Of a stretch of 64,000 nucleotides of DNA, positions 1 to 64,000 are shown piece after piece (within the stretch, counting starts at the first letter, position 1; the number at the start of each line of letters is the position of its first letter). The stretch comes from Egibacter rhizosphaerae (lineage in GTDB: Bacteria > Actinomycetota > Nitriliruptoria > Euzebyales > Egibacteraceae), in NCBI RefSeq assembly GCF_004322855.1, contig NZ_CP036402.1, positions 1 to 64,000 on the forward strand, read 5' to 3'. The notes under the pieces were generated by a model, which had not been told where the DNA came from, did not search any database, and was given only the letters and a program-made list of their open reading frames with translations. A program made the position numbers and the translations under genes.

Positions 1-1410
1 GTGAGATCACTGCTCGCCCACAGCCGCCTGTGGATTCTGCTCGTCGCCGTGGCGCTGGCCATCGCTGCCTGCGCGGACGACGCCGAGGACGTCACCGACG
101 AGGGCCCCGACGACGAGGACGTCGAGGAACCCGAGGACGAGGAACCCGACGACGAGGAACCCGACGAGGACGCCGTCGACGACGAGCCCGAGGAGGACAC
201 CGGGATCGAGGGCGAGGCCGTGTCGATCATGACCCCGTTCGCCGATGACGAGGAGCAGGCGAACTTCCTCTCGACCATCGAGCCCTGGGCCGAGGAGCAC
301 GGCGTCGAGGTCGAGCACGAGGGCTCCGACGACTTCGAGACCCTCATCAACACCCGGGTCGAGGGCGGGAATCCGCCCGACATCGCCCTGTTTCCCCAGC
401 CGGGGCTCATGCGCGACATGGCCGACGCCGGGGACATGCGCGACCTCGACGAGGTCCTCGATCTCGACGCGGTCGAGGACTCCCTCATCGAGGGCACGCT
501 GGACGACGGCACGTACGAGGACGAGGTGGTCGGACTTATGTACCGGCTCAACCTCAAGAGCCTCGTGTGGTACCCGGTCCCCGAGTTCGAGGAGGCCGGC
601 TACTCGGCCCCCGAGACGTGGGACGAGCTCGAGGATCTCACCGCGCAGATGGTCGACGACGGCAACGTGCCCTGGTGCATCGGCATCGAGAGCTCCGGCG
701 CGACGGGCTGGCCCGCCACCGACTGGGTCGAGGACATCATGTTGCGCACGGCCGGGCTCGAGGCCACCGACGCGTGGGTCGAGGGCGAGCTCGAGTTCGC
801 CTCGGACGAGGTCCGAGGGGCCTTCGAGCACTTCGAGGACATCACGGGCGGGTTCAGTGACGAGTACGTGCTGGGTGGCAACACCGGGATGGTCACGACC
901 AACTTCGGCGACTCGTCGGAACCGATGTTCGAGGACCCGCCGGCGTGCTACATGCACCGGCAGGCGCAGTTCATCCAGGGCTTCTTCCCCGAGGAGGTCC
1001 AGGAGAACCCCGAGGAACACGTCGACTTCTTCCCCTTCCCGCCGATCGATGAGGAGCACGGCAACCCGGCGCTCACCGCGGGGGACATCGCCAGCCTCTT
1101 CACCGACAACCCTGCGGCCGAGGAACTCGTGCAGCACATGGCCACGGCGGAGGCCGGCGAGCCATGGGCGGAGGCCGGTGGTTTCCTCTCGGCACACGAG
1201 GGCTTCGACACGAGCCTCTACCCCACCGACATCGAGCAGCGGCAGGGTGAGTTCCTCACCGAAGCCTCGTTCGCACGCTTCGACCCGTCCGACGACATGC
1301 CGGCCGAGGTCGGGACCGGCGCCTTCTGGACCGAGATCGTCGATTGGATCGCTGGCGAGACGGACCTCGACAGCGCCGTCGAGGGCATCGACGAGTCCTT
1401 CCCCGAGTAG
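1..1410 (+). CDS. ABC transporter sugar-binding lipoprotein (possibly partial at window edge)
   Basis: This is the extracellular solute-binding subunit of a carbohydrate importer (family 1, alpha-glucoside-binding type). The N-terminus has a basic start, a hydrophobic stretch and a lipobox ending AIAAC (Cys24), so it should be a membrane-anchored lipoprotein. Residues about 25-68 form an extremely acidic Asp/Glu/Pro linker, and the binding domain (NPPDIALFPQPG, WDELEDLT) follows. At 469 residues it has normal family length. It begins with GTG at base 1, so its ribosome site is not visible and a further upstream start cannot be excluded. Two permease genes follow on the same strand. The substrate is inferred to be a glucoside because a GH1 glucosidase and a LacI regulator lie next door. 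Confidence 0.9.
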   Translation: MRSLLAHSRLWILLVAVALAIAACADDAEDVTDEGPDDEDVEEPEDEEPDDEEPDEDAVDDEPEEDTGIEGEAVSIMTPFADDEEQANFLSTIEPWAEEHGVEVEHEGSDDFETLINTRVEGGNPPDIALFPQPGLMRDMADAGDMRDLDEVLDLDAVEDSLIEGTLDDGTYEDEVVGLMYRLNLKSLVWYPVPEFEEAGYSAPETWDELEDLTAQMVDDGNVPWCIGIESSGATGWPATDWVEDIMLRTAGLEATDAWVEGELEFASDEVRGAFEHFEDITGGFSDEYVLGGNTGMVTTNFGDSSEPMFEDPPACYMHRQAQFIQGFFPEEVQENPEEHVDFFPFPPIDEEHGNPALTAGDIASLFTDNPAAEELVQHMATAEAGEPWAEAGGFLSAHEGFDTSLYPTDIEQRQGEFLTEASFARFDPSDDMPAEVGTGAFWTEIVDWIAGETDLDSAVEGIDESFPE

Positions 1411-1492
1411 CGTCTCCCCGTGAGGGCTTTCGTGGACGGGGTCCGGCCGGTCGGCCGGACCCCGTCATTCCCGTGAGCGATCGGAGTCCCCG

Positions 1493-2473
1493 ATGGGCCA
1501 GTTCGGAGGTGCGATCTTCGCGATCGCGGTCGGCCTGCTCGGTGCGCTCGCCTTCTACTGGCTGCTGAACAAGGTCGTCGAGGCCCTCCCCCCCGCGTGG
1601 GAGAACCGCCTGAAACCGTACGTCTTCATCGGTCCCGCGATCGTGATCGTCGCGACGTTCCTGGTCTTTCCCGCCCTGCTGACGATCCGCGACAGCTTCC
1701 ACGGGTCCAATGCCGAGGAGTTCGTCGGCCTCGCCAACTATCGGCAACTCCTCGGCGACGGTTCGGTCTGGTCGTTGCTGCTCAACAACGCGATCTGGAT
1801 CGTGGTGGTCCCCACGGTGGCGGTCTCGATCGGCCTCGCCGTCGCGATCATGACCGATCGGCTCAGCTCGACGTGGGAGCGGGTCACGAAAGCGCTGATC
1901 TTCCTGCCGATGGCCATCAGCTTCATCGGCGCCGGGGTCATCTGGCGCTTCGTCTACGAGTGGCGACCTCCGGGCAGGCCCCAGATCGGCCTGCTCAACG
2001 CGATCGTCGAAGCGATGGGATTCGAACCGATCCATTGGCTCGGAACCTCGGACCTCAGGCTCAACACGCTGCTGCTGACCGTCATCATGATCTGGCTGCA
2101 GTCCGGCTTCGCGATGGTGCTGTTGTCAGCGGCGATCAAGGGTGTCCCGGACGAGACGGTCGAGGCGGCCCGTATCGACGGCGCGAGCGAGGGACAGATC
2201 TACTGGCGGGTGGTCATCCCCCAGATCAAGTCCACCATCTTCGTCGTCACCACGACGGTCATGATCCTCGTGATGAAGATCTTCGACGTCGTCTTCGCGC
2301 TCACCCAGGGGCGATTCAACACCAACGTCATCGCGAACCAGTTCTACTTCGAGTTGTTCCAGGTCCGCCATCAGGGCCGAGCCGCGGTGTTGGTGGTGCT
2401 CCTCATCATCGCGGTCATCCCGATCATGATCGCCAACATCCGTCGGCTCCGCCAAGAGGAGGCGCTGCGATGA
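1493..2473 (+). CDS. Sugar ABC transporter permease (MalF-like)
   Basis: First inner-membrane permease of the sugar importer, 326 residues with several membrane helices. It carries the EAA loop that docks the ATPase (EAARIDGASEGQIYWRVVIP, about residues 223-242). The ATG has a GGAG six bases upstream. It follows the binding-protein gene after an 82-bp gap and overlaps the next permease by ATGA, so the two permeases are translationally coupled. No ATPase gene is visible; such systems often share a multitask MsiK/UgpC-type ATPase encoded elsewhere, which is an inference here. Confidence 0.92.
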   Translation: MGQFGGAIFAIAVGLLGALAFYWLLNKVVEALPPAWENRLKPYVFIGPAIVIVATFLVFPALLTIRDSFHGSNAEEFVGLANYRQLLGDGSVWSLLLNNAIWIVVVPTVAVSIGLAVAIMTDRLSSTWERVTKALIFLPMAISFIGAGVIWRFVYEWRPPGRPQIGLLNAIVEAMGFEPIHWLGTSDLRLNTLLLTVIMIWLQSGFAMVLLSAAIKGVPDETVEAARIDGASEGQIYWRVVIPQIKSTIFVVTTTVMILVMKIFDVVFALTQGRFNTNVIANQFYFELFQVRHQGRAAVLVVLLIIAVIPIMIANIRRLRQEEALR

Positions 2474-3390
2474 GCCGGACCACTGCGCCCCCACCGCCAC
2501 GCGAGGCCCGTCCCACCGCGGACCGCCGGCACCGGAACCCGACCGACGTGCGACGTGCGGGCTGGTCCACCCGCGTCGTCCTCCTGGTGCTGTGCGCGCT
2601 GTGGATGCTGCCGGCCCTCGGTCTCCTCGTCACCTCGTTCCGCCCGGTGGACGACATCACCACGACCGGTTGGTGGACCGCCCTGGGGGACGTTTTCGAC
2701 CCTACCGCCTGGACGACCCAGAACTACGTGGACGTGATCGTCGCCCAGGGCATGGGCAACGCGTTCCTCAACTCGCTGACGGTCACCGTCCCCGCCACGG
2801 CCGTCCCGATCCTCGCGGCCGCCTTCGCGGCCTACGCGTTCGCGTGGATGCGCTTTCCAGGCCGGAACTTCCTCTTCATCGTCGTGGTCGCCCTCCTGGT
2901 CGTACCGATCTTCGTGGCATTCGTGCCGATCTTCCGGCTGTTCAACACCCTCGGTATCCAGGGTGACTTCCTGTCGGTCTGGTTGGCGCACACCGGATTC
3001 GGGATGCCGTTGGCGGTCTACATCCTCCGGAACTACATGGCCGGGCTGCCCCGTGAGCTCATCGAATCCGCCAAGGTGGACGGGGCGAGCCACTTCCAGA
3101 TCTTCTGGCGCCTGATCATCCCCCTCTCGTTCCCCGCCCTTGCGGCCTTCTCCATACTGCAGTTCCTGTGGGTGTGGAACGACCTGCTCGTCGCGTTGGT
3201 CTTCCTCGGCTCGGCGGCCGACGTCGAGGTGGTGACCGTGCGTCTACAGGGCCTGCTGGGTAGCCGCGGCCAGGACTGGCACCTGCTCACTTCCGGCGCC
3301 TTCGTGACGATGATCGTGCCCCTCATCGTGTTCTTCAGCCTGCAGCGCTACTTCATCCGCGGCCTCACCGCAGGCAGCCTCAAGGGTTGA
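2470..3390 (+). CDS. Sugar ABC transporter permease (MalG-like)
   Basis: Second permease of the sugar importer, 306 residues from the ATG that overlaps the stop of the preceding gene. The N-terminus is basic and proline-rich, six membrane helices follow, and an EAA motif (ESAKVDGASHFQIFWRLIIP, about residues 200-219) marks the ATPase contact. The C-terminus reads YFIRGLTAGSLKG, typical of MalG-type proteins. The frame is open further upstream, but that stretch lies inside the previous gene. It ends just before a strong hairpin shared with the converging lacI gene. Confidence 0.92.
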   Translation: MSRTTAPPPPREARPTADRRHRNPTDVRRAGWSTRVVLLVLCALWMLPALGLLVTSFRPVDDITTTGWWTALGDVFDPTAWTTQNYVDVIVAQGMGNAFLNSLTVTVPATAVPILAAAFAAYAFAWMRFPGRNFLFIVVVALLVVPIFVAFVPIFRLFNTLGIQGDFLSVWLAHTGFGMPLAVYILRNYMAGLPRELIESAKVDGASHFQIFWRLIIPLSFPALAAFSILQFLWVWNDLLVALVFLGSAADVEVVTVRLQGLLGSRGQDWHLLTSGAFVTMIVPLIVFFSLQRYFIRGLTAGSLKG

Positions 3391-3448
3391 TGCCCGCTGG
3401 GCGGCGCGCGCTGCGGCGCAGCCGGCGGCAGCGGACGTGCCGAGAACG

Positions 3449-3478
3449 CCGCGGGCCGTCACGGGGGGCGGCCCGCGG
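3449..3478. terminator. Bidirectional terminator-like hairpin between permease and lacI
   Basis: A perfect 10-bp inverted repeat (CCGCGGGCCG / CGGCCCGCGG) with a 10-nt loop lies between the ends of two converging genes, directly next to the lacI stop at 3479. There is no T-tract, as is usual for GC-rich actinobacteria. The position supports use by both transcripts. Confidence 0.6.
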
Positions 3479-4519
3479 TCAGGCGCTGTCGCGGCGGACG
3501 AGCTCGGTGTCGAGCACGATGTGCTCCGGCTCGTAGTCGGGATCGTCCAGCGCCCCCAACAGCAGTGCGGTCGCCTGCCGGCCGAGCTCCTCGATGGGCT
3601 GGTGCACGGTGGTGAGGGGCGGTTCCGCGGACGGGGCGAGCTCGGAATCGTCGAAGCCCACCAAGGCAACATCGTCAGGGACCCGGATGCCTGCCGCGTG
3701 CAGTGAGCGCAGCGCTCCGAGGGCGGCGAGGTCGGAGGCCGCGAACAGGGCGTCGACGTCCGTCCGACGATCGAGCAGCCTCGCCGTGGCCTCGGCGCCG
3801 CCCTCGCGCGTGAAGTCCCCCTCCACGATGAGGTCGGTGGAGGCGGCGAGCTCGGCTTCGGCGAGTGCGTCCCGGTAGCCCTCGAGGCGGTCGAGGCCCG
3901 CCGGCATGTCGCGCGGCCCGGTCACGGTGGCGATCCGCCGTCGGCCGAGCTCGACGAGGTGGCGCACCGCGGTCCGCGCCCCACCCCGGTTGTCGGCGTC
4001 CACGCTGCTGATGGGAAGGCCCCGCGGGGCGCGCCCTCCGATCACCGTGGGGATTCCGGCGTCATGCAGCCGCCACGGCAGTGGATCGTCCCCGTGCAAC
4101 GAGGTCAGCAAGGCACCGTCCACGTGGCCCGCCGTGAGGTAGTCGTCGAGGCGTTCGCGGCTGCCGGGGGCCGGCGGGGTGAACAGGACGAGCTGGTAGT
4201 CGGTCGACGCCAGCGTCTGCGTCGCCCCGTGAACGAGCCGCGCGAAGAAGGGATCGTTGAAGAACTTCGTGTTCGGCTCGGTGACCACCAGCGCCACCGA
4301 GTAGGTGCGCCGGGTCACCAGGCTGCGAGCCGCGCGATTCGGCCGGTAGGACAGCTGGGACACGGCACGCTCGACCGCGGTGCGGGTACCTTCGCTGACG
4401 CGGGGATTGCCGTTGATCACCCGGGAGACGGTCGCTCGCGACACGCCGGCCAATGCAGCGACCTGTTCGAGGGTGGCCTGGTTGCCGCCGTGCATGGAAC
4501 GAGCGTTCCCGCGGCTCAT
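3479..4519 (-). CDS. LacI-family transcriptional repressor
   Basis: DNA-binding regulator with an N-terminal LacI helix-turn-helix (TLEQVAALAGVSRATVSRVI, about residues 16-35), hinge region, and a periplasmic-binding-protein-like sensor domain ending in GFDDSELAPSAEPPLTTVHQ. Length 346 residues from the first ATG; a second in-frame ATG (residue 9, base 4495) is an equally plausible start that puts the helix-turn-helix in the usual position. It lies 75 bp behind the beta-glucosidase gene on the same strand, so it is probably co-transcribed and autoregulated through the operator at 6062-6075. The likely inducer is a glucoside or its breakdown product (inference). Confidence 0.92.
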   Translation of the reverse strand: MSRGNARSMHGGNQATLEQVAALAGVSRATVSRVINGNPRVSEGTRTAVERAVSQLSYRPNRAARSLVTRRTYSVALVVTEPNTKFFNDPFFARLVHGATQTLASTDYQLVLFTPPAPGSRERLDDYLTAGHVDGALLTSLHGDDPLPWRLHDAGIPTVIGGRAPRGLPISSVDADNRGGARTAVRHLVELGRRRIATVTGPRDMPAGLDRLEGYRDALAEAELAASTDLIVEGDFTREGGAEATARLLDRRTDVDALFAASDLAALGALRSLHAAGIRVPDDVALVGFDDSELAPSAEPPLTTVHQPIEELGRQATALLLGALDDPDYEPEHIVLDTELVRRDSA

Positions 4520-4594
4520 CGGACGAGAACGCGACGGGGTCGGGCTGCCATCGCAGCCAGGCTACCGCGTCCACCGGCTCCCCGATCCATGCGC

Positions 4595-5965
4595 CTACCC
4601 GACCAGCGCGTTCGCGCGGAGCATGTCCCGGTACCACCCGAAGCTGCGCTTGGGGACCCGCTCCCGCGACGGTCCGTTCACCCGGATCAGCCCGAAGCGC
4701 ATGTCGTAGCCCGACGCCCATTCGAAGTTGTCCATGAGCGTCCACACGAAGTAGCCGTGCACGTCGACCCGGTGGTCGAGGGCCCGACGCACGGCACGCA
4801 GGTGCCCCTCGAGGTAGGCGATGCGGTCGACGTCGTCCACGATCCCGTCAGGGCCGACCTCGTCGTCGAACGCGGCCCCGTTCTCGGTGACGTAGAGCGG
4901 CGTTCGGGGGTACGCCGACGAGATCCGGCGCAGCAGGCGCTCCAACCCGTCGGGGTCGATCCGCCAGCCCATCGCGGTCGTCGCCTGCTCGGGCTCGTGG
5001 GCCACGACGTGCGCGGAGCCCGGCCACTGGGTCGGTGCCGCCTCGGCGGGCGCGTCCCCCGCGCGCACCAGCGTGGTCGTGTAGTAGTTGACCCCCAGGG
5101 CATCGACCGGACGCGAGATCACGTCCAGGTCCCCGTCCCGAATGTGGGCCAGGTCGGACACGACCGTCAGATCCTCCAAGACGTCCTCGGGGTACGCGCC
5201 CCCGAGCACCGCGTCCATGAACAGCCGGTTGTAGAGACCGTCGGCCCGTCGGGCGGCATCCCGATCCGCGTCCGAGTTCGTCGCGGGGCCGGTGGGCTCG
5301 AAGTTGAGGGCGAGCATCAGGGTGGCCTCGGGCGCCGTCGCCCGCAACGCGTCCACGGCCTCGCCGTGTCCCAGCAACAGATGGTGAGCCGCTGCGACGG
5401 CGGCGGAGGGCTCGGCCCGCCCCGGCGCGTGCTGCCCGAGCGAATACCCGAGGAACGCCGCGCACCAGGGCTCGTTGATCGTGATCCAGTACCCGATCCG
5501 GTCACCGAGGGCGTCACCCACCTTCGACGCGTACTCGGCGAATCGGTGGGCGGTGTCACGGGCCGGCCAGCCCCCCGCGTTCTCCAGCGCCTGGGGCAGA
5601 TCCCAGTGGTACAAGGTCGCGACCGGGGTGATGCCGCGCTCGAGGAGCCCGTCGACGAGGCGCCGGTAGAAGTCGAGCCCTCGCTCGTTCACGGCACCCC
5701 GCCCGTCCGGTTGGATGCGAGGCCACGCGAGCGAGAACCGGTAGGCCCCAACGCCCAGCGTGGCGATCAGATCGAGGTCCTCCTCCACGCGGTGGTAGTG
5801 GTCGACGGCGATGTCGCCGTTCTCGCCGCGGCGGACGGCGCCGGGCGTGTGGCTGAGCGTGTCCCAGATGGACGGCCCGCGGCCGTCCTCGTCCACCGCT
5901 CCTTCGATCTGGTAGGCGGAGGTCGCCACGCCCCAGACGAATCCGGGTGGGAACTCGAGCGTCAT
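4595..5965 (-). CDS. Glycoside hydrolase family 1 beta-glucosidase
   Basis: Retaining beta-glycosidase that splits terminal beta-glucosyl units from short sugars, presumably in the cytoplasm since no signal peptide is present. The 456-residue protein starts at the ATG with AAGGAA just upstream (MTLEFPPGFVWG). The open frame extends further upstream but would run through the operator. The acid/base Glu165 lies in ITINEP and the nucleophile Glu361 in YVTENG; DNFEWASGYDMRFGL near the C-terminus is the usual GH1 aglycone-site signature. Transcription is predicted from a promoter at 6092-6120 with a LacI-type operator behind it. With the sugar importer and lacI it forms a glucoside uptake and hydrolysis locus. 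Confidence 0.95.
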   Translation of the reverse strand: MTLEFPPGFVWGVATSAYQIEGAVDEDGRGPSIWDTLSHTPGAVRRGENGDIAVDHYHRVEEDLDLIATLGVGAYRFSLAWPRIQPDGRGAVNERGLDFYRRLVDGLLERGITPVATLYHWDLPQALENAGGWPARDTAHRFAEYASKVGDALGDRIGYWITINEPWCAAFLGYSLGQHAPGRAEPSAAVAAAHHLLLGHGEAVDALRATAPEATLMLALNFEPTGPATNSDADRDAARRADGLYNRLFMDAVLGGAYPEDVLEDLTVVSDLAHIRDGDLDVISRPVDALGVNYYTTTLVRAGDAPAEAAPTQWPGSAHVVAHEPEQATTAMGWRIDPDGLERLLRRISSAYPRTPLYVTENGAAFDDEVGPDGIVDDVDRIAYLEGHLRAVRRALDHRVDVHGYFVWTLMDNFEWASGYDMRFGLIRVNGPSRERVPKRSFGWYRDMLRANALVG

Positions 5966-6061
5966 GGGGGGTTCCTTGCTTCGTGACGGGCTGCGGACGG
6001 CGGGGCACCGAGCGGATCCGGCGTTGGCGCTGCGTGGCGGTGGGTCCAGGACGGCAGCGTG

Positions 6062-6075
6062 TGAGAGCGTTCTCA
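6062..6075. promoter_or_regulatory. LacI-type operator of the beta-glucosidase/lacI unit
   Basis: TGAGAGCGTTCTCA is a near-perfect palindrome with a central CG, the form bound by LacI/CebR-like repressors (compare the CebR site TGGGAGCGCTCCCA). It sits 16 nt downstream of the -10 box, where a bound repressor would block initiation or early elongation. The cognate regulator is probably the adjacent LacI protein. Confidence 0.75.
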
Positions 6076-6091
6076 TTCTCTATTCGAGTGC

Positions 6092-6120
6092 TTGATATCC
6101 GAGCATACGGCGATTGTCAA
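6092..6120 (-). promoter_or_regulatory. Sigma70-type promoter for the beta-glucosidase gene
   Basis: On the minus strand a perfect -35 TTGACA (6115-6120) is followed after exactly 17 nt by TATCAA (6092-6097). Start of transcription is expected near 6085, just before the LacI-type operator. The 290-bp gap between the HAD gene end and the glucosidase start otherwise shows only a weak GCCCC/GGGGC hairpin at 6193-6208. Confidence 0.7.
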
Positions 6121-6256
6121 CATGAACGTGATCAGGGAGATGGAGCGTTTACCGCCGTCCGTGGACCCGCGGGACGAGGCCCCGTTGGTTTCGCCCCATC
6201 GTCGGGGCACCGGGACCGGATCCGCTGCCGCCGGGGAGCCGGATCGGACGCGCGGA

Positions 6257-6952
6257 TCAGGCCGCGGCGAGCTCGGCGACCAACCCCGGGAGCTCAGCGA
6301 GGGAGGACAAGACCGGCACGCCGTCGGGCGCACCATCGGGGACCTGCTCGTGCACCCAGGTCCAGGCATACGGGACGTAGGCCGCCCACGCACCCACCTC
6401 GAGCACCGGAAGAACGTCGCTGCGCAGGGAGTTCCCCGCCATCAGGAACCGTTGCGCGGGCGCACCCTCCTCGGCGAGGAGCTGCCGGTACGTGTCGTGG
6501 TCCTTCTCCGAGACGATCGCGATCCGGTCGAGGTGCTCCGCCAGGCCGGACTCGGCCACCTTGCGCTCCTGGTGGACCAGGTCGCCCTTCGTGACGAGGA
6601 GCAGCCGATAGCGCCCGGCGAGTTCCTCGACCGCCCCGGCGGCGCCGTCGAGCAGGCGAGTCGGCCGTGTCAACAGCCCCTTGCCGGCGTCGAGGAGCCG
6701 GTCCAGCTCGGTGGCCGGTATGCTGCCCCGCGAGAGCCGCAGGGCCGTCTCGACGAGCGAGATCGTGAACGCCTTCGCGCCGTAGCCGAGCGCGCTCATG
6801 TTGGCGGCCTCGGTGGCGTAGAGCTCAGCGCGAGCCGTGTCGGGGTCGACGTACTCGGCGACGATCTCGCGGAACAGGGCCTCGACCTCCTCGAAGCCGT
6901 CCTGCGAGTGCCACAGCGTGTCGTCCCCGTCGAGCGCGATCCATTCGACCAT
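6257..6952 (-). CDS. HAD-superfamily hydrolase
   Basis: Cytoplasmic haloacid-dehalogenase-type phosphatase of 231 residues. Motif I is ALDGDDTLW (nucleophile in DGDDT, residues 8-12), motif II is the Thr/Lys region LLLVTKGD, and motif IV is GNSLRSD. The large insertion after motif I is a helical cap, as in phosphoglycolate- or YjjG-like enzymes. The substrate cannot be told. On the minus strand a TACCCT hexamer ends six bases before the ATG and no Shine-Dalgarno is seen, so the message may be leaderless. It lies 42 bp behind metX but is not obviously linked to methionine synthesis. Confidence 0.85.
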   Translation of the reverse strand: MVEWIALDGDDTLWHSQDGFEEVEALFREIVAEYVDPDTARAELYATEAANMSALGYGAKAFTISLVETALRLSRGSIPATELDRLLDAGKGLLTRPTRLLDGAAGAVEELAGRYRLLLVTKGDLVHQERKVAESGLAEHLDRIAIVSEKDHDTYRQLLAEEGAPAQRFLMAGNSLRSDVLPVLEVGAWAAYVPYAWTWVHEQVPDGAPDGVPVLSSLAELPGLVAELAAA

Positions 6953-6994
6953 GCGGGAAGGGTAACCGACGCGTGCTTCGCGAACGGCGCCGGG

Positions 6995-9563
<2,569 letters not shown>

Positions 9564-9893
9564 TCAGATCGGGACCACGCCGAGCAGCCCCAGCACGAGA
9601 TAGCCGGGTGCGGGCAGCGCCAGTGCCAGCCAGGGTGACCAGGTCCGTCGCCCTTCGACCACGCGACTGCTGGCGACCGCCACGACCCCGGAGAACAACA
9701 TCGCCGCGACCAACGCCAGTGCCCGGCCGGGCGTCCCGTCAACCTCGGCTGCGGCCGCGGCGGCGATGCCGAGCAGAACGTGCACGACCGCCAGACCCAC
9801 GGTGATGAGGTGGCCGACGAACCTGCCGAACCGGCGTCGACCGGGCTCGCCTCCCCGCGGAGGCGGCGCCTCGGGGGCGGCGACACTCGACAT
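9564..9893 (-). CDS. Small membrane protein of unknown function
   Basis: A 109-residue protein with a polar, Pro/Arg-rich N-terminus (about 22 residues) and three hydrophobic segments: roughly residues 25-48, 57-77 and 88-108. No catalytic motif is visible and I do not recognise the family. It lies upstream of metY on the same strand with a 120-bp gap, and downstream of another small membrane protein. Coding is supported by the strongly periodic GC at third positions and by the clean membrane topology. Confidence 0.6.
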   Translation of the reverse strand: MSSVAAPEAPPPRGGEPGRRRFGRFVGHLITVGLAVVHVLLGIAAAAAAEVDGTPGRALALVAAMLFSGVVAVASSRVVEGRRTWSPWLALALPAPGYLVLGLLGVVPI

Positions 9894-9977
9894 CGCGGCT
9901 CCTCTCCTACAACCCCCGCCGGGACCGTCGGTTCGTCATCGGCACATCGTGCGGGCAGTGGTGGTGCCCCGGAACGC

Positions 9978-10187
9978 TCAGGAGCCGGGCGGCTGTCCCC
10001 CGGCCACGGACGGCCCGCCCTCGAGCCGGTGGCGCTCGCGCCGCAGCCACAGGGACATCCCGAAGTGCGCGGCGAGCCCGGGCACGAGGATCGCGACGAC
10101 GTACCAGCGCCCGCCGCCCGCGGCGACGAGCGCCGCGATGATCGCCGTGAACACGAGGACCTGGCGCAACGCGTTGACCGCGGACAT
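9978..10187 (-). CDS. Very small membrane protein of unknown function
   Basis: A 69-residue protein with two likely membrane helices (about residues 9-24 and 28-47), followed by a basic RRERHR stretch and a short glycine/proline tail. It starts at ATG with AGGAG-like bases (CAGGAGAGTCG) just upstream. It lies between the other small membrane protein and rluD, all on the minus strand. The function is unknown. Confidence 0.55.
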   Translation of the reverse strand: MSAVNALRQVLVFTAIIAALVAAGGGRWYVVAILVPGLAAHFGMSLWLRRERHRLEGGPSVAGGQPPGS

Positions 10188-10220
10188 CGACTCTCCTGCC
10201 GTTCGGGTACCGCCGCCATG

Positions 10221-11177
10221 CTACTCCTGCGTGCCAGCACGGTCGCGCAACACCCCGAGCGCGCTCTCGAGGTCGTCGGGGAGCGGCTCCTCGAAGGCGA
10301 GCCACTCCCCGGTGACGGGATGGGTGAACCCGAGACCGGCGGCGTGCAGCGCGGGACGGCCCAGCCCCAACGCGTCGGCACGCGCGGGGTCCGCCCCGTA
10401 GGTGCGGTCACCACACACCGGATGGCCGATCGTCGAGAGGTGGACCCGCACCTGGTGTGTCCGGCCCGTCTCCAGACGAACGTCGAGGCGCGCGGCCTCG
10501 CCCAGGGACTCGACGACGTCGTAGTGGGTCACCGCGGGTCGCCCACCCGGGTCGACGGCGTAGCGCGACCGTTGGCGCGGATCCCGTCCCAGCGGGGCCT
10601 CCACGGTCGCCGAGGGCGGATCGGGCTGCCCGTCCACCAGCACCCAGTAACGGCGGCGAACCTCTCGGCGCCGCAACTGCTCCGCGAGGCCCTCGAGGGC
10701 CTCGGCGTCGCAGGCGACGACCAGCAAGCCGCTGGTCCCGCGATCGAGCCGATGCACGATACCCGGTCGCTCCGGATCCTCGGCGGGCGCCAGCGGGATG
10801 CCCATCGCCTCGAGCGCATGCACGAGCGTTCCCGAACGTACCCCGGCGCCCGGATGCACCACGAGGCCCGGCGGCTTCGCCACCACCGCCAGGTGCGCGT
10901 CGCGATAGCGGACGGGCACCCCTTCGGGGGCGGGCACGGGATCGGGTGCGGGAGCTTCGGCGACGACCACCCGCGTACCGGCCACGACCCGATCGGACTT
11001 GGCGGCCGGTCGACCATCGACCATGACCCGCCCTGTGGCGATGCGTGCCTGGGCCTGCCCGCGCGACCAGCCGAGCCGTGAGGCCACCACGGCGTCGAGG
11101 CGACCCCCCGCTTCGGCATCGTCGACGGCCCACTCGGCCACGACACCAGCGCCGTGACGCTCGGGACCGCTGTCCAC
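10221..11177 (-). CDS. rluD: RluD-family 23S rRNA pseudouridine synthase
   Basis: RluA/RluD-type enzyme that converts uridines to pseudouridine in large-subunit rRNA. The N-terminal S4 RNA-binding domain covers about residues 25-75 (GRLDAVVASRLGWSRGQAQ). The catalytic Asp145 lies in VHRLDRGTSG, and the motif GRTHQVRVHL follows in the C-terminal half. It has 318 residues and a GTG start. It sits six bases after lspA, the order seen in many Firmicutes and actinobacteria, and is read in the same operon. Confidence 0.92.
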   Translation of the reverse strand: MDSGPERHGAGVVAEWAVDDAEAGGRLDAVVASRLGWSRGQAQARIATGRVMVDGRPAAKSDRVVAGTRVVVAEAPAPDPVPAPEGVPVRYRDAHLAVVAKPPGLVVHPGAGVRSGTLVHALEAMGIPLAPAEDPERPGIVHRLDRGTSGLLVVACDAEALEGLAEQLRRREVRRRYWVLVDGQPDPPSATVEAPLGRDPRQRSRYAVDPGGRPAVTHYDVVESLGEAARLDVRLETGRTHQVRVHLSTIGHPVCGDRTYGADPARADALGLGRPALHAAGLGFTHPVTGEWLAFEEPLPDDLESALGVLRDRAGTQE

Positions 11178-11183
11178 GGCTGG

Positions 11184-11897
11184 CTAGCGACGCGGGGTCG
11201 TGGTCTCGGGGCGAACCGAGTCGTGCCCGGCCCGTTCGGCTTCCGCCCGCTGCTCCTCCCGGTCCACCAGGATCATGAGGACGACGATGCAGGCCGCGCC
11301 CACGGTGATCCCGACGTCGGCAACGTTGAACACCGGCCACCAGCCGACGCTCAGGAAGTCCACGACCGCTCCCTCGGGGACGTAGGCCGACAGGAACTCG
11401 AGGATCTCGGCCCCCTCCAGGCGTCCGGGCATGCCCGGGGCCGGCTGGGGCGGGAAGTCCGGGTCACGGGCGAGGCGGTCGAGCGCGTTGCCCGCCGCGC
11501 CACCCGCCACGAGCCCGTACGCGAGGGCGAGGGAGAGGCGATCGGTCCGGGTGAGCAGGCGAGCGATGATCGCGAGCACGACGACCGTGACGAGCAAGAA
11601 CATGCCAGGGAAGCCGGGGATGCCGAACGCAGCGTTCGGATTCCGCACCAGGACGAGGGAGAACTCGCCCCCGAGTTCGATCGGACCGTCGCTGAGGTAC
11701 CAGACGGCCAGCACCTTCGTCGCCTGGTCGAGCAGCAGCCAGATCCCGGTGACCGCGATCGCGACGACCCACACCAACCGTCCGGGTAGCGCGCGCCGCC
11801 GCGGCGGTGGAGCTCCGTGCTCGCCCATTGTCCTCGTGGGAGCCCCGTGCTCGTCGTCCGCCGCCGGCGGCGGTACTGCGTCGTCGGGGCCTACCAT
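11184..11897 (-). CDS. lspA: Lipoprotein signal peptidase II
   Basis: Membrane aspartyl protease that removes the signal peptide from prolipoproteins after lipidation. Four membrane helices can be placed; the two catalytic aspartates lie in GNALDRLARD and FNVADVGI, with the conserved RNPNAAFGI motif between. I chose the ATG at 11897. A GTG at 11963 would overlap the upstream gene by 40 bp, and an ATG at 11828 with GAGG just before it would give 214 residues, closer to the usual family size. The long charged N-terminus before the first helix is unusual in any case. Several lipoproteins in this window are its expected substrates. Confidence 0.9.
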   Translation of the reverse strand: MVGPDDAVPPPAADDEHGAPTRTMGEHGAPPPRRRALPGRLVWVVAIAVTGIWLLLDQATKVLAVWYLSDGPIELGGEFSLVLVRNPNAAFGIPGFPGMFLLVTVVVLAIIARLLTRTDRLSLALAYGLVAGGAAGNALDRLARDPDFPPQPAPGMPGRLEGAEILEFLSAYVPEGAVVDFLSVGWWPVFNVADVGITVGAACIVVLMILVDREEQRAEAERAGHDSVRPETTTPRR

Positions 11898-11923
11898 CCC
11901 GGCCCCGTCCGCCTGGGTCGCGC

Positions 11924-12295
11924 TCACGACGCCTGGCGTCGACGTTGCTGGCAGGACACGCACGTCAACGCCTCGGGCCGCGCCTGCAAGCGCGCGGGGG
12001 CGATCGCGTCACCGCAGTCCACGCAGGTCCCGTAGTTGCCCTCGTCGATCCGCTCCAAGGCCTCGTCGATGGCTCGCAGATCGGCTCGCGCCCGGTCCGC
12101 GAGCGATCGCAACCGTTCACGTTCGACCGCTTCGCTGCCCTGGTCGGTCTCGTCGGGCTTCGGCTGGTGCCACGCCTCGTCCGCCGCCTCCATGGACAGG
12201 CGTTCCACCTGGGCCAGCCGACTCTCGCGATCCTGCTCGAGTCGGGCCCGTTGGGCTGCAAGGTCGAGGACCTCGTCCTCGTCGCTGGCGGACAT
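11924..12295 (-). CDS. DksA/TraR-family zinc-finger protein
   Basis: A 123-residue protein with an N-terminal coiled-coil and a C-terminal four-cysteine zinc finger (CVDC ... CVSC, about residues 92-116). Such proteins bind RNA polymerase through the secondary channel or act as small regulators; the actinobacterial members are poorly understood. The start at 12295 is supported by a TACACT -10 hexamer seven bases upstream and no Shine-Dalgarno, a leaderless arrangement. The frame is open far upstream but lacks family similarity there. It lies before lspA and rluD in an apparent operon and is divergent from ileS. Confidence 0.85.
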   Translation of the reverse strand: MSASDEDEVLDLAAQRARLEQDRESRLAQVERLSMEAADEAWHQPKPDETDQGSEAVERERLRSLADRARADLRAIDEALERIDEGNYGTCVDCGDAIAPARLQARPEALTCVSCQQRRRQAS

Positions 12296-12302
12296 GGCCG
12301 GC

Positions 12303-12308
12303 AGTGTA
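12303..12308 (-). promoter_or_regulatory. -10 box of a leaderless transcript (DksA/TraR gene)
   Basis: On the minus strand TACACT is followed by seven bases and then the ATG at 12295, so transcription should start at or very near the start codon. No -35 consensus is seen, as is common for TANNNT-driven leaderless genes in actinobacteria. Confidence 0.5.
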
Positions 12309-12365
12309 GCCCTCGGTCGGGGATCGCACCCACATCGAGTGTTGCCGCGTGGCGCGAGACCTCTG

Positions 12366-12388
12366 CCGCGGATCGCTACGATCCGTGG
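12366..12388. promoter_or_regulatory. Palindrome over the candidate -10 box of ileS
   Basis: CGGATCG-CTA-CGATCCG (12369-12385) is a perfect 7-bp inverted repeat with a 3-nt loop, extendable to 10 bp with one G-T pair. On the plus strand it contains TACGAT (12377-12382), a possible -10 box for ileS about 85 bp upstream of the start. It could be an operator or an RNA hairpin. No T-box core (GGTGGNACCGCG) is present in the 170-bp ileS leader. Confidence 0.35.
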
Positions 12389-12467
12389 GGCGCCGCCGAA
12401 GAACGCGGCCCTCGGCCACCCCGCCCGTGCCGCCGACCGCTGTCCGACCACCGCCATGGAGGAGCTC

Positions 12468-15400
12468 GTGGGTTTCGCTGCCGTCCCCCAGCAGCCGGAC
12501 TTCCCGGCCCTCGAGGAACGCGTCCAGAAGCGCTGGGCGGCCCGGGACGTGGTGAACCGGGCCCTGGACGCCAACCCGCAGGGTCCCCCGTTCCGGTTCA
12601 ATGAGGGCCCCCCGACCGCGAACGGCGCCCCCGGGGTCCACCACATCGAGGCACGGGTCTTCAAGGACCTCTTCCCGCGCTATCGGCAGATGAAGGGGTA
12701 CCGGGTGCCCCGCAAGGCCGGGTGGGACTGTCACGGCATCCCCGTCGAGCTCGAGGTCGAGAAGGAACTCGGGTTCACCCGCAAGCAGGACATCGAGGAC
12801 TACGGCGTCGCGACCTTCAACGCTCGCTGCCGCGAGTCGGTGCAGCGCTACGTCGAGGAGTGGAACGCCCTCACGGAGCGGATCGCGTTCTGGGTCGACA
12901 TGGAGGAAGCGTACTGGACCATGAACGCCGACTACGTCGAGAGCGTCTGGTGGTCGCTCCGTCGGCTCTGGGACGAGGGGTTCATCTACCGCGGTCACCG
13001 CGTGGTGCCCTGGTGCCCGCGGTGCGGCACCGCCCTCAGCGATCACGAGGTGGCGCAGGGGTACGCGCAGACCGACGACCCGTCGGTCCACGTCCGGCTG
13101 CCGGTGCGCACCGGCCCGCTGGCCGAGGAAGGCGCCGCGCTGCTGGTCTGGACGACCACGCCGTGGACGCTGATCTCGAACACGGCCGTGGCCGTCGGAC
13201 CGGACGTCCGCTACGTGCTGGCCGACGCGGGTGCGCACGGCCGAGTGGTGCTGGCGGCCGACCTGGTCGAGCGCGTGCTCGGTGAGGACGTCCACGTGGT
13301 GCGTGACGTCGGTATCGACGAGCTGGCGGGCGCCGCCTACCAGGGCCCCTTCGAGCTCGTCGGGCCGGGCACGGGATACCAGGAGGGCGAGAGCGGAAGC
13401 GACTGGCGCACCGTCACCACCGCCGACTTCGTGACCACCGAGGAGGGCACCGGACTCGTCCACCTCGCGCCGGCGTTCGGGGCCGACGACCTCGAGGCGG
13501 CCACCGCCCTCGACGTGCCGGTGGTCAACCCGGTCGACGACGAGGGTCGGTTCACCTCCGGGATCACGCCGTTCGCCGGCCAGTTCGTGAAGGACGCGGA
13601 CCCGGCGATCACCGCGGACCTCGACGCCCGCGGGCTGCTGGTGGCCAGCGGCACTTACACCCACACCTATCCCTTCTGCTGGCGCTGCGACACGCCACTG
13701 CTCTACACCGCGAAGCCGTCGTGGTACATCGCGACGACCCGGATCCGCGACCGCCTGCTCGAGGTCAACGCCGGTGTCGACTGGCACCCCGAGCACATCC
13801 GCGACGGGCGCTTCGGTGACTGGCTGGCCAACAACGTCGACTGGTCGCTGTCGCGCGAGCGCTACTGGGGCACGCCGCTGCCGCTCTGGGTGTGCGACGC
13901 CTGCGACCACGTGACCGCCGTCGGCAGTCTGGCCGAGCTCGGCGAGCGCGCGGGCCGTGACCTCTCGACGATGGATCCGCACCGACCCTTCGTGGACGAG
14001 GTGACGTTCCCCTGCGAGGAGTGCGGCGACGGGACCGCCGGGCGGGTCCCCGAGGTGATCGACGCCTGGTACGACTCCGGGGCGATGCCGTTCGCCCAGT
14101 TCGGCTACCCGCACGCGACCGGTAGCCACGAGGCGTTCGCGGACCACTTCCCCGCCGACTACATCTGCGAGGCCATCGACCAGACACGGGGCTGGTTCTA
14201 CTCGCTCATGGCCGTGTCGACGCTGCTGTTCGACCGCAACAGCTACCGCACCGTGCTCTGCCTCGGCCACATCGTCGACGAGCAGGGTCGCAAGATGTCG
14301 AAGCGTCTCGGCAACGTCATCGACCCCTGGGAGCTGATCGGCACGAAGGGCGCGGACGCGGTGCGGTGGCTCATGCTGACCGACGGCAGTCCTTGGGTCA
14401 CGCGGCGGGTCGGCTACGAGATCGTCGACGGCGTCGTCCGCAAGGTCATGCTGACCCTCTGGAACACGTTCTACTTCTTCACCACCTACGCGCGGCTCGA
14501 CGGCTGGAGTCCGGCGGACGCGGATCCACCACCCGTCTCCGAGCGGCCGGCGATGGACCGCTGGGTCCTGGCCGAGCTCGCCGACGTCGTCCGGGTCGTC
14601 GACGACCGTCTGGCCGCTTACGACGCGACCACCGCCGGCCGTCGGCTTCAGGAGTTCATCGACGACCTGTCGAACTGGTACGTCCGGCGCACTCGCCGGC
14701 GCTTCTGGGCTCCGGCCGGTACCGCCAGCGACGCCGACAAGCAGGCGGCGTTCGCCACGCTGCACACCTGCCTCACCGAGCTCGCCCGGCTGCTCGCCCC
14801 GTTCACCCCGTTCCTGGCGGAGGAGCTCTACGAGCAGCTGGCAAGCGCGCCCGCGGCGCCGATCGATGGCCGTGAGCCTCGCGACAGCGTCCACCTGGAG
14901 GCGTTCCCGACGCCCGACCCGGCGGCCGAGGACGAGGAGCTGCGCGCGGCGATGGCCACCGCGCGTCACGTCACGGCGCTGGGCCGCAAGGCCCGCGAGG
15001 ACGCCGGGGTGGGCGTGCGCCAACCCCTGCGCCGCGCGCTCGTGTCGCTACCGGCGGCCGAGCGTGAACGGTGGCCCCTCGTCGCCGACATCGTCGCCGA
15101 CGAGTTGAACGTCCGCGAGCTCGAGCTGCCCAGCGACGAGACCGCGGCGATCACCCGGCGACTGAAAGCGAACTACCGTGCCCTCGGTCCGGCCTTCGGC
15201 CAACGCACCCCCGTCGTGGCCGAGGCGATCACGGACGCCGACCCCGACACGGTGGCCGAGTCGCTGACCGAGCGTGGTGAGGCGCGGGTCGCCGTCGATG
15301 GCGAGATGGTCACCGTGACCGAGGAGCAGGTCCAGGTGATCGAGGAGTCGCAGACCGGATTCCAGGTCGCCAGCGACGCGGGCTACTCGGTGGCGCTCGA

Positions 15401-15686
15401 CCTCGAGCTCGACGAGGAGCTGCGGCGTGCCGGACTCGCTCGCGAGGTCGTCCGCGCCCTGAACGAGCTGCGCAAGCACCACGACCTGGCGCTGGACGCG
15501 CGGATCTCACTGGAGCTGGGAGCCGACGACGTCCTCACCGACGCCATCGCGACGCACCGCGAGGAGGTTGCGGGGGAGGTGCTCGCCAGTCGCCTCGATG
15601 TCCGAGACCCGGACGAGCTCACCGGCTCCGAGGCGGTCAGCATCGGGGATCGCGAGCTGGCCGTCCGCCTCCGCGTCGAGGCATGA
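12468..15686 (+). CDS. ileS: Isoleucyl-tRNA synthetase
   Basis: Class I synthetase that charges tRNA-Ile. The HIGH-like motif is GVHHIEAR (about residues 57-64) and KMSKR lies at residues 609-613; the editing domain lies between. The start is taken as GTG 12468 because GGAGG lies five bases before it; the ATG at 12456 overlaps that ribosome site. Length is 1072 residues. The sequence (PPTANGAPGVHH, WDCHGIPVELEVEKELG) is of the long eukaryote-like type, which in other bacteria is associated with low mupirocin sensitivity; that property is only inferred here. It is divergent from the DksA/TraR gene and overlaps the next gene by ATGA. Confidence 0.96.
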   Translation: MGFAAVPQQPDFPALEERVQKRWAARDVVNRALDANPQGPPFRFNEGPPTANGAPGVHHIEARVFKDLFPRYRQMKGYRVPRKAGWDCHGIPVELEVEKELGFTRKQDIEDYGVATFNARCRESVQRYVEEWNALTERIAFWVDMEEAYWTMNADYVESVWWSLRRLWDEGFIYRGHRVVPWCPRCGTALSDHEVAQGYAQTDDPSVHVRLPVRTGPLAEEGAALLVWTTTPWTLISNTAVAVGPDVRYVLADAGAHGRVVLAADLVERVLGEDVHVVRDVGIDELAGAAYQGPFELVGPGTGYQEGESGSDWRTVTTADFVTTEEGTGLVHLAPAFGADDLEAATALDVPVVNPVDDEGRFTSGITPFAGQFVKDADPAITADLDARGLLVASGTYTHTYPFCWRCDTPLLYTAKPSWYIATTRIRDRLLEVNAGVDWHPEHIRDGRFGDWLANNVDWSLSRERYWGTPLPLWVCDACDHVTAVGSLAELGERAGRDLSTMDPHRPFVDEVTFPCEECGDGTAGRVPEVIDAWYDSGAMPFAQFGYPHATGSHEAFADHFPADYICEAIDQTRGWFYSLMAVSTLLFDRNSYRTVLCLGHIVDEQGRKMSKRLGNVIDPWELIGTKGADAVRWLMLTDGSPWVTRRVGYEIVDGVVRKVMLTLWNTFYFFTTYARLDGWSPADADPPPVSERPAMDRWVLAELADVVRVVDDRLAAYDATTAGRRLQEFIDDLSNWYVRRTRRRFWAPAGTASDADKQAAFATLHTCLTELARLLAPFTPFLAEELYEQLASAPAAPIDGREPRDSVHLEAFPTPDPAAEDEELRAAMATARHVTALGRKAREDAGVGVRQPLRRALVSLPAAERERWPLVADIVADELNVRELELPSDETAAITRRLKANYRALGPAFGQRTPVVAEAITDADPDTVAESLTERGEARVAVDGEMVTVTEEQVQVIEESQTGFQVASDAGYSVALDLELDEELRRAGLAREVVRALNELRKHHDLALDARISLELGADDVLTDAIATHREEVAGEVLASRLDVRDPDELTGSEAVSIGDRELAVRLRVEA

Positions 15687-16243
15687 GCGCAGCCCGGGCT
15701 CCTCGCGCAGCGCTCGCGCTCGCGCTCGCCGCGGCCGCCGTGGTGACCACGGTCGGGCGACGCGGTCGTCGGGACGCCCCGTCCCTGCTACCGCTGGAGC
15801 ACGAGCCCGACATGCTCGCCCGTCTCGCGCGGTGGGACCCCTCCCCTCCGCTCACCCGATCGAGCCGCTTCGCCGCCCGCGCCTGGGCGGCGCCACTCAC
15901 CGTGGCCGGGTTGCTGGCGGGGGCCAGCACTCGCGGCCGTTGGCGGCCCCACGGCGATCTCGTGGTCGTCGAGTCCGCACGTGGGGCCCTCGGACAGATC
16001 CTCGCTCACCGTGGCTTCTCCGCGATGACCCTCGGACACGTTGTGGTGGCCGTCCGCCCGCCGGAGCCGCGTCTGCTCGCGCACGAGCGCGTCCACGTGC
16101 GTCAGGCCGAACGTCTCGGCCCGCTCTTCGGCCCCGCCTACCTGTTGCTGCTCCTCGTGTACGGATACCGGGCCCACCCGCTGGAGCGCGCCGCCGAGCG
16201 ATCGGCGTGGGCTCAGGTCCCCGGCCCGGCATCGGGCGACTGA
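15683..16243 (+). CDS. Hypothetical protein with HExxH motif
   Basis: A 186-residue protein coupled to ileS by an ATGA overlap. It has an N-terminal hydrophobic stretch (about residues 8-23), a second hydrophobic region (about 68-80), and LLAHERVHVRQAERLG (residues 131-146), in which HERVH fits the HExxH zinc-peptidase signature, followed by a hydrophobic segment (GPAYLLLLLVYG). The HExxHxRQ form resembles the DUF4157-type peptidase core. Its 3' end overlaps the converging small gene by 31 bp. It could be a membrane-linked metallopeptidase, but no further family could be recognised. Confidence 0.65.
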   Translation: MSAARAPRAALALALAAAAVVTTVGRRGRRDAPSLLPLEHEPDMLARLARWDPSPPLTRSSRFAARAWAAPLTVAGLLAGASTRGRWRPHGDLVVVESARGALGQILAHRGFSAMTLGHVVVAVRPPEPRLLAHERVHVRQAERLGPLFGPAYLLLLLVYGYRAHPLERAAERSAWAQVPGPASGD

Positions 16244-16572
16244 CCGCCACGCGACCGGGCCCCCTGCTCGGGATCCGACGACGGCCGCGACCCCGCGGGC
16301 CCGGTCGGCGACGGCGCGTCCGATGAACGTCCCTCGACCCCGAGGGCCTGGGCCGGCTCCTGGGGTCGCTCGGGCCGCTCGCTGGCACCGGACCACACGG
16401 GCGCCGAAGCGCGGAGCCCCGGTCGGTGACGCGCGACACCCAGGGCGAGCAAGCCGCCCGCTGCGAGGGCCGCCGCCACCGATAGCACGACCAGGTCCGC
16501 GGACGCGAACACGATGCCGGCCACCAGGACCGCGCCCCCGACCGCGACGAGCACGAGACTCGTGGCCAGCAC
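16213..16572 (-). CDS. Small membrane protein with a disordered tail
   Basis: A 119-residue protein with two adjacent hydrophobic helices at the N-terminus (about residues 4-22 and 26-46), then a long Pro/Ser/Gly/Arg-rich tail that looks disordered. It starts three bases after the divIVA stop, so it probably belongs to the sepF-yggT-divIVA transcript. The end overlaps the converging HExxH gene by 31 bp. The function is unknown; a divisome-associated role is only guilt by position. Confidence 0.5.
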   Translation of the reverse strand: MLATSLVLVAVGGAVLVAGIVFASADLVVLSVAAALAAGGLLALGVARHRPGLRASAPVWSGASERPERPQEPAQALGVEGRSSDAPSPTGPAGSRPSSDPEQGARSRGGQSPDAGPGT

Positions 16573-16575
16573 GAC

Positions 16576-17379
16576 CTACCGCTGCTGGTCGTCGGGCTCT
16601 TCCAGCCCGGTGGGTGGCCCCCACAGCTCCGCGGACAGCGCGCTGGCCTCCTGCGGTGACAGCTGGGCGCCCTCGTCGGGCGCCCCGGACGGCGTGCGTT
16701 CGGCCGCCTCCGACGGCGGCTCCGGCGGATCGTCGGGGGTTCGCTCCCGATCCCCACCCCGGGAGTCGCCGCCGACGTGCAGATCCCCCAACTGCTCGAT
16801 GGACTCGGGCAGATCGGGGACGTCGCCGGCTCGGTCGAGTGCCGTCAGTTGCTCCGCGACGACGGCTCGCACCTGGTCGCGGTAGTCGTCGCGGAACTGC
16901 CGCAGTTCCGCGATCGCGCGTCGGACCCGCTCGACCCCCTCGCGGGTGGCGGCGCGCTCACGGGCGACCTCCTCCTCGACGCGCTGGCGCAGCTGGTCGG
17001 CCTCGTGCCGTGCCCGCTCGAGCACCTGATCGGCCTCCGTGCGCGCTTCCTGGCGCAGACGCTCGGCCTCCTCCTCCGCGTCGGCGATGGTTTGGTCGGC
17101 GATCTGCTCTGCCCGGACGAGGGCTCGTTCGATGAGGCGGGACTGCTCGCTGGCGTCGGCGACCCCGGCCTGCGCCTCGGCGGTCGACTCCGCGGCCGGC
17201 TGTTCGGCCTGGGCGCGCTCGAGCTCGTCGACGCGCGCGCGGAGGTTGTCGCGCTCCTGCTCGAGCTCGGCCATCCGGGCTGCGACGCGGTCGAGGAAGC
17301 GATCGACCTCCTCGCCGTCGTAGCCCTTGCGCTTCTCGGGGAACTCGGTGTTCAGGACGTCGCGTGAGGTCAGGCTCAT
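16576..17379 (-). CDS. divIVA: DivIVA-domain polar growth/division protein
   Basis: Cytoplasmic coiled-coil protein of the DivIVA/Wag31 family that marks negatively curved membrane and organises wall synthesis. The N-terminal membrane-binding domain (SLTSRDVLNTEFPEKRKGYDGEEVDRFLD, spread over residues 2-30) is followed by an Ala/Glu/Arg-rich coiled coil to about residue 185 and a Pro/Glu-rich tail. Length 267 residues, normal for actinobacteria. It follows yggT and sepF in the usual actinobacterial order downstream of ftsZ. Confidence 0.93.
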   Translation of the reverse strand: MSLTSRDVLNTEFPEKRKGYDGEEVDRFLDRVAARMAELEQERDNLRARVDELERAQAEQPAAESTAEAQAGVADASEQSRLIERALVRAEQIADQTIADAEEEAERLRQEARTEADQVLERARHEADQLRQRVEEEVARERAATREGVERVRRAIAELRQFRDDYRDQVRAVVAEQLTALDRAGDVPDLPESIEQLGDLHVGGDSRGGDRERTPDDPPEPPSEAAERTPSGAPDEGAQLSPQEASALSAELWGPPTGLEEPDDQQR

Positions 17380-17446
17380 GCTTGGTCAGCGCTCCCCTCG
17401 GACAGTGCGTTGGCCCTCTCGTCGGCCCCGACCGCTGGGCGATCCA

Positions 17447-17743
17447 TCAGAAGAGGCCTCCTCCGGTCAGGCGGCAGACGATGGGTTGGATGATCCACGA
17501 GATCACGATGAACACGATGATCGGCGAGAGGTCGAGCCCGACCCCGCCGATGCGCAGCGGCGGGAGGAGGCCCCGCACCGGACGCAGCACGGGATCGGTG
17601 AGCAGGTAGACGAAGTCCGCGACGGGTCGCAGCGCGTCCGGCAACGACGGGACCCACGACAGGATGATCCGCACCAGCAGGATGATGTAGTAGATCGTCA
17701 GCGCGGTGCAGAAGATCCCGAAGGGATTGATGCCCTGGCCCAT
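17447..17743 (-). CDS. YggT-family membrane protein
   Basis: A 98-residue protein with two hydrophobic segments and the family signature (PVLRPVRGLLPPLRIGGVGLDLSPI, centred on residues 50-74). YggT/SepG proteins in actinobacteria help place FtsZ or DivIVA; the precise role is uncertain. It lies between sepF and divIVA on the minus strand, as in Streptomyces. Confidence 0.88.
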   Translation of the reverse strand: MGQGINPFGIFCTALTIYYIILLVRIILSWVPSLPDALRPVADFVYLLTDPVLRPVRGLLPPLRIGGVGLDLSPIIVFIVISWIIQPIVCRLTGGGLF

Positions 17744-17803
17744 CGTGGTGCTCGTCTCCCGTTGGTCGGTGGCGTCGGGGTGGCCTCGGGCCGACGCGCG
17801 TGC

Positions 17804-18382
17804 TCATGCCTGGTTGAAGAACCCGCGTTCCCCGAGGCGGCGGCGTTCCTCGCTCGAGACCTGCAGTCCCGACGGCGTCAACAGGAACACCCGGTCGCCG
17901 ACGCGCTCGATCCGCCCGTCGAGGCCGAAGATGAGCCCGGACGCGAAGTCGAGCATGCGCTTTGCGACGCTCTCACTGGCGCTGGCGAGGTTCATGATCA
18001 CGGGGATGCCGTTGCGGAACCGCTCCCCCACCTCCTCGACGTCGTTGAACGTCGTCGGGCTCGTGACGTGCACCTGCCCGGCGGTCAGCTCGGGGTCGGG
18101 ATCAGCGGCATGCTGCCCGCGCGGCGCGGCGGTCCGCGCGTCACGATCAGCGGGCGGGGGTGCGAGCCGTCGAACGTTCGCCGCGTCGCCACCCTCGCCC
18201 CGGCCTGCGTCCTCGAACCGATCGACGCGGTCGGTGTGCGCGAGATCGCGCCTCGGCGCGCCCGCGCGAGCGGGCTCCCGCGACGCGTACCGGTCGTCCG
18301 GGTACACGTCCCGGGCGTACTCGTCCTCGTACTCCTCGACGAGGCCGAGGTACGCGAGGGTGCGCTTGACCATCCCTGACAT
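17804..18382 (-). CDS. sepF: Cell division protein SepF
   Basis: FtsZ membrane anchor and assembly factor. The start at 18382 (MSGMVKRTLAYLGL) is chosen because it gives the amphipathic membrane-binding helix at the N-terminus and has AGGGGCGAG just upstream; the longer open frame runs into yggS. A charged linker of about 90 residues leads to the DUF552 core (VHVTSPTTFNDVEEVGERFR to GLDGRIERVGDRVFLLTP), 192 residues in all. It is read between yggS and yggT downstream of ftsZ. Confidence 0.93.
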   Translation of the reverse strand: MSGMVKRTLAYLGLVEEYEDEYARDVYPDDRYASREPARAGAPRRDLAHTDRVDRFEDAGRGEGGDAANVRRLAPPPADRDARTAAPRGQHAADPDPELTAGQVHVTSPTTFNDVEEVGERFRNGIPVIMNLASASESVAKRMLDFASGLIFGLDGRIERVGDRVFLLTPSGLQVSSEERRRLGERGFFNQA

Positions 18383-18440
18383 CGCTCGCCCCTGTTCGTC
18401 TCGTTCGCCACCCACCCGCGCCGGGTCGATGGGTCCAAGC

Positions 18441-19202
18441 CTACGCGGCGCCGGGCCGCGGGCCGAAGATCGCCTCCCCGACACGCACGATCGTCGCCCC
18501 TTCCTCCACCGCGGTCTCGTAGTCCCCCGTCATCCCCATGGACAGGTGCTGCACCTCGGGGAACGACCCCTTCACCTCGTCACGGAGCTCCCGGAGCCGT
18601 GCGAACAACGGCCGTGGATCCGCCTCGAGCGGCGGGATCGTCATCAGCCCCTGGCACGCCAGCCCGGTCATCTCGCGCACCCTGGCGACGGTCTCGCGCA
18701 GCTCGTGCGGCGCGACCCCCGCCTTGGCGGGATCGTCGCCGACGTTGACTTGGACGAGCACCGGCTGCACCCGGTCGAGGGCGCGGGCACGCTCCGAGAT
18801 TCCGCGCGCGAGTCGCTCCCGGTCCACCGAGTGGATGAGGCTCGCCCGCCCCACCACCTCCTTGACCTTGTTCGTCTGCAAGCGCCCCACGAAGTGCCAA
18901 CGGATCCCCGGGCCGAGCTCGTCGGCCTTCGCGGCGAGCTCCTGGGCACGGCTCTCGCCGAAGTCCACGTGGCCCGCGGCCCGGACCTCGCGGACGGCAT
19001 CAGCACCGAACGCCTTGCTGACCGCGACGAGGGTGATCGCGCTCGGCGACCGCCCGACGCGCCGTGCAGCCTCGACCACCCGTGACCGCACGGCCTCGAG
19101 CCGCGAGGCGCGGCCGTCCGGCCCGTCCGTGCCGTCGAGGTCCTCGGCCGCCGGGTCGCGCGGCGCGCCACCGGAGGCAGGCGACTCAGCGGAAGCACTC
19201 AT
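18441..19202 (-). CDS. yggS: YggS/PLPBP-family pyridoxal phosphate homeostasis protein
   Basis: PLP-binding TIM-barrel protein that buffers pyridoxal phosphate; no enzyme activity is established for the family. The PLP lysine is Lys63 in LVAVSKAFGAD; other signatures are WHFVGRLQTNK, LIHSVDR and GLMTIPPL. 253 residues with a polar N-terminal extension. The start overlaps the pgeF stop by four bases, in the standard ftsZ-pgeF-yggS-sepF order. Confidence 0.92.
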   Translation of the reverse strand: MSASAESPASGGAPRDPAAEDLDGTDGPDGRASRLEAVRSRVVEAARRVGRSPSAITLVAVSKAFGADAVREVRAAGHVDFGESRAQELAAKADELGPGIRWHFVGRLQTNKVKEVVGRASLIHSVDRERLARGISERARALDRVQPVLVQVNVGDDPAKAGVAPHELRETVARVREMTGLACQGLMTIPPLEADPRPLFARLRELRDEVKGSFPEVQHLSMGMTGDYETAVEEGATIVRVGEAIFGPRPGAA

Positions 19203-20007
19203 GCGTCCCAGTCTAGGGAGCCGTGCCGTCCGTCCCCGACAGGCGACACCGAGCGCCGGGTGATCGCGGCGGCTTGGCGGCCCTCACCGGGCGCCACGCG
19301 ATGGCTGAACCAACGGTCGCTCTCGCACCGGGTACAGCTCCCGTAGCCCGCGACGCTCGTCACCCCTCGCGCCGCCAGCTGCGCCCGGGCCGCGGCCGGC
19401 AGGTCGAGGGCGGGGGTGCCCCAGGTCGTCGTGGCGACCGCAGCGGGAACGACGCCGGCGATCTCGTCGGCGAGCGAGGCGGGAACCTCGTAGCAGCATC
19501 CACCGATGGCCGGTCCCACGACGGCCGCGACGCGATCGGCCTCCGGCGGCGCGAGCGCGTCGAGGGTCGCATCGATGACCCCCGCCTCGATCCCGCGCCG
19601 TCCCGCGTGGACCGCAGCCACGCCTCGCCCCGGATCGGCCAACAGCACGGGGACACAGTCCGCCACCTGGACGACGAGCGCGACGTCGGTGTCGAGGGTC
19701 ACGAGCGCGTCCACCCCCGGCACCGCTTGGTCGTGCCGGATCACCCCTCGGCCCACGTCCCCGCGGCCGACGACCGCGACACCGGCCCCGTGCACCTGCT
19801 CCATGAAGACGGCCGCCCCCGGGTCCAGGCCGAGGGAGGCCAACAACGCGGCACGTGCGGCGGCGGGCCGCCCGTTGCCGACCGCGAGGGAGACGTTCCC
19901 CCCACCGGGCACGTCCGAGGTGCGCCCGCTGAACGCGAGCAGCGTCCGGGGGTCGCTCTCCAAGCCGAACGCGCGGACGTCCACGACCGGCCAGCCACCG
20001 ACGTCGG

Positions 20008-20011
<4 letters not shown>
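19199..20011 (-). CDS. pgeF: PgeF/YfiH-family peptidoglycan editing (laccase-domain) protein
   Basis: LACC1/YfiH-family protein. Members are reported as purine nucleoside phosphorylase/deaminases and, in E. coli, as an editing factor that removes mis-incorporated L-Ser from muropeptides. The zinc-binding His-Cys-His set is visible in [20 protein letters not shown] and AAVHAGRRG. 270 residues. It overlaps ftsZ by four bases and is read in the same transcript. Confidence 0.9.
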
Positions 20012-21201
<1,190 letters not shown>

Positions 21202-21562
21202 CGGTTCTCCTTCACGTCGCCTTGTTCACTGGCCAGTACCCGTATCCGCGCTACACAGGCACCGTCGCGTGGTGCCGGGGAAGGAGCGGCGGTTGGTGCT
21301 GCCTGCGCCGCGCAGACGGGGGACGTCCCGGCCCCCTGGCTCGGGGTCGCGGGTGAGCGAACGTCCACAACCCGGTTGCGAGCCCGGGTCGCGGACGGCC
21401 GCCGCGCCTCGTCGCGAACCCTCACCCTGAGGTAGAGGGTGAGTGTTCTGTAAACCTGTTCACGGGTCGGCACGGTACGCAGCCCACCCCCCGGGGTCAA
21501 GCAGGCGCCCCGCCCCCTTCGGCCGAGTCCGGACAGGAGCCAGCCGGTTGTCAGCCCACCGC
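21202..21562 (-). promoter_or_regulatory. ftsQ-ftsZ intergenic region with a perfect inverted repeat
   Basis: This is the only long gap inside the dcw cluster and the expected place of ftsZ promoters. It holds CTCACCCT and AGGGTGAG as a perfect 8-bp inverted repeat with a 7-nt spacer (21421-21443), about 220 bp before the ftsZ start, with TTTACA on the minus strand just upstream. A single DnaA-like site ACGTCCACA lies at 21361-21369. No convincing -10/-35 pair could be fixed, and no small gene or RNA is seen. Confidence 0.5.
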
Positions 21563-22408
21563 TCACGTGTCCCCCTCGCCGTCGTCGGCCGGCACGAGCA
21601 CCGGGCTGTCGGGTACCCGCACGTCGACCTCGGCAGCGTCGTGGACCTCCCTCGGCAGCTCCCGCAGCAGCCCCGCCAGCACGCCGGCCTTGTGGGGGAC
21701 GTCCTCCGCCCGCCCGACCCGAGCCCACACCGTTCCCCCGTCAGCCTCCAGACGCGCGCGCAGCTCGAGCACGTCGTGCGCCTCGTAGGCGGTGATGCGG
21801 TCCGCGATGTCGGACGGCAGCCGCGCGTGGAACGCGATCGCGTTGATCACCGCGGGCTCGCCGATCTCCCCGCCCGGCGACGGGACGTCGGCGCCGGGAG
21901 CGTCGATGTGCACCAGGTCGTCGCGGCCCCCGCCCGTGAGCACGACGCCGCGGTCGTCGACGAGCCACGACCGGTCCTCGAGGCGCACCACGGCCAGCGG
22001 CTCCCGTGCGGCGACCGTGATCCGGACCTCCCCGGGCGGAACGCGCGAGACGTCGGCCTCGGCCACCCACGGCAGCGCCTCGGTCGCAGCGCGAGCCTCG
22101 CCCACATCGGCGAGCACGAGGTTGTCGCCCGGCTCGATCCCCGCCCGTGCCCGCACCTCGTCGGCCCGGTCCTCGCCGGCACCGTGCACCGCCACTCGCT
22201 CGACGTCGAACAGGGGCGAGGCCGCGACGGCTGCCGCCGCCAGGACGATGGCCACCACCGCCAGCGTGCTGCCGATCCACCGGGCCCGGCGGCGACGGGC
22301 GGCCGCGTGCACCGCAGCGCGGCGGGCACGGATGGCGGGATCCATCCCGGTGTGCCCGACACCGTGAACATCGGCGGGAGCACGGGGCGGCGCAGCCGGG
22401 CCGCTCAT
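21563..22408 (-). CDS. ftsQ: Cell division protein FtsQ/DivIB
   Basis: Bitopic divisome protein. A basic cytoplasmic N-terminus of about 42 residues precedes one membrane helix (about 44-65), then a POTRA domain (FDVERVAVHGAGEDRADEVRA) and the beta domain typical of FtsQ. 281 residues. It overlaps the murC stop by four bases and is last before the ftsZ promoter region. Confidence 0.92.
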   Translation of the reverse strand: MSGPAAPPRAPADVHGVGHTGMDPAIRARRAAVHAAARRRRARWIGSTLAVVAIVLAAAAVAASPLFDVERVAVHGAGEDRADEVRARAGIEPGDNLVLADVGEARAATEALPWVAEADVSRVPPGEVRITVAAREPLAVVRLEDRSWLVDDRGVVLTGGGRDDLVHIDAPGADVPSPGGEIGEPAVINAIAFHARLPSDIADRITAYEAHDVLELRARLEADGGTVWARVGRAEDVPHKAGVLAGLLRELPREVHDAAEVDVRVPDSPVLVPADDGEGDT

Positions 22409-23877
22409 GGCCCCTGGGCCTCCTCGTCGTCAGCCGTGGAGGGCCTGCGCGGCGCGGCTTGACGCGACACCGGCGGCAGGCCGCTGCGACCGCGGAGACG
22501 ATCCAACAGCTGCGGGCCGACCTCGGTGACGTCCCCGGCACCCATCGTCACGACGAGATCGCCGGGCTCCACCTCGGCGAGGACCTGCTCGATGAGCTCG
22601 GACGTCGTGGGCGTGTAGGCGACCGAGACGCCAGCGGCCTCCGCGGACTCGGCCACGAGCTGCCCCGTGACGCCAGCGACCGGCGTCTCCCCCGCCGCGT
22701 ACACGTCGGTGACCATCGCCCGATCGGCCCGGGCCAGCGCCGCTCCCAGGTCGGGCCCGAGCGCGGCGGTCCGCGAGTAGCGGTGCGGCTGGAAGAGGGC
22801 GATCACCCGGCCGGCGGGGCTGGTCTGCTGCGCGGCCTGCAACGTCGCCGCGAGCTCGGTCGGGTGGTGTGCGTAGTCGTCCACCACCTGGACCCCGGCG
22901 GCCTCACCGAGGTGCTGGAAGCGTCGCTGGGCGCCCGCGAAGCGCGCCAGGCCCCGCCGTACCGCGTCGAGCTCGGCTCCGGCCCATCTGGCGACCGCCA
23001 CCGCGGCGGCTGCGTTCTCGACATTGTGGGCGCCGGGGACGCGCAGATCGAAGCCGCCGAGGTCCCGGTCCTCGGCCAGCAGGGAGAACCTGGAGCCGGC
23101 GGCGCCGAGGGCCTCGTCGACGATGCGCAGGTCCGCGTCCTCGTGCCGGCCGTAGGTGAGCACCGGCGGATCGGCCCTCGCCGCGAGCCGTCGTGCGCCC
23201 TCGTCGTCGGCACAGAGCACCACCGGGGCGCCGGCGCGACGGTTGGCGAGGAACCCCTCGAAGGCCGTGTCGACCGCGGCGAGGTCGGCGAAGTGGTCGT
23301 GGTGGTCGAGGTCGACGTTCGTCACGACGGCACAGTCGGGGCGGAACGCGAGGAACGAGGAGTCCGACTCGTCGGCCTCGGCCACGAACAGTTCGCCGGT
23401 CCCGTGGTGGGCGCTCGTGCCCGCTTCGTTCAGCCGGCCACCGATGGCGAACGAGGGGTCGAGACCGGCGGCCTGGAGCACCACGGTCAGCATCGAGGTC
23501 GTCGTGGTCTTGCCGTGCGTACCCGCCACGAGGATCCCGCTGAAGCCCTCGATGAGCGCCGCCAGCAGCTCGGCACGGCGCAGCACGGGAATCCCCGTGC
23601 GCCGTGCAGCCACGAGCTCGGGGTTCTCCTCTGGGACCGCGGTCGACGCGGCCACGACATCCGCGCCGGCGAGGTGCTGCGCATCGTGGCCGACGTGCAC
23701 GGTCGCGCCGAGTGCCTGTAGCGCGGACGTGGCACGGCCACCCCGCAGATCGCTCCCGCTCACCGGGTGTCCGCGCTCGATGAGCAGCGTGGCCAGAGCG
23801 CTCATGCCGGCGCCCCCGATCCCCACCAGGTGAACGTGGACGCCGGGCGCGAGGGTGGGTGTGTCAGTGGTCGTCAT
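22405..23877 (-). CDS. murC: UDP-N-acetylmuramate--L-alanine ligase
   Basis: Mur ligase that adds L-Ala to UDP-MurNAc. The N-terminal UDP-binding site is VHLVGIGGAGMSALA (about residues 13-27); the ATP loop is GTHGKTTTTSM. The start is ATG 23877; the frame stays open for 57 more codons, but those bases encode the end of FtsW. 490 residues. It overlaps ftsW by 14 bp. In most actinobacteria murG lies between ftsW and murC; here there is no space for it. Confidence 0.95.
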   Translation of the reverse strand: MTTTDTPTLAPGVHVHLVGIGGAGMSALATLLIERGHPVSGSDLRGGRATSALQALGATVHVGHDAQHLAGADVVAASTAVPEENPELVAARRTGIPVLRRAELLAALIEGFSGILVAGTHGKTTTTSMLTVVLQAAGLDPSFAIGGRLNEAGTSAHHGTGELFVAEADESDSSFLAFRPDCAVVTNVDLDHHDHFADLAAVDTAFEGFLANRRAGAPVVLCADDEGARRLAARADPPVLTYGRHEDADLRIVDEALGAAGSRFSLLAEDRDLGGFDLRVPGAHNVENAAAAVAVARWAGAELDAVRRGLARFAGAQRRFQHLGEAAGVQVVDDYAHHPTELAATLQAAQQTSPAGRVIALFQPHRYSRTAALGPDLGAALARADRAMVTDVYAAGETPVAGVTGQLVAESAEAAGVSVAYTPTTSELIEQVLAEVEPGDLVVTMGAGDVTEVGPQLLDRLRGRSGLPPVSRQAAPRRPSTADDEEAQGP

Positions 23878-25159
23878 GGTGGCGGGCGGTCCTCGGGTCG
23901 CGAGCACGGTCGGGTGTGGTGCGGCGGGCGCGGCGGACGGAGCCGGTGTCCCGCGGCGAGGCCGGGGCCGAACCCGACGCGCGGCCGTCGCTTCCGGGCT
24001 CGGGCTCGGGGGGTCGCGCGGCGCGGGCCACGGACAGCAGGACGCCACAGCCGGCCAGGGTGACGACGAGGGACGTGCCGCCGACGCTCACGAGCGGGAG
24101 CGTGACGCCGGTCACGGGCAGGAGCCCCACGACCGAGCCGATGTTCATCGACGCCTGCATCAGCAGCCAAGCCGTGATGCCGGTCGCGAGGAGGCGGCCG
24201 TACGTGTCCGGGGCCGCCCTCGCGGTGCGGATGCCGGCGATGGCCAGCCCACTGTAGAGCGCCACGACGAGCAGCGCGCCGAGGAACCCGAGCTCCTCCC
24301 CGATGATCGCGAAGATGAAGTCGGTGTCCGCGTTGGGCAGGTACAGCCACTTCGCGCGGCTCTCGCCGAGGCCCGTGCCGGTCAGGCCTCCGCTGGCGAG
24401 GGCCAGGTAGCCCTGGACGCTCTGGTAGCCGAGGTTCCCGGCGTCCGCGGCGGGGTCGAGCCACGCGTCCACGCGGTCGCGACGCCACCCCACGCCGGCG
24501 ATGAAGGTCACGGCGGCGGCGACGACCGCGGATCCCCCGAGGACCGCCAGCCGCGCGGGCAACCCCGCGACCAGGAGCACGACGCCGCCGATACCGGCGA
24601 CCAGTCCAGCCGTCTCCAGGTCGGGCTGGACCACGACGAGCGCGAACGCGACGACGAGCAACGGCAGGGCGGGCATGAGCAGCGCGTGCACATCCCCTGC
24701 GCGCACCCGGTCGGCCCGTCGTCCCAGCACGGTTGCCAGGTACAGCGGCACGGCGAGCTTCAGGACCTCGCTCGGCTGCATCGTCACCGGGCCGATCGCC
24801 AGCCACCGACGCGCGCCGCCGCCCTCCAGCCCGAGTCCGGGGATGAACAGGAGGAGGCAGAGCACCAGGGCTCCGGCCACGAGCGGGCCGGACCACCGGG
24901 CGAGGATCCGGTGGTCGGCACGGGCGAGCAGCCAGCCGATCCCGACGCCGACCAGCGCCCACAGCACCTGGCGACGGGCGATCCCGAAGGGGTCGCCGAG
25001 CTCCGCGGTGGCGCGGACGAACGAGGCCGAGAAGCTCATGAGCAGCCCGAGGACGAGCAGGGTGACGACGCAGGCGAGGAGCAGGGCCGCCTGCGGCGTG
25101 GCCCGCCCGGCGCGCAGTGGGGGGCGGGCGAGCAGCGTGCGCGGGGACCGTTCACTCAC
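23864..25159 (-). CDS. ftsW: SEDS glycosyltransferase FtsW
   Basis: Septal lipid II polymerase of the SEDS family with about ten membrane helices. Signatures: FSASFVRA near the first helix, GGGARRWLAIGPVTMQPSE after the middle helices, and GVTLPLVSVGGTS near the end. The start is GTG 25159, which overlaps the murD stop by eight bases (GTGAGTGA). An open stretch further upstream is only the shadow of murD. 431 residues, with a basic disordered tail. It overlaps murC by 14 bp. Confidence 0.94.
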   Translation of the reverse strand: MSERSPRTLLARPPLRAGRATPQAALLLACVVTLLVLGLLMSFSASFVRATAELGDPFGIARRQVLWALVGVGIGWLLARADHRILARWSGPLVAGALVLCLLLFIPGLGLEGGGARRWLAIGPVTMQPSEVLKLAVPLYLATVLGRRADRVRAGDVHALLMPALPLLVVAFALVVVQPDLETAGLVAGIGGVVLLVAGLPARLAVLGGSAVVAAAVTFIAGVGWRRDRVDAWLDPAADAGNLGYQSVQGYLALASGGLTGTGLGESRAKWLYLPNADTDFIFAIIGEELGFLGALLVVALYSGLAIAGIRTARAAPDTYGRLLATGITAWLLMQASMNIGSVVGLLPVTGVTLPLVSVGGTSLVVTLAGCGVLLSVARAARPPEPEPGSDGRASGSAPASPRDTGSVRRARRTTPDRARDPRTARHHDDH

Positions 25160-26582
25160 GGCCGACCTCGGCGTCACGACCGTCGAGCGTGTGGACCGCG
25201 GCGGCGAACGCATCGCCGCGCGCAGCGTAGTCCGCGAACTGATCCATCGACGCACAGGCGGGCGCGAGCAGGACCGTGTCGCCCGGCTCCGCGATGGCGG
25301 CGGCACGGGCGACGGCGGCCTCGACGGTACCGGTGTGCTCGACGGGCACACCGACGGTCCCGGCCACGGACACGATCTCGGCCGCGCTGGCACCGATCGC
25401 GAGGGCGTGCTTGACGTAGCGCGCGACCGTGGGCTCGAGCACCGTGAGGTCGAGCCCCTTCGCGAGCCCTCCCCCGATCCACACGATGCGCCGTCCCTCG
25501 CCGCGGCTGGCAAGCGCGGCCGCCGCGGCGTGCGGGTTCGTGGCCTTCGAGTCGTCGATCCAGGCGATCCCTGCGCGCTCGGTCACGAGCGTGAGGCGAT
25601 GGGCACCCGGCTGGTACGCGGCCAGCGGCTCGGCGAGCTCGCCAGGATCCGCCCCCGCCGCGACCGCCGCGCCGACCGCCGCGGCCGCATTGGCGAGGTT
25701 GTGGGGTCCCCGGAGCGCCAGGTGCCCGACCGGCAGGATCTCCGTTGCCTCGGCGGGTTCGCCGGCGCGGCCGACCCGGGCGACGAGCAGGCCGTCCTCG
25801 ATCCCGACGCCGCCCGGCTCCGGCGGACCGATACCGCTGGTGACCAGCCGGCCGGCCGGCGGGTGAGCGGCACACGCCTCGCGCGCACCCTCGTCGTCCC
25901 CGAGCACCAGCACGTCCCCCGATCCTTGCTCGGCCCAGAGCTGCGCCTTGGCGGCGGTGTAGGCGGCTACGTCGGGGTGCCAGTCGAGATGGTCGGGTGC
26001 GATGTTCAGCAGCACCGCGACGTCCGGTCGCAACGTCGAGCAGAAGCGCAGCTGGAAGCTCGACAGCTCGACGGCGACCACCTCGGGCGGTTCGGCGGCC
26101 GCGAGCAGATCGACGAGCGGGGTGCCGATGTTGCCGCCGGTCGGGGCCGCGAGCAGGGTGCCCAGCAGCTCGGTGGTGGTCGTCTTGCCGTTCGTGCCGG
26201 TCACGGCCACCAGCCGCGACCGACCACCGGCGAGGCGCCACGCGAGCTCGGGTTCGCTCCACACCGGGCGCCCCTCGGCCAGGGCGGAGGCCAGCAACGG
26301 GTTGTGTTCCGGGATTCCGGGGCTCGCGACCACGAGCTCGGCGTCGCCGAGCAGGGCGGGGTCCTCGAACCCGACCCCGAGATGCACGTCCACGCCGAGT
26401 GGACCGAGCTCCTCGGCCGCGCGGCGCGCGTGCGGTGACGAGGCCGCATCGATCGCCCGCACCGACGCCCCCGCCCGTGCCAGGGCGCGCGCCGCGGCCA
26501 GCCCCGAGGCACCGAGGCCCGCGACGAGCACCCGCGCGTTCCGGGGGTCCGGGTCACGCTCGGCGGCAGTGGTCGCACCCAT
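25152..26582 (-). CDS. murD: UDP-N-acetylmuramoylalanine--D-glutamate ligase
   Basis: Mur ligase that adds D-Glu to UDP-MurNAc-L-Ala. The Rossmann-like N-terminus VLVAGLGASGLAAA (residues about 18-31) is followed by the ATP loop VTGTNGKTTTTELL and the conserved IAPDHLDWH. The ATG at 26582 overlaps the mraY stop by one base. 476 residues, normal for the family. Confidence 0.95.
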   Translation of the reverse strand: MGATTAAERDPDPRNARVLVAGLGASGLAAARALARAGASVRAIDAASSPHARRAAEELGPLGVDVHLGVGFEDPALLGDAELVVASPGIPEHNPLLASALAEGRPVWSEPELAWRLAGGRSRLVAVTGTNGKTTTTELLGTLLAAPTGGNIGTPLVDLLAAAEPPEVVAVELSSFQLRFCSTLRPDVAVLLNIAPDHLDWHPDVAAYTAAKAQLWAEQGSGDVLVLGDDEGAREACAAHPPAGRLVTSGIGPPEPGGVGIEDGLLVARVGRAGEPAEATEILPVGHLALRGPHNLANAAAAVGAAVAAGADPGELAEPLAAYQPGAHRLTLVTERAGIAWIDDSKATNPHAAAAALASRGEGRRIVWIGGGLAKGLDLTVLEPTVARYVKHALAIGASAAEIVSVAGTVGVPVEHTGTVEAAVARAAAIAEPGDTVLLAPACASMDQFADYAARGDAFAAAVHTLDGRDAEVGRE

Positions 26583-27652
26583 CACAGCAGCCCCAGTCGG
26601 CCCAGGTAGTCGGTGTAGAACCAGCCGATCCCGATCGCGACGAACAGACCACCGATCATCCAGAACCGCACGATGACCGTGGTCTCCTGCCAGCCCAACA
26701 GCTCGAAATGGTGGTGCAGTGGGGCCATGCGGAACACCCGCTTGCCCGTGAGCTTGTAGCTGCCGACCTGCACGATCACCGAGAGCGTCTCGAGCACGTA
26801 GAGGCCGGCGAGGACGATGAGCAGGACCTCCGTCTCGGTGAGAACGGCCATGGCGGCGAGCCCTCCACCGATCGCGAGCGATCCCGTGTCCCCCATGAAG
26901 ATCTGGGCTGGGGGGGCGTTCCACCACAGGAAGCCGAGGGCCGCGCCGCACGCGGCCGCGGCGGCGATGGCCACCGAGTCCGCGTGCAGCCACGCCTCGA
27001 GCGAGTAGAGACCCGTGTAGGCGAGCTCGCCGTTCAGCATCTCGCCCTCGCCGTTGCGGAAGATCCAGTACGCGATGAAGGCGAACGCCGCGAAGATGAA
27101 CGCGCTGGTGCCGGCGGCCAAGCCGTCGAGCCCGTCGGTGAGGTTGACCGCGTTCGACGTGGCCGCGAGCACCACGAAAATCCACACGACGAAGAAGATG
27201 CCGAACTCCAGGCCCGTCTGCCCGATGACCGACAGCCGCGTCGAGCTGTCGGCGACCCATTCCGCACCGAGCGCGAAGCCGACCGCGACCAGCGCCTGGC
27301 CGACGAACTTCGCCGTGGACGAGAGCCCCAGGTTGCGATTGCGGCGGAGCTTGATGTAGTCGTCGATGAAGCCGACCGCACCCATGCCGGCGAACGCGCC
27401 GATCGTGAGCAACCCCCCGGCGGACAGACCGGGCCCGAATCCGTGCGCCGCCACGAGATAGGCGATCACCGCGGAGATGATGAGGGCGGTCCCACCCATG
27501 GTCGGGGTGCCACGCTTCGAGTGGTGTGCCTGGGGCCCGTCGTCACGGATGTACTGTCCATACCCGCGCGCTCGGAAGAACCGGATGACGAGCGGCGTGC
27601 CGAGCAGGGACAGAACGAGCGCGAGACCACCGGCGACGAGGATCGCGATCAC
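26582..27652 (-). CDS. mraY: Phospho-N-acetylmuramoyl-pentapeptide transferase
   Basis: Integral membrane enzyme that makes lipid I from UDP-MurNAc-pentapeptide and undecaprenyl phosphate. Ten membrane helices; catalytic Asp-rich motifs FIDDYIKLRR and NLTDGLDGLA, plus MGDTGSLAIG and the HHHFELLGW loop. GTG start at 27652 overlapping the murF stop (GTGA). 356 residues. The longer open frame upstream lies within murF. Confidence 0.96.
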   Translation of the reverse strand: MIAILVAGGLALVLSLLGTPLVIRFFRARGYGQYIRDDGPQAHHSKRGTPTMGGTALIISAVIAYLVAAHGFGPGLSAGGLLTIGAFAGMGAVGFIDDYIKLRRNRNLGLSSTAKFVGQALVAVGFALGAEWVADSSTRLSVIGQTGLEFGIFFVVWIFVVLAATSNAVNLTDGLDGLAAGTSAFIFAAFAFIAYWIFRNGEGEMLNGELAYTGLYSLEAWLHADSVAIAAAAACGAALGFLWWNAPPAQIFMGDTGSLAIGGGLAAMAVLTETEVLLIVLAGLYVLETLSVIVQVGSYKLTGKRVFRMAPLHHHFELLGWQETTVIVRFWMIGGLFVAIGIGWFYTDYLGRLGLL

Positions 27653-29103
27653 GGGCCCGCGCCTTCCCCCACGAGATCCGCGGCGAGGCGCTCGAGCCCC
27701 ACGGCTCGACTGGCCTTCACGAGGACCGCGTCGTGGGCGTCGAGCACTCGCTCCAGCACCTCGCGCGCGGCATCCGGGTCGGGCACCAGCGTGACCCCAC
27801 CCTCGCCCGCGAAGCCCGCCTGCTCCGCGCCGGCGGCGATGGCCGCGGCGTCCGCGCCAACGACGACGAGGCCGTCGAGTCCCAGCGTGGCGCAGCGGTG
27901 GCCGATCTCCTCGTGTGCGGCGCGCTCGCCCTCGCCGAGCTCGGCCATGAGGCCCAGCACGGCCCATCGGTGCTCCCCCGGCAGCGCCGCGAGCGTCTCC
28001 AGCGCGGCGCGCATCGAGGTCGGGTTCGCGTTGTACGCGTCGTTGAGGACCAGCGGTCGACCGTCCCCACCGGTGAGTTCGGAACGCCACGGCGACAGGC
28101 GCGCGGACGCGAGACCGGCCGCGCCGATCGACGGGTCGACGCCGGCCGCGTGTGCCGCGGCGAGTGCGGCCAGGGCGTTGCCGACGTGGTGACGCCCGCT
28201 GGCGGGAACGTGGACCTCGACCTCGCTGTCGTCGAACCGGGCCGTGAACGAGGGACACGCTCGTTCATCCAGTCGCACGTCGACCGCGCGCCAATCGGCT
28301 GACGCGCCCGGACTCCCCGTCCCGTCCGTCGCGTCGAGACCGTCGGCACTCGCCGCCCCGCCGCCGGCGTAGGTCACGACCGCTCCGGGGCTGCGGTCGC
28401 GCATGGCCGCCACGCGTTCGTCGTCGGCGTTCAGGATCGCCACGCCCTCGGGACCCAGCGACTCGACCAGCTCGCCCTTTGCCCGCGCGACGGTCGCGAG
28501 ATCGCCGAGCAACTCGAGGTGTGCCGCGCCGACGCTCGTGACCACCGCCACGTCCGGCCGCAGCACCGCGGCCAGCTTCGCGATGTGGCCGAGGCCGCGC
28601 GCGCCGATCTCGGCCACCAGGACCTCGCTGTCGGCCTCGAGCGCACAACAGGTCAATGGCACCCCCAGCTCGTTGTTGTACGAGCCCGGGTTCGCCACGG
28701 TCGGCCGCACCTCGCGACACGCCGCGGCGATGAGATCCTTCGTCGACGTCTTCCCCGTCGAGCCGGTGATCGCGATGACGACCGGGGCGACCTCGTCCCG
28801 CACCCACCGTCCGAGCCCGAGCAGCGCGTCCTGGGGCTCGTCGACGACGATGGCGCCCGGCGGCCCGACGCCCGCCTCCGGCCGGTCGGCCGCCACGAGG
28901 TAGCCCGTCGCACCACGGGCGAGCGCGTCCTCGATGAAACGGTGACCGTCGGTGCGCTCTCCCGACAGCGGGACGAACAGGGCTCCCGTCTCGACCGAGC
29001 GCGAGTCGATCGACACGCTGCGCACGATCCCGTCCGGGGTCGTGTCGGCGCGCAACTCGCCACCGACCACGTCGGCCACCGCGGCCAGCGACAGCGGGAT
29101 CAT
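27649..29103 (-). CDS. murF: UDP-N-acetylmuramoyl-tripeptide--D-alanyl-D-alanine ligase
   Basis: Mur ligase that adds D-Ala-D-Ala. ATP loop AITGSTGKTSTKDLI (centred near residue 110), with NDAYNANPTSM in the C-terminal domain. 484 residues. It overlaps murE upstream and mraY downstream by four bases each, showing tight translational coupling. Confidence 0.95.
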   Translation of the reverse strand: MIPLSLAAVADVVGGELRADTTPDGIVRSVSIDSRSVETGALFVPLSGERTDGHRFIEDALARGATGYLVAADRPEAGVGPPGAIVVDEPQDALLGLGRWVRDEVAPVVIAITGSTGKTSTKDLIAAACREVRPTVANPGSYNNELGVPLTCCALEADSEVLVAEIGARGLGHIAKLAAVLRPDVAVVTSVGAAHLELLGDLATVARAKGELVESLGPEGVAILNADDERVAAMRDRSPGAVVTYAGGGAASADGLDATDGTGSPGASADWRAVDVRLDERACPSFTARFDDSEVEVHVPASGRHHVGNALAALAAAHAAGVDPSIGAAGLASARLSPWRSELTGGDGRPLVLNDAYNANPTSMRAALETLAALPGEHRWAVLGLMAELGEGERAAHEEIGHRCATLGLDGLVVVGADAAAIAAGAEQAGFAGEGGVTLVPDPDAAREVLERVLDAHDAVLVKASRAVGLERLAADLVGEGAGP

Positions 29104-30740
29104 TGCCCCTCCCCTGATCGCTCCTCACATGAGGGGCTCTCCCCCGCGAGGATCTCGCGCGCGACCGCACGGTCGTCGAACGGGGCGACGACCCCCTCCA
29201 CCTCCTGGCCGACCTCGTGACCCTTGCCGGCGATCACGACCACGTCCCCGGGCCCCGCGTGCTCGAGCGCCTTCGCGATGGCGGCACGCCGATCCGGTTC
29301 GATCTCCCACGCGTGACCCGCCACCTCCCGCGCCCCCTCGGCCATGGCCTCCAGGATCGCTCGCGGGTCCTCGCTGCGGGGATTGTCGCTGGTGAGGATC
29401 GCGTAGTCGCTCCCGGCGACCAGGGCGCGCCCCATGAGCGGCCGTTTCGCGCGGTCCCGATCGCCCCCGCAACCCAGCACCCCGATGACCGTGCCGGGAG
29501 CGAACGCCCGGGCGGCCTCGAGCACCCCGGCGACCGAGTCCGGGGTGTGGGCGTAGTCCACGAGCACGCTGAACGGCTGCCCCTCGTCCACTCGCTCCAT
29601 GCGGCCGGCGACCCCGGTGATGCCGGCGATCCCGAGGGCCGCGGCGGCGGGATCGACCCCGGCACCGTCAGCGATGGCCAGCGCCAGCAGCGCGTTCGTT
29701 ACGTTGAACGGGCCGGGCAGACGCAACGTGACGTCGAAGGAGGCCTCCCCGAGCCAGGCACGAAAGCGGGTGCCGTCCGGTCGGAGCTCCACGCCACTCG
29801 CTCGGACCTGTTCCGGAGCGTCGCGGCTCACCCGCACGACCGGGATCGTCGCCTCCTCCGCGAGCCGGCGGCCGTACGGGTCATCGACGCAGACCGCGCC
29901 GGTGGGGGCGTACGCGGGGTCGAAGAGCGCGGCCTTGGCCCGGTAGTACGCCTCCATGTCGGCATGGAAGTCCAAGTGGTCCTGCGAGAGGTTGGTGAAC
30001 CCCACTGCCGCGAACCGAGTCCCCCGCACCCGACCGAGGGACAGTCCGTGACTGGAGACCTCCATCGCGACGCTGTCGACCCCGTCATCGGCCATGCGCC
30101 GGAGCAGGCGCTGAAGATCGGTGGCCTCGGGGGTGGTGCGCAGCCCGGGTACCGGGTGGCCACGCACGCGTGTCTCGACCGTGCCCACGAGCCCCGGGGT
30201 GCAGCCCGCCTGCACGAGAGCGGCCTCCAGAAGGTACGCGGTGGTCGTCTTGCCGTTCGTCCCGGTGATCCCGAGCACGCGCAGCTCGTGGGAAGGGTCC
30301 CCGTGCACGGTGGCCGCGAGTTCCCCGAGCGCGTCGGCGACGGAGGGCACCCGGAGCTGCGGCGCGGGCTGATCGAGGACCCGTTCGACGACCAGCGCTG
30401 GGGTGCCCTGTGTGACGGCGCGGCCAGCGAACTCGTGGCCGTCGGCGGTCGCGCCGGGCCGGCACGCGAACGCGGTCCCCGGCCCGGCCTGGCGGCTGTC
30501 GTGGGTCAGATCACCGATGGTGACGCGGTCGTCGCCGACGACCTCTCCGCCGACGCGGGCGGCGAGCTCGGCGAGCGCGGGCAGCTTGGCGGACACCGGT
30601 GGGTCGGCCCTCTCGGTCGGAACGGGACGGCTCGCGTGCTGGGGACGCACCGATCCTATCCACACCGCGCCGCGCAACGCGCGACGTGGCGCAGGGTCAG
30701 GGCCGACGACGTCGGCATCCGCCGCGGCAGCCGCTGCCAC
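29100..30740 (-). CDS. murE: UDP-MurNAc-tripeptide ligase (meso-DAP adding)
   Basis: Mur ligase that adds the third amino acid. The ATP loop is GITGTNGKTTTAYLL, and LTSDNPRSEDP contains the DNPR signature of meso-diaminopimelate-adding enzymes, so the wall should be A1-gamma type. The start is uncertain: GTG 30740 has GAGGG five bases upstream inside the end of ftsI and gives 546 residues with an Ala-rich leader of about 48 residues. GTG 30596 (VSAKLPALAELA) would give the usual length of about 498. It overlaps murF by four bases. Confidence 0.93.
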   Translation of the reverse strand: MAAAAAADADVVGPDPAPRRALRGAVWIGSVRPQHASRPVPTERADPPVSAKLPALAELAARVGGEVVGDDRVTIGDLTHDSRQAGPGTAFACRPGATADGHEFAGRAVTQGTPALVVERVLDQPAPQLRVPSVADALGELAATVHGDPSHELRVLGITGTNGKTTTAYLLEAALVQAGCTPGLVGTVETRVRGHPVPGLRTTPEATDLQRLLRRMADDGVDSVAMEVSSHGLSLGRVRGTRFAAVGFTNLSQDHLDFHADMEAYYRAKAALFDPAYAPTGAVCVDDPYGRRLAEEATIPVVRVSRDAPEQVRASGVELRPDGTRFRAWLGEASFDVTLRLPGPFNVTNALLALAIADGAGVDPAAAALGIAGITGVAGRMERVDEGQPFSVLVDYAHTPDSVAGVLEAARAFAPGTVIGVLGCGGDRDRAKRPLMGRALVAGSDYAILTSDNPRSEDPRAILEAMAEGAREVAGHAWEIEPDRRAAIAKALEHAGPGDVVVIAGKGHEVGQEVEGVVAPFDDRAVAREILAGESPSCEERSGEGQ

Positions 30741-30741
30741 G

Positions 30742-32604
30742 TCAACCCTCGTCGCCCCCACTCGGGTTGCTCGGGTCATCCCCATCGTCGGACTCGTTGT
30801 CGCTGGGACCACTGATGCCCGGAGGTCCGTCGGCAGCGTCCTCGGGGTCGGGATCAGCGGGCTCCTCCTCCTCGGCCGCGCGCGGATCGTCCGGGGGGAT
30901 GCGGAGGCGTTCGAGCGCGGTCGCCGTGATCTCGGCGAACGCCGGGGCGGCGACCACGCCCCCGAAGTACTCGTCCTGCGGCTCGTCGACCATGATCGCC
31001 ACGACGACCGCGGGGTCCTCGGCCGGGGCGTAGCCCGCGAACGTCGCGAGGTACGCGCCCTCCTCGTAGCCGCGCTCGGTCGTCGAGGGCTTCTGTGCCG
31101 TCCCGGTCTTGCCGGCGACGGCGTAGCCCGGCACCCCCGCCGCAGTGCCCGTCCCCTCCTCGACGACCCCCTCGAGCAGCCCGGTCACCTGGGCGGCGGT
31201 GTCGGGGCTGATCACGCGCTGCCCGTCGACACGGGAGGCGTCGCCGGGCGCCGCCGGCTCGTCGCGGAGCAACCGCGGCGCCATGCGCTCCCCGTCGTTG
31301 GCCAGAACGGCGAACGCCGCCGCGGTCTGGGTGAGGGAGACGGAGACTCCCTGCCCCATCGCGATCGTGGGCAGGCTCGTCGCGGACCAGTCGTCGGGAG
31401 CGGGCAGCGAGCCCGCCGACTCGCCGGGGAACCCGATCTCGGTGGGCTGACCGAGGCCGAACCGCTGCAGGCCCGCCGCCAGCCGCTCGGGACCGAGCTG
31501 CTGGGCGAGCTCGATGACGCCGACGTTCGACGACTCCGCGACGATCTCCCCGAGATCCGCCTCGCGGTCCTCACGGGTCTGCACGTCGGTGAAGCGCTGG
31601 CCGGCGACCTCGACCGCCGCGGGGACCGAGAGCGTCTCGTCGGCGGTGACGACGCCCTCCTCGAGCGCCGTCGCCACCGTGAGGGCCTTCAGCACGCTGC
31701 CCGGCTCGTACGCGTCGGTGAGCGGTCGGTTGCGTCGGGCGTACTCGGGTGCGTCCTCGATCGCCTCGGGCTCGTAGCCGGGGGTCGATGCCATGGCGAG
31801 CACCTCACCGGACCCCGGGGCGAGCACCACCGCGCTGGCGCCCTGCGCACCGTACTCATCGATCGTCTCCGCCAGGATCCGCTCCGTGTCCGCCTGCAGC
31901 CCGCGGTCGATCGTCGTCGTCAGGTCCTCCCCCGGCTCGGCCGCCTCGCGCTCCATGTTGGCGGCCGTGATCGAGGCCCCGCTGCGCCCACGCTCGCGGG
32001 CCAGGCGGCCCGGCGTCCCCTGGAGTACCCCCTCGTGGGCGGCCTCGAGGCCGGCGAGACCGTCACCGTCGATCCCGGCGTGGCCGAGCGCCTGGGCCGC
32101 GAGCGAGCCGGCGGGGTATTCGCGGTCGTGCTCCTCGAGCACCCCCACCCCGGGCAGCTCCAGGTCGGCGACCTCCTCGCCCACCTCGCGGGGGAGCTGC
32201 CGCCCGAGGTAGACGAAGCGGCGGTCGGTCGAGAGCTCGTCCACCAACTCGCCGGTCGGACGCTCCAGCAGCGGCGCGAGCTCGGCTGCGATCCACGTGG
32301 GGTCGATGCCGGCCCCCTCGATGGCGGCGGGATCCCCGTAGACCGCCGCCGCCGGTACGGAGATCGCCAGCGGCTGGCCCTCACGGTCGAGGATCGCACC
32401 GCGCCGGCTCGACAGCTCGATCTCCTGCTGGGTCTGGGCCGCGGCGTCCTCGGCGTACCCCTCCGTGTCGACGAGCTGCACCGAGACGAGGCGGATCGTG
32501 ATCGCGCCCGCGAGGAGCAGGTAGACGGCGAGCACGAGGGTCAGGCGTCGCCCGGGCCGCGCGCGCTGCAGCGCGCGCCGCAGTCCGCGCTCCGCGGGAG
32601 CCAT
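30742..32604 (-). CDS. ftsI: Septal penicillin-binding protein FtsI/PBP3
   Basis: Class B PBP transpeptidase of the divisome. One membrane helix (about residues 21-42), a pedestal domain, then the transpeptidase: SVLK (Ser303, Lys306) within YEPGSVLK, SSN at 358-360 and KTGTAQ at 499-504. The active site reads SVLK where STFK is more usual. After the catalytic domain a long acidic tail of about 50 residues (rich in Asp, Glu, Pro, Ser, Gly) is exposed outside the cell. 620 residues. It lies two bases from ftsL and next to murE. Confidence 0.95.
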   Translation of the reverse strand: MAPAERGLRRALQRARPGRRLTLVLAVYLLLAGAITIRLVSVQLVDTEGYAEDAAAQTQQEIELSSRRGAILDREGQPLAISVPAAAVYGDPAAIEGAGIDPTWIAAELAPLLERPTGELVDELSTDRRFVYLGRQLPREVGEEVADLELPGVGVLEEHDREYPAGSLAAQALGHAGIDGDGLAGLEAAHEGVLQGTPGRLARERGRSGASITAANMEREAAEPGEDLTTTIDRGLQADTERILAETIDEYGAQGASAVVLAPGSGEVLAMASTPGYEPEAIEDAPEYARRNRPLTDAYEPGSVLKALTVATALEEGVVTADETLSVPAAVEVAGQRFTDVQTREDREADLGEIVAESSNVGVIELAQQLGPERLAAGLQRFGLGQPTEIGFPGESAGSLPAPDDWSATSLPTIAMGQGVSVSLTQTAAAFAVLANDGERMAPRLLRDEPAAPGDASRVDGQRVISPDTAAQVTGLLEGVVEEGTGTAAGVPGYAVAGKTGTAQKPSTTERGYEEGAYLATFAGYAPAEDPAVVVAIMVDEPQDEYFGGVVAAPAFAEITATALERLRIPPDDPRAAEEEEPADPDPEDAADGPPGISGPSDNESDDGDDPSNPSGGDEG

Positions 32605-32606
32605 GG

Positions 32607-33059
32607 TCAGCCGTCCTGCGGATCGGGATCGCTCGTGTCGACCACGCCACGTTCAGGCAACGAGTCCAGCCTCGGGTCGAGCTCGACGTAGCGCTGATCG
32701 GCGGCGGGCACGAGGCCGAGTTCCTCCTCGGCGATGGTCCGCAACCGCTCCGGCGATTCGAGCGCGGCAACCCGGGCCGAGCGCTCGTCCACCTCGTCGG
32801 ACAGCGCCGCGACCTCCTGCTCCAGTGCCTGGGCCTCGAAGGACGCCTGCGCGGCCATGGCGTGCAGACCGACGATCGCGAACACCCCGAACAGCGCGAG
32901 GGCGGCCAAGGCCGTGAGCCCTCTGCCGCGAGCACGCCGCCGCTCCAGGACCCGCAGGGAAGGGCGAGCCTCCGGTCGTGGACGCTGGTCGGGCTGCAGC
33001 CCGTCCGCATCGTGACCGGGAAGGGGCGCTGAGGGTCGGGGGGAAGGTAGCGCTGCCAT
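32607..33059 (-). CDS. ftsL: FtsL-like division protein
   Basis: A 150-residue bitopic protein: about 46 basic cytoplasmic residues, one membrane helix (about 47-68), and an extracytoplasmic coiled coil (EAQALEQEVAALSDEVDERS) ending in a polar tail. Sequence similarity is low, as usual for FtsL, but topology, size and position between rsmH and ftsI support the call. The start overlaps the rsmH stop by one base. Confidence 0.85.
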   Translation of the reverse strand: MAALPSPRPSAPLPGHDADGLQPDQRPRPEARPSLRVLERRRARGRGLTALAALALFGVFAIVGLHAMAAQASFEAQALEQEVAALSDEVDERSARVAALESPERLRTIAEEELGLVPAADQRYVELDPRLDSLPERGVVDTSDPDPQDG

Positions 33060-34237
33060 CAGGGCACCTCATCATCCGGGTCGCCCGGGTCGACTGGGTC
33101 GTCCGGGTCGACTGGGTTGGTGGGGTCGGTGGGGTCCTCGGACCCTCGGGAAGGACGCTGGTCGAGCGGGGGGACGACCTCGGGCGGCAGGGCGGCGTCG
33201 GTGCGGTGCCCGACGCGCAGCCGCGCACTGCGGGCACGAGGGTTGGTGCCCACCTCGTCCTCGGTGGGCGTGCGTCCGCCAGCGGGCTCGCGAACGAGGG
33301 CCGGTTCGCGACCGCACCCGCAGACCGGGAGGTCCGGGGGGCAGATGCACCCGCGGGCCGCGTCGGCCAGCAGGCGCTTGACCGGGCGGTCCTCGAGCGA
33401 GTGGTACGTGAGCACCACGAGCCGACCCCCGCGCCCCGCGGGGTCGTCCGACGGCCGTGCCAACAGGCTCAGCGCTTGCGGCAGCGCCCGCCGCAGTTGC
33501 CCGAGTTCGTCGTTCACGGCGATTCGCAGCGCCTGGAACGTACGGGTGGCGGGATGGGTCGCCCCACCCCGCGCCCGCGCTGGTACGGCCGCCGCGACGA
33601 CCTCCGCGAGCTGTCGGGTGGTCGCCAGCGGGCGCGCGCGGACAATTGCATCGGCGATGCGGCGTGCGTGCCGGTCCTCCCCACCCTCACGGAGCAACCG
33701 GACGAGGTCGGCGACGTCGATGCGGTCGAGGAGGTCGGCGGCGGTCGTGCCCTCCCCGGAACCCATCCGCATGTCCAGCGGCCCGTCGCGCCGCAACGAG
33801 AACCCGCGGTCCGCGCGGTCGAGCTGCATCGAGCTCACCCCGAGATCGAGCAGCACCCCCACCACGGCCTCGTCCGGACCCCGCGCGTCGGCGGCGAGTT
33901 CACCCAGCCGGTCGAACTGGGCGCGGCGGAGCACGACCCGGTCGCGGTAGGGGGCCAACCGCTCGCGCGCCAGGGCCAGCGCGTCCGCGTCGCGGTCGAG
34001 CCCGAGGAGGCGCAGTGACCCGCAGCGCTCGAGCAGGGCCGCCGCGTGGCCGCCCGCTCCGAGCGTCGCGTCGATCACGAGCCCGGGGCCGGGATGCGCC
34101 AGCGCGTCCACGACCCTTTCGAGAAGCACCGGGCGGTGCCCCGGCAAGCCCGAATCCCCTCCGGGTCGGGCTTCCGCGGGCACGGCGTCCTCTCGCCCCT
34201 CGCCGGGGCCGCCGTCGATGGCGAGTGCCGGCACCAT
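33059..34237 (-). CDS. rsmH: 16S rRNA m4C1402 methyltransferase
   Basis: SAM-dependent methyltransferase acting on 16S rRNA, cotranscribed with mraZ. The sequence HRPVLLERVV and the SAM loop DATLGAGGHAAALLE lie near residues 34-64; LDLGVSSMQLD and GGRLVVLTYHSLEDRPVK follow. 392 residues is longer than the usual 310-330. The excess is a 33-residue N-terminal extension and a C-terminal tail of repeated Asp-Pro units, encoded by short GGGTCGACT-like repeats at about 33070-33135. The ATG directly abuts the mraZ stop. Confidence 0.94.
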   Translation of the reverse strand: MVPALAIDGGPGEGREDAVPAEARPGGDSGLPGHRPVLLERVVDALAHPGPGLVIDATLGAGGHAAALLERCGSLRLLGLDRDADALALARERLAPYRDRVVLRRAQFDRLGELAADARGPDEAVVGVLLDLGVSSMQLDRADRGFSLRRDGPLDMRMGSGEGTTAADLLDRIDVADLVRLLREGGEDRHARRIADAIVRARPLATTRQLAEVVAAAVPARARGGATHPATRTFQALRIAVNDELGQLRRALPQALSLLARPSDDPAGRGGRLVVLTYHSLEDRPVKRLLADAARGCICPPDLPVCGCGREPALVREPAGGRTPTEDEVGTNPRARSARLRVGHRTDAALPPEVVPPLDQRPSRGSEDPTDPTNPVDPDDPVDPGDPDDEVP

Positions 34238-34669
34238 CTAGAGCCCACCCAACTCGAACGGCGAGTCCGTGGCCGCGAACTCCTCCATGGCCTCCGACCG
34301 GTAGCTCTCCCATCGCTCACGGTCCCAGAGCTCGATCCGGGTGTCCGCGCCCACGACGGTCACGTCGCGGGTGAAATCGGCGTACTCGCGGAGGCGAGCC
34401 GGCAGCGTCACTCGGCCCTGTCGGTCCAACGCGTCGGGGTGGGCCGACGACAGCAGCATGCGCGCGTACTTGCGCTCCCGCTCGCTCGTGGTCCGCAGCT
34501 CCCGCAGTCCCTCGAGCATGCGCTCCCAGTCCGACTGGGGGTAGAGGGACAGGCAGCGATCCGTCTCGATGGTGAGCACGACCCCCTCCTGCAGTCGCTC
34601 CCGGAACGCGGAGGGCAGGATCAGGCGCCCCTTGGAGTCCAGCGTGTGCTGGTACTCCCCCAGGAACAT
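34238..34669 (-). CDS. mraZ: Transcriptional regulator MraZ
   Basis: AbrB-like DNA-binding protein with two MraZ repeats, each carrying a DxKGR-type motif: DSKGRLILPSAFR (about 11-23) and DRQGRVTLPARLR (about 83-95). It opens the dcw operon and represses it in other bacteria by binding direct repeats near the promoter. 143 residues; GGGAGG upstream of the ATG. Three matching repeats lie at 34771-34800. Confidence 0.95.
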   Translation of the reverse strand: MFLGEYQHTLDSKGRLILPSAFRERLQEGVVLTIETDRCLSLYPQSDWERMLEGLRELRTTSERERKYARMLLSSAHPDALDRQGRVTLPARLREYADFTRDVTVVGADTRIELWDRERWESYRSEAMEEFAATDSPFELGGL

Positions 34670-35176
34670 CGCCGTCCCTCCCCTTTAGGCGCCTCGTCCT
34701 CGCGCCTGCTGTCCGTGCCAGCCATACGGGTGTGTGAGCGGCTGACCACACTGCGCCCATCTCTGGGAGTGCGCTCCACCATGCTCCACTTTGCTCCACT
34801 CGTCAACCACATCGGCGCATGAATTCGAAACTTGAGCGCGCGAAGGCGACAAGATCCCAGTTCAGAAGGGTGGTGCGAAGTGGAGGGACCGTCGAGGGCA
34901 GCGGGTACCCAACGCCCGTCACGGTCGGTGCGCAACGCCCCGAGAACCCGCAATAGCAGCCGTGAGCGCGCCAATCGAGCAGGTGGTGAGCCGTGGTGGG
35001 GAGAAGTGGAGGGGTCTCCCGCCTTACCTTCTACATGCGGTCGGGGGTGACGGTGCCAGCGGCGCATGCCGTGGATGCACGCTCTAACATGGGCCGCCAC
35101 CGGTAATGTCGTGGTGCACTGCCGTGACACATGAGCGGGGGCAAGCCCGTGTCCCCACGGCGCCGGAGTGCTGGCG
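34670..35176. promoter_or_regulatory. dcw promoter region: mraZ promoter and intergenic repeats
   Basis: This 507-bp gap between the divergent mraZ and membrane-protein genes holds a minus-strand TTGACG (34801-34806) with a weak CATGGT 17 nt on, overlapping the three MraZ-like repeats. On the plus strand further GTGG-containing segments occur: GAAGTGGAGGG at 34877-34887 and again at 35003-35013. A 20-bp sequence at 35026-35045 recurs at 35761-35780. No tRNA or small RNA could be recognised. Confidence 0.5.
34771..34800 (-). promoter_or_regulatory. MraZ-binding direct repeats (three 10-bp units)
   Basis: On the minus strand AGTGGAGCAA, AGTGGAGCAT and GGTGGAGCGC follow each other without gaps, giving GTGGAGC three times at a 10-bp period. 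MraZ sites in other bacteria are direct repeats (TGGGN in E. coli) spaced one helical turn apart. The array starts directly after TTGACG and covers the spacer and -10 region, the right place for autorepression. Confidence 0.7.
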
Positions 35177-35710
35177 ATGACCGCAGAGTTCGTCCGAGAT
35201 GCCGTCGCCACCTGCGCCATCTTCGGGTTCTTCGGGATGGTCTGGTTCGGCTGGGCGCACGAGGCGCCGCCCGCGCGACTGCGGCGACCGCTCGCCGCGG
35301 GCCTGGCCTTGTCGATAGTCGCGGTGGTCGTAGGCGGTGCTCTGACCTGGCGCTACTGGTCCGACGGGACGGTGTTCGACGAGCAGACCGGCCCCACGTA
35401 CGGGATCATCGTCGCGATCGAGTTTGCGATCGCCGCGGTCGGGGCGGTGGTGCTGGCCATACGGGACAGGCAGGACCTGATCCCACCCTGGATCGCGATC
35501 ATCGTGGGCCTGCACCTGTTCCCGCTGGCGATGGTGCTCAACTATCCCATGCTCCATGTCGTGGCTGCGCTGGTCACGGCCGCAGGGCTGGTGGCGGTTC
35601 CGGTCGCCCGGGCACTGCAGGTGGCTGTAAGCGCCGTTACCGGGATAGCGGCTGGGACGGTGCTTCTGGCCGCGGCCGCGTACTCGGCGTCCACGATCGC
35701 CGCAATCTGA
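35177..35710 (+). CDS. Integral membrane protein of unknown function
   Basis: A 177-residue protein with about five hydrophobic helices and a conserved-looking loop PPWIAIIVGLHLFPLA (about residues 99-114). The start at ATG 35177 has GGAG eight bases upstream; a GTG nine bases earlier is possible. It is isolated, divergent from mraZ and convergent with the HNH gene. It lies between two copies of a 20-bp direct repeat. I do not recognise the family. Confidence 0.65.
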   Translation: MTAEFVRDAVATCAIFGFFGMVWFGWAHEAPPARLRRPLAAGLALSIVAVVVGGALTWRYWSDGTVFDEQTGPTYGIIVAIEFAIAAVGAVVLAIRDRQDLIPPWIAIIVGLHLFPLAMVLNYPMLHVVAALVTAAGLVAVPVARALQVAVSAVTGIAAGTVLLAAAAYSASTIAAI

Positions 35711-35750
35711 CGCGTCGTGGCTGCCCGCAGCGGGGTCGTGCTGCAGGAAT

Positions 35751-35779
35751 CCGATCCCGTACCTTCTGCATACGATCGG
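35751..35779. repeat. Bulged hairpin containing one copy of a 20-bp direct repeat
   Basis: CCGATCCCGTA and TACGATCGG pair over nine bases with a two-base bulge around a 9-nt loop, between the ends of two converging genes, so it could act as a terminator. Its right part (35761-35780) repeats 17 of 20 bases of 35026-35045 in the same orientation. Confidence 0.4.
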
Positions 35780-35800
35780 GTGGAGACGGGTGGGGCGCCG

Positions 35801-36358
35801 CTACGAAGTGCTCAGGGCATCGCGCAGGTAGTCGTCCCAGTCGGGCTGCACGCCGCCCACCGCCACCAACAACCAGAACGTCGGCCGGGGCGCGAACGGG
35901 GCCCGGGACAACGCCATCCCCGCCTCCTCCGGGGTGCGGTCCTTCTTGCGGCTGTTGCAGCGTCGGCAACTGGCGACCACGTTCTCCCATTCGTGGGCGC
36001 CGCCCCGGGACCGCGGCAGCACGTGGTCGACGTTCTCGGCGCTGCGCCCGCAGTACTGGCAGGTGTGCTCGTCGCGGATGAACACGCCCCGACGGCTCAA
36101 CGCGGCCCGGTGCCGGTAGGGGGTGCGCACGTAGCGGCGCAGCCGCACCACGGAGGGGGCTCGCAGATCGAGTCGCTCCGAGCGGAACCGATGCCCGTTC
36201 TCGTGGAGGACGTCCGCCTTGTCGGCGATGACGAGGACGAGGGCGCGTCGCGCCGGTACGACGCACAACGGCTCCATCGTGGCGTTGAGGACGAGCGACT
36301 GCGCGGGAGCCGTCCGGCTCCCGTTGCTGGGTACCGATACTGGCGCACCCCCGTCCAC
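35801..36358 (-). CDS. HNH endonuclease
   Basis: A 185-residue protein with a C-terminal HNH/McrA-like nuclease domain. The zinc Cys pairs are C100-x2-C103 and C131-x2-C134, catalytic DH at 111-112 and Asn126. The N-terminal part with VLNATMEPL is typical of a widespread actinobacterial single-gene HNH family. GTG start with GGAGG five bases upstream. The role is unknown; no restriction methylase or phage gene lies nearby. Confidence 0.85.
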   Translation of the reverse strand: MDGGAPVSVPSNGSRTAPAQSLVLNATMEPLCVVPARRALVLVIADKADVLHENGHRFRSERLDLRAPSVVRLRRYVRTPYRHRAALSRRGVFIRDEHTCQYCGRSAENVDHVLPRSRGGAHEWENVVASCRRCNSRKKDRTPEEAGMALSRAPFAPRPTFWLLVAVGGVQPDWDDYLRDALSTS

Positions 36359-36423
36359 ACCGTCCTCCCGCTACGGGGACTCTCCAGTGGCGGGCGCCAT
36401 GCCCCGCAGCAGGGGCGATGCTA

Positions 36424-37113
36424 TCACTGCCCCACCTGCGGCCCCGCCGACGCGGTCCCACGAGGATCCGGGGGCACGAGCGGGTCCACGAGGTCGAACC
36501 CGGCCAGCGTGTTCAGCGTGCTCCCCCAGACGAGCAGCAGCGCGTGGAGCGCGTCGTCGGGGTCGTGGTCCTCCCCGAGGACGGTCCAGTTGTACGCGAA
36601 GTGCTCGACCATCGCGACGAGCGCACTGGCCACCGTGCGCGGCGGGGGTCCGGGATCGGCGCGCCCGGAGGCGGCGGCCGTGCTCTCCAGCTGTTCCGCG
36701 ACCCGGGCCACGAACAGGTCTCGGGAGGACCGGTACAGGTCGTTGAAGCTGCGGTCGTCCCGAGCCGCCTGCAACCAGGTCCGCACGATCGGGGCGTCCC
36801 GACGGTAGATGTCGAGGAAGCCCCCGATGATGTGCTCCAGGGCTCCGCGGACGTCCTCGTCCCCCCAATGGGCGCCGGCGAGGGCCACGAACTCCTCCTG
36901 GCTGCTGCGCACGAGGTCGTCGAGGGCGGCCGCGCGGTTCGGGTAGTAGTTGTAGAAGGTGCCGTGGCTGACACCCGCGCGGGTCACGATGTCCTGGATG
37001 CGCGTGCCCTGCCAACCCAGTTCGGCGAACGCCTCGTGCGCGCCGTGACGCAACGCCTCGTGGGTCCGCGTCCCGCGACGGGGGCCGTCGACCGGCCGAT
37101 CCTCACCGCTCAT
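36424..37113 (-). CDS. TetR-family transcriptional regulator
   Basis: Repressor-type regulator with an N-terminal helix-turn-helix (IQDIVTRAGVSHGTFYNYYP, about residues 39-58) and a helical ligand domain; 229 residues. The start at 37113 is chosen because TAGCAT lies exactly seven bases upstream, as in other leaderless genes here; ATG 37122 or GTG 37140 are alternatives. It is divergent from the MoxR operon, with 158 bp between. Whether it controls that operon is unknown. Confidence 0.88.
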   Translation of the reverse strand: MSGEDRPVDGPRRGTRTHEALRHGAHEAFAELGWQGTRIQDIVTRAGVSHGTFYNYYPNRAAALDDLVRSSQEEFVALAGAHWGDEDVRGALEHIIGGFLDIYRRDAPIVRTWLQAARDDRSFNDLYRSSRDLFVARVAEQLESTAAASGRADPGPPPRTVASALVAMVEHFAYNWTVLGEDHDPDDALHALLLVWGSTLNTLAGFDLVDPLVPPDPRGTASAGPQVGQ

Positions 37114-37271
37114 CGGTCGCATGCTAGCGAGCGGGGACACGCTCCCGCGCAGGCGACGATGCCCCGCCGCAGCGATAGCATCGGCGTGGGAGGGAGTGCG
37201 TCGTCACCTTGCCCGGTCAGCGCGGTCGGGACACCGCGCCACCCGACGTGGCAAGCCAGGAGGGAGCCTGC

Positions 37272-38249
37272 GTGTCCACCGAGCCTGCCGGGCCGATCCT
37301 CGACACCGCCGCGGTGGCCGACACGTTCACCGCCATCCAGCACAACGTCGAGCGCGCGATCGAGGGGAAGAGCGACGTCGTACGCCTCGCACTGCTGACC
37401 CTTCTGTCCGAGGGGCACGTACTGCTCGAGGACGTGCCGGGCGTCGGCAAGACGCTGCTGGCCAAGGCCCTCGGGCGGTCGATCAACTGCAGCGTCAAGC
37501 GGGTCCAGTTCACCCCGGACCTGCTGCCCTCCGACATCACGGGTGTCACGATCTACAACCAGGAACAAGGGGTTTTCGAGTTCAAGCCGGGGGCGGTGTT
37601 CGCGAACATCGTCCTCGGCGACGAGATCAACCGGGCGGGGCCGAAGACCCAGTCGGCCCTGCTCGAGTCGATGGAGGAACGGCAGGTCACCACGGACGGA
37701 CGCACGTACGAACTCGCCTCCCCGTTCATGGTGATCGCGACCCAGAATCCCATCGAGCTCGACGGCACGTATCCGCTGCCGGAGGCACAGCGGGACCGGT
37801 TCATGACCCGGCTGCGCATCGGGTACCCCTCGGCGGACGCCGAGGTCGAGGTGCTGCGCAATCACGGCGCCGGCAACCCGGTCGACACCCTCGAACCGGT
37901 CACGACCACCCACGAGGTCAATGCCCTCATCGACGCCTGCAAGCACGTGCAGGTGGCCGAGAGCCTCGAGCGCTACGTCGTCGACATCGTGCGCGCCACT
38001 CGGGAGCACGAGCTCATCGATCTGGGCGCCTCCCCGCGCGCCGGCCTCGGGATCATGCGAGGTGCCCGCGCCCTCGCCGCGACCCACGGCCGCGAGTACG
38101 TGATCGCGGACGACATCAAGGACCTCGCCGATCCGGTCCTGGCCCACCGCCTCGTCCTGGGCCCCGACGCCGAGCTCGCGGGCCGGACCGAGAGCGAGAT
38201 CGTCGCCGACGTCGTCACCCGCGTGCCGGTCCCGCGAGGACGGAGATAG
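37272..38249 (+). CDS. MoxR-family AAA ATPase
   Basis: AAA+ ATPase of the MoxR branch, thought to act as a chaperone for partner proteins with von Willebrand-like or DUF58 domains. Walker A EDVPGVGKT at residues 53-61, Walker B VLGDEINRAGPK and sensor ATQNPIELDGTYPLPEAQ are clear. The start is GTG 37272 because AGGAGG lies eight bases upstream; 325 residues. It heads an operon with a DUF58 protein and a transglutaminase-like membrane protein. Confidence 0.93.
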   Translation: MSTEPAGPILDTAAVADTFTAIQHNVERAIEGKSDVVRLALLTLLSEGHVLLEDVPGVGKTLLAKALGRSINCSVKRVQFTPDLLPSDITGVTIYNQEQGVFEFKPGAVFANIVLGDEINRAGPKTQSALLESMEERQVTTDGRTYELASPFMVIATQNPIELDGTYPLPEAQRDRFMTRLRIGYPSADAEVEVLRNHGAGNPVDTLEPVTTTHEVNALIDACKHVQVAESLERYVVDIVRATREHELIDLGASPRAGLGIMRGARALAATHGREYVIADDIKDLADPVLAHRLVLGPDAELAGRTESEIVADVVTRVPVPRGRR

Positions 38250-38253
38250 GAGC

Positions 38254-39474
38254 ATGCCGACGACCCGGGGGCTGCTACTGCTGAGCGGGAGCGTGGCGGC
38301 GTGGGCCGTCGGCCGGGTGCTCGACGTCCCCGAGTTGTACATCGTCGCGGCCGCCAGCGCGCTCGCCGTCGTGGCGAGTGTCCTCATGGTCTCGATGGCC
38401 GGGGCCTCAGTGGCGGTGAAACGGGACATCGTGCCCGATCGCGCCCAACCGGACGAGCCGGTGGAGATGCGCCTGGCGCTGCGCAACGACGCGAACTGGC
38501 CGACGAGCCGCCTGCTCGTCGAGGATCGCTGTCCGGCCCAGCTGCTGCCCGCGGACGGCGAACCCGCCCGGTTCGCGATCGCCCCCATCCCCTCGGGACG
38601 GACGACGACGATCAGCTACGAGCTCGCGCCACCGCAACGGGGGCGGTGGGAGGTCGGCCCGTTGACCCTCCGGCTGCGCGATCCACTGGGCCTTGCCGAG
38701 CGACGCCGCGGCTACCGAAGCACGAGCCGGCTGCTCGTCTATCCCACCGTCGTCCCGCTGGCGGGCCCGCCACCCCGGGGAGGACTGCACGGCCAGGGCA
38801 CCCACAACCAGCGCCGACTGTTCAACACCGGCGATGAGCTGTACACCATGCGCGAGTACGAGCACGGCGACGACCTGCGTCAGGTGCACTGGCCGACGAC
38901 GGCGCGCCGCGGGCGGCTCATGGTCCGCCAGAACGAGCTGCCTTGGCGGGCGCAGGCGACGGTGCTCCTGGACACGCGCGTCGACGCGCACCGTGGTACG
39001 GGTCGCGACCGCGGCTTCGAACGCGCGGTCATCGTCGCGGCCAGCGTGCTGTCCGCCCTGTCGGCGCACGGGTACGAGACCCGCCTCGTTCTCCCGTCCG
39101 ACGGTCGTCCCCCGGCCCCGGCCCGCATCGGCGAACACCTCACCCGCCTTGCCGAGGTCGAGCCGGCGCGGGGCGAGGCCCAACGGGTGGCGCTGGAAGG
39201 TCTCCGCCGTGCCGGCACCGCCGGGGTGCTCGTCGCGGTGGTCGGGACGCGGCGGCGGCTCCCGGTGACCGAGGACGACGACATCCGGGCCCTGCGCCAG
39301 GTGGGACGGGCGTTCCCGACCCGCATCGCGTTCGTCGGGGGCTACCAGCCCGATGCGCTTCGGGCCCTGCTCGCCGGCTCCGGGCGCTGGCGGATCGCGG
39401 ACGTCGAGGCCGAGCTCGAACAGAGCTGGCACCAGATCCGTCGCGGCCGCCGACCCGTGGGTGCAGCCTCATGA
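38254..39474 (+). CDS. DUF58 domain protein
   Basis: A 406-residue protein with two adjacent N-terminal membrane helices (about 5-48), a beta-rich middle, and the DUF58 signature MREYEHGDDLRQVHWPTTAR at about residues 199-218, followed by a vWA-like fold. Such proteins are encoded with MoxR ATPases in most actinobacteria; the process they serve is not established. It starts four bases after moxR and overlaps the next gene by ATGA. Confidence 0.92.
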   Translation: MPTTRGLLLLSGSVAAWAVGRVLDVPELYIVAAASALAVVASVLMVSMAGASVAVKRDIVPDRAQPDEPVEMRLALRNDANWPTSRLLVEDRCPAQLLPADGEPARFAIAPIPSGRTTTISYELAPPQRGRWEVGPLTLRLRDPLGLAERRRGYRSTSRLLVYPTVVPLAGPPPRGGLHGQGTHNQRRLFNTGDELYTMREYEHGDDLRQVHWPTTARRGRLMVRQNELPWRAQATVLLDTRVDAHRGTGRDRGFERAVIVAASVLSALSAHGYETRLVLPSDGRPPAPARIGEHLTRLAEVEPARGEAQRVALEGLRRAGTAGVLVAVVGTRRRLPVTEDDDIRALRQVGRAFPTRIAFVGGYQPDALRALLAGSGRWRIADVEAELEQSWHQIRRGRRPVGAAS

Positions 39475-41831
39475 GCGCACCTCCCGCGCAGGACGCGCCG
39501 TCGCGCCCCGAGCGATCGAGCAGGTCGCGGCCGGATCGCGAGGCCGACCACGGCCCCCCTGCCCGAGGCAAGGCAACCGGGGAGGCGTGGCGCGTGCTGG
39601 CGGCGGGCGCCCTGCTCGCCGCGGCGCTCGTCCCGTTCGGCAGGGTGTTCGGAGAGTGGGGAGCCCTGCGCCCATTGGTCGGCGCGGTTCTCGTCGCCAT
39701 CGGGCTCGCGTGGGCCGCCCACCAGCTGGGGGCGGGCAGCCTCGGCTGTGCCATGGCCAGCCTGCTCGGCTGGATCGGCTTCACGACCGCCGTCCTGCTC
39801 CCGGGGACCGGCGTGCTGGGGGTCGTACCGACACTCGACACGCTGACCTTCGCCCGGCACTTCACCGGTGCCGGGCTCGCCTCGATCCAGGAGCAGGCGG
39901 CGCCCATCGACCCCGAGCCCGCCGTCCTGCTGCTCATCGTGGCCGGGGTCTGGGCCATCGCGATCGTCGTCCACGACGCCGTGGTCGTCCGCGGCCACCC
40001 CCTGCGAGGGATCCTGGCCGCGCTCGTCCTGGCCTCGGTGCCCCTCGCGATCGTCTCGGTCCCGGCGGAGCCCGGCCTCGCGGGCACGCCCGCGCCCTGG
40101 ATCCTGCCGTTCCTCGTGGCGGCCCTGTTCACGCTGCTCGCCCCCAGCAGTGACCGTGCCACGCCCGCACCGCGCCGCACCACCCCGGGCGGGCCGGGCG
40201 GATCGGTCGTGACCGGACTGGCCGTGGGGCTGCTCGCGATCGTCGCCGGGGTGCCCCTGTCCGGGAACCTGCCCGGATACAACGAGCCCGCGCTCTACGA
40301 GCTCACGGGCGCGGGTGGCACCGCGGTGACCGCGAACCCGATGGTGGGGTTGCGCCCGAGCCTCACCGCTCAGGACACCGGCACGGTGATCGAGGTCACG
40401 AGCCCGCAGCCGGTCTACTTGCGGACGACGGGCCTCGAGGTGTACCAGGACGCCGAGCAATGGACCGCCGAGGGTCGCCGCATCGGGGGCCAACCGCTCG
40501 GCGACGGGTCGCCGCTGGACGACGTGGAGGTCGTCGGGGGGCAGGAGGTCGTCGCCGACGTCGAGGTCGTCCAACCCGTGGACCGGCTCGTTCCGACTCC
40601 CTCTCCGCCCACCGCGATCGAGGGCGAACCGGCCGACGACTTCCTGTTCGACCCCCGAACGGGCACGGTCACGCTCGCCGGCGACGCGAGCCTCGCCGAG
40701 GGGGACAGCTACGAGGTCACCGCCACCATCCCCGACCCCGATCCCGACCGCGTCGCCGAGGCGGCCGGCTACGACCCCGACGGTCAGCTGACCGAGCTCC
40801 CCGACGACGTTCCGCAGGAGGCGTACGACCTCGCCGAGGAGATCGTCGAGGCCGCGGACGCGGACACCCCCCTGGAACAGGCGTTGGCGATCCAGGACGA
40901 GCTCCAGACCTGGGAGTACTCCCTGACGCCACCGAGTGGCCACGACGGTGACGCGCTCGCCGCGTTCCTCGACCACCGGGTCGGGTACTGCGAGCAGTAC
41001 GCCGGGGCGATGGCGGTGATGTTGCGCACCCTCGACATCCCGGCCCGAGTCGCGGTCGGGTTCACCTCCGGAACGCTCGCCGATCCCGAGGAGAACCGCT
41101 GGGAGATCACGAACGAGAACGCGCACGCGTGGGTCGAGGTGCTGTTCCCCGGCGTGGGTTGGATCGACTTCGAGCCGACCCCTCGAGACGACGGCAACAT
41201 CCTCGTGCCCGACCGCACCGACCTCGCCCCCACCGACACGGTGGCACAGGATCAGGCCACCGCCGAGGCCGACGCCGAGACGGACGTCGACGGGCAACAG
41301 GATCCGAGCCAACCCGACGACCAACCGGACTTCCCCGACGACATGGGGCTGGAACAGGAGCAGAACGGGGCGGCGGGAACCGCGGGTGATGCCTCGCGCG
41401 GCCCGGGGGTGGGCATTCTCGCAGCCCTGTCGGGGGTGGGGTTGGTGGGGGCGGCGTGGATCGGCTGGCGGCTCCGGTTGCGGGCGACCGCACCGCCGTA
41501 CCGCCGGGTGCTGGCGGCGAGACGTCGCGTCGAGCACCTCGCAGCCGGCCTCGGGGTCCGCGCCCGCGAGCACGAGACCGATCGCGACGTGATGGCTCGG
41601 CTCGCGGTCAAGAACGGACGGGTGTGGGGTCCGAGCGTCGCGCTCGCGAACGCTGCGGCCGCCGCGCGCTTCGCGCCCGAGCCCTCGGCGAGCCTCGTCG
41701 AGCAGGCCGAGCGAGCCGCGGACACGATCGCCGACGAACTCGCGCCCAAACCCTGGGATCGGGCGTGGCTGGTGACGCGCGGCGCGCTCGGGCGGCTCAC
41801 CGGCCGACTCGACCGGGACAGGCCCGACTAA
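39471..41831 (+). CDS. TgpA-like transglutaminase-domain membrane protein
   Basis: A 786-residue protein with about six N-terminal membrane helices (DUF3488 type), a large extracytoplasmic part, a transglutaminase core and one more helix (about 650-668). The catalytic triad is Cys507 (GYCEQYAG), His552 (NAHAWVEV) and Asp566 (WIDFEPT). An acidic Asp/Gln-rich linker follows the core, and the cytoplasmic C-terminus is DUF4129-like. With MoxR and DUF58 it forms a conserved but poorly understood envelope module. The frame is open upstream, but only within the DUF58 gene. Confidence 0.93.
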   Translation: MSAPPAQDAPSRPERSSRSRPDREADHGPPARGKATGEAWRVLAAGALLAAALVPFGRVFGEWGALRPLVGAVLVAIGLAWAAHQLGAGSLGCAMASLLGWIGFTTAVLLPGTGVLGVVPTLDTLTFARHFTGAGLASIQEQAAPIDPEPAVLLLIVAGVWAIAIVVHDAVVVRGHPLRGILAALVLASVPLAIVSVPAEPGLAGTPAPWILPFLVAALFTLLAPSSDRATPAPRRTTPGGPGGSVVTGLAVGLLAIVAGVPLSGNLPGYNEPALYELTGAGGTAVTANPMVGLRPSLTAQDTGTVIEVTSPQPVYLRTTGLEVYQDAEQWTAEGRRIGGQPLGDGSPLDDVEVVGGQEVVADVEVVQPVDRLVPTPSPPTAIEGEPADDFLFDPRTGTVTLAGDASLAEGDSYEVTATIPDPDPDRVAEAAGYDPDGQLTELPDDVPQEAYDLAEEIVEAADADTPLEQALAIQDELQTWEYSLTPPSGHDGDALAAFLDHRVGYCEQYAGAMAVMLRTLDIPARVAVGFTSGTLADPEENRWEITNENAHAWVEVLFPGVGWIDFEPTPRDDGNILVPDRTDLAPTDTVAQDQATAEADAETDVDGQQDPSQPDDQPDFPDDMGLEQEQNGAAGTAGDASRGPGVGILAALSGVGLVGAAWIGWRLRLRATAPPYRRVLAARRRVEHLAAGLGVRAREHETDRDVMARLAVKNGRVWGPSVALANAAAAARFAPEPSASLVEQAERAADTIADELAPKPWDRAWLVTRGALGRLTGRLDRDRPD

Positions 41832-41865
41832 CGACAGACCGGCCGTGTCCCGGGAGTTCGGCGCG

Positions 41866-42216
41866 CTAGCCCTCGCCCCGCTCGCGCTTGTCACGCATGT
41901 AGCGGTCGAACCCGCCTCGAAGCTGCCCGCCCAGGCGGTTCGTCTGGTCCGCCCCGAGGCGCTTCAGCTGGTGTCCTCCGTACACCGCGCTGCCGAGCAT
42001 GAGAGCGAACCCGGCGACGCCGAACCACAGGCTGGCAATGAAGAACAGCAGCAGGATGAAGCCCACGATCAAACCGGCGAGGGCCAGCTTGATCTGTCGC
42101 CGAACCTGCGTCGAGACCGTCGTCTCGCCGACGGTCTTCGCGAACTTCGGGTCGTCGGCGCGAAGACGCTGCTCGATGTCGCTCAGGATCTGCTGCTCAC
42201 GGTCGGAGAGTGGCAT
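41866..42216 (-). CDS. DUF3040 membrane protein
   Basis: A 116-residue actinobacterial protein of the DUF3040 family. It opens with MPLSDREQQILSDIEQRLRA, the family hallmark, and has two membrane helices (about 43-61 and 64-80), then a basic tail. GGAG lies seven bases before the ATG. In many actinobacteria this gene lies close to dinB and mraZ, as here. The function is unknown. Confidence 0.9.
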   Translation of the reverse strand: MPLSDREQQILSDIEQRLRADDPKFAKTVGETTVSTQVRRQIKLALAGLIVGFILLLFFIASLWFGVAGFALMLGSAVYGGHQLKRLGADQTNRLGGQLRGGFDRYMRDKRERGEG

Positions 42217-42505
42217 TGGCGGCTCCGCGTCGTCCCGTCTTTGCTGTTGTCAGCCTCTGCTATCAGGGTCCCCAGCGGGGACAGCTGGCAGACCTGTCGC
42301 ATCATGACCGCTCAGCTTAACCCCCACACCCGATCGAGTGGGACGACCCGCCCGCTCGCTCGGGCCCGGCCCGTTCGGTGGCGACCGGTGTACGGGATCG
42401 TAGCGACTCGGCGCGCCACGCGCCCGAGAAGTGGGGGGTTTCTTGTGTTCGAGCGACCCTCACGGCGCGTGGAGGACCGGCTCCGCCGCAGAAGACGCAC
42501 GCGAC
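42217..42505 (-). promoter_or_regulatory. Region between dinB and the DUF3040 gene
   Basis: A 289-bp gap upstream of the DUF3040 gene. It contains a 6-bp hairpin GTCCCC/GGGGAC with a 3-nt loop at 42268-42282. No clear promoter pair or further gene was found. Confidence 0.3.
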
Positions 42506-43741
42506 TCACCCTCCACGCGTGTCGTCACGGGTGGGCCACCCCTCGTCCGGACCGGGACCAGCCCGTGGATCGCGAGCGAGCAACGCCCCTCGCGTCACCG
42601 CCGTATCCCCGAACCTGGCCCGCGCGTCGTCGGCGGCGTGCTCGAGCGTCTCCCAGCGGTCGCTCTCCAGCAGATCGAGCTGTTGCGCCGCCCCACCGTC
42701 GACGAGGTTCCCGACGCCCAGGCCGACGAGCCGGACACGCACCCGCTCGAGCCGCTGCGCCTCGAGCAGCGCGGTGGCCTCACGGTGCAGCACGGTCGCC
42801 TGATCGGTGGGCGTGGGCAGGGTGCGGGACCGGGTGAGCGTCTGGAAGTTCGCGAACCGGAGTTTGAGGGTCACGGTGCGACCGGCGACCCCGCCGCCCC
42901 GGAGCCGTTGCGCGACCTTCTCGGCGAGTCGCAGGAGCTCGGTGCGCAGGATCTCGGGATCGTCCACGTCGGTCTCGAAGGTCTCCTCGGCGCTGAGGCC
43001 CTTCGCCGCCTCGTCGGGCGTGACCGTGCGTGGGTCGTGGCCCCGCGCGATCTCGGAGAGGTGCGCGCCCGCGGCCTGCCCGACGATCCGCGCGAGGGTA
43101 GCCGGCTCGGTCGCAGCGATGTCGCCGACGGTGCGCAACCCGTAGCGGTGCAACTGCTCGGTCGTCTTCTCCCCCACGCCCCACAACTCCCGTACCTCGA
43201 GGCCGGCCAGAAACGCGGTCACCCCGTCGACCGGCAGATGCTTGAGCCCGTCGGGCTTCGCGTGCTCGCTGCAGAGCTTCGCGAGGAACTTGTTCGGGGC
43301 GACACCGACGCTCGCGGGGAGCTGGAGCTCGTCGGCGATCCGCTCCCGCAGATCCGCAGCGATCCGCGGGGGCTCCCCGAACAGGCGCACGCTGCCGCCC
43401 ACGTCGAGGAACGCTTCGTCGAGCGAGAGCGGCTCGACGAGCGGGGTGACCGATCGCAGCAGCTCCATCAGCCGGTGCGAGACGTCGGTGTACGCCGCGA
43501 AGTCGGGAGGGCGGACGATCGCGTGGGGGCAGCGCCGCAGCGCGCTCGCCATCGGCATCGCCGAGCGAATGCCGTACACCCGCGCCTCGTAGGACGCGCT
43601 CGCGACCACCCCGCGCCCGCCGGTGCCGCCGATGAGCAGCGGCTTACCGGCCAGCGACGGCTCTCGCAGCGCCTCGACCGACGCGTAGAACGCGTCCATG
43701 TCGAGGTGCAGGATCGGCTCGGGGGGCCGCTGCCCGGTCAC
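42506..43741 (-). CDS. dinB: DNA polymerase IV (Y-family)
   Basis: Translesion polymerase of 411 residues. The active-site motifs are LHLDMDAFYASVE near the N-terminus and EPLSLDEAFLDV; the fingers/thumb (helix-hairpin-helix, VRELWGVGEKT) and little-finger domains follow. No clear beta-clamp peptide was picked out at the C-terminus. The GTG start at 43741 is inferred from the family boundary; the open frame continues upstream antisense to the HAD gene. No LexA-type box is seen in its promoter; instead a 36-bp perfect palindrome lies upstream. Confidence 0.93.
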   Translation of the reverse strand: MTGQRPPEPILHLDMDAFYASVEALREPSLAGKPLLIGGTGGRGVVASASYEARVYGIRSAMPMASALRRCPHAIVRPPDFAAYTDVSHRLMELLRSVTPLVEPLSLDEAFLDVGGSVRLFGEPPRIAADLRERIADELQLPASVGVAPNKFLAKLCSEHAKPDGLKHLPVDGVTAFLAGLEVRELWGVGEKTTEQLHRYGLRTVGDIAATEPATLARIVGQAAGAHLSEIARGHDPRTVTPDEAAKGLSAEETFETDVDDPEILRTELLRLAEKVAQRLRGGGVAGRTVTLKLRFANFQTLTRSRTLPTPTDQATVLHREATALLEAQRLERVRVRLVGLGVGNLVDGGAAQQLDLLESDRWETLEHAADDARARFGDTAVTRGALLARDPRAGPGPDEGWPTRDDTRGG

Positions 43742-43776
43742 GGCACCAGGGTACGCATCGTGGGCCTCGGAACGGT

Positions 43777-43812
43777 GGTGCGGTTGCCCGCGCCGGCGCG
43801 GGCAACCGCACC
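43777..43812. repeat. 36-bp perfect palindrome between dinB and a HAD gene
   Basis: The left half GGTGCGGTTGCCCGCGCC is followed directly by its exact reverse complement, with no spacer. It lies between two divergent genes, so it is not a terminator of either. It may be an operator or a cruciform-forming site. Confidence 0.75.
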
Positions 43813-43850
43813 GCGGGATAGCCGCGTTCGTTCCCACCCCCCAGGCGTCG

Positions 43851-43856
43851 TAGCCT
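43851..43856 (+). promoter_or_regulatory. -10 box of a leaderless transcript (HAD gene)
   Basis: TAGCCT is followed by seven bases and the ATG at 43864; there is no Shine-Dalgarno. This is the same TANNNT layout seen before several other genes in the window. Confidence 0.5.
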
Positions 43857-43863
43857 GCGCGGC

Positions 43864-44511
43864 ATGCACGCGGCCGTGTTCGACCTCGACGGGACCCTGA
43901 TCGACTCCGCGGACGACATCGCGGCGGCCTTCCGCGCGGCACTCGTCGCACACGGACGGCCCGCCCCGAGCCACGAGGAGGTGCGCGCGCTGATCGGACG
44001 GCCACTGCCGGAGATGCTCGCACGGTACGTGCCGGCCCGCGAAGTCCCCGAACTCGTCGCGCGCTACCGGATGCTCTACTGGCGACACTGTGCCGACCAG
44101 ACCCGACTGATGCCCGGGGTCCGCGTGACGCTCACCTCCCTGCGGGCAGACGGTTGGCGGCTCGCGGTCGCGACCACGAAGCGGACCGACATGGCGCGTC
44201 GTGTCAGTGCCGCACTCGGCGTGAGCGAGCTCGTCGACTACGTCCAGGGGACCGACGACCTGCCGGACAAACCCGCCCCCGACGTGGTCCTCGCGGCGCT
44301 GGACGGCCTCGGGACCGCGCCGTCTCCGACCTCGTGGATGATCGGCGACACCACCGACGACCTCGAGGCCGGGCGCGCCGCGGGTCTGTCGACCGCGGGG
44401 GTCGCCACCGGCGCCCACGAGCGCGAGTGGCTCGAGACCGCGGGCCCTCGATGCGTGGTCGACCGCATCGACGAACTCGTCGCGATGCTCACCGACACCA
44501 CTACTCGATGA
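43864..44511 (+). CDS. HAD-family phosphatase (phosphoglycolate phosphatase-like)
   Basis: A 215-residue hydrolase with motif I DLDGTLIDSADDI (residues 6-18), motif II in AVATTKR, and motif III/IV DKPAPDVV and MIGDTTDD. The helical cap between motifs I and II matches Gph/PpaX-like enzymes, which dephosphorylate 2-phosphoglycolate or similar. The substrate is not certain. The last bases and the stop lie in a 15-bp tandem duplication. Confidence 0.88.
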   Translation: MHAAVFDLDGTLIDSADDIAAAFRAALVAHGRPAPSHEEVRALIGRPLPEMLARYVPAREVPELVARYRMLYWRHCADQTRLMPGVRVTLTSLRADGWRLAVATTKRTDMARRVSAALGVSELVDYVQGTDDLPDKPAPDVVLAALDGLGTAPSPTSWMIGDTTDDLEAGRAAGLSTAGVATGAHEREWLETAGPRCVVDRIDELVAMLTDTTTR

Positions 44512-44535
44512 ACTCCGGCCCGATGAACTCCGGCG
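44506..44535 (+). repeat. 15-bp tandem duplication at the end of the HAD gene
   Basis: CGATGAACTCCGGCC is followed directly by CGATGAACTCCGGCG (one mismatch). The first copy carries the stop codon of the HAD gene. Confidence 0.7.
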
Positions 44536-44637
44536 AACGGCCCGGCACCTCCGCGCGCAGGCCGAGGGACACGGGGCCTCGGAGAACGAACGCGGTGCCC
44601 CGGACACCGGGACCCGGCCGAGCAGAGCGGGAGAGCG

Positions 44638-45438
44638 GTGGCTGAGGGGACGAGCGCCCGCATCCGCACCCCCGGCGCGACCGTGGGCTGGCCGGTGGTC
44701 ATGGCCTTCGTGCGCCTGCCCCTGATGCTGCTCGGAGCAGCCCTCGTCTGGGGCCTGCTCGCCGCGAGCGGCCAGGCCGACGGGTTCCACCTGCCACTCG
44801 GCGCCTCGCTCGCGATGAACCTGGTCAACATCGTCTGCCTGCTGCTGCTCGTCCACCTGCTCCGCCGCGAGCAGGCGCGCCTGCGTGACCTGCTGGGTTT
44901 CGACCGTGCCCGGATCGGCCGCGATCTCGCATGGGGGCTGTGTTGGTTCGTGGTCCTCTACGCGGCGTTCGCGATCGGCTTCCTCGCTCCCCTGCTCCTC
45001 GCGGGCGGCCCCTCCGGGATCGCCGACGGCTCGGTGTTCGAGGAGGCGTTCGTGGGGGTCTGGGCCGAGATGGAGAGCACTGCGTTCGGGCCGTTCACGC
45101 TCGGGCTGTTCACCGTGTGGATGGCGGTGTTCCCGTTCCTCAACGCCCCCGTCGAGGAGCTCCAGTACCGCGCGTACGTCCAACCGCGCCTGCACGCCGC
45201 GACGGGCCGCGCCTGGCTCGCGGTCGCCGTGCCCAGCATCGGTTTCGGCCTCCAGCACCTCCTCTTCGCGCCGAGCGCCCTGGGCGCCGTGGCCTACGCC
45301 AGCGCCTTCCTGCTCTGGGGCGGCGGAGCCGGGCTGATCTACCTGCGGCAGCGGCGGCTCATGCCGCTCGTGCTCGCGCACCTGATCACGAACATACCGG
45401 TGACGTTCGTCGCGCTCGCGTTCCTGTTCTGGCCGTGA
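44638..45438 (+). CDS. CPBP-family intramembrane metalloprotease
   Basis: A 266-residue protein with about seven to eight membrane helices and the CPBP (Rce1-like) motifs: EE in NAPVEELQYRAYV, FGLQHLLF, and HLITN near the end. Family members cleave prenylated or membrane proteins, or protect against bacteriocins. GTG start with GGGAG upstream. It ends five bases before the converging dnaE2-like gene and has no clear partner. Confidence 0.88.
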   Translation: MAEGTSARIRTPGATVGWPVVMAFVRLPLMLLGAALVWGLLAASGQADGFHLPLGASLAMNLVNIVCLLLLVHLLRREQARLRDLLGFDRARIGRDLAWGLCWFVVLYAAFAIGFLAPLLLAGGPSGIADGSVFEEAFVGVWAEMESTAFGPFTLGLFTVWMAVFPFLNAPVEELQYRAYVQPRLHAATGRAWLAVAVPSIGFGLQHLLFAPSALGAVAYASAFLLWGGGAGLIYLRQRRLMPLVLAHLITNIPVTFVALAFLFWP

Positions 45439-45443
45439 CGAAC

Positions 45444-48400
45444 TCATCCGGCTGACCCCGGGGACCGGTGCCACAACCGACGAGGGGGCTGCGCTGTGAA
45501 CTCCTCGGGCCCCTCCGACGCCCCCTCCGGCTCCGGGACGGGCCCGCCGTGCGGGTTCGTGCGCGGGACCCGCAGCCGAGCCGCGGAAGAGCGCACCGCC
45601 TCGGGGTCCACCGGCCGTGCCTCCCCGGCCGCGAAGGTGCTGCGGTCACCCCGCCGACCCGATGCGACGGCCTCGGCCAGCCTCCCGGCACGCCAAGCAC
45701 GCATGAGCCTTCGCAGGTCCCACGCCGCATCGGCGTTCAGCGACACCCCCCGCGCACCGGTGCGCCGAACGATCCCCTCGACCACGAGCAACCACGAGTG
45801 AAAGACGGTGGAGGCGCAGCGGTCGTGCACGGACTCGAAGAACGCCGCGTCCCCCACACCCGTCGCATCGTCCAGCGAGAGGAAGATCACCCGCTGCCCC
45901 GACTGCACCGGCGGGGTCTGGGTCGCCACCTTCACGCCCGCGATCCGCACCCGCTGCCGGTCACGACAGTCGACCAGATCCACCGCCCGGGTGGCCTCGA
46001 GCGCCGTGAGCAACCCTTCGTAGAAGCGGATGACGTGCCGGCTCACGTCGAGCCCGAGCACCTCGAGCTCCGCGCGGACCTGCTCACTCGGGCGGTAGTC
46101 GCCGAGCCCCGCCGCCGGTCCGGGCCCAAGCAGGTCGAGCTGCTCGGGCTCCTCGGCCTCGGTACGACGTCTCCGTGCCCCCGCCCACCGTTCGGCGACC
46201 TCCAGCAGGACGTCGCGCCGGGACGCCCCCGGGTGCGCGAGCCCGTCCAACGCCCCGACGTGCGCGAGGTCTTCGGCGACCGGGCGGCTGAGCCCGCCGC
46301 GCTCCCGCAGGTCGGCGAGACCGGTGAACGGTCGACCCGCCAGCAGCGCGTCGATCATCGCGTCGTCGATGCCCGCGACGTCCTGCAGGCCGACGCGGAT
46401 CGCGAACCGCTCCCCCGGCGCATCGGGCACGGCGCCGAGATCGCGGCCGATCCGCCGAGTCCCGGGTGGCACCGGCATGCCGTCGTCCGCACGGATCCAC
46501 CCGAGCGGAAGGGCTGCATCCTGCGCCTCCGGCGAGGTCGAGCCGGCATCGACGCCGAGCGCGGCCCAGGCCTGGGCGGCAGGCACACGCTCGACGCGAT
46601 AGGCGCGCTCGGAGCGGTTCACGTCCACCGGGAGCACCGCCACCCCGAACCGGCGTGCGTCCTCGAGCAACAACCGCCGCGGGTACATCCCCGGGTCGTG
46701 GGTGAGCAACCCCGCAACGAGCTCGGGCAGGAAGTGGGCCTTCAAGTACGCCGACCGGTAGGTCGGCACCGCGAACGCCGCCGCATGCGCCTTGCAGAAC
46801 CCGAACGAGGCGAACTGCGCGAGCGCGTCCCACAGCGACGTGGCCACTCCCTCGGGAATGCCCCGCTCGGCGGCACAGCCGAGCACCCAATCTCGCAACC
46901 TCGGCACCTCCTCGGGATCCCCGAGGCGCCGGCGCACGAGATCGGCGGTCGACAGGTCGCACCCCGTGATCGCCGCGACACAGCGCATGACCTGCTCGTG
47001 GTAGACGATCACCCCGAAGGTCTCGCCCAGCGCGCGCTCGAGCGTGGGATGCGGGACGACCGGCTCGGCCTGCCCGAGCCGCCGCATGAGGAACGGGCCG
47101 ACCATGTCGCCCTTCACCGGCCCCGGGCGGAACAGCGAGATGTCGACGACGAGATCTTCGAGCTGCTCCGGCTGGAGCCTCCCGAGCAGCTCGCGCTGGC
47201 CGGGGGACTCGATCTGGAACATCCCGAGCGTGTCGGTCGAGCGGATCAGCTCATAGGTCGCCGGGTCGCCATCGGGCAACGCGCCGAGATCGAGATCGAC
47301 CCCGCGGCTCACGCGCACCTCCTCGCGCGCATGCGCCATGGCCGACAACATCCGCACCGCGAGCACGTCGAGCTTGCAGAGGCCCAATGCCCCGACATCG
47401 TCCTTGTCGAACTGCGCCATCGCGAAGCCCGCCGCGCTCGGCTGCACGGGCACGAGGTCGCGCAGCCCATCCCCGGATCCCGCGCCCACGCCACCGCGCC
47501 CATCCCCGGATCCCGGGGCCTTCGGCTCGGGCCCGAGCAGGATCCCCGAGGGGTGCAGCGCGAGGTGGCGGGGCAACCCGTCGAGGCGCTCGACGACGTC
47601 GAACAACAGCTGCAGATGCGCCGCGTCGAGCCCCCGCCCCGCGAGCTCGGGCAGGTGGTCGATCGCCGCGCGCACGTCCCGGGCCCGGATGTGCGGGAAC
47701 GCCTTCGCGATCCGGTCGACCTCGGCGACGGGCAGTCCCATCGCCTTGCCGACCTCGCGAACCGCCATCCGTGCCTTGAACGTCTCGACCATGGTCACGC
47801 ACACGACCCGCTCGGGCCCGTAGGTCGCGAGCAGATCACGGTAGACGTCCTCCCGACGCGCCGACTCGACGTCGAGATCGATGTCGGGGAGTTCGTCCCG
47901 GTACGGGTTCATGAACCGCTCGAAACAGAGATCGTGGCGTACCGGATCGACATCGCTGATCCCGAGCGCGTAGCAGACGACGCTGCCCGCCGCCGACCCG
48001 CGGCAGGCGACGAGCACGTCCTTCGCGCGGATCCGGTCGACCACCTCGGCGACGGTGAGGAAGTACGCGGCGAGACCGAGCTCGGCGACCATCGCGAGCT
48101 CGCGGTCGAGCAGCTCGAAGTACGTCGTCCGGGGAGCGTCCTCACCGGGGTCCTCCCACGGGCGGCGGGCGTCGAGCCCGCCGCGGCAACGGGCCCCGAG
48201 CTCCGCCATGGACGGATCGTCGGCGAGCTCCGGGACGCGCAGACGGTCGAGCCCCAGATCGACCTCGCAGCGCTCGGCGACCCACGCCGTCGCGGTCAGC
48301 GCATCGGGTCGCTCCGCGAACACCGCCGCCATCTCCTCGGGGCTCTTCAGGTACCCCTCGGCATTGCGACGCTGGTGATGACGCGCCGAGAGCGGTACCT

Positions 48401-49223
48401 GCTGACGGATCGCGTCGAGGGTGTCCGCCACCGCCGCATCGCGGGGATCCCGGTAACGGGGCTCCTGGTGCGCGACCGCACGCAGCCCGAGCCGGTCGGC
48501 GAGCGCGAACCGTTCCCGCGCCCGCGCGTCGTCACCGCGGGCGAGGTGGTGAGTCACACCGACCAGCACGTGGTCAGCGCCGACGAGGTCACCCCACCAC
48601 CGGGCTTCTCGCGCTGCCGCATCACGCTCCCCCGCATCGAGCAGGCGCGCGCACGGGGACTCGTTGCCGAACAGGACGAACAGATGCCCCCTCGCGCCCC
48701 CGAGATGGGTCGTCAGATGAGCCGGACTCGCTCGTGGCTCGTAGGTCCCGGCGCCCCCACCGAGGCTTCCGGCACCGATCGCCGGAGCGCTGTCGAGGTG
48801 ATGCGCCGAGACGAGCCGACAGAGTGCGGCATAGCCGATCGCGTCACGAGCGATCAGCACGACCCGAGCCGGGTCGCCCTCGAGCCACGAGGGCCCCGAC
48901 CGCGGCCACGAAGTCCGTTCGGCTCGGTGCCGTCCCGTGCGTCGCCCACGCCACGCCCCCGAAGCCGCGAGATCGGGCCCGTACGGTGCGAGCGCGAGAT
49001 CGGCGCCGAAGATCGGGCGCACCCCGGTGCGCTCGCACGCCCGGGCGAACCGCACCGCACCAGGCAGACCGTCACGATCGGCGACCCCGACCGCAGCCAT
49101 GCCTCGCGCGGCCGTGGCCTCGGCGAGCTCATCGGGCCGCAGAACCCCGTCGCGCATCGACCAGCAACTACGCGCAGCGAGATGGACGAACGGTTCCACG
49201 CGCGCATCACCTCGTCGGCCCAT
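45444..49223 (-). CDS. dnaE2: DnaE2-like error-prone DNA polymerase III alpha subunit
   Basis: C-family polymerase of 1259 residues, longer than most DnaE2. An N-terminal PHP domain is followed by the palm, with GSAAGSVVCYALG and the catalytic acidic motif PDIDLDVE, then FCKAHAAAFAVPTY and HhH and OB regions. PHP metal ligands look degenerate (HLAARS and ADRDG where HxH and TDHDG are usual), so exonuclease activity is doubtful. The C-terminus ends in RRLWHRSPG after a Pro-rich stretch. A LexA-type box in the promoter supports SOS control and hence the DnaE2 rather than DnaE1 call. The start at ATG 49223 is the best fit. Confidence 0.88.
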   Translation of the reverse strand: MGRRGDARVEPFVHLAARSCWSMRDGVLRPDELAEATAARGMAAVGVADRDGLPGAVRFARACERTGVRPIFGADLALAPYGPDLAASGAWRGRRTGRHRAERTSWPRSGPSWLEGDPARVVLIARDAIGYAALCRLVSAHHLDSAPAIGAGSLGGGAGTYEPRASPAHLTTHLGGARGHLFVLFGNESPCARLLDAGERDAAAREARWWGDLVGADHVLVGVTHHLARGDDARARERFALADRLGLRAVAHQEPRYRDPRDAAVADTLDAIRQQVPLSARHHQRRNAEGYLKSPEEMAAVFAERPDALTATAWVAERCEVDLGLDRLRVPELADDPSMAELGARCRGGLDARRPWEDPGEDAPRTTYFELLDRELAMVAELGLAAYFLTVAEVVDRIRAKDVLVACRGSAAGSVVCYALGISDVDPVRHDLCFERFMNPYRDELPDIDLDVESARREDVYRDLLATYGPERVVCVTMVETFKARMAVREVGKAMGLPVAEVDRIAKAFPHIRARDVRAAIDHLPELAGRGLDAAHLQLLFDVVERLDGLPRHLALHPSGILLGPEPKAPGSGDGRGGVGAGSGDGLRDLVPVQPSAAGFAMAQFDKDDVGALGLCKLDVLAVRMLSAMAHAREEVRVSRGVDLDLGALPDGDPATYELIRSTDTLGMFQIESPGQRELLGRLQPEQLEDLVVDISLFRPGPVKGDMVGPFLMRRLGQAEPVVPHPTLERALGETFGVIVYHEQVMRCVAAITGCDLSTADLVRRRLGDPEEVPRLRDWVLGCAAERGIPEGVATSLWDALAQFASFGFCKAHAAAFAVPTYRSAYLKAHFLPELVAGLLTHDPGMYPRRLLLEDARRFGVAVLPVDVNRSERAYRVERVPAAQAWAALGVDAGSTSPEAQDAALPLGWIRADDGMPVPPGTRRIGRDLGAVPDAPGERFAIRVGLQDVAGIDDAMIDALLAGRPFTGLADLRERGGLSRPVAEDLAHVGALDGLAHPGASRRDVLLEVAERWAGARRRRTEAEEPEQLDLLGPGPAAGLGDYRPSEQVRAELEVLGLDVSRHVIRFYEGLLTALEATRAVDLVDCRDRQRVRIAGVKVATQTPPVQSGQRVIFLSLDDATGVGDAAFFESVHDRCASTVFHSWLLVVEGIVRRTGARGVSLNADAAWDLRRLMRAWRAGRLAEAVASGRRGDRSTFAAGEARPVDPEAVRSSAARLRVPRTNPHGGPVPEPEGASEGPEEFTAQPPRRLWHRSPGSAG

Positions 49224-49299
49224 CGGTTCACTGCCCCTGCCTGACCTGCCTGACCTGCCTGGGGCGCCCCTGGGGGCACCCTGGAGCACCCTAGGGGGG

Positions 49300-49311
49300 G
49301 AACGTCAGTTC
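49300..49311. promoter_or_regulatory. LexA-type box upstream of the dnaE2-like gene
   Basis: GAACGTCAGTTC fits GAAC-N4-GTTC, the core of the Gram-positive LexA site; the flanks give GGAAC...GTTCGA, one mismatch from CGAAC-N4-GTTCG. It lies 77-88 bp before the dnaE2-like ATG. A minus-strand TACACT (49326-49331) 14 bases further upstream could be the -10 box. Confidence 0.65.
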
Positions 49312-49445
49312 GATACGTGGTGACGAGTGTACCGCCGAGCGTGGAACCGCACGCCCCACGAGATGCCTCCCGACCCGGCGGTAAAGAGCCCGGCCGGTGC
49401 TACGCTCATCCGTGCCCCGCCCCTCTCTCGGCGCCTGAGGACGCG

Positions 49446-50729
49446 ATGCCGCGCAACGTCTTCGTGATCGGGCTTGACGAGCCCAACCGAGCGCTGCTCG
49501 AGCTGCTGCCCGCGGCCCGCGACTGCACGTTCCACCCACTCCTCAGCTTCGAGGAACTGCGAGGCGTCGAGCACTTCCCCATCCCCGAGCTGCTCGCGGA
49601 GGCGGAACGACGGCTCGACAACTTCGAGGGGTCGATCGACGCGATCACGACCATCATCGACTTCCCCGCCACCGAGTTCGTCCCGCTGCTCGCCCGACCA
49701 CGCGGGCTGCACACCCCGAGCCTCGAGGGTGTCCTGGCCTGCAACCACAAGTACTGGAGCCGCCAACTGCAGGAGGAGGCCGCGCCCGAGGCGGTGCCCG
49801 GCTATGCGATCCTCGACCCCTACGGTGACGACCCCCTCGCCGCGACGGGGCTCGAGCCCCCGATCTGGGTCAAGCCGCTCAACGCGTTCCGCAGCCACCT
49901 CGGCTTCAGGATCAATCAGCCCCAGGACCTCTACGCGGCTCTGCCGGTGATCCGCGAGGAACTGCCCCGCTTGGCCGCACCCTTCGAGTCGGTCCTCAAG
50001 TACGCCGACCTACCCCCGCGCCTGGCCGAGCTCGGCGGGAAGGTCTGCATCGCCGAGCAGATCATCTCCGGCCGGCTCTGCACGGTCGAGGGCTACGTCC
50101 AGCACGGCGTCCCACACGTCTACGGCATCGTCGACAGCGTCCGCGCGCCGAACCGCAGCTCCTTCGCGCGCTACCAGTACCCGTCGTCGCTGCCGCCGCC
50201 GGTACAGCGCCGCATCGTGGACATCGCCGAGCGGGTCATGACCTCCATCGGCCTCGACCACAGCCCCTTCAACATGGAGCTGTTCTACAACGCGCGGCGC
50301 GACACGATCGCCGTTCTCGAGATCAACCCCCGCCTGTCGCAGAGCCACGCCCCCCTGTTCGACCTCGTCGACGGGGTGAGCCATCTGCAGGTGATGACCG
50401 ACGTCGCGCTCGGCCGGCCGCCCGAGATGCAGAGCGGGCAGGGTCGCTACGACATCGCGGCGAAGTTCTTCCTGCGTGCGTATCGCGATGCGCGGGTGAC
50501 AGCCGTGCCCAGCGAGCAGCAGATCGCGCGCATCATCGAGCGCATCCCCGGCACGAAGATCAGCGCGCTCGTCGAGGAGAGCACCCAGCTGTCCGACCTC
50601 GAGGACCAGGACGCCTACAGCTTCGAACTCGCCGAGGTCTACCTGGGTGCGCGCAGCAACCGCGAGCTGCTGGCGCGGTGGCACGCGGTCCGGGAGGAGC
50701 TGGCCTTCGGCTTGCAGGATCCGGACTGA
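49446..50729 (+). CDS. ATP-grasp domain protein
   Basis: A 427-residue ATP-grasp enzyme that probably joins a carboxylate to an amine, thiol or phosphate with ATP. The central lysine region PIWVKPLNAFRSHLGF, the metal-binding ELFYNARRD and AVLEINPRLSQ (Glu and Asn of the magnesium site) are clear; the N-terminus RNVFVIGLDEPNR looks like a Rossmann-type pre-ATP-grasp fold. ATG 49446 has GAGG six bases upstream. Its substrate is unknown. It is followed by a CocE/NonD hydrolase after 97 bp, so the two may act on the same bond. Confidence 0.8.
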   Translation: MPRNVFVIGLDEPNRALLELLPAARDCTFHPLLSFEELRGVEHFPIPELLAEAERRLDNFEGSIDAITTIIDFPATEFVPLLARPRGLHTPSLEGVLACNHKYWSRQLQEEAAPEAVPGYAILDPYGDDPLAATGLEPPIWVKPLNAFRSHLGFRINQPQDLYAALPVIREELPRLAAPFESVLKYADLPPRLAELGGKVCIAEQIISGRLCTVEGYVQHGVPHVYGIVDSVRAPNRSSFARYQYPSSLPPPVQRRIVDIAERVMTSIGLDHSPFNMELFYNARRDTIAVLEINPRLSQSHAPLFDLVDGVSHLQVMTDVALGRPPEMQSGQGRYDIAAKFFLRAYRDARVTAVPSEQQIARIIERIPGTKISALVEESTQLSDLEDQDAYSFELAEVYLGARSNRELLARWHAVREELAFGLQDPD

Positions 50730-50826
50730 CACGTGGACCTCCGCGCCACCCGCTCGCGCGGGGCGGCGCGCAAGTGGCCCCCGACCGGCGCAACCACATC
50801 CCGTTGCAAGGAGCCCTGCCGCGAGC

Positions 50827-52848
50827 ATGGAGACCGTCACCGATCTGCCACACAAGACTCGCGTCGTCGAGCACACCTGGATCCCACTGCGGGACGGCAC
50901 CCGGCTCGCCGCGCGGATGTGGATCCCGGAGGGCGCCGAGGACGATCCCGTCCCGGCGATCCTCGAGTACATCCCCTACCGCAAGCGCGACTTCACGCGC
51001 AAACGCGACGAGCGCACGCATCCCTACTTCGCCGGCCACGGCTACGCGGCGCTGCGGGTGGACCTGCGCGGCTCGGGTGACAGCGAGGGGGTGCTCACCG
51101 ACGAGTACCTGCCGAGCGAACTCGACGACGGCGAGGACGTGCTCGCGTGGATCGCCGAGCAGCCCTGGTGCGACGGCTCGGTCGGCATGATCGGTATCAG
51201 CTGGGGCGGGTTCAACGGGTTGCAGCTCGCGGCGCGTCGCCCGCGAGCACTCAAGGCGATCGTGACCTGCTCGTCGACCGACGACCGGTACGCCGACGAC
51301 GTGCACTACATGGGTGGCTGTCTGCTCGGCGACAACCTGTCGTGGGCCTCCACGATGTTCGCCTACAACGCCCTGCCACCCGATCCCGCACTCGTCGGTG
51401 ACCGCTGGCGCGCGATGTGGCACCAGCGTCTGGAGGGGTCCGGTCTCTGGCTCGAGACGTGGCTGCGCCACCAGCACCGCGACGCGTACTGGCGCCACGG
51501 CTCGGTGTGCGAGGACTACGCCGCGATCGACTGCCCCGTCCTCGCCGTCAGCGGGTGGGCGGACGGCTATTCGAACGCGGTCTTCCGCCTCCTCGAGAAC
51601 CTCGACGTGCCCCGCGCCGGACTCATCGGTCCGTGGAGCCACGTCTACCCGCACCTCGGCACGCCCGGGCCGGCCATCGGGTTCCTGCAGGAGGTCGTCC
51701 GGTGGTTCGACCGGTGGCTCAAGGGGATCGAGAACGGGATCGACGACGAGCCGATGCTGCGCGCGTGGATGCAGGACGCGGTTCGCCCGGTCGCCACCTA
51801 CGACCACCGACCCGGCCGCTGGGTCGCCGAGTCGGTCTGGCCGACGCCCCGCATCGTGACCCGCCGACATCCCCTCACCAGAGGCCGGATCCTCGAGCCG
51901 CGCGAGTCGCCCGGCGCCCTCGAGCCACGCGCGATCCAGTCCCCGCTGTCCCTCGGCCTGTTCGCGGGCAAGTGGTGCAGCTACGCGGCAGCCCCGGACC
52001 TGCCCCACGATCAACGCGAGGAGGACGGCGGCGCGCTCGTGTTCGACACCGAACCCCTCCCCCAGCGCTTGGAGATCCTCGGGCGCGCGGTCGCCGACCT
52101 CGTCCTGGTGCCGGACCAACCCGTCGCGATGATCGCCGTCCGCCTGATCGACGTCGCGCCCGACGGGAAGGCCACCCGGATCACCTACGGGTTGCTGAAC
52201 CTGTGCCACCGGGATGGCCACGAGGCACCCCGCCCGCTCGAGCCGGGCGTTCCGGTCCGCGTCGCGGTCAAGCTGAACGACGTGGCCCAGGCCGTCCCGA
52301 AGGGCCATCGGATCCGCCTCGCGTTGTCGACCTCCTACTGGCCGCTCGCCTGGCCACCGCCTCGCCCCGTGACGCTGCAGGTACACCCCGAGGAGAGCGC
52401 CCTGCTCCTCCCCGAGCGTCCGGCTGTCCAGCTCGACGACGAGGTCGAGTTCGGACCGCCCATGGGCACGTCGCCCCTCGAGACCGAGACCGTGGAGACG
52501 GGCGAGCACAACTGGCTGGTGACTCGGGACCTCGCCGCGGACCGCTCCCAACTCGAGGTGATCGAGGACCAGGGGGCTTGGCGGATCCGCGCCCACGGAC
52601 TCGAGGTCCGCCGCAAGACCTACGAGTGGTACCGCTCGACCGCCGACGACTTCACGAGCGTCGAGGGCGAAGTACTGACCACACGTGCGCTCTCCCGGGG
52701 CCCTTGGTCGGCCGAGACCGTCGCGCGCACCCACCTCTCCTGCGACGAGGAGAACTTCCTCGTGCACGCGACACTCGACGCCTACGAGAGCGGCCGGCGG
52801 GTCTTCGCCGAGACCTGGGACCTCGTCATCCCGCGCGAACTCGTCTGA
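50827..52848 (+). CDS. CocE/NonD-family hydrolase
   Basis: A 673-residue alpha/beta hydrolase of the X-Pro dipeptidyl-peptidase (S15)/cocaine esterase group. The nucleophile is Ser125 in MIGISWGGFN; the Asp and His lie around GWADGYSN and GPWSHVYP. The C-terminal half is a jelly-roll typical of this family. The start is ATG 50827, with AAGGAG 13 bases upstream. No signal peptide is seen, so it acts inside the cell. The substrate is unknown; the ATP-grasp neighbour hints at an acylated or amidated small molecule. Confidence 0.88.
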   Translation: METVTDLPHKTRVVEHTWIPLRDGTRLAARMWIPEGAEDDPVPAILEYIPYRKRDFTRKRDERTHPYFAGHGYAALRVDLRGSGDSEGVLTDEYLPSELDDGEDVLAWIAEQPWCDGSVGMIGISWGGFNGLQLAARRPRALKAIVTCSSTDDRYADDVHYMGGCLLGDNLSWASTMFAYNALPPDPALVGDRWRAMWHQRLEGSGLWLETWLRHQHRDAYWRHGSVCEDYAAIDCPVLAVSGWADGYSNAVFRLLENLDVPRAGLIGPWSHVYPHLGTPGPAIGFLQEVVRWFDRWLKGIENGIDDEPMLRAWMQDAVRPVATYDHRPGRWVAESVWPTPRIVTRRHPLTRGRILEPRESPGALEPRAIQSPLSLGLFAGKWCSYAAAPDLPHDQREEDGGALVFDTEPLPQRLEILGRAVADLVLVPDQPVAMIAVRLIDVAPDGKATRITYGLLNLCHRDGHEAPRPLEPGVPVRVAVKLNDVAQAVPKGHRIRLALSTSYWPLAWPPPRPVTLQVHPEESALLLPERPAVQLDDEVEFGPPMGTSPLETETVETGEHNWLVTRDLAADRSQLEVIEDQGAWRIRAHGLEVRRKTYEWYRSTADDFTSVEGEVLTTRALSRGPWSAETVARTHLSCDEENFLVHATLDAYESGRRVFAETWDLVIPRELV

Positions 52849-52923
52849 CGGCGGCACCCTCGCAGACCGACCGCACTCGCGCGGCCGACCGCGCTCGCGG
52901 GACCGTGACCGCGTCGCGGTCGC

Positions 52924-53646
52924 CTACCGGTCGGACCGACTCGCGGTGGGCCGCGCCTCGGAGGCGCCGCTCAGGTTCTGGCGCACCCCCGGATCGCCGG
53001 CGTACTCGACCGAGGAGGCGCCGGAGGCCTCGATGTCCAGCTCCTCGAGCGTCTGCACCGCGACGTCCGACGAGCCGCTGGCCTCCACGGCGGCTCGTTC
53101 GGTCTCGAACGCGCCGAGATCGAGGGTGCTCGACCCGCTGGCACGAGCCTCGAGGTCCCCCGATTCGCCCACCAGCGCGATGCTCGAGGCACCCCCCGCA
53201 CGCACCTGCGTCGTGCTCGCCGTGACACCGGCGCGGACATCGCTGGCTCCGGACGCCCGCACGTCGACCCCATGGCCCTCCAGATCGCCTGCGACGTCCA
53301 CCTCGGCGGCCCCGGACGCGTCGATGGCGGCGAGGTCCGGGAGGGTGAGGGTCGCCCGGATGTGCCCCGCGTCGCCCCACCAGAACGTCCGGCCCGGACG
53401 GATCGAGAGCCGGTCGCCCTCCACCTCGACCGTCACCCGCCGCAGCGACCGCCGGGGCCCGCTGAGTTCCAGCGAGGGTTCCTCACCGAGCGTGACCTCG
53501 ACGGTGGTTCCCCCGCTGACCCGCAGGGCGTCCACGTCGGTGACGGGCACGCTGTGGGATTCCTCGGGCCCAAGCGACGCCCTGGGCACGGTGCAGCCAC
53601 CCACGAGGAGGGCGCCGACGATGAGCAGCAGCAAGGTGACCCGCAC
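52924..53646 (-). CDS. DUF2807 lipoprotein
   Basis: A 240-residue lipoprotein: lipobox LVGGC at Cys18, then a beta-helical DUF2807 (putative auto-transporter adhesin head, GIN) domain with repeated ASGASxV/xASGSS units (about residues 109-220). The head is built of repeats such as DASGAAEVDV, RASGASDVRA and EASGSSDVAV. GTG start with GGAGG seven bases upstream. The role is unknown; surface exposure is inferred. Confidence 0.85.
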   Translation of the reverse strand: MRVTLLLLIVGALLVGGCTVPRASLGPEESHSVPVTDVDALRVSGGTTVEVTLGEEPSLELSGPRRSLRRVTVEVEGDRLSIRPGRTFWWGDAGHIRATLTLPDLAAIDASGAAEVDVAGDLEGHGVDVRASGASDVRAGVTASTTQVRAGGASSIALVGESGDLEARASGSSTLDLGAFETERAAVEASGSSDVAVQTLEELDIEASGASSVEYAGDPGVRQNLSGASEARPTASRSDR

Positions 53647-53736
53647 GAGACTTCCTCCGGTTCGCTCGTCGGTGTGCTGGTGGCGCGACGGGATCGGCCG
53701 CGCCTCGGTGACGAGCTCACGATCGCACGATGGAGG

Positions 53737-53765
53737 GGTGGGGGCGATCAGGGATCGCCCCCACC
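53737..53765. terminator. Strong hairpin downstream of aceE
   Basis: A perfect 13-bp stem (GGTGGGGGCGATC / GATCGCCCCCACC) with a 3-nt loop lies in the 255-bp gap between aceE and the DUF2807 gene. No T-tract follows. It is the best terminator candidate for aceE. Confidence 0.6.
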
Positions 53766-53883
53766 GACCCCCACGAGCGGGCCTGCCGATGGGGGGCGCC
53801 CCGAGGCTCCGGTCGCCTCGGACGCTGCGGGGAGGCGGGAGCGGCCCGGGCGGACCGGAATGGGCCGCTGGTAGACCCGGGGT

Positions 53884-53902
53884 GCGGCTCTCGCGGAGCC
53901 GC
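53884..53902 (-). terminator. Second hairpin at the aceE stop codon
   Basis: GCGGCTC / GAGCCGC forms a 7-bp stem with a 5-nt loop that touches the aceE TAG stop at 53902-53904. It may cooperate with the larger hairpin further on. Confidence 0.4.
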
Positions 53903-56679
53903 TAGGGCACGTCGAAGCCGGCCTCTGGGTCGAGCTCGTAGCGGTCGATCGCCTCGGCGACCGTGTCGGTCTTGACCTCCCCTGCCTCGGCGAGTTCGGC
54001 GAGGGCGGCCACCGCGATGTGCGGCGCGTCGATCTGGAAGTGACGCCGGAGCAGCTCGCGGGTGTCGCTGCGCCCCCAACCGTCGGTGCCCAGCACCACG
54101 AAGCGCCCGGGCATCCAGGGGGCGATCAGGTTCGGGACCGCCTTCTGGAAGTCGGTCACCGCGATCTTGGGGCCGGGGGGATCGGTGAAGACGCGCTCGA
54201 CGGTGGGGACCTGGCGCTCCTCGTGCGGATGCAGGCGGTTCCACCGGTCCGCGCGCACTCCGTCCCGGTGCAACGGCACCCACCCGGGCACGCTCCAGAG
54301 GTCGGCGCCGACCTCCCAGTCGTCGCGCAGCAGGTCGACGGCTTCGCGGGCCATCTTCATCGCGCTACCGGACGCGAGCAGCTGCACGCGGTGCGTGGCA
54401 TCGTCGGGGGCCTCCGCGTAGCGGTAGACGCCGCGAACGATGTCGAGCTCGTCCAGGCCCTCGGGCATCGGGGGTTGGACGGTGGGCTCGTTGTACATCG
54501 TGAGGTAGTACATTACGTCGCGTCCGTTCGGACGCGCCAGCGGGTCCTCCCACCCCTCGTCGCCGAGCATGCGGTTCACGCCGTCCTCGACGAGCACCGA
54601 GATCTCGTAGGCGAACGCGGGGTCGTACGCCTCGACGGCCGGGTTGCTCGCAGCCAGCAGGAGCGACTGACCGTCCTCGTGCTGGAGCCCCTCCCCGTTG
54701 AGGGTCGTGCGTCCGGCGGTCGCCCCCGCGAGGAAGCCGCGCGCCCGCTGGTCGCCGGCCTGCCAGAGCGAGTCTCCCGTGCGCTGGAACCCGAACATCG
54801 AGTAGAAGACGTACACGGGCAGCAGGTACTCCCCGTGGGTCGCGTAGCTCGAGCCGGCGGCGGTGAACGAGGCGACGCTGCCGGCCTCGGTGATCCCCTC
54901 GTGGAGGATCTGGCCGTCCCGCCCCTCGATGTAGGCAAGCAGCATCTCGCGGTCGACGGGCTCGTACATCTGCCCGTGCGGGTTGTAGATCTTCACCTCG
55001 CGGAAGAGCGAGTCCATCCCGAACGTGCGCGCCTCGTCGGGGATGATCGGGACGACCCGGTCGCCGATCCCCTCGTGGCGCATGACGTCGCGAACCTGGC
55101 GGACGAACGCCATCGTGGTGGCGATCTCGTTCTTGCCCGATCCCTGCTTCAGTTCGCTGTAGACATCGCGCGACGGAAGCTCGAGGCCGTGCACCTGCAC
55201 CCGACGCTCGGGCAGGTAACCACCGAGCTCGCGCCGCCGCTCGTGCAGGTACTGCATCTCCTCCGAGTCGTCCCCGGGGTGGTAGTACGGCGGAAGACCA
55301 CCCTCGAGTTCCTCGTCGCTGATGTCCAGGTACAGGCGGTCCCGGAACTTCTTGAGCGCCTTCTCCGAGAGCTTCTTCATCTGGTGGGTGGCGTTGCGGG
55401 ACTCGAAGTCCGGCCCGAGCGTCCAGCCCTTGATGGTCTTCGCGAGGATGACGGTCGGCGCGCCGGTGTGCTCCGTCGCACGCTTGAAGGCGGTGTAGAC
55501 CTTGCGGTAGTCGTGGCCGCCGCGGTCCAGCACCGGCAGGTCGTCCTCGGTCAGCGAGGACTCCTGCAGGATGCGCTCCAGTTCGGGTGAGTCGAAGAAG
55601 TTCTCACGGATGTACTGACCACCGGAGGCCGCGTACGTCTGGAACTGGCCGTCGGGCGTCGAATTCATCTTCTCGACGAGCTCGCCGGTGTGGTCGTGCG
55701 CGAGCAGCTCGTCCCACTTGCGGCCCCAGATGACCTTGATGACGTTCCAGCCCGCGCCGCGGAAGAGCGATTCCAGCTCCTGGATGATCTTGCCGTTGCC
55801 GCGCGTGGGCCCGTCGAGCCGCTGCAGGTTGCAGTTCACGATCCACGTCAGGTTGTCGAGACCCTCGCGAGCGGCGGGAAGCAGCCCGCCGATCGACTCG
55901 GGCTCGTCCATCTCGCCATCGCCCAGGAAGGCCCAGACACGGCTATCGCTGGTGTCCACGATGCCGCGATGGAGCAGGTACCGGTTCAACCGCGCCTGGT
56001 AGACGGAACCGATCGCCCCCAACCCCATCGACACGGTGGGGAACTCCCAGAAGTCCGGCATGAGGCGGGGATGCGGGTAGCTGGCGAGGCCTCCGGGGGT
56101 CTGTTCCTGGCGGAAGAGGTCCAGCTGCTCCTCGGTGAGCCGACCCTCGAGGTACGCCCGGGCGTACATCCCCGGGGAGGCGTGGCCCTGGTAGAAGATC
56201 TGGTCCCCCGCCCGGCGGCTGCCGTCGGGCGCAACCTTGCCGCGGAAGAAGTGGTTGAAGCCGACCTCGTAGAGGCTCGCCGCGCTCGCGTAGGTCGCGA
56301 TGTGTCCGCCCACCCCGATCTCAGGGCGGTTCGCGCGGGTCACCATGACCGCCGCGTTCCAGCGGATGAACGCGCGGATCCGGCGCTCGGTGTGCTCGTC
56401 GCCGGGGAAGTGCGGCTCCTGCTCGGGCGGGATCGTGTTGATGTAGCCCGTGGACGTGAGCATCGGCACGCCGACCCCGTGGGCGTGCTGCGCCTTGAGC
56501 ACCTGCATCAGCAGGTGACGCGCACGCTCTCGGCCGGAGTGCTCCACGACGGCCTCGAGTGACGCGAGCCACTCCGCGGTCTCGTCGGGATCCGAGTCGG
56601 GCAGTTGGCTCGGGATGCCGTCCACGAGCACGCGATCCTCGGCACGGGCGGGGGTGGGACGGGTCTCGTCGCTCTCCAT
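53902..56679 (-). CDS. aceE: Pyruvate dehydrogenase E1 component, homodimeric type
   Basis: Thiamine-diphosphate enzyme that decarboxylates pyruvate and acylates the E2 lipoyl group. The TPP motif runs from [10 protein letters not shown] (about 253-262) to the Asn residues in [11 protein letters not shown] (280-290). The sequence is AceE-like throughout ([30 protein letters not shown]), 925 residues. ATG 56679 has GGGAG four bases upstream. No E2 or E3 gene lies beside it; actinobacteria often encode AceE alone. Thiamine made by the thi operon in this window is its cofactor precursor. Confidence 0.95.
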
Positions 56680-56863
56680 ACTGCTCCCTGGACCTCGCGA
56701 TTCCGCACGGGATCCTCCGCGCGGCTGGTGACCGTCCACCCTAGCCGGGCCACCCGTGCCCCGGGAAGGCGGCGGGCGCAGATCGGGACTCCCGACCGGG
56801 CGGACGAGGGACGTGCGGGTGCGGGCGCGAGACCATCGGGCGTGAGGTCATCGGGTGGGCCTC

Positions 56864-57091
56864 CTACGCGCTGTCCTGGGTCTGGCGGATGTACATGTGG
56901 AGGAGCTCGGCACAGTCCTCGAGCTGATCGGCCCGAGCGCGAAGCTCGAGGGTGGAGCTCTCGAGGTCGGGGGCGATCTCGGACAACGCGACCTTCGTGG
57001 CTTCGTCCAGCCGCGAGGCGGCGCGGCGAAGTCCCTCCGCCTCCACGTTGAGTTGTACCGCGAGCGACCCGAGCCGCGTCGTTGAGTCCAC
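56864..57091 (-). CDS. Small helical protein (possible WXG100-like)
   Basis: A 75-residue protein predicted to be almost all helix (LAVQLNVEAEGLRRAASRLD ... ELRARADQLEDCAELLHM). Size and helical hairpin form recall WXG100/ESAT-6-like proteins, but no WxG motif is present and no type VII secretion genes are seen. GTG start with GGAGG eight bases upstream. It is separated from the nitroreductase gene by the DnaA-box cluster, which lies upstream of its start. Confidence 0.6.
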   Translation of the reverse strand: MDSTTRLGSLAVQLNVEAEGLRRAASRLDEATKVALSEIAPDLESSTLELRARADQLEDCAELLHMYIRQTQDSA

Positions 57092-57529
57092 TGCGCCACC
57101 TCCCGCACACTGTGAGTAGTGTCGTCACCGTAGAGCGCTGTCTCGAGTATGGCCTTTGCGAAACGTCGTGACCGCCCGGCTGACCCGATGCTGGCATCGC
57201 AGTCTCCCCGCCCCGGAGGTGTGGACAAAACCGCGGGTGCCCCGGAGGTGTGGACAAAACCGCGGGTGGAACGATCCCTTCCGTCCACACCTTCCGGCTG
57301 GCGGCCGGGTGAGGGGCTCGCTGTGGACAGGAGCGCCAGCCATCGCGCCCGGGCATGTCCACACCAAGGATGCGGTGGCACGACGCCACGACGGTGTGGA
57401 CGGAGGTGACCACCGGCGGGTGCTGTCGTGTCCACACCCAGCCGACCCAGGCCCGGGACGAGCGCACAGCGCACCAGGGTCCGCCGCACCGAGCGATCGG
57501 TGCAAGCCGGAAGGAGCCGGACTCGCGGC
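57092..57529. other. Gene-free region with a cluster of DnaA-box-like sites
   Basis: This 438-bp gap carries seven nonamers containing GTCCACA: minus-strand 57220-57228 and 57249-57257 (both TTGTCCACA), plus 57291-57299 (CCGTCCACA), minus 57322-57330 (CTGTCCACA), plus 57355-57363 (ATGTCCACA), minus 57395-57403 (CCGTCCACA), plus 57428-57436 (GTGTCCACA). TTGTCCACA is the known high-affinity DnaA box of high-GC actinobacteria. dnaA and dnaN are not present in the window, and no AT-rich unwinding element is seen. It may titrate DnaA or link a nearby gene to replication. Confidence 0.65.
57211..57268. repeat. 29-bp perfect tandem duplication carrying two DnaA boxes
   Basis: A 29-bp unit that begins CCCCGGAGGTGTGGACAAAA is present twice with no spacer and no mismatch. 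Each unit carries one TTGTCCACA on the minus strand, so the duplication doubled a consensus DnaA box. Confidence 0.85.
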
Positions 57530-58195
57530 TCAGGAGCCGTTCGGAGCTGGCCCTCCGACGTGGCCACGCCAGACGAACGAGTCGACGCCGGTGCGGGTCC
57601 GTGGCCGAGCGTCGCGCTCGACCAGCTCGTCCGGCACCGACCGAGGGTCGGCGGCGGGATGGCCGAGCGCGAGCAACGCCACGGGCTCGAGGCCTTCGGG
57701 GGCGCCGACGGCCTCGGCGGCAGCAGCGCGATCGAAGCCGGCCATCGGGTGCAGCCCGAGACCCCGCGAGGTGGCCTCGATGGCCGCGGCGAGCGTCGCC
57801 GCGCCGACGTCGTGCCACGCGTACGGGTTCTCGCGAGACGGCTTGTCCTCGCGGGCGGGGAACTCGCGGGCGGCCAGGCTCAGCAACAGCACCGGTGCAC
57901 GATGCGCCCAGGCGTTCCCGGTGTGCAGGCAGTCACGAAGCCGCTCCCGGGCGGCCGGGTCCTCGTCGTCGGCGACGACGAACCTCCAGGGTTGGACGTT
58001 GCCGTTCGACGGGGCCCATCGGGCGGCCTCGAGCAGCGCTCGCACGTCGGCGGGATCGACCGAGCGATCCGGGTCGAGCCCTCGTGGGCTCCACCGTCCG
58101 GCGAGGAGAGGGTGGATCGGGACATCGGTCGGCGCCGGACGAGTTGGCCGAGCGCGACGCTCGTGGGAGGTGGAACGGACAGCAGGATCATCCAT
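57530..58195 (-). CDS. Nitroreductase-family oxidoreductase
   Basis: FMN-dependent nitroreductase-like protein of 221 residues. Signatures: ARWAPSNGNVQPWRFVV (about residues 58-74) and a C-terminal GLGLHPMAGFD region. Substrates of the family range from nitroaromatics to flavins and cannot be told. The ATG at 58195 is preceded by TACGCT with a seven-base gap and no ribosome site, a leaderless arrangement. Confidence 0.87.
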   Translation of the reverse strand: MDDPAVRSTSHERRARPTRPAPTDVPIHPLLAGRWSPRGLDPDRSVDPADVRALLEAARWAPSNGNVQPWRFVVADDEDPAARERLRDCLHTGNAWAHRAPVLLLSLAAREFPAREDKPSRENPYAWHDVGAATLAAAIEATSRGLGLHPMAGFDRAAAAEAVGAPEGLEPVALLALGHPAADPRSVPDELVERDARPRTRTGVDSFVWRGHVGGPAPNGS

Positions 58196-58202
58196 CGAAC
58201 GC

Positions 58203-58208
58203 AGCGTA
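58203..58208 (-). promoter_or_regulatory. -10 box of a leaderless transcript (nitroreductase)
   Basis: TACGCT on the minus strand lies exactly seven bases before the ATG at 58195. Confidence 0.5.
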
Positions 58209-58235
58209 AGGCATCAGCGGTGGGCGGGACGGGGG

Positions 58236-58505
58236 TCAATCCCACACCCGGGTGACCCGCCACTCCCCTCTTTCGTGGACGAGTTCGATGATGCCCAGGG
58301 AGGTATCCACGCGCCAGAGGTCTCGTTGTGGGACCTCCAGCCCGTGCCTCCACCACGGTCCCGTGTCCTCCCGCCAGAAGCCCAGGATCGAACGGACCCG
58401 ATATATCCGGCCCTTCCAACGGAACCTCGACGGAGCGCCGTCGTTCGCCCGTCGATCGGGCAGGGTATCGACCACTTCGACCCTCTCCCGCACGCGTTTG
58501 GTCAT
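58236..58505 (-). CDS. DUF6504 protein, predicted SOS-regulated
   Basis: An 89-residue protein of the DUF6504 family (RFRWKGRIYRVRSILGFWRED ... WRVTRVWD), which in actinobacteria is often encoded near dnaE2 or dinB-type genes. The start at ATG 58505 is fixed by GGAGGGG directly upstream. The frame stays open for 118 more codons through the minisatellite from GTG 58859, giving a Cys/Pro-rich extension that is probably not translated. The promoter with a perfect LexA box lies about 400 bp upstream. The function is unknown; a role in damage tolerance is inferred. Confidence 0.8.
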   Translation of the reverse strand: MTKRVRERVEVVDTLPDRRANDGAPSRFRWKGRIYRVRSILGFWREDTGPWWRHGLEVPQRDLWRVDTSLGIIELVHERGEWRVTRVWD

Positions 58506-58546
58506 CACCCCTCCACGTATCGGCGCACCTGCGTGCCACAAGGGAC

Positions 58547-58808
58547 CCCTGGGAAGGTGAGCCCTGGGAAGGCGGGCCCGGCAGACGAACCCTGGGGAGG
58601 TGGGCCCGGCAGACAAACCCTGGGGAGGTGGGTCCGGCAGACGAACCCTGGGGAGGTGGGCCCGGCAGACAAACCCTGGGGAGGTGGGCCCGGCAGACAA
58701 ACCCTGGGAAGGCGGGCCCGGCAGACAAACCCTGGGGAGGTGGGCCCGGCAGACGAACCCTGGGAAGGTGGGCCGGAAGCTGGCCCTGGGAAGGCAGGCC
58801 CGCGGAAG
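58547..58808. repeat. 28-bp minisatellite (seven full units plus degenerate edges)
   Basis: Seven head-to-tail 28-bp units fill 58562-58757, each starting CCCTGGG and ending GGCAGACRAA. Two variants alternate: one with GGGAAGGCGGG and one with GGGGAGGTGGG. A partial unit precedes them (58547-58561) and degenerate units follow to about 58808. There are no spacers, so this is not a CRISPR array. The unit length is not divisible by three. Confidence 0.9.
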
Positions 58809-58885
58809 GGATGCGGGGAGAGGGGCCGGAGCGGCGACCGGAGCGTGCCTTCCCTTCACGCCCCGGCCGCCCCGGCCGGCCTGAC

Positions 58886-58899
58886 CGAACGTACGTTCG
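58886..58899. promoter_or_regulatory. Perfect LexA (SOS) box
   Basis: CGAACGTACGTTCG is a 14-bp perfect palindrome and an exact match to the Gram-positive SOS consensus CGAAC-N4-GTTCG. It starts 10 bases after the TACCGT -10 box of a minus-strand promoter, so bound LexA would cover the transcription start. Confidence 0.82.
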
Positions 58900-58909
58900 A
58901 TCAGAGGGG

Positions 58910-58938
58910 ACGGTACGTCAGCTCGACCGGTTCGTCAA
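58910..58938 (-). promoter_or_regulatory. Promoter of the DUF6504 gene
   Basis: TTGACG and TACCGT are separated by exactly 17 nt on the minus strand. Transcription is expected to start near 58903, inside or beside the LexA box, leaving a leader of about 400 nt with the minisatellite. Confidence 0.65.
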
Positions 58939-58973
58939 CCGGACGCCGGCGACGAGTTCGGGCCATCCGGGCC

Positions 58974-59912
58974 CTATCCGTCGTCCGGGGACCCATCGAG
59001 CTCGGCGTCGTCCGGGGACTCCTCGAGCTCGTCCAACTCGTCGAGGAACCGCTCGGCCAGCTCGTCAGGCGCCTCGCCGCCTTCGTGCTCCGCGTTCAAC
59101 CTTCGCAAGGTGGCGCTGTCGAGGGCATCAACCAGCGGTTCGAGCACCTCCCGGATCTCGCCGCGGTCAGCGGGGGATCCTTGTCGCGCCACCGGTGCCA
59201 CGAGGAACGAGGGGAAGACCGACAGGTCGTCGGCGACGGGCACGAGTCCCTCCGCGTGCGCTGCTCCGGAGGTCGCGGTCGCGAGGCCCGCGAAGCACGT
59301 GCCCGAGGCGACCCCTGCGATGGCCTCCTCCTCGCTCATCGGTTGCTGCGAGAGGCGGGTCAGGTCGATCGCGTACTCGTCGGCGAGCGCGTCGAGGCCC
59401 CCCGGACGCTCGATGAAGTCCGCGTCGGCGCAGAGCGTGCGCTCGCCCCCGGAGAGTTCACCCGCGAGCCAGCTCATACCGGCCTCGGGGTTCGGTCGCG
59501 ACCCTTCCCTGACGAACAGCGCGAAGGTGGCGTCCGCGTCGGTCGGCTCCAGCCACAGCAGGCCGTTGCGACGGTCCGCCTCACGGACCCGCTCCCACGA
59601 CTCGATCGGGTCGGCGGGTGGGGCGGGCTCGCGCATCCCCCGTGACCAGGCCGCCCCGGTGTAGTCCCAATAGAGGTCGACCCGGTCGCGCGCTGCCTCG
59701 CGGCGCAGCCCCACGGTCGTCCCGAGCTCATCGCTGCGTTCGACCGGCACTTCGGCCCGTTCGAGTGCCTCGACCGTGAGCGCGGCCAGCACCTGCTGCT
59801 CCCCGAGGGCACCGACCCCCACGGTGACCGGCTCGGACTGCGCGGCCGAAGACAGGCCACAGCCCGCCGCGCCGAGCAGCACGACCGCGCCGGTGAGCAG
59901 TCGGAGTCGCAT
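58974..59912 (-). CDS. Osmoprotectant (glycine betaine)-type ABC substrate-binding lipoprotein
   Basis: A 312-residue lipoprotein: lipobox LGAAGC (Cys18), then an OpuAC/OsmF-like binding domain (TVGVGALGEQQVLAAL, DLYWDYTGAAW, GLLWLEPTDADATFAL). Members bind glycine betaine, choline or related compounds for import. The C-terminus is a strongly acidic tail (about 30 residues). No permease or ATPase gene lies beside it, so it is an orphan or serves a transporter elsewhere. The exact ligand is uncertain. Confidence 0.82.
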   Translation of the reverse strand: MRLRLLTGAVVLLGAAGCGLSSAAQSEPVTVGVGALGEQQVLAALTVEALERAEVPVERSDELGTTVGLRREAARDRVDLYWDYTGAAWSRGMREPAPPADPIESWERVREADRRNGLLWLEPTDADATFALFVREGSRPNPEAGMSWLAGELSGGERTLCADADFIERPGGLDALADEYAIDLTRLSQQPMSEEEAIAGVASGTCFAGLATATSGAAHAEGLVPVADDLSVFPSFLVAPVARQGSPADRGEIREVLEPLVDALDSATLRRLNAEHEGGEAPDELAERFLDELDELEESPDDAELDGSPDDG

Positions 59913-60185
59913 CCGGGCTCAGTGTGCCAAGCACCGCGGCTTCCGACATCGACGACTCGATATCGGCGCGCCAGCGCGTGCCCGTGCGCCGGTTGACCCC
60001 CCCGATCCGGCATCTCCTGGGAGTCGCTCACCCCGCGCGAGCAGACCGCTCGCCCGCCGTTCGAGCCTCCGGCGTTCCCGCTGTCGTCAGTGATCCATCG
60101 ACAAGCTTGCCCGGCCGACGATGCCCGACCGCGGAGGTGCTCGCAGCGGTCGTTGCCGACCGCGAGGCCGAGGCGGTCGGACGCG
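59913..60185. other. Gap between thiE and the osmoprotectant-binding gene
   Basis: Apart from the terminator-like hairpin at 60156-60180, this gap holds an 8-bp palindrome CGATATCG near 59957-59964. No promoter pair for the lipoprotein gene could be read with confidence, and no further gene is seen. Confidence 0.3.
60156..60180 (-). terminator. Terminator-like hairpin after the thi operon
   Basis: CCGACCGC / GCGGTCGG forms a perfect 8-bp stem with a 9-nt loop, ending six bases beyond the thiE stop. There is no T-tract. Confidence 0.5.
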
Positions 60186-63089
<2,904 letters not shown>

Positions 63090-63128
63090 GGCGGCACCTC
63101 CTCACGTCGCGGGTGCCGGGGCCGAGGA

Positions 63129-63221
63129 GGCTCCCTGCGCCCGCGTGACCGGGGTTCAGGTTCGGACGGTCGGCGCGCCGCGTGGCGCCCTCTCAGCCCG
63201 CCGCGCGCGGGCTCCCGTGCC
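63129..63221 (-). ncRNA. TPP riboswitch (THI element) of the thi operon
   Basis: On the minus strand the conserved core reads GGGCTGAGAGGG (P3/J3-2), then CCGAACCTGA and GGGCGCAGGGAG, matching the THI box CUGAGA ... GAACCUGA ... GCGNAGGGA. It lies about 40 bases before thiO. Behind it CCTCCTC (63124-63130 on the other strand) can pair with the thiO ribosome site GAGGAGG (63097-63103), a translational off-switch when TPP is bound. Confidence 0.9.
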
Positions 63222-63240
63222 GTGCCCGACCGTATCGCAG

Positions 63241-63669
63241 TCAGAGCGCCGGATCCGAGAGGTCGAGGTGGGCGAGGTGGCTCTCGAGGCGCTGGATCTC
63301 GGCGGCCACCGCTTCGATGTCGCGCTCGAGCCGCGCATCGTGGCTGGGGAACAGGAGCTGCGACGAGGTGTCGGCGGCGCCGATCTGCCACTCCTGCGAT
63401 CGCGCCCACTCGCCCAGGGAGAACTCCCAGGTGAACAGTGCCTCGCGTCCGTCGTCGTGAACCCACTCGGTGAGGTAGCGGTTCGGGGTGCGCGCGAACT
63501 GCCGCGTGCCGTGGCGGTCCTCCTGGACGAACGCGAAGCCCAACGCGTCCAGGCCCTCCAGGAACTCACCGCCGGGGTCGGCCGGCTCGGGCGGAGGTGG
63601 CTCGGGCGGAGGTGGCTCGGGCGGAGGTGGCTCGGGCGGAGGTGGCTCGGGCGGAGGTGGCTCGACCAT
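63241..63669 (-). CDS. Hypothetical protein with PPPPE repeats
   Basis: A 142-residue protein of two parts: an N-terminal stretch with PPPPE repeated five times (about residues 4-28), then a mixed domain (FLEGLDALGFAFVQEDRHGTRQFARTPNRY spread over about 35-64; WVHDDGREALFTWEFSLGEW) and a C-terminal coiled coil (ERDIEAVAAEIQRLESHLAHLD). The start is ATG 63669. It ends just upstream of the TPP riboswitch. The family is not recognised; the Pro repeats suggest a linker or an SH3-like partner. Confidence 0.7.
   Translation of the reverse strand: MVEPPPPEPPPPEPPPPEPPPPEPPPPEPADPGGEFLEGLDALGFAFVQEDRHGTRQFARTPNRYLTEWVHDDGREALFTWEFSLGEWARSQEWQIGAADTSSQLLFPSHDARLERDIEAVAAEIQRLESHLAHLDLSDPAL
63586..63660 (-). 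repeat. Five perfect 15-bp tandem repeats coding PPPPE
   Basis: The unit CTCGGGCGGAGGTGG occurs five times without mismatch inside the coding region, giving the five PPPPE units. Zero divergence between copies points to recent expansion or active slippage. Confidence 0.9.
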
Positions 63670-63771
63670 GGCCGCAACGTACCCTCGGGCGTCCCGAGCG
63701 ACAGCCCTTCGGGTCCGCTGCGGGCGCACCGCGCTCCCCCGTGAGACCGATCCGGTCGGTCCCGAGCCGTC

Positions 63772-63853
63772 CTCGGCCGCGCGGGCGGGGCGCTGGCCCC
63801 GCGCAGGCGCTGTCTGCAGCGAGCCTCGCCTCTCGGTCGCGCGGGCGGGGCGC
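63772..63853. repeat. 22-bp direct repeat spaced 60 bp
   Basis: CTCGGCCGCGCGGGCGGGGC (plus GC) at 63772-63793 recurs at 63832-63853 with one mismatch. It lies in the gap between two divergent genes; no role is evident. Confidence 0.6.
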
Positions 63854-63895
63854 CTACCGCGCTGCGCACGCTCGCCGGCCTACACTTGGTAGGCG

Positions 63896-64000
63896 ATGCG
63901 CAGCGCCGACGATCCTTCCCCCGCGCCGCCGGACTCCGAGCTGCGCAGCTCGCCCCTGCTGTTCGACCGTCAGCACGAGTGGCACGAGCAGGAATGGGAG
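63896..64000 (+). CDS. Start of a gene cut by the window edge
   Basis: Thirty-five codons are open from ATG 63896 to the last base, reading MRSADDPSP ... FDRQHEWHEQEWE. A TACACT -10 hexamer nine bases upstream, and no Shine-Dalgarno, suggest a leaderless message; a 5-bp hairpin CCTAC/GTAGG (63879-63893) overlaps it. The N-terminus is polar and gives no clue to function. Confidence 0.5.
   Translation, partial: MRSADDPSPAPPDSELRSSPLLFDRQHEWHEQEWE

Follow-up and report, generated by a model that had tools for sequence, protein, structure and literature searches.

The DUF6504 gene of Egibacter rhizosphaerae lies on the minus strand of the analyzed stretch of 64,000 nt (contig NZ_CP036402.1, positions 1 to 64,000; hereafter, the window), and is preceded by a candidate promoter, a palindromic candidate LexA box, a minisatellite and a ribosome-binding-like sequence (Table 1). 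This layout had been proposed in an earlier note on the same DNA as a minus-strand TTGACG-17-TACCGT promoter followed by a palindrome, seven 28-bp repeats and a DUF6504 gene, and all these elements are found where the note placed them. The repeat-filled leader, put there at about 400 nt, measures 380 nt from the box to the ATG. The ribosome site had been called strong; given that the end of GGAGG is 4 nt from the ATG, we rate it as no more than fair. The –10 hexamer is a weak match to the consensus. An OpuAC-type gene upstream ends at 58974, approximately 36 bp ahead of the –35 element, and no terminator-like site was identified in the scanned region 58480–58980.

Table 1. Features of the DUF6504 locus and of the linked polymerase genes (positions in the window).
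Feature	Position	Strand	Basis and comments
–35 element TTGACG	58933..58938	–	Sequence; TTGAC[A/C/G/T] in the corresponding position at roughly half of the class loci
–10 element TACCGT	58910..58915	–	Sequence; 17-nt spacer from TTGACG
Predicted LexA box CGAACGTACGTTCG	58886..58899	.	Motif CGAAC-N4-GTTCG, perfect match
Leader minisatellite	58547..58802	–	Seven 28-bp units at 58562–58757 and decayed copies on both sides; TRF score 363–377, unit alignment
Ribosome-binding-like GGAGG(GGTG)	58506..58515	–	Sequence
DUF6504 (stand-alone imuB-C) gene, 89 aa	58236..58505	–	ATG at 58505; PF20114 match
LexA-like box before dnaE2, CGAACTGACGTTCC on the minus strand	49299..49312	.	Motif scan; one mismatch
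dnaE2, error-prone C-family polymerase, 1281 aa	45444..49289	–	PHP, DNA_pol3_alpha, finger and HHH_6 domains
dinB (Pol IV)	42506..44023	–	Domain search; catalytic motifs intact

The palindrome upstream of DUF6504 is the sole exact CGAAC-N4-GTTCG site identified by pattern scan in the window. Among 61 searched genomes of the class, DUF6504 is present in 50, including Egibacter rhizosphaerae, and each of these 50 loci has a box upstream of the gene, perfect in 44 cases and with no more than one mismatch in any. The remainder of these class loci contains two perfect sites in 144,482 positions, and, with this remainder as the background, approximately 0.005 perfect sites are expected by chance per 400 nt. 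Moreover, a –10-like TANNNT, mostly of the TACCGT or TACGGT appearance, starts 7–20 nt ahead of the box in 45 out of 49 scored class loci. In four class loci the TTCG right half-site is absent, and the TACGAT of the right half itself resembles a –10 element. Outside the class, the box is observed at 27 of the 33 examined DUF6504 loci; the remaining six, with no box, are weak DUF6504 matches, probably from deep-branching lineages. A search for the motif before related DUF6504 genes had been suggested in the earlier note as a check of its claim that an SOS promoter precedes DUF6504, and conservation of both the box and the promoter strongly supports this claim, so far as regulation can be predicted from sequence. 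In one locus (L042), four GTTCGA half-sites with 11-bp spacing are located at the DUF6504 LexA box and immediately downstream of it, as if LexA could bind serially along one helix face. In a locus from another actinobacterial lineage (L142:3992-5040), a weak DUF6504 gene adjoins a gene with a lexA-like start.

Genome-wide, the exact motif occurs at 13 sites in 4.64 Mb, compared to one site for the reversed control pattern. About half of these 13 sites are located inside genes or have no clear target; sites near gene starts are found at lexA (two sites), ruvC, a radical SAM gene, a DUF222-HNH gene and DUF6504. With several of them intergenic and ahead of SOS-type genes, the motif is present more often than by chance. 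The product of the genome's own lexA gene has Peptidase_S24 and LexA_DNA_bind domains, and the site there, CGAACGCACGTTCG, represents the same motif as the one in the DUF6504 promoter; recA is preceded by a box with one mismatch.

The function of DUF6504 had been described as unknown, which is out of date: the family is ImuB-C, described in 2013 as stand-alone proteins and a predicted subunit of the DnaE2 mutasome (Aravind et al., 2013, PMC3765255). The ImuB-C domain is characterized by a conserved C-terminal tryptophan and a beta-rich structure with no catalytic pattern (PMC3765255). The product of the studied gene matches PF20114 with 47.5 bits against the gathering score of 24.2. In an alignment of 11 sequences we observe a conserved MTKR-like start and 23 invariant positions, among them W88, which fits the description of the C-terminal tryptophan (PMC3765255), and the predicted structure is beta-rich, with seven strands and pLDDT 92. 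In Deinococcus deserti, Deide_1p01890 has been named imuB-C in a review (PMC8072749); the gene at this position, in the order lexA-PolY-X-dnaE2, is annotated as DUF6504 and matches PF20114. In Roseomonas ImuB, the ImuB-C domain is found at residues 419–495 with a score below the curated cut-off. Thus, the DUF6504 family equals stand-alone ImuB-C (PMC3765255, PMC6511836, PMC8072749, PMC12926913), and the Pfam name, which we did not find in the literature searched, is now tied to the ImuB-C literature. Among solved structures, the sequence search produced no significant relatives; in the fold search, the level of E ≤ 0.001 was reached by no PDB entry (the best one, EF-P, has E 0.33), and the best VIA-align match, spermidine synthase, has Z 5.4 over 54 residues, below the level for a fold claim. 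The poor PDB match of the beta-rich model agrees with what has been reported for ImuB-C (PMC12926913). In the AlphaFold prediction for ImuB of M. tuberculosis, ImuB-C binds DnaE2 (PMC12926913). The DUF6504 protein probably assists an error-prone repair DNA polymerase.

Both dnaE2 and dinB are encoded on the same strand as DUF6504, 9–16 kb away. Among the NCBIfam models, DnaE2 scores best with PRK05672 (error-prone DNA polymerase), although the score is below the curated cut-off of this model. The box upstream of dnaE2 is present in all 18 relatives with a readable dnaE2 start of this type, and is perfect in 16 of them. In genomes of the same family or order, where both genes are on one contig, dnaE2 lies on the same strand approximately 7–22 kb downstream of DUF6504, with metabolic genes, e.g., aceE, in between. 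Other actinobacteria have DUF6504, dnaE2 and dinB grouped in that order. This order, the position of dnaE2 downstream of DUF6504 in the relatives and the D. deserti counterpart bear out the previously suggested link between DUF6504 and damage-tolerance polymerases. As dnaE2 and DUF6504 are apart, yet each has a LexA box, other genes seem to have been inserted into a formerly linked SOS cassette and to have split it, with both parts still under predicted LexA control. One more gene is observed shortly downstream of imuB-C in several relatives: in L077 (7611-8234) it encodes a UdgX-family uracil-DNA binding protein; L078, L079, L081 and L085 have a gene that is similar by its start, the family being established for L077 only.

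Apart from dinB, no IMS-domain gene was found in the genome, hence we see no separate imuB; the search for a fused ImuB in the genome was also negative. Accordingly with respect to gene content, the genome holds DnaE2, ImuB-C and an active-looking PolY with no fused ImuB, as in the DnaE2-[ImuB-C]-PolY-RecA mutasome. Presence of the full complex is uncertain, because dinB has no clear LexA box and the tail of its product, RWETLEHAADDARARFGDTAVTRGALL, which resembles the RecA-NT motif, is not significant by itself (40 of 2000 shuffles score as well); a similar tail is seen in L101. No second RecA-family gene was matched in the genome.

Taken together, these observations make it very probable that the locus is a LexA-repressed gene of stand-alone ImuB-C, a predicted partner of DnaE2, and that the array is a genome-specific minisatellite with no role by default. 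As the box is just downstream of the –10 element, LexA bound at 58886–58899 would cover the transcription start region and block initiation. DNA damage would lift this block through RecA-triggered cleavage of LexA; the cell would then produce the 89-aa protein along with DnaE2, encoded 9 kb downstream under its own, weaker box. ImuB-C would then probably serve as the beta-barrel subunit binding DnaE2 in an error-prone polymerase of the DnaE2-[ImuB-C]-PolY-RecA type, in which PolY is likely to be the nearby DinB. In this way, the conserved operator and promoter assign a widespread "domain of unknown function" to the predicted SOS regulon, both throughout an actinobacterial class and outside it, and provide clear candidates for studies of DnaE2-dependent mutagenesis in bacteria with no fused ImuB.

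An alternative is that the LexA box does not control the gene, and the message starts below the array, at an unseen promoter, or mainly comes from read-through of the OpuAC-type gene, whose end close to the –35 element, with no terminator-like site in the scanned region, would allow for it. We consider this quite unlikely, given the conserved position of the box and promoter across the class; besides, a simple scan yields no promoter-like site in the scanned region, though it misses the conserved promoter as well.

The gene itself encodes a mutasome component of an already known kind, and the unusual feature of the locus is the array in its leader. The seven full units have 25–28 matches out of 28 to one consensus. 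The array was not found in 60 searched relatives, no congener being among them. With the array excluded, the leader is approximately 124 nt long, and the distance from the box to the start in the other 49 class loci is 23–178 nt. Two further sites of the genome carry the same unit with a 27-bp period, in frame within coding genes: a DUF418 gene has about nine copies and an AMP-binding ligase gene, about 3.6, the two being read from opposite strands; these arrays (L071:3353-3591 and L072:3400-3495) encode peptides of the PTSPGSSAG and PGVVGPGEE types. As the unit is in frame in two genes from opposite strands and also occurs in the leader, it appears to have spread at the DNA level. The searches for a mobile origin gave no exact match in viral contigs and no similar plasmid DNA. 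The simplest reading is a young, genome-specific minisatellite in a tolerant place: the array looks incidental and presumably neutral, a recent insertion that would have expanded in, or been copied into, an ordinary leader.

The suggestion that the repeats tune expression is left with no support, as the array is private among the genomes searched, its unit resides elsewhere inside coding genes, and shuffled versions of the leader RNA fold about as well as the RNA itself (z = 0.47). As a regulatory device, the array would act via the number of units altering the leader length, mRNA stability, Rho access or translation, and hence the amount of ImuB-C after damage. Its position, wholly between the box and the start codon, and the C-rich transcribed strand are compatible with such a device, and short tandem repeats are also present in the leaders of L042 and L052 (two, compared to about 0.3 expected, on a background of mostly coding DNA). 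However, in addition to the above arguments, the other leaders do without the array and no terminator-like site accompanies it, so that a regulatory role seems improbable. Even less probable is a slow heritable dial, in which damage-promoted slippage would change the copy number, shifting the ImuB-C output and hence the mutation rate. The literature search for LexA and minisatellites retrieved nothing relevant in titles or abstracts, and, on present evidence, we view the array more as a curiosity than as a mechanism.

The array could also be translated, as the frame is open from GTG at 58859 to 58236 and would yield a DUF6504 protein of 207 aa with a repetitive N-terminus. The open frame means little, since none of the minus-strand frames of the 28-bp unit contains a stop, and orthologues begin at the conserved MTKR-like motif. 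Moreover, both coding arrays keep the 27-bp period, while the 28-bp period of the leader shifts the frame at each unit, which argues against translation of the leader; we regard a coding array as the least probable of all these possibilities.

Like Deide_1p01890 and other stand-alone ImuB-C proteins (PMC3765255, PMC8072749), the product is a small beta-rich PF20114 protein, LexA-linked and encoded near dnaE2 and Y-family genes, but D. deserti has a single lexA-imuY-imuB-C-dnaE2 operon with an inactive PolY, whereas in Egibacter rhizosphaerae imuB-C has its own predicted LexA promoter, dnaE2 is 9 kb off, and PolY looks active. With the DnaE2-[ImuB-C]-PolY-RecA mutasome it has in common that a single actinobacterial genome encodes DnaE2, stand-alone ImuB-C and a PolY that appears active; the main text of that paper (PMC12926913) makes no mention of LexA, and in Egibacter rhizosphaerae we observe the split layout, in which each part has its own LexA box, and the repeat-filled leader. 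The ImuA-ImuB-DnaE2 mutasome differs in having the fused ImuB.

The head-to-tail organization of 27–28 bp units in about four to nine copies with high identity is similar to that of bacterial minisatellites (VNTRs), and the difference is that one unit occupies three sites, with the 27-bp period in frame in two opposite-strand genes and the 28-bp period in the leader. Elsewhere in the genome, related GGTGGGCCCGG and GGGGGAGGCGGACCCGG arrays with 29-bp and 15-bp periods are observed at L175:2923-3041 and L176:2990-3080. The window itself contains two perfect 29-bp copies at 57210–57268 and a perfect 15-bp array of 5.4 copies, open in a reading frame, at 63584–63664, and the genome as a whole seems rich in minisatellites.
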